Assembly: GCA_017470115.1 (NCBI GenBank)
Contig: JAFUEZ010000013.1
Span: 1-37,981 of the forward strand
DNA length: 37,981 nt
Direction of reading: 5' to 3'
DNA from: Bacilli bacterium
GTDB taxonomy: Bacteria > Bacillota_I > Bacilli_A > RFN20 > CAG-826
This document shows positions 1 to 37,981 of the stretch, one piece after another. Below the pieces are notes generated by a model that was not told the origin of the DNA, did not search any database, and saw nothing but the letters and a program-made list of their open reading frames with translations. Position 1 is the stretch's first letter, and each line of letters starts with the position of its first letter. The position numbers were made by a program, and so were the translations under genes.

Positions 1-92
1 AAGCAAGTATGGACAAGCTTGGTTTTAAAGAAATGAAACCTAACGATATTATTCTTAAAACAAGCGTGCTGACCAAGAAAAAGACTAAATAA
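1..92 (+). CDS. 3' end of an unidentified gene (partial)
   Basis: An open frame enters from the left edge and ends at TAA 90-92. It gives about 29 residues with a basic tail ending TKKKTK. The fragment is too short to assign a family. It is the only + strand gene before 15,219, and the gene that follows is convergent with it. Confidence 0.5.
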   Translation, partial: ASMDKLGFKEMKPNDIILKTSVLTKKKTK

Positions 93-355
93 TTTTATTA
101 TTTTAAAGCAAAGCGAAACGGTGCAATTTAAATTACAATCCATTTAATGGATCTTTTTGGTTTACAATTTTTTACCATTCTTTGCCTTCAAATTTATGAA
201 AAATTCAATATTTTGTATTGTTGGCTGCACCAAAAAGTAAAATTTTTCTTTCAAAAGTTAATTTATTTAATATTTCAAAGACTTGGTGCATTTTAAATTT
301 CAATTAACCAAGTAAAAACAAATAATTTTGAAATTTTTTTGTTAATATAAATTAT
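93..355. other. Intergenic region with short repeats
   Basis: No reading frame is convincing here. A 20-base element beginning GGTGCA occurs at 120-139 and again at 285-304 with 18 of 20 bases equal. CTTGGT and ACCAAG at about 283-312 can form a 6-bp stem around the second copy. A 13-mer, AGCAAAGCGAAAC (107-119), recurs inverted at 37915-37927. The region should also hold the 3' ends of two convergent transcripts, but I see no clear terminator with a T run. Confidence 0.35.
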
Positions 356-892
356 TTAAATGCTTTTTGTTGAAGTTTCTTTTTCACTTTCAATGAAAAC
401 TTCTTTTAAATTTATAATATCCTCAATTATTTCTTGAGGTATAAATTCTTTAATTTTTTCTAAGTTATTGTTTCTAATATCTTCTCTTAATTCTGTTGCT
501 GAAATCACAATCTTGCTTCTAGAAATTTTAATGATTTTCATTTTCTTTAAAATTTCTTTTCTAAACCAAGACTCTCTACGTTCTTCTTCGCCAGTTACAA
601 AAAATTTAGGTTCACAATTATATTCTTTTAAAACTGATAAAAGAAAATCTCCCCAACCTTCATTATTACCAATTCCCATATCAGGAACAGGAATTATAAT
701 CGCTTTGGGATAAATCTTTTTTATTAACTCTTTTCTTTCTTCAAATGAAAGTGGATTCTGGCTCGTTCTACTTTCTTGAGATGAGCAAATTAAAATAGCG
801 ACATCTTTTTGAAGTTTATATGCTTCATCAATTAATAGTTGATGTCCTTTATGAATTGGCTCAAATCTACCACAAACAAAAGCTACTTTCAT
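356..892 (-). CDS. NadM-like nucleotidyltransferase (probable nicotinamide-nucleotide adenylyltransferase)
   Basis: This 178-residue protein is a cytidylyltransferase-like (HxGH) nucleotidyltransferase. It has GRFEPIHKGH at residues 8-17, where HxGH binds the nucleotide triphosphate. ISATELR at 130-136 matches the second family motif (I-S-x-T-x-x-R) near the C terminus. The GRF/xPxHKGH context and short length resemble the archaeal-type NadM adenylyltransferases that make NAD from NMN and ATP; this is family knowledge. The exact substrate cannot be fixed from sequence, because phosphopantetheine adenylyltransferase and Nudix-free NadR-like enzymes share the fold. The start has a clear AAGGAA ribosome binding site. 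It may be cotranscribed with the 109-residue protein upstream (39-base gap). Confidence 0.75.
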   Translation of the reverse strand: MKVAFVCGRFEPIHKGHQLLIDEAYKLQKDVAILICSSQESRTSQNPLSFEERKELIKKIYPKAIIIPVPDMGIGNNEGWGDFLLSVLKEYNCEPKFFVTGEEERRESWFRKEILKKMKIIKISRSKIVISATELREDIRNNNLEKIKEFIPQEIIEDIINLKEVFIESEKETSTKSI

Positions 893-931
893 TTTATTTC
901 CTTATTTATATTATAAATAAAAAATATATTT

Positions 932-1261
932 TTAATAAATAATTGACTTATCTTCATTTTTAATTGTTTTAACTTTAAGTGAATAATATCCACTAGCTTT
1001 TCTAGAGATTATTCTAAATGCATATTTTGTATTTTTATCTAATTTAATTTCGTGTATTCCTGCATTTGAATTTGTAAATTTTAAAATGATATTTGTAGCT
1101 AAATTTTCGATTTCAATTTCAATATCACCTTTATTAATAGAAAAATCTAAAAGTAAAAATTGATCATGAATTTTATGACTTTTTATTCTTCCAAAATAAT
1201 TACCTGATAAAAGGTAAAATTTTCTCAATACAATCGTTCTAATTCTTTCTTTATTTGCCAT
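932..1261 (-). CDS. Small hypothetical protein
   Basis: A 109-residue protein with no family I recognise. It begins with a basic stretch (MANKERIRTIVLRKF) and then alternates hydrophobic and polar residues in a way that suggests beta strands. There is no signal peptide, membrane helix or Cys pair. The start is preceded by GGAAG. It sits 39 bases upstream of the NadM-like gene in the same direction, so the two may share a transcript, but no functional link is evident. Confidence 0.55.
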   Translation of the reverse strand: MANKERIRTIVLRKFYLLSGNYFGRIKSHKIHDQFLLLDFSINKGDIEIEIENLATNIILKFTNSNAGIHEIKLDKNTKYAFRIISRKASGYYSLKVKTIKNEDKSIIY

Positions 1262-1469
1262 ATTTTTCTACTTCCATATGAAGATCTTATTTTTCTCTTA
1301 ATTCTTTAATTTTATTTATAAGAGGGAGCTTATGATGTTTATCAAGAGCTGCCTGATTTTTCTGTCTTTGCCTCTTTTACGAATAATTAGTTATAAATCC
1401 TTCTCAAAATACAAAACTATGTTATCACAAGGCTACATTTTAATCTATAAAGATTAAATCGCTACAAAT
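1262..1469. other. Intergenic region, no gene seen
   Basis: This AT-rich stretch lies between the 109-residue gene and the terminator of the leucine-rich-repeat lipoprotein. It contains an imperfect hairpin near 1327-1352 (AGCT arms, 8 of 10 bases paired) and AAGAGG/CCTCTT arms at about 1319 and 1370. I see no open frame with a ribosome binding site and cannot assign a role. Confidence 0.3.
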
Positions 1470-1499
1470 AAAAAGGATTGATAATAATCTATCAACCCT
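1470..1499 (-). terminator. Intrinsic terminator, most diverged member of the dispersed hairpin repeat
   Basis: Read on the minus strand, AGGGTTGATA and TATCAATCCT form a 10-bp stem (one G-U) with a six-base loop, followed by TTTTTATTT. It lies 20 bases after the stop of the leucine-rich-repeat lipoprotein. It resembles the terminators at 10.9, 11.65, 14.7, 16.5 and 18.3 kb. Confidence 0.75.
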
Positions 1500-1518
1500 A
1501 CTAAATTACAATAAAAGC

Positions 1519-3756
1519 CTATTGGATGTAAACATTATTGTTACTACCATCAATTTTGATAAAGAAAGCATATACATGGCTTACTCTTACAGTATATTTT
1601 GTTCCATCAAAAGCTAGATATTCTTTCCACGCTTCAGATGTTGAACTTGTTCCACCTAATGAATATGGATCAAGCGCTATTGAGAAAGCTTCATGAGCTA
1701 CATCGTCATAAAATACAAACTCATCACCTATTGTCAAATCGTAATACACATAGAACTGCAAATATCTTCTTTGGCCATCCACAGAACCAAAACCTTCATA
1801 ACTTGCTCCAACATAAGTCTCATTATTAATTTTGATGCCATAAGGTTTTTCACTACCTCCAACAGTTGGGGTTATTCGATTTAAATATTTGTTCCAATCT
1901 TCTTCAAATACAATATTTCGAATATTTCCTTCAAATATAATGCTTTGTATTGCAAATGTAAAAGCATATGCTTCAATACGTATAACTGTTGCAGGGATTG
2001 TGATTGATGTTAAATTGTTGCATTCATCAAAAGCATATCTACCAATTGTTTCTAATCTATTTGGAAGAGTAATTGATCGCAAATTTTTGCATGCTTTAAA
2101 ACATTGTGCTGGAATATCTTTAATAGCATTTGATAAAGTAATAGAAGTTACATTTACGCAACCATAGAAGTTTTGAGCATTTAATGTTTCGACATTGTCG
2201 TTCATAGAAATACTTAATAGTTGTTCACAACGTCTAAAAGCATTGTCTCCAATCTCAGTTACTACGTTTGGAATAGCGAACGATTGAGCATCTTTGCCTG
2301 AAGGGAAACGTAAAAGCTTAGTTTTATCTTTGTTATATAAAATTCCATCATCACTTGAATAATTTTCATTTTCTGCATCTACATTTATTGCTTCTATACG
2401 ATCTTTGCCATTAAGAGAGGCAAATGCTTGAGATTCTATTTCACTAACGTTTTTAGGAATATTTACTTCTTTAATTTTTTCTGTATCACCAAATGCATAC
2501 ATCATTATTTTTGTTACGTTTTCACCGATAACAACCTCTTCTAAATATTTGCATTTATAGAAAGCGTAACCTGGTATTTCAGTGCATGCACTACTTAAAA
2601 TAACTTTTTTAAGGGATTGAGGAACATTTTTATCTCCTCCATCATAAGTGTAGCCACCAAAAATACAATTTAAGTATCTATATGCTGTAGAGTTCTTTTC
2701 CCTCCCGATGAATGGCAAAGTAATCTCTTCAAGCGAACTACAACGTTGGAAGGCATATTGGCCAATACTTGTAACCGAATCAGGTATTACAATTGCTTTT
2801 AAAGCTGAACAATCGGAAAACATTGCATTTGGAATGTCAGTTGTTCCGTTTGGAATATTAACTTCTTCAAGTGTTTTATTATTTTCAAAACACCACCCAC
2901 CAAAAAGAGTTATTGAATCTGGAATATTAACAACTCTTCCTGTGCTGATGCTTTGAAGAAATTTTACTTCTAAACCATTATGAGTTGCTGGAACATTAAT
3001 GATTTCTGCTTCTCCAGTATATCCTGTGATTTTATATCCATTACCATATTCTTCATAGATAAATTTATTTTCTGCTGATGTAATATTTGTTTTATAAGAA
3101 TCGTGGCAATGTTCACAAGTATGAAGCGTATATCCTTCTTCATCTGCTGTAGCTTCTACTACGCTTTCAACATAATTATGAGCTTCTGGATTAATTTCAA
3201 GATTTATTTCATGAGTTTGCACTGTAAAAGCTGTATTTGTGAAAGTTGCTGTAAATCTACCAAGCCCTTGTTGATTACATGTCGATTCACTAATAATACT
3301 ATAAGTGGAATCTACCATTTCAGTTTCTTTATGCTCTGAATTTGATGAACATACTCTTGTTGCTACGCACTTACTAAAATCATCATTCCATTCATATGTT
3401 GGTGCTCCCCAACTATGACCTTTTTGATCAATTTTAACTTCGTGAGTTTGTGTCTCAAACTTTTTATCTTCAAAAGTAACAGTATAAAGACCTTGACCAT
3501 CGGTTAAACAATCAGCTTCAGTTTGAATAGTATATACAGAATTTTTAGTTTCAGTTTCAATATGTTCTGAATTATCTAGACATACAATTTTAGCAGTACA
3601 ACTAGAAAAATCATCAGCCCAATCATATGTAGGATTTCCCCATCTATGTTCATGAGCTGGTGGTTCAGGATCATTTCCACTATTAGCACCTCCACAATTA
3701 GTTAGAAGCAATCCACAAAATAAAAACGACAAAAATAATAAGCTCTTATTTTTCAT
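1519..3756 (-). CDS. BspA-like leucine-rich-repeat surface lipoprotein
   Basis: This is a 745-residue secreted lipoprotein. The signal peptide ends in a lipobox, LTNC (Cys21), followed by a Gly/Asn/Pro-rich linker. Residues about 35-220 hold three divergent copies of a His/Cys module (H-x-W-G, paired C, 'SSNSEHKETE' type). From about 240 to 580 there are repeated BspA-type (LRR_5) leucine-rich repeats, recognisable by IPDSVTSIGQYAF and similar units, with an irregular C-terminal region to 745. Such repeats are known from cell-surface proteins that bind host or bacterial partners; binding here is inferred. The ribosome binding site is GAGAGGGA. A TATAAT (3783-3788, minus) lies just upstream, so the gene probably has its own promoter downstream of the terminator at 3914-3939. 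Confidence 0.85.
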   Translation of the reverse strand: MKNKSLLFLSFLFCGLLLTNCGGANSGNDPEPPAHEHRWGNPTYDWADDFSSCTAKIVCLDNSEHIETETKNSVYTIQTEADCLTDGQGLYTVTFEDKKFETQTHEVKIDQKGHSWGAPTYEWNDDFSKCVATRVCSSNSEHKETEMVDSTYSIISESTCNQQGLGRFTATFTNTAFTVQTHEINLEINPEAHNYVESVVEATADEEGYTLHTCEHCHDSYKTNITSAENKFIYEEYGNGYKITGYTGEAEIINVPATHNGLEVKFLQSISTGRVVNIPDSITLFGGWCFENNKTLEEVNIPNGTTDIPNAMFSDCSALKAIVIPDSVTSIGQYAFQRCSSLEEITLPFIGREKNSTAYRYLNCIFGGYTYDGGDKNVPQSLKKVILSSACTEIPGYAFYKCKYLEEVVIGENVTKIMMYAFGDTEKIKEVNIPKNVSEIESQAFASLNGKDRIEAINVDAENENYSSDDGILYNKDKTKLLRFPSGKDAQSFAIPNVVTEIGDNAFRRCEQLLSISMNDNVETLNAQNFYGCVNVTSITLSNAIKDIPAQCFKACKNLRSITLPNRLETIGRYAFDECNNLTSITIPATVIRIEAYAFTFAIQSIIFEGNIRNIVFEEDWNKYLNRITPTVGGSEKPYGIKINNETYVGASYEGFGSVDGQRRYLQFYVYYDLTIGDEFVFYDDVAHEAFSIALDPYSLGGTSSTSEAWKEYLAFDGTKYTVRVSHVYAFFIKIDGSNNNVYIQ

Positions 3757-3782
3757 AATATGTCCCTCTCACTTCTAATTTC

Positions 3783-3788
3783 ATTATA
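3783..3788 (-). promoter_or_regulatory. -10 box (TATAAT) of the leucine-rich-repeat lipoprotein
   Basis: TATAAT on the minus strand lies 26 bases before the start codon. The hexamer 17 bases upstream (TTCAAA) is a weak -35, so strength or activation is uncertain. Confidence 0.5.
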
Positions 3789-3913
3789 AGTGCATACTAA
3801 TTATTTTTGAACACCTCGCAATAACTGATATCAAATATTTGAATTATTATTAATTTGAATTTGTGAGAAAACAAAATTATCTATTAAAAGTGTTATCAAT
3901 CTTTTTCACAATT

Positions 3914-3939
3914 AAAAAGACTAAGGCGAACCTTAGTCT
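3914..3939 (-). terminator. Intrinsic terminator of the candidate ncRNA
   Basis: A perfect 9-bp stem, AGACTAAGG/CCTTAGTCT, with a TTCG loop (minus strand) is followed by TTTTT. It ends a minus-strand transcript between the two lipoprotein genes. Confidence 0.85.
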
Positions 3940-4179
3940 ATAAATTAATTTGGTCTTTGACATGAAAATACCCCTCGTCCTTGTCCAGGATTTGGGCAAA
4001 GACCCTTAAAAAGAGTTTAATGCTTTCAAGAGAAAGGAAAAACAATGAAAAACCAGGACCATAATGGTCCCAGTTTCTCATATATTGACCTGGTTCAATG
4101 TTCGAGCTATTCAGTTAGGGTTTCCCCTGAATTCCCAACGAATGTTCAAGATCCCTTTATAATTTACTAATATGTAACT
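3940..4179 (-). ncRNA. Candidate structured RNA between two lipoprotein genes
   Basis: About 240 bases without a reading frame hold several strong minus-strand helices. GGTCTTTG (3952-3959) pairs perfectly with 3997-4004. CAGGACC/GGTCC forms a hairpin around 4055-4070. AACCAGG (4051-4057) can pair with CCTGGTT (4089-4095). TTCAG/CTGAA (4110-4114/4127-4131) encloses GGG-AAA-CCC. Two near-copies of AATGTTC-AG flank this last hairpin (4097-4107 and 4140-4150). The region ends in a strong terminator at 3914-3939 and the downstream gene has its own -10. This fits a free-standing small RNA better than a leader, although a terminating riboswitch of the lipoprotein gene is possible. I could not match it to 6S, SRP, tmRNA or RNase P signatures. 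Confidence 0.5.
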
Positions 4180-6411
4180 TTATAAATTTAAGAAGAACGC
4201 TTTAGGATTAGCAGCAACTAATGTCGTGTAACTATCACCTCTAAAGAGAATTTCCGCAACGTGAAGATTAACGTCAATGCCAGTAAGTATACATTGAGAG
4301 AAAGTTCCATCTTCAACAATAATATTGCCAGTTTTGCCAATATATCTATCATCATTAGTTTCAATTGGTGTTTCGCCTTGATCAACAGTTATTCTTACTT
4401 TAATGACTGTTCCTCTGCCTGTATAGTTATAGAAATCAATGACAGACCCATACAAAGTATTGTTATAAACTTCTTCATACGCTACTTCTTCAATACCTTC
4501 TTCGGTGAGATAATAACCGCCACAATTTTCGCAGAACCAGTGTTCTTTTAAAGCTGGTGAAGTAATAGTGGCAGCGGTAGCGTCGTAATGAATCATTTCA
4601 TGTCCAGTTCCTGAAGAGCCTTGAATGAAATAGGATTGTACTTTTTCTACAGAAGCAATGGAATCTAACCAAGTGCCTGTTTCTTCTGATTGATCAAAAT
4701 CAATATGGGCATTAACATTAGGCGTGACACATGTTGCTCGTTTTCTACCAACAACTTTTAAACCAGTAAATTGATGGGTTGAGAAGCGTAAATATAAATC
4801 ATCAAAATCTGTGAATTTAATTGTAATGTGAGCATAAATATGTTCCCCATTAGCGTATCCATCTTCTAAAGAGAAACGAGTAGTATAACCAAGTTGGTTT
4901 CTAGCAATATCATTGCCATCTTCATCATAGAAATTAACGCTGGCATTAGAAGTATAAACACCTGTTCCGCTTCCATGATATAAGCCAACCACGACATTGG
5001 TGGAGGCTGCTTTGCCATTGAATGTTAACTCATAGATAAGTTTTTTGTCTCTAACTGCTTGGGTTTTAATTGGTGAATCTTCACAAGTAAATGTGCCATC
5101 ACCATAATTGACTGTTTCTTTAATAGCGATAGATTCTTCACAATCATCGTGAATGCAATGTCCAGTAATTGGATTATATTCGTGACCTAATGAAGAACCA
5201 GTATCTTCAAATGTTTCTTCACTAACGTAGTCACAATTTTCACAGTGTTTGTAATAAACAGCATCGTTTAAACATGATGCAGCAGTTTTTAAATATTTAA
5301 CATTTTTTTCAGAAACGAGATCGTGGGCTAACATAGAATCTTCATCTACTCTAGTGTCAGTAACATCACAACCTTCGTGATTACAATGAGCTGTTTCGGT
5401 GCCATCATGAGTACATGTAGCGTCGCCATTACTGACATAATTTGTGAATTCATGTCCTAATGGTGAGCCATGTTCAAATGTTCTAGTAGGATGTTCTTCG
5501 TGGCATCTTGTACAAGTGACATGATAAACAGCTTTATCTAAACATGTTGCACCAGAAACTAAATATGCCGTATCTGCTACTTCATCCCATTCGTGTCCTA
5601 ATGGATCGCCAACAGATGTTTTGTGATCATGGCTAACTTCGCCACAATATTCACAAGACATATAGTAATATGCTGGTGAGGTACATGTCGCAGCAGAGGC
5701 AAGTGTATCTGTTCCAACAATAACTTTTGTATAAGAGTGTGCAAGACAATCACCAACTCCAAATTTTTCATTTGATGCTTCGCCACAAACTTCACAAGAA
5801 TAATAATAGTAAGCACGTGATTGACAAGTTGCGCTATCTGCTAAATATTTAGCGGAAACTTCTTCATGCCATTTATGGCCTACTGCTTCACCATGTTCAA
5901 ATGTTTCAGTCCATGCAGTACCACAAGTTTCACAAGAATAATAATATTTTGCTGGGTGAGTACAATCAGCAGCAGCAGCTAAATATTTTTCTGCTACTTC
6001 TTGATGCCATTTATGGCCTAAAGCAGCACCGGAAGTGAAAGTTTCTGTAGATTTTTCTCCACATCTTTCACAAGAAACAAAATAATTTGCAGCATCTGTA
6101 CATGTAGCGGCTGTGGAAATGTATTTTTCTGCTACTTCTTGATGCCATTTATGGCCTAAGGCTTCACCGGATTCAAATGTCTCAGTAGAAGCTTCTCCAC
6201 ATTCGCATGAGAAATAATATTTAGCAGGATGAGTACAATCTGCTGCAGATGCTAAATATTTTTCCGCAGTACTCTTTACAACGTAACTATGAACGTGTGC
6301 AGGTTCTTCAGATCCACCACCAGATGGATTGTCATTTGCTGAATTACAACTTGAAAGAATACCAACGGAGAAAAATAGCGAACATAGAGTAATTATCTTT
6401 TTAAATTTCAT
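4180..6411 (-). CDS. Secreted lipoprotein with eight tandem His/Cys repeats
   Basis: The protein has 743 residues and a lipoprotein signal (LSSC, Cys22). Residues about 38-430 contain eight full repeats of roughly 38-50 residues and a truncated ninth. Each repeat starts with HKWHQEV-like residues and continues with Y-L-x-x-A-A-x-C-x-x-x-A-x-Y-Y-x-S-C-x-x-C-G-x-x-x-x-E-T-F-x-x-G-x-x-L-G. The repeats pair one Cys, a C-x2-C (C-C-x-C in some) and His residues, as in small metal-binding or disulfide-stabilised modules. Three looser copies occur in the neighbouring leucine-rich-repeat lipoprotein. Residues 430-743 are beta-rich and unassigned. The role is probably surface display or adhesion, but this is inference. 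A strong AGGAGG site precedes the start and a palindrome lies upstream of its promoter. Confidence 0.8.
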   Translation of the reverse strand: MKFKKIITLCSLFFSVGILSSCNSANDNPSGGGSEEPAHVHSYVVKSTAEKYLASAADCTHPAKYYFSCECGEASTETFESGEALGHKWHQEVAEKYISTAATCTDAANYFVSCERCGEKSTETFTSGAALGHKWHQEVAEKYLAAAADCTHPAKYYYSCETCGTAWTETFEHGEAVGHKWHEEVSAKYLADSATCQSRAYYYYSCEVCGEASNEKFGVGDCLAHSYTKVIVGTDTLASAATCTSPAYYYMSCEYCGEVSHDHKTSVGDPLGHEWDEVADTAYLVSGATCLDKAVYHVTCTRCHEEHPTRTFEHGSPLGHEFTNYVSNGDATCTHDGTETAHCNHEGCDVTDTRVDEDSMLAHDLVSEKNVKYLKTAASCLNDAVYYKHCENCDYVSEETFEDTGSSLGHEYNPITGHCIHDDCEESIAIKETVNYGDGTFTCEDSPIKTQAVRDKKLIYELTFNGKAASTNVVVGLYHGSGTGVYTSNASVNFYDEDGNDIARNQLGYTTRFSLEDGYANGEHIYAHITIKFTDFDDLYLRFSTHQFTGLKVVGRKRATCVTPNVNAHIDFDQSEETGTWLDSIASVEKVQSYFIQGSSGTGHEMIHYDATAATITSPALKEHWFCENCGGYYLTEEGIEEVAYEEVYNNTLYGSVIDFYNYTGRGTVIKVRITVDQGETPIETNDDRYIGKTGNIIVEDGTFSQCILTGIDVNLHVAEILFRGDSYTTLVAANPKAFFLNL

Positions 6412-6420
6412 ATTATCCTC

Positions 6421-6439
6421 CTAGGTTTTTAAAACCTAG
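6421..6439 (-). promoter_or_regulatory. 5'-UTR hairpin touching the ribosome binding site
   Basis: A 19-base inverted repeat, CTAGG(T)n/(A)nCCTAG, lies immediately upstream of the start of the His/Cys repeat lipoprotein. It overlaps the first two bases of the AGGAGG site (6417-6422). It could moderate ribosome access or protect the mRNA 5' end. Confidence 0.4.
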
Positions 6440-6443
6440 TTAA

Positions 6444-6449
6444 ATTATG
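6444..6449 (-). promoter_or_regulatory. -10 box (CATAAT) of the His/Cys repeat lipoprotein
   Basis: CATAAT on the minus strand has an A-rich, non-consensus -35 region 17 bases upstream. A weak -35 with a palindrome directly behind it is the layout expected for an activator-dependent promoter. Confidence 0.45.
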
Positions 6450-6471
6450 GCATAAAGAAAAAGCATTTTTT

Positions 6472-6487
6472 TGTGCCGATTGGCACA
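6472..6487. promoter_or_regulatory. Candidate operator, TGTGCC-N4-GGCACA
   Basis: A perfect 6+6 palindrome with a 4-base spacer lies between the response-regulator gene and the His/Cys repeat lipoprotein gene. Its centre is about 43 bases upstream of the predicted transcription start of the lipoprotein, a typical activator position. It is flanked by T runs on the + strand, so it could also be a terminator hairpin, but no + strand gene precedes it. Confidence 0.45.
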
Positions 6488-6546
6488 TTTTTAACGACTT
6501 TATGATTTATTTGGAATATAATTCCATTCTTTTTTAAGGTTTTTAT

Positions 6547-7173
6547 TTAAAAGTCACGAATGACAATACCAAGTCTTCCAGCTTCTGCGGCTAACTCAGT
6601 ACGGCTATGTAAACCAGTTTTTGATATCATGTTTTCAATATGCCTTTTAACAGTGCCAGCAGATATACATAACCTTTTAGCGATCTCTGCGTTAGAATCA
6701 CCCGTTAACATCTCTTTTAATATTTCTAATTCACGCATAGTTAAATCGTGATTTGTGACATTTCCTAATTTAATAACAGGTGTAGTATTAGGATAAATAT
6801 GCTCACCTTTCATGGTTTTTTTCATCACTTCGATGATGTTTTCTTCGTTAGCTTCTTTATACCAAAAAGAATCAACGCCATACTTCTTTGCCCTTTCAAT
6901 CCAAGAATATTCTGCTAAAGAAGTGACAATAATGATTTTAATATTTGGCAGGCTAGCTTTTATATCACGCGCTGCTAATAATCCACTGCTATTTCTAGCG
7001 GTATAAACATCCATTAAGATCAAATCAACTGGTAAATTTTGACAATACGCTAAAGCTAAAGAAGCATCACTTAAAGAAGCCACATGGGTAAATTCCTGGC
7101 TATTTTTCACAAATATTTCAAATAGCTGTCTTGGCATCATTTGATCTTCTACGATTAATGTTTTATACGGCAT
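6547..7173 (-). CDS. NarL/LuxR-family response regulator
   Basis: From the ATG at 7173 the protein has 208 residues: an N-terminal receiver domain (acidic pair E9-D10, phospho-acceptor D55 in LILMD) and a C-terminal LuxR-type helix-turn-helix at about 143-197 (LTMRELEILKEML ... GTVKRHIENMISK). It is the cytoplasmic output of a two-component system. An in-frame ATG four codons earlier exists, but GAGGTGG lies just ahead of the chosen ATG. The start overlaps the stop of the histidine kinase by 11 bases, indicating translational coupling. The likely target promoter is that of the neighbouring lipoprotein (inference from position). Confidence 0.9.
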   Translation of the reverse strand: MPYKTLIVEDQMMPRQLFEIFVKNSQEFTHVASLSDASLALAYCQNLPVDLILMDVYTARNSSGLLAARDIKASLPNIKIIIVTSLAEYSWIERAKKYGVDSFWYKEANEENIIEVMKKTMKGEHIYPNTTPVIKLGNVTNHDLTMRELEILKEMLTGDSNAEIAKRLCISAGTVKRHIENMISKTGLHSRTELAAEAGRLGIVIRDF

Positions 7174-8422
7174 AATCCACCTCAATTGTCAAAATAAATT
7201 GATCGTTGCTCTCTACAAACATTATACCATTTAAAGAATTAACATGTCTTTGTAATTCTTTTAAACCACCACCTAATGAGACGGGTTTATTTTTGTTTAA
7301 AGAATTCTCGTTTATAAAACAAAGGCAGTATTTACCATTTTCTAATTTAACATCGATATTCAACTCTTTTGATTTTGTATGTTTTGCCACATTTAATATC
7401 GACTCTTTGGCTGCATAAATAAATAATTTAATCACTTCTTCATTTTTCAATAATTGATAGTTATGGAAAGTAACAGAAACACCTACACCGTTTGCAAGAG
7501 TTAATAAATCATCGATGATATTTTCTTCATTTTCGCTAGTTGCTTCTTTACATAACAATAAAATATTTTTCTTCCATTTATTTAATATTTCTTTTTTCTC
7601 TTTGATATCATCACTTGTTAATAAATAAGAAGTTTTTAATAGCAAATTATTCATCTCATCATGGATTCTAATCTTCGCTGATAATATCTCCTTATTTCTA
7701 ATGATGTTTTGCATATTTTTGTTATATTCCATTAAAGATTGGTTATGGAGGAGAATTTTTTCATTATCAATTTGTAATTGCTTATTGGCATTAGATAAAT
7801 CAGTGATATCAAAAGCGATTAATTCATGGACATTTATCTTTTTATAAATGAAAAATAATTCCCTTCTATTTATTGATAAATCAGAAGAAATGAACTTATA
7901 TGTTTTTCCTTCCTTAGTGGAGATGATTTGATTATTTAATAAATCAAAAAAGTCATAAGCATTAGAGATATGATGAGATAATATGCCTTCTAAAATGGTG
8001 ATCATGGAACTATTGATTAATAAACAAATACCATCATCATCAAAATATAAAACCCCCTCTTCCATCTTATCAAATGCATCCATAAAGGAATCGGAAGTAA
8101 TATTATTTCTATACCACTTTTGAAGAAAAATAATGGATAGCACTAAAAAGGTAAATGTGACTACTAAATAAATAATATAAATATAAAAAGGTGCTATTAC
8201 AAAAAGGTTGGTAAAGGCGTTTCCATTATTACATATCTCCCAAGAAACACAAACAAATATCAAAACTAAGGGAATATTTAAAATAATAGATAATGCAAAT
8301 AATAGATGCTTTTTGCTGCGATAAAAATAAATAGATATCACAAAAAGCAAGGCAAAAAGGATGAATATTATTGAAGTGAATATAGCTATGCCAAGAATAG
8401 GAAGATCAATTAATCTCATCAT
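7163..8422 (-). CDS. NarX-like sensor histidine kinase
   Basis: A 419-residue membrane kinase. Three or four hydrophobic helices fill residues 7-100 and a PAS-like segment follows at about 112-210. A coiled stretch leads to the phospho-acceptor region IRIHDEMNN (His254), and an HATPase domain follows with the N-box AAKESILNVAKHTK (Asn344) and a Gly-rich box VSLGGGLKELQ near 385. HDE-type H boxes followed by this ATPase belong to the HisKA_3/NarX-DegS class, which pairs with NarL-type regulators, as found next door. The start has AGGAAG upstream. It overlaps the preceding sensor gene by 17 bases and the regulator gene by 11. The signal is unknown. Confidence 0.88.
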   Translation of the reverse strand: MMRLIDLPILGIAIFTSIIFILFALLFVISIYFYRSKKHLLFALSIILNIPLVLIFVCVSWEICNNGNAFTNLFVIAPFYIYIIYLVVTFTFLVLSIIFLQKWYRNNITSDSFMDAFDKMEEGVLYFDDDGICLLINSSMITILEGILSHHISNAYDFFDLLNNQIISTKEGKTYKFISSDLSINRRELFFIYKKINVHELIAFDITDLSNANKQLQIDNEKILLHNQSLMEYNKNMQNIIRNKEILSAKIRIHDEMNNLLLKTSYLLTSDDIKEKKEILNKWKKNILLLCKEATSENEENIIDDLLTLANGVGVSVTFHNYQLLKNEEVIKLFIYAAKESILNVAKHTKSKELNIDVKLENGKYCLCFINENSLNKNKPVSLGGGLKELQRHVNSLNGIMFVESNDQFILTIEVDYAV

Positions 8423-10064
8423 TTTGACTTCCTTTCTTTACAAAGCTGATGTAATAGGCCTCATCTTCTTTAGTAATAATTAATTTAATATAAGGATTAT
8501 TCATTTCATTAGCGTTGATATCGTCGCCTTCTAAGACCAACTTTAAAATGACATCATTTTCACTTTTAAAAGATATGAGAATATGATGAATATGATCGAT
8601 ATTTTTCTCAATTAATTTAATTAACAAAGTATAAGTCGAAGATAAATAATAACCTTCCATTTCTCTTTCATAAACATTATTAATTAAATCGACTTTGATA
8701 TTGTTTTTTTCTAAGTAACGAGAAGTTTCTGCAATAGCTAAATATAATTCTTGGAAATTAATTTTTTTATTTTCACTTTCTAATAATTTAAAATTTGCTA
8801 AACGCTTAATATACGCACTATAAAAAAGCACTAACGACATATTTTTATCAAATAAAGAAAAATCCTTTTCTACTTCTGATACCAAGTCACTAATGAGATT
8901 AGATTCCTCGTGCGTTTCTTTAGAAATAGCGTCATAAAGATTATTTTTTTCTTGGGTGGTTATTTCTTCTTCCTTACCCTTAATAATTAATTCATTTAAT
9001 CTCTCTTCTTCTTTTAAATTTTCTTTTATTTCTTCTAATTCTTTTTTCGCGCGATTTATCTCTTTTATATCTTGTACATAAACAGTTGAGCCACCATGAA
9101 TTGAAACGTTACTAATAATGTTATCTCCAATTATTATTTTTTGATTAATTGGTGGTATGTCTTCTTTGTGTAAATCATAAAAACCACGGCTTTGATATAT
9201 TATTTCCTTATTTTTATTAAGGATAAAAACAGGTTGTGTGGCATTTGAAAAGAATTCATCATAACTATTATTTGAAGCTATAAGACCTAATTTGATTAAA
9301 GATAATATATAACCAGCGATCATGAAGCATAAAGTTTCGGGAAATTCATTCGTGATTTTCATATCGTTGATATGGGGAATTAAATGAAAGATGTCTAACG
9401 CTAACCAAACGCTTCCTAATATCAATGGTATTAAAGATAACCAAGAATATTTTTTACCAACAACAATCGTGGTTTGGAAAAATAAAATAATAAAAGTAGT
9501 TATTAATGTAATGGAAACCCAAGCCACAATTAAATAATAAACAACACCTCTTTGATAATCGGAATCCCAATTGAGAAAGTCATCATTAAATTTGAACACT
9601 AATTGATGTAAATCATTGGTAATTACCAATAAAAACAAAATCGTGGTGATAATAAAAGTTATTATTGATGAGATGATAACGACCTTTTTATTCCGAATAT
9701 AGATATAGCAAGAAAACAATAAAAAATAAGGAATAAATAATGTGGGTAAATAATATAAATACCATAAATGCCTTGCCACTATATCTATGTTGTTGAAAGA
9801 GTTGTATTTAAATGCACGAAACGTCATGAACAAAACCATAAAAATAGCCACGACAATTAATGGTCTTCTTTGTCTTTTGTATGAGATATGATTTCTTAAA
9901 TAAGCCAAAAATATCAAAGATAAAGCGATAAAAATGATATTGGTTAAAACACCATGTCCATCAGCATAAGAAATACCAATATCCAAAAAAGACGTTGCAA
10001 AATACAATATTAAAATAAAAATATTTAATAAAATGGCTTTCTTTAGTGTTTCATTATTTTTCAT
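8406..10064 (-). CDS. Multi-helix membrane sensor with degenerate kinase-like C terminus
   Basis: The chosen ATG gives 552 residues. About eight hydrophobic helices occupy residues 8-270, like the N-terminal membrane domain of some seven-helix histidine kinases. A PAS-like segment (about 280-345) and a charged coiled coil (about 345-385) follow. The C-terminal 160 residues have the spacing of a histidine-kinase dimer and ATPase module, but I see no phospho-acceptor His box and no glycine-rich ATP lid. It is therefore probably a non-catalytic partner of the next kinase. A GTG start at 10118 is possible but has no ribosome site and lies upstream of a good promoter (TTGATA-16-TATTAT). It is the first gene of the three-gene signalling operon. 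Confidence 0.7.
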   Translation of the reverse strand: MKNNETLKKAILLNIFILILYFATSFLDIGISYADGHGVLTNIIFIALSLIFLAYLRNHISYKRQRRPLIVVAIFMVLFMTFRAFKYNSFNNIDIVARHLWYLYYLPTLFIPYFLLFSCYIYIRNKKVVIISSIITFIITTILFLLVITNDLHQLVFKFNDDFLNWDSDYQRGVVYYLIVAWVSITLITTFIILFFQTTIVVGKKYSWLSLIPLILGSVWLALDIFHLIPHINDMKITNEFPETLCFMIAGYILSLIKLGLIASNNSYDEFFSNATQPVFILNKNKEIIYQSRGFYDLHKEDIPPINQKIIIGDNIISNVSIHGGSTVYVQDIKEINRAKKELEEIKENLKEEERLNELIIKGKEEEITTQEKNNLYDAISKETHEESNLISDLVSEVEKDFSLFDKNMSLVLFYSAYIKRLANFKLLESENKKINFQELYLAIAETSRYLEKNNIKVDLINNVYEREMEGYYLSSTYTLLIKLIEKNIDHIHHILISFKSENDVILKLVLEGDDINANEMNNPYIKLIITKEDEAYYISFVKKGSQNDEIN

Positions 10065-10075
10065 AAACAATGTAA

Positions 10076-10105
10076 TTTTACTCAATTTCTCATAAAAATA
10101 ATATA
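10076..10105 (-). promoter_or_regulatory. Promoter of the signalling operon
   Basis: On the minus strand TTGATA is followed after 16 bases by TATTAT. The predicted start point leaves a short leader before the ATG at 10064. The -35 lies in a small inverted repeat (CACAT-TGAT-ATGTG), which may be an operator. Confidence 0.55.
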
Positions 10106-10159
10106 AAAAGAACCCCACATATCAATGTGAAGTGTCTTAATTAAAAATCCGCATTTAGC

Positions 10160-10777
10160 TTATTTTCTTTTATTTGAGATTAATTTATAAACAAATAAAC
10201 CTATGACAAAAATAGAAAATAAGAAAATAACACCTTGAGTAAATAGTTGCATCAAATACATTGCGTTATCTGAGCCTTCTTCTTCAAATGTCTTTATTAG
10301 ATTAAATTGCATCATTTGTATTGTATATAAAGCACTGATAAGACCAAAAAATGATAATACATATTGTCTTTCAATTTTATCTTTCTTTACTAATCCCTTA
10401 ATAGCAAAGATCATTTTGAGTGTTCCATATAATGCGTAAGCATAAATGAACCAATCAAAAAGATAATGAGGTGCATCTTTATATAAAATAGTCATTATAA
10501 ATGATGCCATCATTGGCGCTAAAACAAGCAATATAGAAATAATACCAGCCACATAACTACTAGGTTTTATATGATATTTTTCTATTGCCCATTGCCACAC
10601 TTTAAAAAGAGCCATCAAATATGAAAAGACAGAGTAATTAACTAAGATCCAATCAAATTTAATAATTGTTAAAACTAAATGAATTGTGCCCATAGTAAGT
10701 GGACCAAGTAAAGAAAAATAAAAAGCTACATCGCCTTTATGGTAAAAATCAATTAGCTTTTTAAATAGGTTTTTCAT
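10160..10777 (-). CDS. Integral membrane protein of unknown function
   Basis: The 205 residues contain five or six hydrophobic helices (about 18-40, 46-62, 72-98, 106-128, 140-160, 175-198) and a basic C terminus (KLISNKRK). I do not recognise the family and see no catalytic motif. The start has no obvious ribosome binding site; a -10-like TAGAAT lies seven bases upstream, so the mRNA may be leaderless. It stands alone between the signalling operon and the redox block, in the same direction. Confidence 0.6.
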   Translation of the reverse strand: MKNLFKKLIDFYHKGDVAFYFSLLGPLTMGTIHLVLTIIKFDWILVNYSVFSYLMALFKVWQWAIEKYHIKPSSYVAGIISILLVLAPMMASFIMTILYKDAPHYLFDWFIYAYALYGTLKMIFAIKGLVKKDKIERQYVLSFFGLISALYTIQMMQFNLIKTFEEEGSDNAMYLMQLFTQGVIFLFSIFVIGLFVYKLISNKRK

Positions 10778-10913
10778 GTTAATTATTCTATCTAATTAAG
10801 AACTTACTTTCTATATTTAAAGGATCTATTATTTGAATGATAATAATTAATAATAACAATTTATGTAATGCACAGGTTTTTAATGGTTGTCTACAATTTC
10901 TATAAGACTCAAC
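10778..10913. other. Intergenic region, no gene seen
   Basis: AT-rich sequence upstream of the membrane protein gene, reaching the terminator at 10914. It holds the probable promoter region of the membrane protein and nothing else I can name. Confidence 0.3.
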
Positions 10914-10943
10914 AAAAAAGGACTGACACTATGGTATCAATCC
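10914..10943 (-). terminator. Dispersed hairpin repeat acting as terminator of the flavodoxin gene
   Basis: On the minus strand GGATTGATAC pairs with GTGTCAGTCC (10 bp, two G-U) around a CATA loop, followed by TTTTTT. It is one of six similar copies. The bases after it (10959-10981) partly match the tail of the copy at 14.7 kb. Confidence 0.85.
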
Positions 10944-11027
10944 TACTCAATTTAAAATAACCAAAATGTATAGAAACAATACAATGCAGCAGTTTTAAAT
11001 CCACGCAGCACTGTTTTAAATCAATCA

Positions 11028-11540
11028 TTATAATTGCTCATCAATCCATCTTTGTAATAATGGTTTAGAAGAGTTAACGTTTGATCCAACAATTGCTAAG
11101 CCAGTTTTAATATTAGCTTTTAGAGCATATTTTTTAATATCTCTCACTATTGAAGCTAATCCACTACCTTCATGAGTGGAAAATGGCATGATTATTTTAT
11201 CTTTAAAATCTAATTTAGATAATTGAGTAAACATTGGTTGAGGTAATGTTCCCCAATATATTGGACCACCAATAAATATCACATCATAATCATCGATATT
11301 AGATAACTCTTTGACTAATTCTGGAAGTTTGTTTCTTTTTTGTTCGTCTTGAGCTTCTTTAATACAGGTCATGTAGTCTTTTGAATAAGGAACTTTTCTT
11401 TCTACTTTAAATAAATCCGCTCCAATTATATCTTGGATATAATCAGCAACTACCTCAGTGTTGCCTTTATCAATATATCTCATTGAACCACCGAAATAAT
11501 TTTCATCGGCTCTAGAAAAATAAATAACTAATGCTTTCAT
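11028..11540 (-). CDS. Flavodoxin-family protein
   Basis: From the ATG at 11540 the protein has 170 residues of the flavodoxin_4 type. ALVIYFSRADENYFGG is the phosphate-binding loop region and IGGPIYWGTLP carries the flavin-stacking aromatic. The family carries FMN and acts in electron transfer or quinone/nitro reduction in the cytoplasm. GGAG precedes this ATG by six bases, favouring it over the ATG two codons earlier. The gene is bounded by hairpin repeats on both sides (10914 and 11651), so it forms a one-gene unit. It is related in fold to the flavodoxin half of the fusion lipoprotein at 13.3-14.2 kb. Confidence 0.85.
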   Translation of the reverse strand: MKALVIYFSRADENYFGGSMRYIDKGNTEVVADYIQDIIGADLFKVERKVPYSKDYMTCIKEAQDEQKRNKLPELVKELSNIDDYDVIFIGGPIYWGTLPQPMFTQLSKLDFKDKIIMPFSTHEGSGLASIVRDIKKYALKANIKTGLAIVGSNVNSSKPLLQRWIDEQL

Positions 11541-11650
11541 ATACATCTCCTTTTTTGAGCATCAAAATCAATTGTGGATTCTAAAAACCATAGATGACAT
11601 CATTGATTTAACAGTCGAGACTATTAAAAACGATATAAATAGCTAAGAGA

Positions 11651-11675
11651 AAAGACTGACACATCGAATCAATCC
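11651..11675 (-). terminator. Dispersed hairpin repeat acting as terminator of the redox operon
   Basis: On the minus strand AGGATTGA pairs with TCAGTCTT (with G-U pairs), followed by a T-rich stretch. It lies downstream of the alpha/beta hydrolase stop and belongs to the six-copy repeat family. Confidence 0.7.
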
Positions 11676-11757
11676 TATTTAATTTAAATTTAGCCTGGAT
11701 TTTCAATAATCATACAAATAGAACAAACTAATAACCTTTTGAACGCATAATCTATTT

Positions 11758-12723
11758 TTAGATATTCTTTTTGATAAATTCTTCGATCTTATCAAAAGGA
11801 ATTTTGTCGTGATTTGATCCACCATCATATAAGTCACAGTGTGTAGCGTCTTTAACTAATAAAAATTCTTTATTATCACCTTTTAATAACTTAAACGCAT
11901 CTTGACCGAAATATAGTGAATGGGCTTTTTCACCATGAACAATTAAAACAGCATTTCTTATTTCAGAAGCATAGGTAAATAATCTTGTATTCAATAAAGA
12001 TGTGCCTGCAGTAACATTCCATCCACCATTACTATTTAAACTACGTGAATGGTAACCACGTGGTGTTTTGTAGTAGTCGTAATATTGTTTTACAAACCAT
12101 GGAAAATCAGTTGGATCATCAACCACTCCTCCACCTAATTTATAATTACCATTTTTAAAGTCTATTGTTCTTTGATTATTAATTGCTACTCTAGCTTGAT
12201 ATCTACTTTCTTCGTTATCTCCTTGATCAAAATAGCCATTACCAGTGACTCTAGACATATCGTACATAGTGATAGCAACTGTGGCTTTGATTCTTGTATC
12301 AATACAAGCTGTTTGAATAGCCATTCCACCCCATCCACAAATACCGATGATAGAGATTTTATCGTGGTCAACATTATCTAAATTAGATAAATAATCTACT
12401 GCTGCTTGGAAATCTTCAACATTAATATCTGGTGAATTCATATATCGAGGTTCGCCACCGCTTTCTCCTGTAAAAGAAGGATCAAAAGCAATAGTTAAGA
12501 ATCCTCTTTTAGCCATTTCTTGAGCGTATAATCCACTTGATTGTTCCTTAACAGCACCAAAAGGACCAGAAACAGCGATTGCAGGAAAACTCTTTCCTAT
12601 TTTTGGCCAATACATATCCGCAGCAAGTTCGATGCCGAAATGATTTTTAAAGGTAACTTTTTGATGATTGATTGATTCGTCTTTTGGGAAAACTTTATCC
12701 CATTCATTAACTAATTTAAGCAT
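11758..12723 (-). CDS. Alpha/beta hydrolase, dienelactone-hydrolase/YcjY-like
   Basis: A 321-residue cytoplasmic alpha/beta hydrolase. GICGWGGMA sits at the nucleophile elbow and has Cys where Ser is usual, as in dienelactone hydrolases and the YcjY group. VHGEKAH (about 270) and DATHCDLYD (about 300) are in place for the acid and the catalytic His. AFDPSFTGESGG resembles the family's oxyanion region. The substrate is unknown. The start codon overlaps the stop of the FMN reductase gene (shared base 12723), so the two are translationally coupled. Linkage to MerR, flavodoxin and FMN reductase genes suggests a detoxification or quinone/carbonyl stress role (inference). Confidence 0.85.
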   Translation of the reverse strand: MLKLVNEWDKVFPKDESINHQKVTFKNHFGIELAADMYWPKIGKSFPAIAVSGPFGAVKEQSSGLYAQEMAKRGFLTIAFDPSFTGESGGEPRYMNSPDINVEDFQAAVDYLSNLDNVDHDKISIIGICGWGGMAIQTACIDTRIKATVAITMYDMSRVTGNGYFDQGDNEESRYQARVAINNQRTIDFKNGNYKLGGGVVDDPTDFPWFVKQYYDYYKTPRGYHSRSLNSNGGWNVTAGTSLLNTRLFTYASEIRNAVLIVHGEKAHSLYFGQDAFKLLKGDNKEFLLVKDATHCDLYDGGSNHDKIPFDKIEEFIKKNI

Positions 12724-13259
12724 TATATATTCCTCCCCATTTCATAAGCTTGTTTTAATTTTTCACTATTTTTGATTTCATTAGGCCCATTCATTCCTCC
12801 AACAAACAGTGCCTTTTTAAGTTCAACACCATCAAAGCAATCAATCCAACCCTGTAAACCATTAATAGCTTTTTCAGGAACATATTGCTCTTCTTCAGCA
12901 GCGACAGTTAAAAAATAGACTTCTTTGAATTTATAATCTCTAGAATATAAAGAATTACATCTATCAATTAAGGTTTTCATTTGACCAGACAGTTCATAAT
13001 AATAGATTGGTGAGACCCACACTATAACATCGCTTTCACACATCTTATCTGCAATAATGATGGCGTCATCATTTATAACGCATTTATGAGTTTTTTGACA
13101 TGCTAAGCAGCCACGACAGAAAGCAACACTTTTATCTTTCAAAGATACAAATTCAACGACATTTCCAGCTTCTTTTGCTCCTTTTTCAAATTCATGCGCT
13201 AATAATTCGGAATTGCTTCCGTTTCTAACGCTTGTTGAAATAATTAATACTTTTTTCAT
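12723..13259 (-). CDS. NADPH-dependent FMN reductase / iron-sulfur flavoprotein-like
   Basis: The protein has 178 residues with a flavodoxin-like fold: VLIISTSVRNGSNSELLA is the flavin phosphate loop and VWVSPIYYYELSGQMK follows the FMN-stacking strand. CRGCLACQKTHKC (C-x2-C-x2-C-x5-C) matches the cluster or disulfide motif of iron-sulfur flavoproteins. It probably passes electrons from NAD(P)H to flavin and small acceptors. It is the third gene of the MerR operon, six bases after the fusion lipoprotein gene. A paralogue with the same Cys spacing lies at 35.3-36.0 kb. Confidence 0.88.
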   Translation of the reverse strand: MKKVLIISTSVRNGSNSELLAHEFEKGAKEAGNVVEFVSLKDKSVAFCRGCLACQKTHKCVINDDAIIIADKMCESDVIVWVSPIYYYELSGQMKTLIDRCNSLYSRDYKFKEVYFLTVAAEEEQYVPEKAINGLQGWIDCFDGVELKKALFVGGMNGPNEIKNSEKLKQAYEMGRNI

Positions 13260-13265
13260 AATTGA

Positions 13266-14201
13266 TTATCCTTTTATAACAAATGTAACCGATGATTTAT
13301 TTAATAGATTATTTAATCCACTATTATCTAAATTAATGTGCCCAAGCCTCGTATATGACCAGGAACTATTGTGATAAAAAACAGAGATGGCATTACCGTT
13401 ATATAAAACGATATCTCCTGGCACGACATCAATTTGTGAATCGTTTCTAACAATTGATTGACCAATGGAACCTGTTTGTTCAAAGCCACCATATTCGTGC
13501 ATTTCAATAGTTAAAGGCAATAATTTCTTTAAGGCTTTAACTGACTCGTTGTTCTCCCAAGTGACATTTAGTTCTTGATTATCTATTAATAATTTCATAC
13601 TTTCTTCCTTTTTGATATATGTATCTAGCCAATTTCCAATTTCTTCTTTTGTAGTATTCCCTGCAAATCGTTTTCCATCTAACCAATTGGCGTTAGGAGC
13701 GCTCTTTGCTAAGTTAGTGGCACTGCTACCAATAGGTGAACTACCTGAAGTGCAAAACGGAATAATCGTTTTATTTGATAAATCATAAGATTCTATGAAT
13801 GTATATAAGATTTTAGGCGCTTGCCCCCACCAGATTGGATAACCTAAGATAATTGTGTTGTATTGCGAAATATCACTGATGGTATATTTGATTTCTGGTC
13901 TAGCCTTATCATCGTTTTGTTCCTTGTTAGCGCGACAATCGGAATTGTAATCAATATCCGCGGAAGTATATTTCACATTTGGAACGATTTCGAAAATGTC
14001 GCTTTGTAAGTGTTCTTGAGCATATGTCGCCAGTTTTTTAGTGTTATTTGTAACAGAAAAATAGGCCACCAAGACATCATTATCGCCCGGTTTTATTGTT
14101 TGACTGCTATTGTTGCTAGCGTTATCGCTACTCTGACCATCATTTGTAGCGCAACTAGTGAGAATAAGCATTGGTAGAATAAAACTTAATAATCTCTTCA
14201 T
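13266..14201 (-). CDS. Flavodoxin fused to a cyclophilin-like domain, lipoprotein
   Basis: From the ATG at 14201 the protein has 311 residues. A lipoprotein signal peptide ends in LTSC (about residue 17). A Ser/Asn linker leads to a flavodoxin domain (about 35-195; VAYFSVTNNTKKLA and ILGYPIWWGQAP). The C-terminal ~110 residues (from KLLIDNQELNVTW) match the cyclophilin-like domain seen in small beta-barrel proteins (GGFEQTGSIGQSI, VPGDIVLYNGNAISVFY). A flavodoxin outside the membrane implies electron delivery to surface-exposed substrates; this is inference. GGATG precedes the start, and a longer reading frame upstream lacks such a site. The second gene of the MerR operon. Confidence 0.85.
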   Translation of the reverse strand: MKRLLSFILPMLILTSCATNDGQSSDNASNNSSQTIKPGDNDVLVAYFSVTNNTKKLATYAQEHLQSDIFEIVPNVKYTSADIDYNSDCRANKEQNDDKARPEIKYTISDISQYNTIILGYPIWWGQAPKILYTFIESYDLSNKTIIPFCTSGSSPIGSSATNLAKSAPNANWLDGKRFAGNTTKEEIGNWLDTYIKKEESMKLLIDNQELNVTWENNESVKALKKLLPLTIEMHEYGGFEQTGSIGQSIVRNDSQIDVVPGDIVLYNGNAISVFYHNSSWSYTRLGHINLDNSGLNNLLNKSSVTFVIKG

Positions 14202-14211
14202 TTTTACATCC

Positions 14212-14643
14212 TTATTTATTTGGTAATTCATCAACATCTAAAGTGGCTTCTGGATTTGGCCAATCTTTCACTGCTTCTTCTGTCCCAGCTTCTAAAGCCT
14301 TTTCATAGTAAGCTTTTTTAAAATCAATTTGTTTTTTGTAATATTTTAGTTCTTTTATTTGTCTTTCTATGTTTTCTTCTTGTTCTAAAATGAGCTGATA
14401 TCTTTCTTTTAATGTCTCATCGCCCTTTAAAGCTAAATCAACATATTCTTTGATCTTTCTAATTGGCATATTTAAATTCTTTAGACAATTAAGCATTCTT
14501 AGCCATGGGAAATCTTTATCTTCAAATACACGAATACCATTTACTCTTTTTACTAAAGGAAATAATCCTTCTTTATCATAGTATCTAATCGTATATGTTG
14601 AGACATTGAGCATCTTAGCTACTTCTGATATTGAATAACTCAT
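14212..14643 (-). CDS. MerR-family transcriptional regulator
   Basis: The 143-residue protein opens with a MerR winged helix-turn-helix (SYSISEVAKMLNVSTYTIRYYDKEGL), has the wing region NGIRVFEDKDFPWLRML, and ends with a long dimerisation helix (about 75-125). No C-terminal Cys pair is present, so a metal sensor is unlikely; it fits the small-molecule or aldehyde/quinone-responsive branch. The ATG at 14643 follows GAGGTGA; a GTG three codons earlier overlaps that site and is rejected. It heads the redox operon and probably activates its own promoter (14664-14694). Confidence 0.92.
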   Translation of the reverse strand: MSYSISEVAKMLNVSTYTIRYYDKEGLFPLVKRVNGIRVFEDKDFPWLRMLNCLKNLNMPIRKIKEYVDLALKGDETLKERYQLILEQEENIERQIKELKYYKKQIDFKKAYYEKALEAGTEEAVKDWPNPEATLDVDELPNK

Positions 14644-14663
14644 TTTTATCACCTCACATTTAT

Positions 14664-14694
14664 ATATTAAAAGTTAGAGTTAACTCTAAGTCAA
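14664..14694 (-). promoter_or_regulatory. MerR-type promoter with 19-bp spacer and operator
   Basis: On the minus strand TTGACT (14689-14694) and TAATAT (14664-14669) are 19 bases apart. The spacer holds the perfect palindrome TTAGAGTTAACTCTAA (14674-14689). An overlong spacer with a central palindrome is the hallmark of MerR-activated promoters. Confidence 0.88.
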
Positions 14695-14704
14695 GCTCAA
14701 AATA

Positions 14705-14732
14705 AAAAGGACTGACACTTTCGAATCAATCC
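14705..14732 (-). terminator. Dispersed hairpin repeat upstream of the MerR promoter
   Basis: On the minus strand GGATTGAT pairs with GTCAGTCC, followed by TTTTTATTT. No minus-strand gene lies ahead of it (the neighbour to the right is on the + strand). It therefore either insulates the MerR promoter or is a leftover of an insertion. The bases to its right (CTAAGTTGG) match the copies at 16.5 and 18.3 kb. Confidence 0.7.
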
Positions 14733-14809
14733 TATTTAACTAAGTTGGCCAAAATGGACAGAAATGATAAGACTCTACGTTTATTTCTATCACGCTACAT
14801 AATGTATCA

Positions 14810-14838
14810 TTTAATTAGTACCATTAATGTTATATAAT
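14810..14838 (+). promoter_or_regulatory. Promoter of the structured leader and nuclease operon
   Basis: TTTAAT (14810-14815) and TATAAT (14833-14838) are separated by 17 bases on the + strand. Transcription would start near 14845, just before the structured segment. Confidence 0.6.
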
Positions 14839-14844
14839 AAATAT

Positions 14845-15218
14845 ACATTTATTAGCAGACTATCGGCGCTATGAACTAGCTGTAGCAAAGTCGACCATAC
14901 GCAGGTAAACGATAGGACACCCTAATAAAGACTGTAAGATTGGACGTGTTAGGATCTTACATTGTGGAAAGCATCGCCCAGAAGGTAAAGGCGGTACATA
15001 AATAAATGGCGACCATTAGGACACGGTTTATGTAGCAATATTACCCACGCTCCACACAAATAGTTACATTTGAACCAGAGGCCATCCAAAAGAGGACGAA
15101 ACACCAGTAACTATGGTTGATAGGAATATCGGCAGTTAGTTACAGAAGGCGTTTTGGTTTGGATGGTTTTATTTTCCTTCTAAAACACCTAATCGATAAA
15201 AATATAGGAGGAAATAAA
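14845..15218 (+). ncRNA. Highly structured, pseudoknotted leader RNA of unknown class
   Basis: About 375 bases with clearly higher GC than the surroundings precede the nuclease start. Visible helices are: CTATCG/CGATAG (14860-14865/14910-14915); an H-type pseudoknot made of CCTAATA/TGTTAGG (14921-14927/14947-14953) and TGTAAGAT/ATCTTACA (14933-14940/14954-14961); TCGCC/GGCGG (14974-14978/14990-14994); TACATAAA/TTTATGTA (14995-15002/15027-15034) enclosing AATGG-CGA-CCATT; ATAGTTAC/GTAACTAT (15060-15067/15107-15114); CCATCCAAA/TTTGGATGG (15082-15090/15158-15166), which crosses the previous helix; and a hairpin at 15116-15133 with a GGAA tetraloop. Distal bases TTTCCTTC (15173-15180) can pair with the ribosome binding site (15207-15214). 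It may be a riboswitch-like leader or an RNA that works with the encoded protein. It does not match group I intron, tmRNA or RNase P signatures I know. Confidence 0.65.
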
Positions 15219-16229
15219 ATGCTAATCGACACAAAATTTCAAAATTGGGTTGAAAGCCTTTCCCAAAATTACAAAAAGGCTCAAATTAAAGCTGCTATCC
15301 ACGTTAACAGTGAACTTATCAAATTCTATTACGAATTGGGTGAGGAAATAGCTAAAACATCTTTTAAGGCAAGTTATGGGAATAAGTTCTACGATTTGTT
15401 GAGTGCAGAACTAAAAAAAGCCATTCCTAACGCCAAAGGACTAAACCATCAGAATCTAAGATACGCCGAGAAATTTTATACTATGTATAAAAAGATTTTC
15501 CCACAAGTTGTGGGAGAATTGGTGTTGGTGCCTTGGGGCCACCACAGAATTATCATTGACAAATGTAAAACGATTGAAAAATGTTTGTTCTATATCAAAA
15601 CAACAGTTAAAAACAATTTGTCGAGGTATGATTTGGAAAGTCGCATTTTGGCAAATGTATATGAAAGAAGCCAAAACACGATAAACAATTTTACAAAACA
15701 ATTGTCTTCAATTGATGAGGGCATAGCAAATCAAATAATGAAAGATCCTTACGAATTTGATTTTCTAACAATTAGGGAAAACTATAATGAAAAAGAATTA
15801 AAAGACGAATTAACCAAGCATATAGAGTCATTTCTTTTGGAACTCGGAAACGGATTTGCATATGTGGGAAAAGAAGTTCGCCTAATACTAGGTTATACGG
15901 AAATGTACTGCGATTTGTTATTTTATAGCATTAAAGCCCATTGCTATGTGGTAATAGAAATAAAGACAGGTGAATTTAAACCAGAACATATGGGTCAATT
16001 GATTGGGTACACTGCTGCCATTGATGCAACATTAAAAGGTGAATACGATAACAAAACTATCGGAATATTGGTTTGTAGAAACAAAGACAATACCTTGGCT
16101 CAACACATAATAAATGGAACAAATCTACCTGTTGGCATTTCTGAATACCAATTATCGAATTTAATACCAGATAAATATAAATCTTCTTTGCCAACAATTG
16201 AGGATTTAGAAAAAGGCGAGGATAAATAA
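15219..16229 (+). CDS. DUF1016 / YhcG-family PDDEXK nuclease
   Basis: The 336-residue protein matches the YhcG (DUF1016) family. An N-terminal helical winged domain (about 5-160; NWVESLSQNYKKAQIKAA, LNHQNLRYAEKFYTMY, VPWGHHRIIIDKC) is followed by a PDDEXK nuclease domain (about 175-320). LLFYSIKAHCYVVIEIKTG shows the D-x(n)-E-I-K core, where Asp precedes LLFYS and EIK carries Glu and Lys, and MGQLIGYTAAI carries the conserved Gln-x3-Tyr helix. Family members often sit beside restriction-modification or other defence genes; here only a small partner is present. The start was chosen for TAGGAGGAAA eight bases ahead; the upstream open extension overlaps the structured leader. Flanking hairpin repeats mark it as part of an accessory block. 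Confidence 0.9.
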   Translation: MLIDTKFQNWVESLSQNYKKAQIKAAIHVNSELIKFYYELGEEIAKTSFKASYGNKFYDLLSAELKKAIPNAKGLNHQNLRYAEKFYTMYKKIFPQVVGELVLVPWGHHRIIIDKCKTIEKCLFYIKTTVKNNLSRYDLESRILANVYERSQNTINNFTKQLSSIDEGIANQIMKDPYEFDFLTIRENYNEKELKDELTKHIESFLLELGNGFAYVGKEVRLILGYTEMYCDLLFYSIKAHCYVVIEIKTGEFKPEHMGQLIGYTAAIDATLKGEYDNKTIGILVCRNKDNTLAQHIINGTNLPVGISEYQLSNLIPDKYKSSLPTIEDLEKGEDK

Positions 16230-16230
16230 A

Positions 16231-16473
16231 ATGAAAAAGTTTGTTTTAAAATGGGGCAGAGGAAGTGTTTGCGGAATACAAATAGTGTACAAGACAGCAA
16301 TCGTTGAGGAAGAAAACATCGATAATATAAATCCATTAGAAATATTGCCCGATGCAATAAAAAGAAAAGTTCCTTACGTTAGAATAATTCATACTTCTGA
16401 AGCAAAAAGAAATTATGACTATGGTAGCTGGGTGGATTTTATCGAAGCGGAAGAAATAAAACAAAAGGACTGA
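16231..16473 (+). CDS. Small hypothetical partner of the YhcG nuclease
   Basis: An 80-residue protein starting one base after the nuclease stop, with GGCGAGGA as ribosome site, so it is in the same operon. It begins MKKFVLKWGRGSVCGIQ and is moderately charged with a mixed alpha/beta pattern (VPYVRIIHTSEAKRNYDYG). I recognise no family and see no signal peptide or membrane helix. Its stop codon (TGA 16471-16473) and last two residues lie in the hairpin repeat, so the natural C terminus may have been changed by the insertion that created this junction. It could be an accessory, inhibitor or unrelated cargo protein. Confidence 0.6.
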   Translation: MKKFVLKWGRGSVCGIQIVYKTAIVEEENIDNINPLEILPDAIKRKVPYVRIIHTSEAKRNYDYGSWVDFIEAEEIKQKD

Positions 16474-16489
16474 CACATTGTATCAATCC
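16463..16489 (-). terminator. Dispersed hairpin repeat acting as terminator of the 17.3-kb lipoprotein
   Basis: On the minus strand GGATTGATAC pairs fully with GTGTCAGTCC around AAT (two G-U), followed by TTTTGTTTT. The 44-base segment around it is nearly identical to the one next to tRNA-Glu (18282-18325). On the + strand the same repeat supplies the stop of the 80-residue gene. Confidence 0.88.
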
Positions 16490-16534
16490 AATTTAACTAA
16501 GTTGGTAGATAACGAAATTAGTTGTGGGTTTTAA

Positions 16535-17272
16535 CTAAATATTTATATGATTTAAATCTGTATCATAATATTCGCCACCTATACAATATACAACCGAGTC
16601 TTCTTTAATAACATCATCAACAAAAACAAATGTAAAATTGTTGTAATCAATTTTAAACTCTGTTTCTTCTCCTCCATTTGCTTTGCGTTTTCTTAAAAAC
16701 ATCATTTCAACACATAAATCATCCTTAAGATCTTCTAAATGAAAATCATAATTTATTGAATCGCTTCCTTCTTCAATTGAATGATTTAATTTATAGTTTT
16801 CTTCTTCTCCAATTTCATCGACTTGAGCGATATATTTTTCTTGTTTTACATCTTTAATTTCTTGATAAAGTAATGAATTTTTCTTAAAGAATTCTATAGC
16901 TTCATTATAAGCATTTTCCGCAGATTCTAATGTATTTGTTTGCCAAATATTAATAGCACATCCTGGTTTTCGCTCTTTATTAGAAACATAAATTGAAAAG
17001 AAGGCGCTTGTGCAAATATCGTACGATTTTAAAATTGACTCGTTAGAGTTTCCTTCTACACTCTTTAATCTATAATTGATAAATGGATAAATATTGCTTT
17101 TAATAGATTTTGTATCTCTATCAAATTTCAATTCAACATAAAAATTAATAGTTGATAACTGAGGTTCACAATTGTTTAAGGAATTCAATTTAATTGTATT
17201 ACTCTCGTTTACGCAACTAATTAACAAACCACATAACGAAAAAATAGATGATCTTTTAATAAAAGTTTTCAT
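16535..17272 (-). CDS. Hypothetical lipoprotein
   Basis: A 245-residue protein with a basic N terminus, a hydrophobic core and a lipobox LISC (Cys20). The mature part is acidic, about 225 residues long, with few repeats and one internal Cys in each half (YDICTSAFFSIYVS, DDLCVEMMFLRKR). I do not recognise the family. GGAGGAAGAG precedes the start and the hairpin repeat at 16463 ends it. It lies in the accessory block between the nuclease unit and the acetyltransferase, and no functional link is evident. Confidence 0.65.
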   Translation of the reverse strand: MKTFIKRSSIFSLCGLLISCVNESNTIKLNSLNNCEPQLSTINFYVELKFDRDTKSIKSNIYPFINYRLKSVEGNSNESILKSYDICTSAFFSIYVSNKERKPGCAINIWQTNTLESAENAYNEAIEFFKKNSLLYQEIKDVKQEKYIAQVDEIGEEENYKLNHSIEEGSDSINYDFHLEDLKDDLCVEMMFLRKRKANGGEETEFKIDYNNFTFVFVDDVIKEDSVVYCIGGEYYDTDLNHINI

Positions 17273-17614
17273 AAACTCTTCCTCCGCAATATAAACATAA
17301 TAGAAGTAACTTTCTAAATCATTATATCAAGAATTTATAAATCAAAAATAAAAAAGATAATACTAAGTATTACCCGATAAATGCTTTTTGGTGAAGCGTT
17401 AGGGGTAGCATACGCTACTTTTTTGTTGTAATTCGAGGGTCTTACGTGGCCAACCCCACAATTCCCACTTAATTTCCAAACAAAAAGACAAAAGAAAAAC
17501 TCGCTTTTTCTTATCTTTTGCTCAAAGAGCAACGATTTAGGAGCGAGTATCTTACAGTGTGGCCTAAGTGGACAGAAATGATACAGCGGAACAAAACCAC
17601 CCACCACTGGAACA
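17273..17614. other. Gene-poor stretch with hairpins, probable decayed mobile or repeat sequence
   Basis: This stretch has a different base composition from its neighbours and several inverted repeats. GTAGC-ATAC-GCTAC followed by T6 is at 17405-17424 (+ strand). AGAAAAA-CTCGC-TTTTTCT is near 17490-17512. Bases 17549-17562 (ATCTTACAGTGTGG) match 13 of 14 in the structured leader at 14954-14967, and 17561-17583 match 21 of 23 at 14747-14769. A 90-codon minus-strand frame exists (17335-17607) but lacks a ribosome site and has unlikely composition, so I do not call it a gene. It also contains the upstream region of the lipoprotein gene (TATAAT-like boxes near 17325). Confidence 0.5.
17405..17424 (+). 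terminator. Small terminator-like hairpin
   Basis: GTAGC-ATAC-GCTAC is followed directly by TTTTTT on the + strand. No + strand gene precedes it, so it may be a relic or belong to an unseen RNA. Confidence 0.5.
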
Positions 17615-18259
17615 CTACTTTTTAAGCAAAGCTTTTAATTCTTTTTTACTTTGTTGCAAATCACATGTAAGTATAGGGATCAGTTTTTTAATCTCTTCGA
17701 TATCTTTATCCCACCACTTGAGTTCTAAAAGAAGATCAATTGTATCTTTATCAAATCTATATTTCTTAATAACAGCGGGATTACCTACGACAACCGCATA
17801 AGGAGGAACATCTTTTGCCACTACAGCATTAGCGCCAATAATCGCACCGTCACCAATATGAACGCCAGGAAGAATGGTTGCGTTTTGACCAATCCAAACA
17901 TCATTACCTACGACTGTATCGCCGCGATTTCCTCGATCTCCAAATGGTCTAGATAAACCTTTAAATTCATCAATGATTTCAAATGGATATGTTGTAAAAC
18001 AATCGAGCATATGATTCGCCCCATTCATGACGAATTCAACACCTCTTGCTATAGCAACAAACTTGCCAATAATCAGTTTGTCACCCATAAAGTCATAATG
18101 ATGAGTGACATGTTTTTCAAACGATTCTGGTCCATCTTCACTATCATCATAATAGGAATAATCACCCGCAATAATGTTTGGTCTAGTGATTACGCTTTTG
18201 ATATAACAAAAAGATTTAAATTGCGCATTTGGGTAAATTGGTTTCATCTCTTTTTCCAT
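17615..18259 (-). CDS. Vat-like xenobiotic acetyltransferase (left-handed beta-helix)
   Basis: From the ATG at 18259 the protein has 214 residues of hexapeptide-repeat acetyltransferase. [38 protein letters not shown] (catalytic-type His after NGAN) and the hexapeptide stretch [20 protein letters not shown] followed by [14 protein letters not shown] match the Vat/CatB group. Family members acetylate streptogramin A or chloramphenicol using acetyl-CoA; whether this one gives resistance is not established. No good ribosome site is seen; ATGs at 18259 and 18247 are both possible, and the ATG at 18295 lies inside the terminator hairpin and is rejected. It sits about 23 bases after the terminator of the tRNA operon with little room for a promoter, so tRNA read-through may drive it. 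Confidence 0.82.
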
Positions 18260-18281
18260 ATAAATATGATAACAAAAAAAT

Positions 18282-18308
18282 AAAAGGACTGACACATTGT
18301 ATCAATCC
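18282..18308 (-). terminator. Dispersed hairpin repeat, terminator of the tRNA operon
   Basis: On the minus strand GGATTGATAC pairs with GTGTCAGTCC around an AAT loop, followed by TTTTATTTTTTT. It follows the encoded CCA of tRNA-Glu by 14 bases. It is probably the ancestral copy of the six-member repeat, since a tRNA operon needs a terminator here. Confidence 0.88.
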
Positions 18309-18322
18309 TATTTCAACTAAGT

Positions 18323-18399
18323 TGGTGACCTATACGGGATTCGAACCCATGAATGCATGCGTGAAAGGCATGTGAGTTAAGCCACTTCTCCAATAGGCC
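18323..18399 (-). tRNA. tRNA-Glu (TTC)
   Basis: The minus strand folds as a tRNA: acceptor GGCCTAT/ATAGGTC, anticodon loop CTTTCAC (anticodon TTC) and T arm with GGTTCGAATCC. The CCA end is encoded (18323-18325). The CCA bases are the TTGG of the repeat motif CTAAGTTGG shared with copies elsewhere. Confidence 0.95.
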
Positions 18400-18407
18400 A
18401 TAAGTGG

Positions 18408-18479
18408 CGCTGACTATAGGGCTCGAACCTACAACCGATCGGTTAACAGCCGATTGCTCTACCATTGAGCTAAGTCAGC
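18408..18479 (-). tRNA. tRNA-Asn (GTT)
   Basis: The minus strand has acceptor GCTGACT/AGTCAGC, D arm GCTC-AATGGTA-GAGC, anticodon loop CTGTTAA (anticodon GTT) and T loop TTCGAGC. CCA is not encoded. It precedes tRNA-Glu by eight bases in the same transcript. Confidence 0.95.
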
Positions 18480-18499
18480 GCAACGCCAAATGCCTATAT

Positions 18500-18528
18500 A
18501 ATATATCATTATGGTTTCATTTAATCAA
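18500..18528 (-). promoter_or_regulatory. Promoter of the tRNA-Asn/tRNA-Glu operon
   Basis: On the minus strand TTGATT (18523-18528) and TATATT (18500-18505) are separated by 17 bases, 20 bases upstream of tRNA-Asn. Confidence 0.75.
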
Positions 18529-18530
18529 CA

Positions 18531-18560
18531 AAAAAATTCTTCCATTTAGAAAGAATTTTT
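18531..18560 (-). terminator. Terminator of the acyl carrier protein gene
   Basis: AAAATTCTT and AAGAATTTT form a 9-bp stem followed by a T run on the minus strand, 21 bases after the acyl carrier protein stop. Confidence 0.75.
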
Positions 18561-18580
18561 AAGTGGCTTAACTTCTACTA

Positions 18581-18808
18581 TTATTTAACCTTTTGTTGAA
18601 TTAAATCGATCAAATCACCAATTGTTTTTAAAGATTTAGTCTCTTCACTATCGAAAGAAATTCCATATTCAGTTTCTAAATCCATTAAATATTCCATAAC
18701 ATCTAATGAATCTAAACCATAAGTAGCAATTGTTGCATCTCTATCGATTTCTTTAATGCCTAATCTTTCTTTAATTGAATTGATAACTTGTTCACTTGAT
18801 ACTGCCAT
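18581..18808 (-). CDS. acpP: Acyl carrier protein
   Basis: The 75-residue, acidic, four-helix protein carries GLDSLDVMEY, in which Ser34 is the phosphopantetheine attachment site. It holds growing acyl chains for fatty acid (or related) synthesis in the cytoplasm. Length and motif are typical. GAGG precedes the start by ten bases and TATAAT lies about 20 bases further upstream. No fatty-acid synthesis genes are adjacent, so it is a solitary acpP, and a role in another acyl pathway cannot be excluded. Confidence 0.92.
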   Translation of the reverse strand: MAVSSEQVINSIKERLGIKEIDRDATIATYGLDSLDVMEYLMDLETEYGISFDSEETKSLKTIGDLIDLIQQKVK

Positions 18809-18857
18809 TTTTAAATACCTCTAGCAATAATTATACTTTATTTTTCTTAATATAAAA

Positions 18858-18887
18858 GAAAAAGTCAACGGTGTAGGGGCCGTTGAC
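18858..18887 (-). terminator. Terminator of the Tad-like pilus operon
   Basis: GTCAACGG and CCGTTGAC form a perfect 8-bp stem followed by TTTTTCTTTT on the minus strand, right after the pilin-like gene. Confidence 0.9.
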
Positions 18888-18897
18888 TCATTCATAA

Positions 18898-19074
18898 TTA
18901 GAATGTTAAATTGCCATATGTTTGATTTGATGTGCCAATTGCTGGATCTTCAGTAATTTTTGTGCTGACTGTTGTTGCTGAGTTCTTAAAAGCTGTAAAT
19001 AAGATACCAGCTACTGCTCCAAAAACTGCAACAACCAAGACAATGCTTAATAATTGACCTTTAATTTCTGACAT
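18898..19074 (-). CDS. Flp/Tad-type small prepilin
   Basis: From the ATG at 19074 (AAAGGAG upstream) the product has 58 residues. After six polar residues (MSEIKG) comes one hydrophobic helix (QLLSIVLVVAVFGAVAGILF) and a short Thr/Asn-rich tail. This is the layout of class IV prepilins: G before the cleavage site, then a hydrophobic helix. The usual Glu at +5 is not seen. Last gene of the pilus operon and followed by a strong terminator, it is probably the major pilin. No prepilin peptidase gene is present in the window. Confidence 0.75.
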   Translation of the reverse strand: MSEIKGQLLSIVLVVAVFGAVAGILFTAFKNSATTVSTKITEDPAIGTSNQTYGNLTF

Positions 19075-19098
19075 TCTTTTAACTCCTTTCAAATAAAC

Positions 19099-19443
19099 CT
19101 ATTTATATAAATTGATAACCGCATATCGCTTAATTCTTAGTTCTAAAGGCTCTCGTTCGTACGATACAAATTTATACTCTTTAATCAAGTAATAACCCAG
19201 GGTTGAACCTTCTTCATAACTATAATTAAGTCCTACTGGCTCAATTTCCGCATTTATGCTATCCTTCACGTATTTCTTTACATCGTCATCAATAATCCCA
19301 CTCTTAGAAATCTTAAAGCTGACGCTTGTTGCTAATGAATCCATACAACTATAAGTAAGTTGAATCGAAACAAAATCTACTCCAAAAAGAAATGCGATAT
19401 AGATTAAAATCATGGATAGCATTGTTCCTAATTTAGAAGCCAT
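19099..19443 (-). CDS. Tad-locus membrane-anchored small protein (pseudopilin-like)
   Basis: The 114-residue protein has one N-terminal membrane helix (MLSMILIYIAFLFGVDFVSI) and about 85 mostly hydrophilic residues, with a charged C terminus (LELRIKRYAVINLYK). The layout resembles minor pilins or TadE/TadF-type proteins, but no diagnostic residue is seen. It overlaps the TadC-like gene by 11 bases and precedes the pilin gene, so it belongs to the pilus operon. Confidence 0.65.
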   Translation of the reverse strand: MASKLGTMLSMILIYIAFLFGVDFVSIQLTYSCMDSLATSVSFKISKSGIIDDDVKKYVKDSINAEIEPVGLNYSYEEGSTLGYYLIKEYKFVSYEREPLELRIKRYAVINLYK

Positions 19444-20104
19444 TTGAAGTTACATCTCCTATAATAGATACGATTACTAAGAGGATAATAATCATCAAAT
19501 ATCCAACGCCCAATAAGGATAAAGTGTTGAATAATTCCAGTTTTTTCAAACGCTTATCTAAATCTTCCTTTTTAAATCTCGCTTGAAAATTTTCGAAAAG
19601 TTGAATAAATTGATTCAAATAAGTTAAGCTACTCCCTGCATCAACCATTTGATAAAGTGAAATCATAACTTCTTCTATGATTTTGTTTTTCAATTTTTTC
19701 CCAAACTCTACGAATGGAACGACTGTTTTGTCTTCATCAATTTTCTCTAGAAACTTATTCACTTCTTCTTTCATTTCAATAGATGTAAATTGACTAGACT
19801 CTTTCAAAGCCTGATAAACATTTTGCTTGTTAACCAAATAGATTCTTAAATAAGAAAACATCTCAACAAATTCGTTTTCAAGTCTCTTCCTTTTTTCATC
19901 TAATAGATAGTCATATCTCTCTAAAAACAATTGAGAAACTATAAATGACAATCCAAAAGCTGCAAATGTATAAACCCAGGACTTTGTAAAGATATATGTA
20001 ACAATTGTTAAAGCGACTCCAAGTGCTATAAGAACGATATACTTAATCAGCTCATTTCTTGGATTTAGTTTTAACTTTAATATTTTCTCTTTTACTTTTT
20101 TCAT
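19433..20104 (-). CDS. TadC-like inner-membrane pilus assembly protein
   Basis: From the ATG at 20104 (AAAGGAG upstream) the 223-residue protein has two helices near the N terminus (about 20-60), a cytoplasmic middle region with a T2SSF-type pattern (YLVNKQNVYQALKESSQF, YQMVDAGSSLTYLNQF), and a C-terminal helix (about 192-215). T2SSF proteins form the membrane platform of type II secretion and type IV/Tad pili. It overlaps the TadB-like gene by 53 bases, so translation is coupled. The two platform proteins are separate, as in Tad systems. Confidence 0.82.
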   Translation of the reverse strand: MKKVKEKILKLKLNPRNELIKYIVLIALGVALTIVTYIFTKSWVYTFAAFGLSFIVSQLFLERYDYLLDEKRKRLENEFVEMFSYLRIYLVNKQNVYQALKESSQFTSIEMKEEVNKFLEKIDEDKTVVPFVEFGKKLKNKIIEEVMISLYQMVDAGSSLTYLNQFIQLFENFQARFKKEDLDKRLKKLELFNTLSLLGVGYLMIIILLVIVSIIGDVTSNGF

Positions 20105-20810
20105 TTTTACTAACTCCTTTAAATATGAATGTGTAGTCAAATCTCTTATAAAAATAGAGTGCTGCAACAAATACTACGATAAAGAAATAAACAAAAACTA
20201 ATAACGGATATGAAGGCAAACTATTATCAAAATTTGTGATTGTTTGCTTTAATGAAGATCTCATAATTATTAGAATTAATACGCTAAACCCCCACGAAAT
20301 TAAGAAATCTCTAGTTTTTCGTTTAGCATTAAACTCATAATCATTGATTCGCTCTTCAAGCTCTCTAGAATCATGAATTAAGAGTTGTGATATGTTTAAT
20401 ATGTTGCCTCCGTTATATGTGTATTGCTTTATTAAATTGATAAATACTCCATATATTGGACAATCAAAATATTTATTTAAGTACCCAATTCTTTCTTCAA
20501 TATCAAACTGTTTTATTGTATCTGCCTGAAGCTTTAATTCTTTGCTAGAAGATTCAATTACATTGTTATAAGTCGTTGATATAGAATTATTAACACTCAA
20601 TGTTATTGTGAAATTATTTATAAATTTTATTGCTTCAAGTGTTCTATTTAATCGCTTATCATATTTTTTCCTTAGCGTCTCATATAGTCCTACAAAAAGA
20701 GCCAAAAATAACACTCCAACAACTATTGCAAACGCAATGTTAGGTGAAGAAAAATAATATAGTAAAGCCATCAATAGAGATACTAGTATGTAAATAATGT
20801 AATTAATCAT
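20052..20810 (-). CDS. TadB-like inner-membrane pilus assembly protein
   Basis: The 252-residue protein has N-terminal helices (about 3-45), a cytoplasmic T2SSF-like region (RLNRTLEAIKFINNFTITLS ... YTYNGGNILNISQLLIHDSR), two more helices (about 168-220) and a very basic tail (KSKRENIKVKTKSKK). It is the partner of the TadC-like protein in the pilus platform. The start codon overlaps the stop of the ATPase gene by four bases. Confidence 0.82.
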   Translation of the reverse strand: MINYIIYILVSLLMALLYYFSSPNIAFAIVVGVLFLALFVGLYETLRKKYDKRLNRTLEAIKFINNFTITLSVNNSISTTYNNVIESSSKELKLQADTIKQFDIEERIGYLNKYFDCPIYGVFINLIKQYTYNGGNILNISQLLIHDSRELEERINDYEFNAKRKTRDFLISWGFSVLILIIMRSSLKQTITNFDNSLPSYPLLVFVYFFIVVFVAALYFYKRFDYTFIFKGVSKNEKSKRENIKVKTKSKK

Positions 20811-21862
20811 GCTTTCCCTTCCTTAATTTGCTCATTATAATCGTTAAAATCTTTATTGCTGATTTCTAATTCTCGCTTCAATTCAAGTGGTAATTTATTG
20901 TATTTATCTGGATATTTATAAAGTTCATATAGTTTGCCATCAATATTAGTGGCGATAGTTTCAACCCTTCTTACATAACACTTCTTCTTTTCATCAAAAT
21001 AAGAAATAAGATGAACAATCATTTTGAAGTGATCATAAATATCTTCTAGTGTTTCATCATAAATTAGAGATTTACTTCCAATCATTGCCATTCTTGCCAT
21101 TCTTCGATATGTAGCTTTAATATCTTTTGAATGGAGAGTTGTAATTGTAGGGTGCCCAGTCATTGCACTGTTTAAAAGATTTAACATTTCCTTTCCTCTA
21201 ACTTCTCCTATGATTAACCAATCAGGATTGCTCCTTAAAGATGTTCTAATTAATGTGTCAAAATTGGCTTTATCATCATCTAAAACTAACCATGTTTGAC
21301 TGTCTAAATCTCTGCAAAAGAAATCTGTTTCGAGCTCATTTATGTTATCTAAGATTATGATTCTTGTGTTTGGAACAATTCTTGACATTAAAAATTTTTG
21401 AAATTCTGTCTTACCTGTGCCAGTTTTTCCGCTTATAACTATCGATTGTTTTGCTAATAAAGCAAAATCAAGTAACTTTAAAGCTTTCTTAGGCAAAAAT
21501 TCTCCATCATCTTTAATTCTTAACTTGTCATAACCGATACGAATTGAAAAATTAATGACTTTCTCTCTATTTTTCCTAGAAATATATTGATGAGTGGCAT
21601 TGATTCTATATTTCCCTATGCTCACATCAAGAATTGGATCAGTAACAGAAAATAATGAATCAGTCATATTTGCTATTTGCCTAATAAATGAATAAGCTTC
21701 TTTAGTTGTGACAACAATATCTGATTTTAATCTTCCTCTTAAATTGTCTTTATAATATATGTCTTGACCATTATAAGAGATGTCTGTTATCGACTCTTTC
21801 TTTATTAATTCTTTTAAAAAACTATTTTCAATAAATTCAATTTGGCTCCCATCCATTTTCAT
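20807..21862 (-). CDS. CpaF/TadA-type pilus assembly ATPase
   Basis: A 351-residue secretion ATPase. Walker A GKTGTGKT is at residues 145-152, and the Walker B/Asp-box region is LIIGEVRGKEMLNLL with the His box TGHPTITTLHS. The N-terminal domain has the SITDISYNGQD opening typical of CpaF. It powers pilin polymerisation at the cytoplasmic face. AGAAGGAG lies just upstream; either the ATG at 21862 or the one at 21856 could be used. It overlaps the preceding 140-residue gene by 26 bases. Confidence 0.92.
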   Translation of the reverse strand: MKMDGSQIEFIENSFLKELIKKESITDISYNGQDIYYKDNLRGRLKSDIVVTTKEAYSFIRQIANMTDSLFSVTDPILDVSIGKYRINATHQYISRKNREKVINFSIRIGYDKLRIKDDGEFLPKKALKLLDFALLAKQSIVISGKTGTGKTEFQKFLMSRIVPNTRIIILDNINELETDFFCRDLDSQTWLVLDDDKANFDTLIRTSLRSNPDWLIIGEVRGKEMLNLLNSAMTGHPTITTLHSKDIKATYRRMARMAMIGSKSLIYDETLEDIYDHFKMIVHLISYFDEKKKCYVRRVETIATNIDGKLYELYKYPDKYNKLPLELKRELEISNKDFNDYNEQIKEGKA

Positions 21863-22259
21863 ATACTCCTTCTGCTAAAAACCTGACACTTCCTGTAAAA
21901 TCAAAAATTTGACAATATTTACAACTAATTTTTATATCTACTGCTGTTGCTTTTCCTGTGTAATCTATTGAAAAGAAAGTTCCTCTTTTCTTAAGAAAAA
22001 CAAAGCCAATCTTATATTTATCAATCTTTGATTCTAAATTTTTATCTAGATATTCAATTACGCATTCCTTCACTTTCGAATTTTTAAAATGAGGTGAATA
22101 ACTTCCGCTATCATCTAGTGGATAAATTGCACTTTTAACAACGGTTGGAGGCATTTCATAAAATGTTCTAGATATGTAACTACCATTAATTGATACTCCC
22201 ATTAGTTGAAAAACTGATAGGAAGAAAAACAAACTAAAGTAGATTAATCCAGAGGTCAT
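21837..22259 (-). CDS. Tad-locus pilin-like protein of unknown function
   Basis: The 140-residue protein has a single N-terminal membrane helix (GLIYFSLFFFLSVFQLMGVS) and an external domain with two close Cys (CKYCQIF). The single helix and small ectodomain resemble TadE-like minor pilins, but homology is not proven. It overlaps both neighbours (four bases at the start, 26 at the end), showing tight coupling inside the operon. Confidence 0.65.
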   Translation of the reverse strand: MTSGLIYFSLFFFLSVFQLMGVSINGSYISRTFYEMPPTVVKSAIYPLDDSGSYSPHFKNSKVKECVIEYLDKNLESKIDKYKIGFVFLKKRGTFFSIDYTGKATAVDIKISCKYCQIFDFTGSVRFLAEGVYENGWEPN

Positions 22260-23350
22260 ATTATGTGCTCCTCCATTTTTGGATTAAAATAAGATCCTGT
22301 TTCTCTAGAAACATTAACGGTTGAGTAGATATATTTTTTCTCAAATTCAATATCAAATTTATGGATAATAGTTGTTTTTGATCTGCCGAAATTCAAAAAA
22401 TAGAAAGCACAAGGAAGCGTCTTATATAGTTCATATTTTTGTATTGGCAAATATAAATCTTTTGTTTCAAAAACTTCACCTTCTCCTCTAACTCTACTAG
22501 CAACAAAAGTATCTTGGTTAACGTAATATGTTTCATTTAACGAAAATGTATTTCTTCTTTTTGAACTACCAACCTGAACTAAATTTGCATCAACTCTTAC
22601 ATATTCAGTATCGCTATAATATCCATTAAACATAGGGTCTATATATCCCCATTTGTCATAGACCATGAAATATACAGCATCGCAAAAATTATTTTGTAAA
22701 GTATAGTTAACAACCTCAAATGAAGAAATTGGAATTTTTAAATAATATTCACAATTATATGTATGTGCAATAAGCTCAAAATCTAATCTATCTTCATAAT
22801 TCCAGATTTCTCCATTTGAAAGAATTACTCTATAAAAAATTCGCGCATATCTTCCTGTATGATAAATTGTTATTGGAGCAGAAAGAAAATAGCTAATTTT
22901 GTGTTCACTATACCTATTTGATAAATCATAGAATCTAAATGTAAATGTTGATCTTTCTCCAACATCTTCAAGATTGAAATAACCTGTTACGCTATATAAT
23001 CCGCTACTTGGTAAAGATGCACTTTGTACTTTTGTGTGCACTCCTGAAAGAATGTTGTGTCTTATTCCTTCTGGATCAATGAAATAAAATTCATAATATA
23101 AGTCCATGTTTTTATCTAATTTATAAAATGGAACAAATATTGAACCTCTTTCTAATCCTTGAAAGTTATTCATGTTGATATCAAAATCATGAAATTTGAC
23201 ATAATCTTCTGGAATATACTTAGTCATAAGATAATGATTGTAAGTAGACACATCTTGATCATTATCTAAGTTTTTAATATTAACTTTTGCGCTTGAAAGT
23301 AATAAAGGTAGCGAAGAAATTAACACAATTGTATTCTTGAAATTGGTCAT
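22256..23350 (-). CDS. Secreted protein at the head of the Tad-like operon
   Basis: From the ATG at 23350 (GGGAGGT upstream) the protein has 364 residues. A signal peptide (about 1-21) is followed by a long beta-rich, Tyr-rich region with no membrane anchor or sorting signal. I do not recognise it. As first gene of the operon, before pilin-like and ATPase genes, it could be a tip or adhesin component of the pilus, which is inference. A longer frame upstream lacks a ribosome site. Confidence 0.6.
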   Translation of the reverse strand: MTNFKNTIVLISSLPLLLSSAKVNIKNLDNDQDVSTYNHYLMTKYIPEDYVKFHDFDINMNNFQGLERGSIFVPFYKLDKNMDLYYEFYFIDPEGIRHNILSGVHTKVQSASLPSSGLYSVTGYFNLEDVGERSTFTFRFYDLSNRYSEHKISYFLSAPITIYHTGRYARIFYRVILSNGEIWNYEDRLDFELIAHTYNCEYYLKIPISSFEVVNYTLQNNFCDAVYFMVYDKWGYIDPMFNGYYSDTEYVRVDANLVQVGSSKRRNTFSLNETYYVNQDTFVASRVRGEGEVFETKDLYLPIQKYELYKTLPCAFYFLNFGRSKTTIIHKFDIEFEKKYIYSTVNVSRETGSYFNPKMEEHII

Positions 23351-23447
23351 GTGAAACCTCCCTTCACTAATACAACGTATTTGAAAATGGTTTTTTTCCG
23401 AAAAATTTATCAAAAATTCAAATTTTTAAACAAATATGTTCAAAAAA

Positions 23448-23456
23448 TGATAAAAT
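23448..23456 (+). promoter_or_regulatory. Extended -10 of guanylate kinase, suggesting a leaderless mRNA
   Basis: TGA-TAAAAT ends six bases before the ATG at 23463, and no ribosome site is present. Transcription would start at or next to the start codon. Confidence 0.5.
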
Positions 23457-23462
23457 TTTCAC

Positions 23463-23999
23463 ATGATTATATTAATTGGACCAAGCGCAAGCGGAAAAAC
23501 TGAAATAGCTAAGATATTGATAAAAGAGTATGGTTTTCAAAAATTTGTAACAACAACTACTCGTCAAATGAGAGTTGGTGAAATCAATGATGTCGACTAT
23601 CATTTTATTAGTGTTGAAGATTTTGCTCGTTATATAAAAGAAAATAAATTTATTGAATATGTTAATTACAATTCAAATTTCTATGGTACATATAAAAACG
23701 AAATCTCAAATTCAAAAGTTTTGATTGTTGAACCTAAAGGCCTTTCTTCATTCCTTGCCTTAAATGATCCAAACATTATTTCTTATTATATTGATTCTCC
23801 TAAAGACGTTAGAGAAGCTAGAATGATTGCTAGAAAAGACAAATTAGAAGACATCAAAAAACGTCTTGCCCTTGATGATGAATATTTTGAATCTTCCAAA
23901 AATTGTGTTAATGAGATCGTTTATAATGATGGATCAAAATCATTAGATGAGATTGCATTAAAAATATATAATTCGTACAAAAACAAAATTAAAAACTAG
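23463..23999 (+). CDS. Guanylate kinase
   Basis: The 178-residue protein has P-loop GPSASGKT at 6-13, followed by VTTTTRQMRVGEINDVDYHF, the GMP-binding signature (TTTTR-x-x-R-x-G-E-x2-x-x-D-Y-x-F). It converts GMP to GDP with ATP in the cytoplasm. Length is slightly below the usual 200 because the region after the lid is short. A second guanylate kinase elsewhere in the genome is likely but cannot be checked. It is the only + strand gene between the Tad operon and 31.2 kb; its stop codon is inside the terminator stem. Confidence 0.85.
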   Translation: MIILIGPSASGKTEIAKILIKEYGFQKFVTTTTRQMRVGEINDVDYHFISVEDFARYIKENKFIEYVNYNSNFYGTYKNEISNSKVLIVEPKGLSSFLALNDPNIISYYIDSPKDVREARMIARKDKLEDIKKRLALDDEYFESSKNCVNEIVYNDGSKSLDEIALKIYNSYKNKIKN

Positions 24000-24021
24000 T
24001 GCAAAATCGCACTAGTTTTTT
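23995..24021 (+). terminator. Bidirectional terminator between guanylate kinase and a CNNM gene
   Basis: ACTAGTGC and GCACTAGT form an 8-bp stem with an AAAATC loop and T6. A-rich flanks mean it also terminates from the minus strand. The guanylate kinase stop (23997-23999) is part of the stem. Confidence 0.9.
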
Positions 24022-24038
24022 AAAAAAGACTGCAAAAC

Positions 24039-25349
24039 CTACATTTTTTGTTTAACTTTTAGCTTTTTAATTGTATGCTTTTCATCAAGCGCAATGACTT
24101 TCATTTGAAGATTTTCAAATTGTATAACTTGATTTAATTTAGCAAAATTATCATCTAATAATTCGATGCAATATCCAGCGATTGTGACATATTCTGTATT
24201 AAGTTCATCATAATTAATAGCAAATAATTCACAGAAATCTTCTAAGTTCATTTGACCATCGACGATATAAGTATCATTTTTACCTTTGACATAAGGTTCA
24301 TCAGGATCATCGCTTTCATCCCAAATTTCGCCTACTATTTCTTCTAAAATATCTTCCATTGTTAAAACGCCTTCAGTGCCTCCATATTCATCAAGAATAA
24401 CGGCAAAATGTTTATGCGTTCTATTAAATTCTTTTAAGATATCATTAATTTCTGTTGAACGAGGGAAAACAAGGTGCTCAATTAACAAATCTTTAAGTTC
24501 AATATCTATACCTTTAAGCTTTGCTCTAACTAAGTCTTTAACAAGAACAAATCCAATAATGTTATCAATAGTGTCTTCATAAACTGGTACTCTACTGAAA
24601 TCATATAAATCAGCGTCTTTTAATATATCATCAATTTTTTCATCTACTTGTATGCCATAAACTTTAACTCTAGGAGTCATAATTTCATAAGCTTCTGTAA
24701 TTGCATAATCAATAGTCCCATGTAATATTTCAGCTTTTTCTTCATCAACTAGACCATCTTCTTCGATTTCATCAACCATTTCATGGAGTTCATCTTCACT
24801 CAACTTTGTTTCTTTAACATTTCGCCCAAAGAGTTTTGCAAAAGAATTTCCTAAAGATGAAATTACAAAAGTTAATGGGAAGAAAACATAATATAAAATA
24901 TTGATTATATTCGCATATTTAATAGATAATTTCGTGTTATAAACTTTACCAATAGATTTAGCAATAATTTCTCCGAAGGTTATCTTAAAAATGAGACATG
25001 TAAGAGATACGATCAAACCAACTGTTTCACTGATTTGCGTGATGTTTTCATCTCCTGCAAAAGCAATTAAAGCAATGTTAACACCAAGTAAGGTTGAAAT
25101 ACTGTCTAAACCAGCGTTGACGATATCATTTAAAAATAAAACTGTAGAAATTGTTTTATCATAATTTGCTGCAAGCTTATATGCTCTAGCGTGTGCTTTT
25201 TTAGCGTTTGGAGCATCTCTTAACATGGCTAATTTTGATAAATTAACACTTCCATAAGCCATATCAGAATTTGAGAAAATAAAGCTTAAGAAAAGCAAGA
25301 TTACAAGAACAATTGAATATATTAATACTAAAACTTGTTGCTTACTCAT
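24039..25349 (-). CDS. CNNM/CorC-family membrane protein (DUF21 + CBS pair + CorC_HlyC)
   Basis: A 436-residue protein with an N-terminal DUF21 membrane domain (about 1-175, three or four helices), a CBS pair (about 210-335; VKVYGIQVDEKIDDILKDA and FAVILDEYGGTEGVLTMEDI), and a C-terminal transporter-associated CorC_HlyC domain (YIVDGQMNLEDFCELFAI). Such proteins are linked to Mg2+/divalent cation efflux; the older name 'hemolysin' is not functional evidence. Its start overlaps the stop of its paralogue by eight bases. Confidence 0.9.
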   Translation of the reverse strand: MSKQQVLVLIYSIVLVILLFLSFIFSNSDMAYGSVNLSKLAMLRDAPNAKKAHARAYKLAANYDKTISTVLFLNDIVNAGLDSISTLLGVNIALIAFAGDENITQISETVGLIVSLTCLIFKITFGEIIAKSIGKVYNTKLSIKYANIINILYYVFFPLTFVISSLGNSFAKLFGRNVKETKLSEDELHEMVDEIEEDGLVDEEKAEILHGTIDYAITEAYEIMTPRVKVYGIQVDEKIDDILKDADLYDFSRVPVYEDTIDNIIGFVLVKDLVRAKLKGIDIELKDLLIEHLVFPRSTEINDILKEFNRTHKHFAVILDEYGGTEGVLTMEDILEEIVGEIWDESDDPDEPYVKGKNDTYIVDGQMNLEDFCELFAINYDELNTEYVTIAGYCIELLDDNFAKLNQVIQFENLQMKVIALDEKHTIKKLKVKQKM

Positions 25350-26466
25350 CTTTATTATCCTCGACTAAAGTGGATTGTTGCTCAGCGATTTCACCAACAA
25401 GTTCTTCTAAAATATCTTCCATTGTTATCATTCCAACGACTTTATCTTCATCCATAACAATAGCCATATGTTGCTTTTCTTTATTAAAAGATTTAAAGAC
25501 TTCATCAACCTTAGTATTTTTATTAACAAATAATGGTTTTGCTAAAATGCTTCTTATTTCTAAGTGTGGATCTTGACTATATTCTTTAAAATAAGTTTTG
25601 ACATTTAAAATTCCTATGATGTTATCAAGAGTTTCATCATAAATAGGAATACGTGAATAATTAACTTTTAAAATCTCTTCATTTAGTTTTTCTAAAGTTA
25701 ATTCATTAATATCAAGAGCATAAATTTCACTTCTATCTTTCAAAACTTGGTTTGTCTCAATTGTGTCGAAATAAAATGCTCTCTTTAAAATTTTCATTTC
25801 ATTTGGTTCAAGCAATTCTTCAACTTCTTCTTCGCTTTCAGATTCTTCTTCGGATTCACTACTTACAGCTTCATCAGCGGCTAAAATGAAATCTTCTTTC
25901 GTTAAAATTGATTCGTTTTTAAACTTAAATATTTTCTTTACTAATTTCAAAATCCCTGCAAAAAGCCAACGAATTGGTGAAATTAGATAATAAAACCCTA
26001 AAATAGGGTACACCAAGATTTCACAACTTTTATCTGGAATTTCTTTTGAAACAATTTTTGGAAGAACATCTGCAAATATATAAAACAAGACACCAACTAC
26101 AATGGTTGAAAGGATTGCTTCTAAACCTGATGCAAGATTATAAATATTTACAATATTATAAAAAAGGATAGCACTTAAAAATGACATAAGTGTTTGGACA
26201 ACATTATTGCCAATTAAAACGGTAACAAGTGTATCATCAAATTTTTCTACAAGAAATACTATTCTTTTAGCTTTTTTATTACCTTCTTCAGCCAAGACTT
26301 TATAATGATATTTATTGCAATTTGAAAAGGCGTTTTCACTTGCAGAAAACACTCCACTGATTATAAGAAAAACACCTATTAATATCCAACACACCCAATT
26401 TGGCATCCCCCAAACTGTTGTGTAATCATTTAAAATATTTACTTTAATAAAATCACTCGGCGACAT
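25342..26466 (-). CDS. CNNM/CorC-family membrane protein, short form without CorC_HlyC domain
   Basis: The 374-residue paralogue has a DUF21 membrane domain (about 20-190), an acidic insert (SSESEEESESEEEVEELLE), then a CBS pair (about 225-360). It ends just after MVGMITMEDILEELVGEIAE with no C-terminal CorC_HlyC domain. Known members of the family often pair with a longer copy, as here. It may form a heterodimer with the downstream long form (inference). The start has no ribosome site and a good promoter directly ahead, suggesting a leaderless mRNA. Confidence 0.88.
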   Translation of the reverse strand: MSPSDFIKVNILNDYTTVWGMPNWVCWILIGVFLIISGVFSASENAFSNCNKYHYKVLAEEGNKKAKRIVFLVEKFDDTLVTVLIGNNVVQTLMSFLSAILFYNIVNIYNLASGLEAILSTIVVGVLFYIFADVLPKIVSKEIPDKSCEILVYPILGFYYLISPIRWLFAGILKLVKKIFKFKNESILTKEDFILAADEAVSSESEEESESEEEVEELLEPNEMKILKRAFYFDTIETNQVLKDRSEIYALDINELTLEKLNEEILKVNYSRIPIYDETLDNIIGILNVKTYFKEYSQDPHLEIRSILAKPLFVNKNTKVDEVFKSFNKEKQHMAIVMDEDKVVGMITMEDILEELVGEIAEQQSTLVEDNKDE

Positions 26467-26475
26467 ATAGACAAT

Positions 26476-26504
26476 ATATTATCAAAAACTCTATTTTTTT
26501 ACAA
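26476..26504 (-). promoter_or_regulatory. Promoter of the CNNM pair, suggesting a leaderless mRNA
   Basis: On the minus strand TTGTAA (26499-26504) and TAATAT (26476-26481) are exactly 17 bases apart. Only nine bases separate the -10 from the ATG, so the mRNA would start at or within a few bases of the start codon. The -35 lies in the 3' end of the thymidine kinase gene. Confidence 0.6.
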
Positions 26505-27069
26505 CATGGCAATGGCGGCAGCGTGCTTCATAGCTTTCTGCTGCGCCAACTAAAACTACAGGATCATTAACACTTGCTGGCTCTCCATTAATTAAACGTT
26601 GTGTACGAGTAGCTTCTTTTCCACAAACAACACAAATAGCAGTTAATTTTGTAACATCTTCTGCTCTAGCTAATAATTGAGCTGTAATTGGAAATGGCTC
26701 GCCTTTAAAGTCCATATCAAGTCCAGCAGCAATTACTCTTAATCCTCTATCGGCTAATTCTTCAATAACATCAATTACGCCTTCATCAAAAAATTGAATT
26801 TCATCGATACAAATCGCTTCAGTTTTTGGCCCAACATGACGTAATATTTCACTCGATTTAGAAACACTAAATGCTTTATAAGATTTCTTATTATGAGAAA
26901 CGACTTCATCTTCACTATAACGATTATCAATTGATGGCTTAAAAACAACAAAATTCTTTTTTGCGTAAACTAATCTATTGATTCTACGTAATAATTCTTC
27001 ACTTTTTCCTGCAAACATAGGGCCACAAATTATTTCAATTGAGCCTCTTGATTTATCTTCGTTTCTCAT
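26491..27069 (-). CDS. tdk: Thymidine kinase (type II)
   Basis: The 192-residue protein has P-loop [10 protein letters not shown] (16-25), the catalytic Glu in ICIDEIQFF (Glu90), and a lasso/zinc region with C-x2-C (CVVC) and a final CRHC. It phosphorylates thymidine with ATP for DNA precursor salvage. Length and motifs are those of the bacterial/vertebrate TK1 family. AGGAAATATT precedes the start. It ends just before the CNNM promoter. Confidence 0.95.
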
Positions 27070-27105
27070 AATATTTCCTTGCTTTCTAAATAATTTTAAA
27101 ACAAA

Positions 27106-27128
27106 AAGCCTCTTTTATAAAGAGGCTT
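27106..27128 (-). terminator. Terminator of the 663-residue membrane protein gene
   Basis: AAGCCTCTT and AAGAGGCTT form a 9-bp stem followed by TTTTTGTTTT on the minus strand. Confidence 0.88.
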
Positions 27129-27156
27129 TAAGCAAATTAATGCGTAATTAATTTAA

Positions 27157-29148
27157 TTATTTTGCTTGAGCTTTTTTAGCAGCTCTAGCTTGTGCTCTAA
27201 GTTCCTTTTTGACTTCGCCAACATAATCAACTTCAGCTTCTTCGGCAACTTTTGCGATGCCAGCTTTGTTCATTGTGTCGTTAACTAAATCTCTTGCTCT
27301 TCTAAGTGAGAGGTTTGATTTAACTCTGAAGACAAGTGGGATGTCCTTGTAAATTTCTTTACCTGAAGCATCACCAACAGGAATTGCACTATTTGCATAA
27401 TCTGCAGGGTTTAATGCGAAGTAGACTTTTAATTGTGAACCGCCAAGTGTGATCTTAGCATATGTGTTCTTATGAAGTCTGAATGTATCTCCGCTATTAG
27501 AAACTCTGTTCTTTAATCCATAACTTGCTAATAAATTCTTTAATGAATTATAAGCAGTTGCGATTTCTGGAGAGGCTTTTGCGAGTCTTTCGTTAAAGCT
27601 GAGATTTTCGATGGATTCTCTAACAGCTTTCTTCTTTAATTGTTGTTCTCTACCTCTTGGAACTACAACACGTGGTTGTGCTGGTTGTGGTTGAGGTTTT
27701 GCAACAGGAGCTGGTTTAGCAGCGACTGGTGCTGGTTTTGCTGCAGGTTTTGCAACTGGTTTTGGTTCTTCTTTGACTGGTTCTTCTTCAACGACTAAAT
27801 TTGATAAAGCGTTGGCGATTTCTTCAGCAACAAGAGCTCTTAATTGTTCTTCAGTGATTCCTTCTTCTTCAGCAGGAGCTTCTTCAACTACAGGAGCTGG
27901 TTTTTCTTCAACTACTGGAGCTGGTTTAGCTTCTTTAACTTTTTCAATCTTTTCAGGAACTGAAACAACTAGAGGAGGAATTGGTCTTTCAGCTGGTTTA
28001 GCTTCTTCGATTGCTTCGTGAACAAGTGTTCTTAATTCAACTTCACTAATTCCTTCTTCTGGTTCTTCTTCTTGAGAAGCAAGAAGATTGTTTTCTGCTA
28101 AAACTGAGACGACGACTTCTTTAATATCATCTTTTGTTAATTGATTTTCGCCTTCGACTCTTTTTGCAGCGTAGATACTTGTTTCGTCTTCTTTAACCTT
28201 CTTATCATCACTTGTATTGATGTATTGGACGACTAAAGGAGCATTATTACCTGTTGAGACGCTATTTCCGCCATTTGGTGGAAGAACGACTTGAGGTTGT
28301 TGATATGCATATGGAGCTGGTGCTGCGTAAACTGGTTCTTGTTGTTTACTTGCAACATTTTCAAATCCATGTGTCTTGTAATATTTTTGTCTCTTCTTTC
28401 TTTCTGCCTTTTCAAGGTAGTCATATTTATGTCTCTTTAAGTATGCGACAACGCCGAATCCATAAAGTGCACAATAAACGAGTGAGACAATAACGAAGAT
28501 AAGTGCTAAGCATGCGACAACAAATGTAACCCATGCTTTGATGATTGATTTTGTTTCTGCGCCTGCACTAGCTGCTCCACCCATACAAGTTGAGTAGATG
28601 AGTTGCATTAAGTAACCTTTAGCAAAATCGCCTGTACCAAGAGCGTTAACATCATATGTTTGTTTTCCATATAAAGCGCCTTGTAAGAAAACTAATAAGT
28701 AAAGGACGATAACTAATGGGATCAATGACCAGAAAATATTTAAGATCATTGATTTTTTCTTCTTATAAACAAATAATCCCCAGATTAAATAATAGAAGAA
28801 GAAAATAACATAAACTGCAATAGCGGCAGCAAAGCAATAGAATACGATGCCCTTTAAACCTAATGTCCAGGCAGCTGGATTCCAAAGGTTACAGAACATA
28901 TTAATGAAAGCACCGAATGCTTGATTGCCGTTTGCTAATGTGACACCTCTAAGCCAGTTGTTCATTAAAACATCTAGCCAAGTTGTGGCAAAGTTTGGAA
29001 TAGACAAGCCAGATGATCCGAAGATTGGTTCAACAGTTGCGCCTGCAATTCCACTAAATGTTGCGAATGCGACGAGCATTCCTAAAACTGCGATAATACC
29101 CCAGACAAGAGCGAGGAATAATCTTTTTGCTAATCCACCTTTAGTCAT
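27157..29148 (-). CDS. Membrane protein with acidic-proline stalk and conserved C-terminal domain (paralogue A)
   Basis: The 663-residue protein has four membrane helices (about 10-35, 110-145, 150-172, 205-235) and then a long disordered region rich in Glu, Pro, Ala and Val (about 270-510), with units such as PAPVVEEKPAPVVEE. A compact C-terminal domain of ~110 residues (about 525-640) follows, with YGLKNRVSNSGDTFRLH, LKVYFALNPADYANS and SLSLRRARDLVNDTM-like motifs. I recognise no named function. The tandem neighbour has the same architecture. ELRTLV-type segments in the stalk recur in both. It is probably an envelope-associated protein with a domain held away from the membrane; on which side of the membrane is not clear. 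AGGAGT precedes the start, 15 bases after the paralogue's stop. Confidence 0.7.
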   Translation of the reverse strand: MTKGGLAKRLFLALVWGIIAVLGMLVAFATFSGIAGATVEPIFGSSGLSIPNFATTWLDVLMNNWLRGVTLANGNQAFGAFINMFCNLWNPAAWTLGLKGIVFYCFAAAIAVYVIFFFYYLIWGLFVYKKKKSMILNIFWSLIPLVIVLYLLVFLQGALYGKQTYDVNALGTGDFAKGYLMQLIYSTCMGGAASAGAETKSIIKAWVTFVVACLALIFVIVSLVYCALYGFGVVAYLKRHKYDYLEKAERKKRQKYYKTHGFENVASKQQEPVYAAPAPYAYQQPQVVLPPNGGNSVSTGNNAPLVVQYINTSDDKKVKEDETSIYAAKRVEGENQLTKDDIKEVVVSVLAENNLLASQEEEPEEGISEVELRTLVHEAIEEAKPAERPIPPLVVSVPEKIEKVKEAKPAPVVEEKPAPVVEEAPAEEEGITEEQLRALVAEEIANALSNLVVEEEPVKEEPKPVAKPAAKPAPVAAKPAPVAKPQPQPAQPRVVVPRGREQQLKKKAVRESIENLSFNERLAKASPEIATAYNSLKNLLASYGLKNRVSNSGDTFRLHKNTYAKITLGGSQLKVYFALNPADYANSAIPVGDASGKEIYKDIPLVFRVKSNLSLRRARDLVNDTMNKAGIAKVAEEAEVDYVGEVKKELRAQARAAKKAQAK

Positions 29149-29163
29149 AACAAACTCCTATTC

Positions 29164-30867
29164 CTATTCTTCATCATCTGCTTCGCCATCTTCTTTTTCA
29201 GCGTTAGCAATTTCTGCGACCCAATCTCTTGGTTCGACTTTATCGACTTGTTCAAGTCCATTCTTATCCATACAATCTCTAATTAATTCTTCAGCTCTTC
29301 TAAGTGATAAGCCGCTCTTAACTTTAAAGACTAATGGAGTTTCAGCATACATTGCTTTTGAACTTGCGTCTTTAACTGGATATGTTGAGTTAGCATAATC
29401 TGCTGGATTAAGTGCGAGATAAAGTTTTAATGCTTTTCCTGCAACTGTAATCTTACAATATGTAACTCTGTGTAATCTGAATGAATCTCCACCATTAGAA
29501 ACTCTGTCATTTAAGCCATAAGCTTTTAAGAGTGATTTGATTTCATTGAATGCAGCCTTTAATGAATCATCTGCTGAATTTATTCTGTCAGTAAATGGAA
29601 TTCTAACTGCTTTAATTGTTTTACCTTCTTCGACAACAGGAACGCCTGCTTCACCAAATACTGGTTCTTCTTCTAAAGGTTGTGGTTCTTCTTGAACTGG
29701 TTCTTCTTCAACAACGACTTCTTCAGGCTGTTCTTCTTGAACTGGTTCTTCTTCAACTACAGGAGCTGGTTCTTCTTGAACTGGTTCTTCAACTGGTTCT
29801 TGAACTGGTTCTTCTTCAACTACTGGAGCTGGTTCTTCTTGAACTGGTTCTTCTTTGACTTCTTGAACTGGTTCTTCTGCTTTAGCTGGTTTTCTAGCAA
29901 GTTTTAAGCTAGCAATTGCTTTAGCGATTTCTTGAGCGACGACTAATCTGATTTGTTCTTCGCTTAATGATTCTTTTTGTTCTTCAGCTGGTTTTTCTTC
30001 AACTGGTTTTTCTTCAACTACTGGAGCTGGTTCTTCTTCAGGTTGTTCTGGTTCAACTTCCTTAACTTGTGTAGGAATTGCAAAGACGATTGGTGATTTG
30101 AAGATCTTCTTAGCTTCTTCATCGTTTGCTTGTTCAACTTCTTCTCTGACGATAGTTTTAATTTCTTCAGGTGTTAAAGATACATAAGGATATCTACATG
30201 GTTTCTTTTCAACACATGATCCGACTTGTCCTTCTTTATCATATTGTTTGACAACTAATAAACCTTTTTCTCTTTCAGGTTCTTCGGCTGGTTCTTCAAC
30301 TTTCTTTTCTTTCTTTCCGATTGCTCTTAATGTTGCAAAGAACATACCAACAATACCAACAATGGCAACAATACCTGCAGCTGCAACTAAAATAGCAAAG
30401 ATAGCAGCAACAGCACCATAATGGAAAGCGATAGCAGCAAAGAATGCTCTAACTAATGTTGTTCCGGAAACAGGACTATTGACATATTGTCCATAGTATA
30501 ATGCCAAGTATAAATAAAGTAATACTAGACATAAGACAAGGTTAAGAACGATAACCCCAACGAGTTTACCTTTTTTTCTGTTTAATGCGAGAATTAAAGG
30601 TAATAAGAAGAAAACGACTGTAGCAGCAACAGAGACATACCAAATGATGCTAGCAACGAGGTATTGGAAACTCCATAATCCTCCATTAGCAATTGTTAAT
30701 CCTGCAGCTCCAAAGTCACTTGCTTCTTTGACCCAGTGAATTGCGATAGCATTATCCCCTAAACTACCTGCAAGTACTGTGCCGAGAATGACTAGAACTA
30801 ATGCGACTACTGTGCCAACAATGGCTGTAATTGCAAAATTTCTCAATGCGTGGTTCTTTTTCTCCAT
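29164..30867 (-). CDS. Membrane protein with acidic-proline stalk and conserved C-terminal domain (paralogue B)
   Basis: The 567-residue protein repeats the plan of its downstream neighbour: four membrane helices (about 10-35, 66-95, 100-125, 145-185) and a stalk with many VEEEPVQEEPAPV units (about 260-415). The C-terminal domain (about 435-545) contains YGLNDRVSNGGDSFRLH, LKLYLALNPADYANS and SGLSLRRAEELIRDCM. A short acidic tail ends it (KEDGEADDEE). Function is unknown. The pair is cotranscribed (15-base gap). The strongly repetitive stalk makes the opposite strand open as well, but that is a composition effect. GGAGGAG precedes the start. Confidence 0.7.
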   Translation of the reverse strand: MEKKNHALRNFAITAIVGTVVALVLVILGTVLAGSLGDNAIAIHWVKEASDFGAAGLTIANGGLWSFQYLVASIIWYVSVAATVVFFLLPLILALNRKKGKLVGVIVLNLVLCLVLLYLYLALYYGQYVNSPVSGTTLVRAFFAAIAFHYGAVAAIFAILVAAAGIVAIVGIVGMFFATLRAIGKKEKKVEEPAEEPEREKGLLVVKQYDKEGQVGSCVEKKPCRYPYVSLTPEEIKTIVREEVEQANDEEAKKIFKSPIVFAIPTQVKEVEPEQPEEEPAPVVEEKPVEEKPAEEQKESLSEEQIRLVVAQEIAKAIASLKLARKPAKAEEPVQEVKEEPVQEEPAPVVEEEPVQEPVEEPVQEEPAPVVEEEPVQEEQPEEVVVEEEPVQEEPQPLEEEPVFGEAGVPVVEEGKTIKAVRIPFTDRINSADDSLKAAFNEIKSLLKAYGLNDRVSNGGDSFRLHRVTYCKITVAGKALKLYLALNPADYANSTYPVKDASSKAMYAETPLVFKVKSGLSLRRAEELIRDCMDKNGLEQVDKVEPRDWVAEIANAEKEDGEADDEE

Positions 30868-31191
30868 AAATCTCCTCCATACGCTTAAGAATTAACGACA
30901 GCATAGAATTAATTATCTATACTATTTAATTATCAGGCCTAAGCCTTCGCTTATTTGACACCTCCTCACCAAAAGAAATATCAATGATATTTGCGATATA
31001 TTTATTTTATTTCATTTGAAATTCTTTTTAAAGTAAAAATATATATTTTTTGCAAGTTTTTTGATTCATTTCGGCTTTTATTCGGAACAATAATTTTCAA
31101 ATTTTGACAGTGTAAAAATATTATGTAAAATATTCATAGTTATATGTAAAATATGTGATTAGAATTTTTTTATAATATTTATCAAAAATAC
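30868..31191. other. Intergenic region upstream of the paralogue pair
   Basis: About 320 AT-rich bases without a gene. A small hairpin, TAAGC-CTTC-GCTTA (30940-30953), lies next to an unused ribosome-site-like GGTGAGGAGGTG (minus strand, about 30959-30970) with no suitable start codon. The promoter of the paralogue pair should be here but is not clear. I see no other structure. Confidence 0.3.
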
Positions 31192-31221
31192 TTGCCAGTT
31201 AAACTTCTTATATGATATTAT
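31192..31221 (+). promoter_or_regulatory. Promoter of tRNA-Val
   Basis: TTGCCA (31192-31197) and TATTAT (31216-31221) are 18 bases apart, 12 bases upstream of the tRNA. Confidence 0.65.
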
Positions 31222-31233
31222 TATCAAGCGCTT

Positions 31234-31309
31234 GGGTATTTAGCTCAGCTGGGAGAGCATCCGTTTGACGTGCGGAAGGTCATAGGTTCGATCCCTATAG
31301 TACCCACCA
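31234..31309 (+). tRNA. tRNA-Val (GAC)
   Basis: Acceptor GGGTATT/AGTACCC, D arm GCTC-AGCTGGGA-GAGC, anticodon loop TTGACGT (anticodon GAC) and T loop TTCGATC are visible, with encoded CCA. It is a single tRNA transcription unit. Confidence 0.93.
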
Positions 31310-31320
31310 ACTTACGAATT

Positions 31321-31346
31321 ACACGATCTAGTATCGTGTTTTTATT
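31321..31346 (+). terminator. Terminator of tRNA-Val
   Basis: ACACGAT and ATCGTGT form a 7-bp stem followed by TTTTATTTT on the + strand, 12 bases after the tRNA. Confidence 0.85.
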
Positions 31347-31364
31347 TTATCTTTTTGACACATT

Positions 31365-31394
31365 AAAAAAACTCCTATTTCTTATAATAGGAGT
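31365..31394 (-). terminator. Terminator of the first M18 aminopeptidase
   Basis: ACTCCTATT and AATAGGAGT form a 9-bp stem followed by TTTTTTT on the minus strand. Confidence 0.88.
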
Positions 31395-31429
31395 CAAATA
31401 AACCTGCAAATATTAGCTAAATTACTCTT

Positions 31430-32800
31430 TTAAGCGTTTTTAATAAATGCTAAATATGCTTTATAAGCTTCAAAGACATCAATCTTTGAAACGATTTCCA
31501 TTGGTGAATGCATATTCAAAACTGGAATGCCAGCATCGATAACATCCATATTTAAATTTGCAAGGATGTAAGCGATTGTTCCACCACCACCTTGATCAAC
31601 TCTACCAAGTTCAGCAGTTTGATAATAGATATTGTTGTTATCCATAATTCGTCTGATTTCTGCAACAAATTCTGCGTTTGCATCATTACAACCTGATTTC
31701 CCTCTAGAACCTGTATATTTATTGAAAACTATACCATGATTTAAGAAGCAACTATTCTTGAGTTCATTAACGCCTAAGAATAAAGGATCAACCCCAGCTG
31801 AAACATCGCTTGATAACATCTTTGAATTTGTTAAAGCATCACGTAAAGCAAGTTCACTATATTCACCTTTGAGGTTCATAATTTTAGCGATTGCGTTTTC
31901 AAAGAATCTTGATTGAGCACCTGTTGCACCAATTGAACCTACTTCTTCTTTATCAACTAAGATTGTACAAACTGTTTTTTCAGGGACTTCATCAAAATCT
32001 AAAATTGCTCTTAAAGAAGTATAAGCACAAACTTTATCATCATGGCCATATCCAGCAATCATTGATGAATCTAAACCATAATCTCTTGCTGGTCCTGCTG
32101 GAACAACTTCGATTTCTGCAGATAAGAAATCCTCTTCTTCAATGCCATATTTTTGTTTTAAGATACGTAAAACATTCGCTTTAACTTTATCTTTTTCAGC
32201 ACCTTCTAAAGGCAATGAGCCAACTGTGATATCAAGAGCTTCTCCTTCAATTACTTTTGCAGCTGGTTTTTGAAGTTGATCAGCAGATAAATGAATTAAT
32301 AAATCTGAAATACCAACAACTGGGTCTCCTTCATTATCGCCAATATTTACTTCAACAGTTGTTCCATCTTTTTTACAAACAACTCCATAAAGAGCAAGTG
32401 GACGAGCAACAAATTGATATTTTTTAATTCCACCATAATAATGTGTATCTAAAAGAGCAAATTCAGTTGATTCATAAAGTGGATTTTGTTTTAAATCCAT
32501 TCTTGGAGAATCGATGTGAGCTCCTAAGATATTTAATCCATTTGCTAAATTGTCTTCACCTACTACAAATAAAGCGATGTTTTTATTTCTATTAATAACA
32601 TAAACTTTATCTCCAGGAACAAGTTCAATAAATTCTGAGATATCTCTAAATCCAGCTTCTTCAGCTAAAATCTTTGAATTTGTGACCATCAAACGTTCAG
32701 TTTTTGAATTGCTTAAAAAATCTCTATAATCTTCTGCAAATTCATAGACTTCTTTTAATGCTTCTCCAGCATATTTTTCAGCAGCATTTTTTCCGTACAT
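31430..32800 (-). CDS. M18-family aminopeptidase (first copy)
   Basis: The 456-residue protein matches bacterial M18 metallopeptidases. Metal ligands lie in LGAHIDSPRMD (His and Asp), YGHDDKVCAY, DKEEVGSIG (catalytic Glu pair) and the C-terminal NMHSPMEIVSK (His). SSDVSAGVDP and AELGRVDQGGGG are further family regions. It removes N-terminal residues, mostly acidic or uncharged, from peptides in the cytoplasm, using two zinc ions. GAGGTAAAAAC precedes the start. It follows the second M18 gene by 33 bases and probably shares its transcript. Confidence 0.93.
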   Translation of the reverse strand: MYGKNAAEKYAGEALKEVYEFAEDYRDFLSNSKTERLMVTNSKILAEEAGFRDISEFIELVPGDKVYVINRNKNIALFVVGEDNLANGLNILGAHIDSPRMDLKQNPLYESTEFALLDTHYYGGIKKYQFVARPLALYGVVCKKDGTTVEVNIGDNEGDPVVGISDLLIHLSADQLQKPAAKVIEGEALDITVGSLPLEGAEKDKVKANVLRILKQKYGIEEEDFLSAEIEVVPAGPARDYGLDSSMIAGYGHDDKVCAYTSLRAILDFDEVPEKTVCTILVDKEEVGSIGATGAQSRFFENAIAKIMNLKGEYSELALRDALTNSKMLSSDVSAGVDPLFLGVNELKNSCFLNHGIVFNKYTGSRGKSGCNDANAEFVAEIRRIMDNNNIYYQTAELGRVDQGGGGTIAYILANLNMDVIDAGIPVLNMHSPMEIVSKIDVFEAYKAYLAFIKNA

Positions 32801-32833
32801 GTTTTTACCTCGCTATCCTTTATTATATATTAA

Positions 32834-34135
32834 CTATTTAAATAATATATTGCTTTCTTCAACAACAATCGATGTTTCGAAAAATTTTTTAATAAGTTTA
32901 ATCATCGCTTCGATGTCTTTACTTCCACAAACTTCATAATTTGAATGCATTGCAAGTTGCGCAAGTCCAATATCTACACTAAGCATTGAAACGTGACTAA
33001 TTGAGATATTTCCAAGAGTTGATCCTCCAGCCATATCACTTCTATTAAAATATTCTTGATAAGCTAATCCTTCATTTTCGCATAACTTTTTAATTACACT
33101 TGATGATAAACCATCACTTGTATATTTCATATTTGCGTTATATTTAATGACAACTCCACCATTAAGTTTACATAAATTCTTATTATCACTTAATTCTGGA
33201 TGATTTGGATGAATAGCATGCCCATTATCAGCACTAATTAAGAATGATTTTGCAACCGCTTTAAAATAATCTTCTTTTGATCCGCCAAGTGCAAAATTAA
33301 TACGCTTCAAAATACTTTCTAAAAAAGTCGAATCTGCTCCATTAATTGATTCTGAACCAACTTCCTCATTATCAAAACTTACAAAAAGTTGAATAAAATC
33401 GCTTGGTTTAGCTTCAATAAAGCCTTTTAATGCAGTGAAATCACAAGCTAAATCATCAAGTTTAGGAGCTGAGAATAATTCATCATTAGCTCCAAGTAAG
33501 GTGGCTTTTTCTCTATTATATAAATAAAGATCATTAGAGATGATTTTTTCACCTTCATTAAGGTTTTTACTTAATTCTTTCAATAATAAATCTTCTTGTG
33601 TGTCGCTTTGACCAATTAAAGCGCATAAATCAGTTTGAGGATTATATTCGATGCCTTTATTAATCTCTCTATTTAAATGAATTGCAACATTTGGGATGAT
33701 AGCAAAATTCTTATCAACATCTACAAGTCTAGATTCAAGTTTTTCTCCATTATCAACAACAATTCTTCCAGCAATCGAAAGTGGTTTATCTAACCAAGTT
33801 GAACGAATCATTCCACCATATCCTTCAACCTTTAACTTTACATAACCATTTTCAAATAAACATGGATTTTCTTTAATTTTAAAGCATGGTGAATCGCTAT
33901 GAACTGCGACAACTTGAAATCTAATTTCACTTAATTTGCTAGGAACTTTAAAAGCAAGAATTGAAGTAAGGTTTCTCATCGCAAAATATGATTTACCTTT
34001 TTCAATGTTAAATTCTTCGCCTTCCTTAAGTTGCTCAAATCCATTACTTAAAAGGATGTTTTTAATATTATCAACAGATTGAAATTGGCTGTGACTCTTA
34101 TCTAAAAACTCTTTTAATTCATTAATATAGGACAT
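32834..34135 (-). CDS. M18-family aminopeptidase (second copy)
   Basis: The 433-residue protein (ATG at 34135 after GAGGTAATTTTT) has the M18 motifs VAVHSDSPCFKI (metal ligand region), LDDLACDFTALKG, FDNEEVGSES (catalytic Glu pair), ISADNGHAIHPNHPE and SDMAGGSTLG, with a C-terminal LAMHSNYEVCG (His). It resembles the shorter, yeast Ape4/ApeB branch, while the neighbour resembles the ApeA branch. A longer frame with an ATG at 34159 includes the ribosome site and is rejected. Confidence 0.92.
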   Translation of the reverse strand: MSYINELKEFLDKSHSQFQSVDNIKNILLSNGFEQLKEGEEFNIEKGKSYFAMRNLTSILAFKVPSKLSEIRFQVVAVHSDSPCFKIKENPCLFENGYVKLKVEGYGGMIRSTWLDKPLSIAGRIVVDNGEKLESRLVDVDKNFAIIPNVAIHLNREINKGIEYNPQTDLCALIGQSDTQEDLLLKELSKNLNEGEKIISNDLYLYNREKATLLGANDELFSAPKLDDLACDFTALKGFIEAKPSDFIQLFVSFDNEEVGSESINGADSTFLESILKRINFALGGSKEDYFKAVAKSFLISADNGHAIHPNHPELSDNKNLCKLNGGVVIKYNANMKYTSDGLSSSVIKKLCENEGLAYQEYFNRSDMAGGSTLGNISISHVSMLSVDIGLAQLAMHSNYEVCGSKDIEAMIKLIKKFFETSIVVEESNILFK

Positions 34136-34221
34136 AAAAATTACCTCGATTTCTATCATAGATATTATACTTTGTATTTAAAAAATAACTACTAATATTT
34201 ATATGTTTTAAGAAAAATATT

Positions 34222-34251
34222 AAGATTTTGCAGGCTTTTTGATAAAATCTT
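34222..34251 (-). terminator. Possible terminator of the DUF368 gene
   Basis: AAGATTTT and AAAATCTT form an 8-bp stem, followed by a weak T-rich stretch on the minus strand, 19 bases after the DUF368 stop. Confidence 0.4.
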
Positions 34252-34269
34252 GTCAATTTTAATAAAAAA

Positions 34270-35235
34270 TTAATCTATTGATTCAGGTTCGGATGCTTCT
34301 TGATTATCTTCTTTAACATCTTTCTTCTTATTTAAAAATTTCATAAATAGGAAAATTGCAACAGCACCAACAACTAATAAAGAGCCGCCAACAATATAAT
34401 CCCATAAAGCAATGCCAGTCTTATATTTTGGATAAATATCAGAATTAATAAACATGCTGACTAAAGAGCCAATGATTAAACCAAATATAGCAAAGAATGT
34501 TGAATTTCTATGTTTTAATAACATAAATTTCATAAATTTAGAGCTAACAACAACGCCTACAACTGCTCCAACGATTAGAATTAAAGCATAAATCAATCCA
34601 GTTATTTTAAACATCGTATCTCCAGTATGTAAGATTGATTCACTACCAGTAAAAGTATTTAAAATAGGATAATAAAGGCCTAAAACCATCATTACCATTG
34701 ATCCAGAAATTCCAGGAACTACACATGCTCCAGCAGCAGCAAATCCAGCAACAAAAACAAGAAAATATGTCCAAATTTCTCGATTTATTACTGCATCATT
34801 AAAAGAAACGTTAGTTAAAGCGGTTGTAACACCTAACCCACCTGCTATAAGTAAGCAAACCAAAAACCCTACAATGTGTTTAACCTTTTCAATAGCAGTA
34901 TTTCCTTTATGTAATTCATCAAAAACTACTGGTAAAGAGCCAATGATTAGTCCAGCAAAAAGTCCTGTAAAAGTAAATGGTGCCGCTTTATATCCTCTTT
35001 GAATACCAATTAAAGCTGCGGCTCCACCAATAATAACTCCAAGAACAAAAGGCAATAAAACAAAGAAATTATGCTTAAAATCTTTTCTTAAACTTGTTAC
35101 AGCATTAATGATTTTATCATAACATTTTTCAACAACTGCAATCGTTCCAGCACTTAAGCCAGCTATTGCTGCTGATACGCCTAATGTCACGCCTTTAGCT
35201 GTATCTATTAAAAACTCTTTTACATTTTTTCCCAT
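34270..35235 (-). CDS. DUF368 membrane protein, PopT-type undecaprenyl phosphate carrier
   Basis: From the ATG at 35235 the protein has 321 residues and about eight hydrophobic helices. It opens with a short cytoplasmic helix followed by GVSAAIAGLSAGTIAVV. A second similar motif, AAGACVVPGISGSMVMMVLG, lies near the middle; this duplicated P-G-x-S-G pattern defines DUF368. Members called PopT recycle undecaprenyl phosphate for cell wall synthesis (established for some members; inferred here). The tail is charged and acidic. A promoter (TTGCAA-17-TATAGT) ends nine bases before the ATG with no ribosome site, so the mRNA is probably leaderless; a TTG upstream is a less likely start. Confidence 0.85.
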   Translation of the reverse strand: MGKNVKEFLIDTAKGVTLGVSAAIAGLSAGTIAVVEKCYDKIINAVTSLRKDFKHNFFVLLPFVLGVIIGGAAALIGIQRGYKAAPFTFTGLFAGLIIGSLPVVFDELHKGNTAIEKVKHIVGFLVCLLIAGGLGVTTALTNVSFNDAVINREIWTYFLVFVAGFAAAGACVVPGISGSMVMMVLGLYYPILNTFTGSESILHTGDTMFKITGLIYALILIVGAVVGVVVSSKFMKFMLLKHRNSTFFAIFGLIIGSLVSMFINSDIYPKYKTGIALWDYIVGGSLLVVGAVAIFLFMKFLNKKKDVKEDNQEASEPESID

Positions 35236-35244
35236 ATCGTCATT

Positions 35245-35273
35245 ACTATAAATCAATTATCAACCATTTGCAA
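35245..35273 (-). promoter_or_regulatory. Promoter of the DUF368 gene, suggesting a leaderless mRNA
   Basis: On the minus strand TTGCAA (35268-35273) and TATAGT (35245-35250) are 17 bases apart. The ATG lies nine bases past the -10. Confidence 0.65.
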
Positions 35274-35280
35274 TAAAATA

Positions 35281-35322
35281 ATGTGGTTTTACAAAAAAAC
35301 TTTGCAAAAACCACATTTTTTT
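35281..35322. terminator. Long hairpin terminator after the flavoprotein gene
   Basis: ATGTGGTTTT (35281-35290) pairs with AAAACCACAT (35307-35316). The T run is stronger on the + strand, while the gene it follows is on the minus strand, where a T-rich ATTATTTTATT follows. It probably works for the minus-strand flavoprotein operon. Confidence 0.6.
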
Positions 35323-35345
35323 AAAAATTTTAAAATTATATTCAA

Positions 35346-35963
35346 TTATTTTCCATCTGGAAATGAAGTGAAATATTTATGTTCATTTTCACTTAATTTA
35401 TCTTTAGATGCATCAATTGCTTTAATTAAGAAAGCCATGTTACGTGCTAGGTTTCTCATAGTTTGTAAACCTTCTAAATCTTTTTCTACATCACTTGCTT
35501 TAAACCCATGGACTTCATTCCAATAAGTAGATGAAACAATTGGCATCTCTGAAATTGAAAAATATTTATTCAGCTCATCAAAAACTGTTGTTGAACCAGC
35601 TCTACGAGAAGAAACAACTGCTGCACCAACTTTCATTCTCTTAGAAAAGTTTGTACTATAAAACAATCTATCTAAAAATGATCTAAGTGTTCCATTTGCA
35701 GAGGCGTAATATGTAGGAGAGCCGAAAACAATGCCTTCAGCATCTTTAAATTTTTCAGCAACTTCATTTACGATGTCATCAAAAACACATCTTCCTGTTT
35801 TTGAGCAACTATTGCAACTAATACATCCTCTAACTTCTTTACTACCAACTTGAATCGTCTCGGTTTCAATACCTTCTTCTTTTAAAGTCTTAGCAATTTC
35901 TTCTAAGGCTCTTGCTGTACAACCTTTTACATGTGGCGAGCCATTAATTAGTAATACTTTCAT
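35346..35963 (-). CDS. NADPH-dependent FMN reductase / iron-sulfur flavoprotein-like
   Basis: The 205-residue flavodoxin-like protein has LLINGSPHVKGCTARAL as flavin phosphate loop, CISCNSCSKTGRC (C-x2-C-x2-C-x5-C) and GIVFGSPTYYASANGTLR around the FMN-stacking strand. It is a paralogue of the reductase in the MerR operon and likely moves electrons to small acceptors. The start lacks a clear ribosome site but lies two bases after the stop of the flavin reductase-like gene, so coupling is likely. Confidence 0.85.
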   Translation of the reverse strand: MKVLLINGSPHVKGCTARALEEIAKTLKEEGIETETIQVGSKEVRGCISCNSCSKTGRCVFDDIVNEVAEKFKDAEGIVFGSPTYYASANGTLRSFLDRLFYSTNFSKRMKVGAAVVSSRRAGSTTVFDELNKYFSISEMPIVSSTYWNEVHGFKASDVEKDLEGLQTMRNLARNMAFLIKAIDASKDKLSENEHKYFTSFPDGK

Positions 35964-35965
35964 AA

Positions 35966-36541
35966 TTATTTTTTCTTATATTTCAATCCTGCATTCCATG
36001 CTTGAGCAACTTTTTGGCCAACTTCATAATATCCATTCTTAAATTGATCAAAAGTTAAAGCACCAAGTTTTGAAGCATCTACTTTTCCTTTTTCATCAAG
36101 TACGCTATCTTCTGCAATTACATTAACAATTCTTCCTACAACAGCAAAGCCAACTTCATCATCTTCAATGAATTTAGCAACTTCACATTCCATAGTTAAA
36201 GGGAATTCTTCAATTATAGGAGCGTTTACTCTACTTGATTTACTAGCTTTTAATCCAGTACGCTCAAATTTATCGAGCACATTATTTCCGCTATCAATTC
36301 CAAAATAATCTGCTTCTGCTACATGTTCTTTATTAACTAAAGCAACGGTAAATGCTTTATTTAATTTAATATTTTTAACAGTTTTATGACTTTCAGTTAA
36401 AAATAAGACAATTTTATCCATATCGCATACTTGTCCCCAAGCTGCATTCATTACATCAACTTTTCCTTTTTCATCATAAGTCGCTATTAAAAGCACTGGC
36501 ATAGGAAAAATTGCTGGAAGTTTACCTAAATCTTTTTTCAT
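35966..36541 (-). CDS. Flavin reductase-like (split-barrel FMN-binding) protein
   Basis: The 191-residue protein matches the flavin reductase-like domain: PAIFPMPVLLIATYDEKGKV, NAAWGQVCDMDKIVLFLTE and TVKNIKLNKAFTVALV are typical FMN-binding split-barrel segments. It may supply reduced flavin or carry out NAD(P)H-dependent flavin reduction. AAGGAG precedes the start. It heads a two-gene unit with the iron-sulfur flavoprotein downstream. Confidence 0.85.
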   Translation of the reverse strand: MKKDLGKLPAIFPMPVLLIATYDEKGKVDVMNAAWGQVCDMDKIVLFLTESHKTVKNIKLNKAFTVALVNKEHVAEADYFGIDSGNNVLDKFERTGLKASKSSRVNAPIIEEFPLTMECEVAKFIEDDEVGFAVVGRIVNVIAEDSVLDEKGKVDASKLGALTFDQFKNGYYEVGQKVAQAWNAGLKYKKK

Positions 36542-36605
36542 ATAAAAATCTCCTTCTTTATTTATATTATACTTTATTTATTCTTTATATATAAGAAAGT
36601 GCTTG

Positions 36606-37802
36606 TTAATAAATTGATGTATATCCGGATTTTGAAACTAATTCTTGTCCTTCACTTGATTTAATCCAGTTCATAAGTGAAGTGACTGTTGGCTTAACGT
36701 GATCTACTCTACCAAACATATAAAAACTGGAAGTAAATGGATATTCATTAGTTTTAATTGTAGTTCTATTAGCTTCAATTCCATTTACTTTTAATATTTT
36801 TATATTATCGTTAGCCATAAGTTCAGAAGCATATTGATAATAAGAATATCCAATTGCTCCTGGATGATTTATATAATCTGCAACGATTTTTATAATTCCT
36901 GACATAAGTCCAATAATATAATCAGGACTTTCAGCTTCAGCAAGTTTAATATCACCTAAAAAATGTCTTAATCCTTGATATGAACCAGAAGTTGTATTTC
37001 TATGATATAGACTAATTTTCATATCTTGACCACCAACATCTTTCCAGTTTGTGATATTTCCACTATAAATATCTTTTAATTGATCAATAGTTAAAGAATC
37101 TACTGGTGTATTTTTATGAGTAAAGAAAACAAAACCTTCCCTACCAATTTCTTCTTTAAATATATCTATATCATCATATCTTTGATCTAGCGTCTTTCTA
37201 TAATTTTCTGGATCAACTCCAAAAACTAAATCTCTATTTCCTTCAAACATGTGCATTATTGATGTATATGTATTTGTGTAATAGAAACATCCATTTTCAG
37301 CGTTTAGAGGCGGAATTGTACGAGGATAAGTTGCATTTACAAAACTAGAATACATTGGGAAAAGTGCTGCAGCGCCATCAACTTTAGGAAGATAATCAAA
37401 TGTTGAAAGTTTAAAAGAAGCTTCATGATCAAGTCGAGCAATTTTACTATTTTCATCAAATGGCAAATATTCATCGGTATTAATATTTGAATTATCTACG
37501 ATTCTATGAGATGCATAATATAAATCAATTCCACCAAATACACTAACTAAAACAATAGAAACAACTGCACATCCTAAGCTTGAAAACATGACAACTCTTC
37601 TAAAAGTTTTTGAATTAATGAAAGCTGCACCATATATTAAAATCACAGCAGGAATAAGAGGAATCATCGACATTAAAACTTTATGTGGAATCATAAAAAT
37701 AAATATATAACCTAAGATATATGAGATTCCTATAAAGACTAAACTGACACTAGAAAATAATAATATTTTTCCTGCTTTAGATAATACCCTTTTTGCTTTC
37801 AT
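36606..37802 (-). CDS. Membrane-anchored phosphate-binding (PstS-like) protein
   Basis: From the ATG at 37802 the protein has 398 residues. Three or four hydrophobic helices occupy residues about 8-85, instead of a lipobox. A periplasmic-binding-like domain (about 115-395) follows, with motifs of PstS: FFTHKNTPVDSLTIDQLKDI, GNITNWKDVGGQDM, HRNTTSGSYQGLRHFL and a C-terminal SFYMFGRV region. It should bind phosphate at the outer face and pass it to a Pst ABC transporter that is not visible in the window. The ATG follows an extended -10 (TGC-TATTAT, 37809-37817) by six bases and lacks a ribosome site, so the mRNA may be leaderless. Confidence 0.8.
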   Translation of the reverse strand: MKAKRVLSKAGKILLFSSVSLVFIGISYILGYIFIFMIPHKVLMSMIPLIPAVILIYGAAFINSKTFRRVVMFSSLGCAVVSIVLVSVFGGIDLYYASHRIVDNSNINTDEYLPFDENSKIARLDHEASFKLSTFDYLPKVDGAAALFPMYSSFVNATYPRTIPPLNAENGCFYYTNTYTSIMHMFEGNRDLVFGVDPENYRKTLDQRYDDIDIFKEEIGREGFVFFTHKNTPVDSLTIDQLKDIYSGNITNWKDVGGQDMKISLYHRNTTSGSYQGLRHFLGDIKLAEAESPDYIIGLMSGIIKIVADYINHPGAIGYSYYQYASELMANDNIKILKVNGIEANRTTIKTNEYPFTSSFYMFGRVDHVKPTVTSLMNWIKSSEGQELVSKSGYTSIY

Positions 37803-37808
37803 AAAATA

Positions 37809-37817
37809 ATAATAGCA
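37809..37817 (-). promoter_or_regulatory. Extended -10 of the phosphate-binding protein gene
   Basis: TGC-TATTAT on the minus strand ends six bases before the ATG at 37802, again with no ribosome site. Confidence 0.45.
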
Positions 37818-37945
37818 CATAAAAAGAAAAGAATATAGATCGTAAATTGAATTTGTCTTTGCACCATTTCAAATTATGTAGGTGCATTTTATTTTGCAGT
37901 TATAATTTTAATGAGTTTCGCTTTGCTAAGAAAGGAGGAAAACGT

Positions 37946-37981
37946 ATGAATGATATAGATAGAGAGAAACTCGTATACATG
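37946..37981 (+). CDS. Start of an unidentified gene (partial)
   Basis: AAAGGAGG (37931-37938) precedes the ATG by seven bases, and 12 codons (MNDIDREKLVYM) run to the right edge. A TATAAT is present at about 37900-37905. Too little is seen to assign a function. Confidence 0.7.
   Translation, partial: MNDIDREKLVYM

What the first reader, a model, noticed from the sequence alone, without database searches (positions are those of the whole stretch)
14845..15218. Large pseudoknotted RNA leading a YhcG-type nuclease operon
The segment is GC-richer than its surroundings, has a plausible + strand promoter (14810-14838) and no reading frame, and folds into at least seven helices of 5-9 bp. One part is a clean H-type pseudoknot: CCTAATA/TGTTAGG interleaved with TGTAAGAT/ATCTTACA, with the two 3' strands directly adjacent at 14953/14954. 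A second crossing pair is ATAGTTAC/GTAACTAT with CCATCCAAA/TTTGGATGG. I know no described RNA class upstream of DUF1016/YhcG nucleases. It could be a riboswitch, a guide-like or toxin-antitoxin-like RNA, or a regulatory RNA of a defence module.
Basis: partly seen in the sequence, partly recalled or inferred. Interest (0 to 1): 0.78.

Follow-up and report, generated by a model that had tools for sequence, protein, structure and literature searches.

The report
RNA switch shared by unrelated toxins
This stretch encodes a roughly 330-base folded RNA, of which only the last third is catalogued (as "COG3943 RNA"); the same RNA sits in front of unrelated toxin-like and candidate anti-phage genes in gut bacteria, and its conserved pairing options suggest it holds them off until some still unknown signal appears.

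Summary
The finding is real, but the RNA is not undescribed. Positions 15046-15152 match Rfam RF02941 "COG3943 RNA" (89.5 bits, cut-off 71.8). The element is larger than Rfam's 108 nt. In 92 copies from 64 genomes of the window's own family, a ~330-nt RNA begins just after a promoter-like site and ends shortly before the start codon. A long-range helix with compensatory changes joins the uncatalogued 5' half to the Rfam part.

CCTAATA/TGTTAGG occurs in only 16 of 71 copies, and ATAGTTAC/GTAACTAT is not conserved.

The RNA leads unrelated toxin-like genes: YhcG (48), MazF-like (18), RhuM-Fic (16), BrnT (5). Within one genome it can be 98-100% identical before unrelated effectors in unrelated flanks. 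One strand covaries with both a local partner and a distal partner followed by a U-tract; the Shine-Dalgarno has a complementary strand upstream.

Best reading: a cis-acting RNA switch that attenuates and/or occludes translation of exchangeable toxin/defence genes, many in islets at tRNA 3' ends. The signal is unknown, and no expression data were available. A directly binding RNA antitoxin is unlikely.

The parts
14828..14838 (+). promoter-like extended -10 region (TG...TATAAT); transcription start expected near 14845
   Evidence: family consensus TGnTATAAT at this place; 30/72 copies against 4 shuffled; not found by the simple sigma-70 scan; no RNA data
14845..15152 (+). body of the structured RNA (5' domain + core + variable domain + Rfam 3' domain)
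   Evidence: 96-100% identical between copies with unrelated flanks; covariation
14860..14865 (+). 5'-domain closing stem, 5' strand (CTATCG); partner 14910-14915 (CGATAG)
   Evidence: read from the alignment (CTATCG/CGATAG, CTATTG/CAATAG, CCACAG/CTGTGG); not counted formally
14933..14961 (+). core hairpin: stem TGTAAGAT 14933-14940 / ATCTTACA 14954-14961, loop with near-invariant GTGTTAG 14946-14952
   Evidence: 98.6% of cells paired, 8 of 8 pairs with double changes
14963..14967 (+). long-range helix LR1, 5' strand TGTGG (partner 15052-15056 CCACA)
   Evidence: TGTGG/CCACA, TAGGG/CCCTA, TGCGG/CCGCA, TGAGG/CCTCA, TGGGG/CCCCA; 10 co-changes on the tree against 1.3 expected
14966..14980 (+). 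highly conserved mostly unpaired stretch GGAAAGCATCGCCCA
   Evidence: alignment A2
14981..15045 (+). variable peripheral domain (outer stem GGTAA/TTACC), replaced or very short in some copies
15046..15152 (+). Rfam RF02941 COG3943 RNA match
   Evidence: 89.5 bits, gathering 71.8, E 3.1e-15
15082..15090 (+). shared strand S1 (CCATCCAAA): pairs locally (P2, 15094-15098) or distally (LR2, 15158-15166)
   Evidence: S1 covaries with both partners, z 9.6 and 8.8 against swapped arms; tree-aware co-changes
15094..15098 (+). local partner of S1 (P2), GGACG; consensus GGATG, one pair broken in this copy
15101..15105 (+). P3 5' strand ACACC; partner 15148-15152 GGCGT (consensus GGTGT, one pair broken here)
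15107..15143 (+). P4 stem GTAACTA 15107-15113 / TAGTTAC 15137-15143
   Evidence: 94.9% of cells paired, 7 of 7 pairs with double changes
15158..15166 (+). distal partner of S1 (LR2), TTTGGATGG
   Evidence: 97.8% of cells paired; formed in the predicted ground state of 98.6% of copies
15167..15175 (+). U-tract directly after LR2 (terminator-like)
   Evidence: 80% U over 8 nt in the family against 30% in the leader
15148..15189 (+). alternative hairpin Hdn: GGCGTTTT 15148-15155 / AAAACACC 15182-15189, competes with P3
   Evidence: own 8.99 bp, swapped 8.36, shuffled 6.22
15173..15182 (+). anti-Shine-Dalgarno strand (TTTCCTTCTA)
15205..15214 (+). Shine-Dalgarno region TAGGAGGAAA, predicted sequestered
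15219..16229 (+). effector: DUF1016/YhcG PD-(D/E)XK nuclease, 336 aa; PADLOC phage-defence candidate PDC-S02
   Evidence: Pfam PF06250 E 1.3e-52, PF17761 E 4.4e-31; PADLOC E 3.8e-124
16231..16473 (+). 80-aa partner ORF of unknown family, found after related YhcG genes only
   Evidence: 7 loci; no Pfam, NCBIfam or PADLOC hit; low-confidence model
14705..14748 (.). left att-like direct repeat (copy of tRNA-Glu 3' flank + terminator)
16463..16505 (.). right att-like direct repeat bounding the RNA-YhcG islet

Best explanation
The element is the 5' leader of a toxin/defence gene and works in cis as a bistable RNA switch. Shown by comparison of copies: one folded RNA of about 330 nt (Rfam's COG3943 RNA is its 3' third) with two sets of mutually exclusive, conserved pairings. 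S1 pairs either with its local partner (P2) or with a distal strand followed by a U-tract (LR2). The strand GGUGU pairs either upstream (P3) or downstream (Hdn). A further strand is complementary to the Shine-Dalgarno. Inferred: in the default state LR2 plus its U-tract attenuates transcription and the anti-SD strand hides the ribosome-binding site, so the toxin-like effector stays silent. A signal read by the conserved 5' domain and core favours P2 and Hdn, giving read-through and a free ribosome-binding site. The same control RNA is combined with unrelated effectors (YhcG nuclease, RhuM-Fic, MazF-like, BrnT), often in small islets at tRNA 3' ends. The signal is unknown; an infection or stress cue is a guess from the nature of the effectors.
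For: 92 copies in 64 of 224 genomes of the family. Six helices, 35 pairs: 96.9% of cells paired against 79.7% shuffled, covariation 0.512 against 0.185, 0 of 500 shuffles. LR1 joins 5' half and Rfam half (10 co-changes against 1.3 expected). S1 covaries with local and distal partners, 0 of 2000 permutations each (7 and 6 co-changes against about 0.6). Hdn above swapped and shuffled. U-tract 80% against 30%. SD complement longer than shuffled, z 21, and than swapped, z 5.9. Distance from RNA end to start codon about 55-80 nt in most copies whatever the effector. Effectors toxin- or defence-like: PDC-S02 and PDC-S23, BrnT and Fic, MazF fold Z 9.1. RNA 98-100% identical before unrelated effectors and flanks within a genome.
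Against: No RNA-seq, probing or reporter data: transcription, termination and switching are inferred. No ligand or partner known. In a nested fold the OFF-like state wins nearly always, so what drives the other state is not shown. Shine-Dalgarno nucleotides are also mostly paired in shuffled leaders (0.80 against 0.99), so occlusion rests on the complementarity test, not on folding. P3 and aSD strands are nearly invariant, so covariation there is weak. Tree-aware support for the second S1 position is small (2-3 co-changes). About half of the YhcG and most RhuM genes in the same genomes do without the RNA.
Confidence: 0.6

Rival explanations
1. RNA antitoxin, type III-like: the RNA, released by termination at LR2, binds and neutralises the downstream toxin.
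For: RNA upstream of the toxin, terminator-like element between them, one effector class has the MazF/CptN/ToxN fold (MazF Z 9.1, CptN Z 7.3), many units lack a protein antitoxin.
Against: Near-identical RNAs precede unrelated effectors, e.g. 100% over about 330 nt before YhcG and RhuM-Fic in one genome, so direct cognate binding is unlikely; no tandem repeats in the RNA; BrnT units carry BrnA; elaborate 3' switch unexplained.
Confidence: 0.13
2. Free-standing non-coding RNA (Rfam types RF02941 as sRNA gene) that acts in trans; the effector gene next to it is only a neighbour.
For: U-tract after LR2 could end the RNA; within a genome copies can be nearly identical, as for a partner-binding RNA; one IMG/VR contig end carries the RNA with a different 3' flank and no effector before the contig ends.
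Against: All but 3 of 92 copies have a toxin- or defence-like gene behind, mostly at a similar distance; the conserved anti-SD and Hdn strands lie beyond the U-tract and make sense only in a read-through mRNA.
Confidence: 0.15
3. The conserved sequence mainly serves mobility: the folded element is a recombination cassette that swaps effectors at tRNA sites.
For: 33 of 92 loci lie by tRNA genes, most with the tRNA 3' end facing the unit; in this window tRNA-Glu-derived repeats bracket the unit; the same tRNA locus carries different effectors.
Against: Tests for flanking repeats were at chance level at most other loci; covariation includes G-U pairs and SD pairing, which point to RNA; identity stops at promoter and leader end, not at islet ends.
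Confidence: 0.08

Closest known systems
Rfam RF02941 COG3943 RNA
   Same: 3' third (15046-15152) is a clear member; gene association includes COG3943 (RhuM)
   Different: Rfam model has 108 nt and lacks the 5' domain, core hairpin, 5' strand of LR1, the distal partner of S1, Hdn and the anti-SD strand; most copies here lead YhcG, not RhuM
Riboswitches and other leader RNA switches with terminator or Shine-Dalgarno occlusion
   Same: 5' leader position, large conserved core, mutually exclusive pairings, U-tract, anti-SD strand
   Different: no ligand known; regulates unrelated toxin/defence genes rather than one pathway
Type III toxin-antitoxin systems (ToxIN, CptIN, TenpIN; review PMC5086642)
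   Same: RNA upstream of toxin, single promoter, terminator-like element between; one effector class shares the MazF/CptN/ToxN fold
   Different: no repeats; unrelated effectors behind near-identical RNA; window effector is a PD-(D/E)XK nuclease
Type I toxin mRNAs such as tisB (PMC7708055)
   Same: long structured leader of a toxin gene with sequestered ribosome-binding site and a 5' pseudoknot
   Different: effectors are not small membrane peptides; no antisense RNA promoter above chance; leader conserved across unrelated toxins
PADLOC phage-defence candidates PDC-S02 and PDC-S05/S23
   Same: the effector proteins themselves; PDC-S02 and PDC-S05 are reported as abundant in rumen genomes (PMC13356809)
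   Different: I found no account of a leader RNA for them in the papers I could search

Membership tests
Rfam RF02941 (COG3943 RNA) | covariance-model score above the gathering cut-off | tested here: met
   89.5 bits against 71.8, full length 1-108
Rfam RF02941 (COG3943 RNA) | lies upstream of COG3943/RhuM genes (the family's name, not a scoring criterion of Rfam) | tested here: inconclusive
   not so for the window copy (YhcG), but so for 16 of 92 copies in the family
Riboswitch / cis-acting RNA switch | conserved structured leader at a steady distance before the gene | tested here: met
Riboswitch / cis-acting RNA switch | mutually exclusive structures, each conserved | tested here: met
   S1 with two covarying partners; P3 against Hdn
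Riboswitch / cis-acting RNA switch | binds a ligand or factor and changes expression | not testable with these tools
   needs probing and reporters
Type III toxin-antitoxin | antitoxin RNA made of short direct repeats | tested here: not met
   no direct repeats inside the RNA
Type III toxin-antitoxin | RNA is cognate to one endoribonuclease toxin | tested here: not met
   98-100% identical RNA before unrelated effectors
Type III toxin-antitoxin | ToxN/CptN/TenpN-fold toxin | tested here: not met
   window effector is YhcG; the MazF/CptN-like fold occurs only in another effector class
Type III toxin-antitoxin | terminator between RNA and toxin gene | tested here: inconclusive
   LR2 plus U-tract is terminator-like; termination itself not testable
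Type I toxin-antitoxin (tisB-like) | antisense RNA opposite the leader | tested here: inconclusive
   minus-strand promoter-like sites at chance level; no RNA data
YhcG/DUF1016 nuclease (effector) | both Pfam domains above cut-off | tested here: met
   PF06250 178.2 bits, PF17761 108.2 bits

The most novel reading that the evidence does not exclude
A general-purpose control RNA for defence genes: one RNA sensor, in places homogenised within a genome, is used as an exchangeable control cassette that arms structurally unrelated toxins (PD-(D/E)XK nuclease, Fic, MazF-like, BrnT) upon a common cue such as phage infection. It would be a switch class defined by the kind of genes it arms rather than by a metabolic pathway.
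Probability: 0.3. Interest if true: 0.85.

Novelty: new variant of a known kind. Interest (0 to 1): 0.62.

Why it matters
How stand-alone toxins and candidate defence genes are kept silent and then triggered is largely open. A conserved RNA that is the common factor before several unrelated effectors gives a direct handle: one RNA to probe, one set of compensatory mutations to make, and one search for the cue. It also corrects the extent of a catalogued RNA family (108 nt against about 330 nt plus a 3' switch) and marks a small MazF-fold protein family without a Pfam entry as a likely toxin.

Tried and rejected
Pairing of the conserved loop GTGTTA with the conserved UAACAC before P3: possible in most copies, but both strands hardly vary, so not testable by covariation. 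Possible divergent copies before RNA-less YhcG genes: Rfam finds none in 20 such loci. RNA outside the family: none in class and phylum samples, none in phage or plasmid records; of 11 IMG/VR pattern hits one is genuine, at a contig end and probably a host fragment. The genome contigs pattern scan gave many hits outside Bacilli, taken to be chance matches to a loose pattern and not scored one by one. Flanking repeats at other tRNA loci: at chance level except in a few. Structure of the 80-aa partner: low confidence, not searched. Original description of RF02941 (Weinberg et al. 2017, named from memory) is not in the held library and the accession is in no held paper, so I could not check what it said on gene context or length.

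Full report
What is there. A search of the window against Rfam finds RF02941 "COG3943 RNA" at 15046-15152, + strand, 89.5 bits against a cut-off of 71.8. A second copy lies elsewhere in the same genome, before another YhcG gene. The 5' two thirds, 14845-15045, are not in the Rfam model. The effector behind the RNA, 15219-16229, is a DUF1016/YhcG PD-(D/E)XK nuclease, listed in PADLOC as phage-defence candidate PDC-S02.

Distribution. Whole-genome searches find 92 copies in 64 of 224 genomes of the window's own family. Samples of 395 genomes of the class and 392 of the phylum gave matches in that family only. Named records with clear matches are uncultured Bacilli from rumen and horse gut, variously labelled Erysipelotrichaceae, Bacillales or Tenericutes. 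No match in phage or plasmid records. One IMG/VR contig carries the RNA at its very end.

The RNA is larger than Rfam's model. Aligning 71 distinct copies over about 400 nt shows a conserved 5' start after a TGnTATAAT-like site, a core hairpin with the near-invariant loop GTGTTAG, the stretch GGAAAGYATYGCCCA, a variable peripheral domain, and then the Rfam part. Six helices counted on this alignment are paired in 96.9% of cells (79.7% when 3' letters are shuffled), with 465 doubly changed cells against 143, and a covariation score of 0.512 against 0.185; sliding the partners destroys the signal. The helix LR1, TGTGG 14963-14967 with CCACA 15052-15056, links the uncatalogued 5' half to the Rfam half. 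Its variants are TGTGG/CCACA, TAGGG/CCCTA, TGCGG/CCGCA, TGAGG/CCTCA and TGGGG/CCCCA. On a tree built without these columns, both sides change on the same branch 10 times against 1.3 expected.

A switch at the 3' end. The strand S1 (CCATCC or variants) covaries with a local partner (P2) and equally with a distal strand (LR2) about 70-80 nt further on; both pairings exceed all 2000 permutations, and tree-aware counts are 7 and 6 co-changes against about 0.6 for the better position, 2-3 against 0.3-0.5 for the other. The two pairings exclude each other. LR2 is directly followed by a stretch that is 80% U against 30% in the leader. The strand GGUGU pairs upstream with ACACC (P3) or downstream in a hairpin Hdn, which exceeds swapped and shuffled controls. 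A pyrimidine strand before the start codon is complementary to the Shine-Dalgarno over 9.4 nt on average, against 8.5 with swapped and 6.1 with shuffled partners. In a nested fold the state LR2 + P3 + hidden Shine-Dalgarno dominates in nearly all copies; but shuffled leaders also pair these purines often (0.80 against 0.99), so the folding result alone is weak evidence for occlusion.

The window copy. It keeps LR1, LR2, the core hairpin and the anti-SD pairing, but has one broken pair each in P2 (GGACG for GGATG) and P3 (GGCGT for GGTGT). Its balance between P2 and LR2 is predicted near even. It may be slightly decayed or tuned differently.

One RNA, unrelated effectors. The first effector behind the RNA is YhcG in 48 copies (some after a small DUF4314 ORF), a small protein with conserved YHFR and HP motifs in 18, RhuM-N/Fic fusion in 16 (PDC-S23), BrnT with BrnA in 5, and single cases of KilA-N and a second small protein with BrnA; three copies have no such gene, two of them at contig ends. 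The small protein has no Pfam, NCBIfam, PHROGs or PADLOC hit. Its model (mean pLDDT 88.5) resembles MazF-type toxins best (Z 9.1 to MazF-mt1, many MazF entries above 8; CptN 7.3; Foldseek also ranks MazF first but with E-values no better than 0.05). Type of effector does not follow type of 5' domain. Most telling, within genome G511 the RNA is 99-100% identical at two loci whose flanks and effectors are unrelated (YhcG and RhuM-Fic), and 96-99% in G500. The conserved block begins at the promoter and fades after the Rfam part. This is not so for every genome: the two copies in the window's own genome differ.

The RNA is not obligatory: 42 of 91 YhcG and 17 of 75 RhuM genes in these genomes carry it, and 20 RNA-less YhcG loci show no trace in Rfam.

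Genomic setting. In the window the RNA-YhcG-80aa unit is bracketed by direct repeats that copy the 3' flank and terminator of the neighbouring tRNA-Glu; five copies exist in the genome, all here and all in one orientation. In 33 of 92 loci a tRNA gene lies in the fetched stretch, mostly with its 3' end facing the unit, often 32-52 bp from the effector's stop. Repeats as in the window were found at few other loci. The same tRNA-Pro neighbourhood carries YhcG in some genomes and RhuM-Fic in others, and another shared neighbourhood carries YhcG or BrnT-BrnA. In relatives of the genus the tRNA-Glu 3' flank holds other genes. So these are small islets at tRNA ends, a usual place for mobile and defence genes (general knowledge).

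How it most likely works. Shown: one large RNA, conserved exclusive pairings, conserved position before unrelated toxin-like genes. Inferred: default OFF by attenuation at LR2 and by hiding the ribosome-binding site; ON through P2 and Hdn after a cue read by the 5' domain and core. The cue is unknown. A directly binding antitoxin is disfavoured by near-identical RNAs before unrelated effectors; a trans-acting role cannot be excluded.

Novelty. The RNA family is catalogued; the full-length architecture, the 3' switch and the sharing by unrelated toxin-like genes are, as far as the searchable papers go, not described. The original description of RF02941 could not be read here, so part of this may be in it.

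Noticed in passing
window 10916-18308 (+ coordinates 10921, 11654, 14710, 16468, 18287): Five direct repeats derived from the tRNA-Glu 3' flank and terminator, all in one orientation and nowhere else in the genome, divide a stack of islets (flavodoxin; hydrolase/FMN reductase/flavodoxin/MerR; RNA-YhcG; lipoprotein and acetyltransferase). Two of the copies are degenerate in the CCA-proximal part.
   Followed up: partly
window 16231-16473: 80-aa ORF behind YhcG, conserved in 7 loci and only with YhcG genes; no known family; may be a partner or immunity protein.
   Followed up: partly
L223, L238, L227 and others (18 loci): Small YHFR/HP protein family with predicted MazF-like fold and no Pfam, NCBIfam, PHROGs or PADLOC model.
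   Followed up: yes
L255, L240: A second small family (WHFR...KHPSLIVG) with similar motifs; in L255 it is followed by a BrnA-like antitoxin instead of BrnT-BrnA, as if the toxin had been replaced.
   Followed up: partly
L274, L276, L277, L280: Stretches around YhcG genes without the RNA also hold stable RNA genes: SRP RNA, tmRNA and tRNAs.
   Followed up: no
L051 10000-10242: RNA at the end of an IMG/VR contig with LR2 and U-tract but another terminator-like hairpin instead of anti-SD and effector; the contig may be a host fragment.
   Followed up: partly
window 19099-19443 and loci L287, L288, L293, L295: A gene at the other side of the tRNA pair in the window lies on the tRNA-Glu 3' side in relatives, suggesting a rearrangement at this tRNA site.
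   Followed up: no
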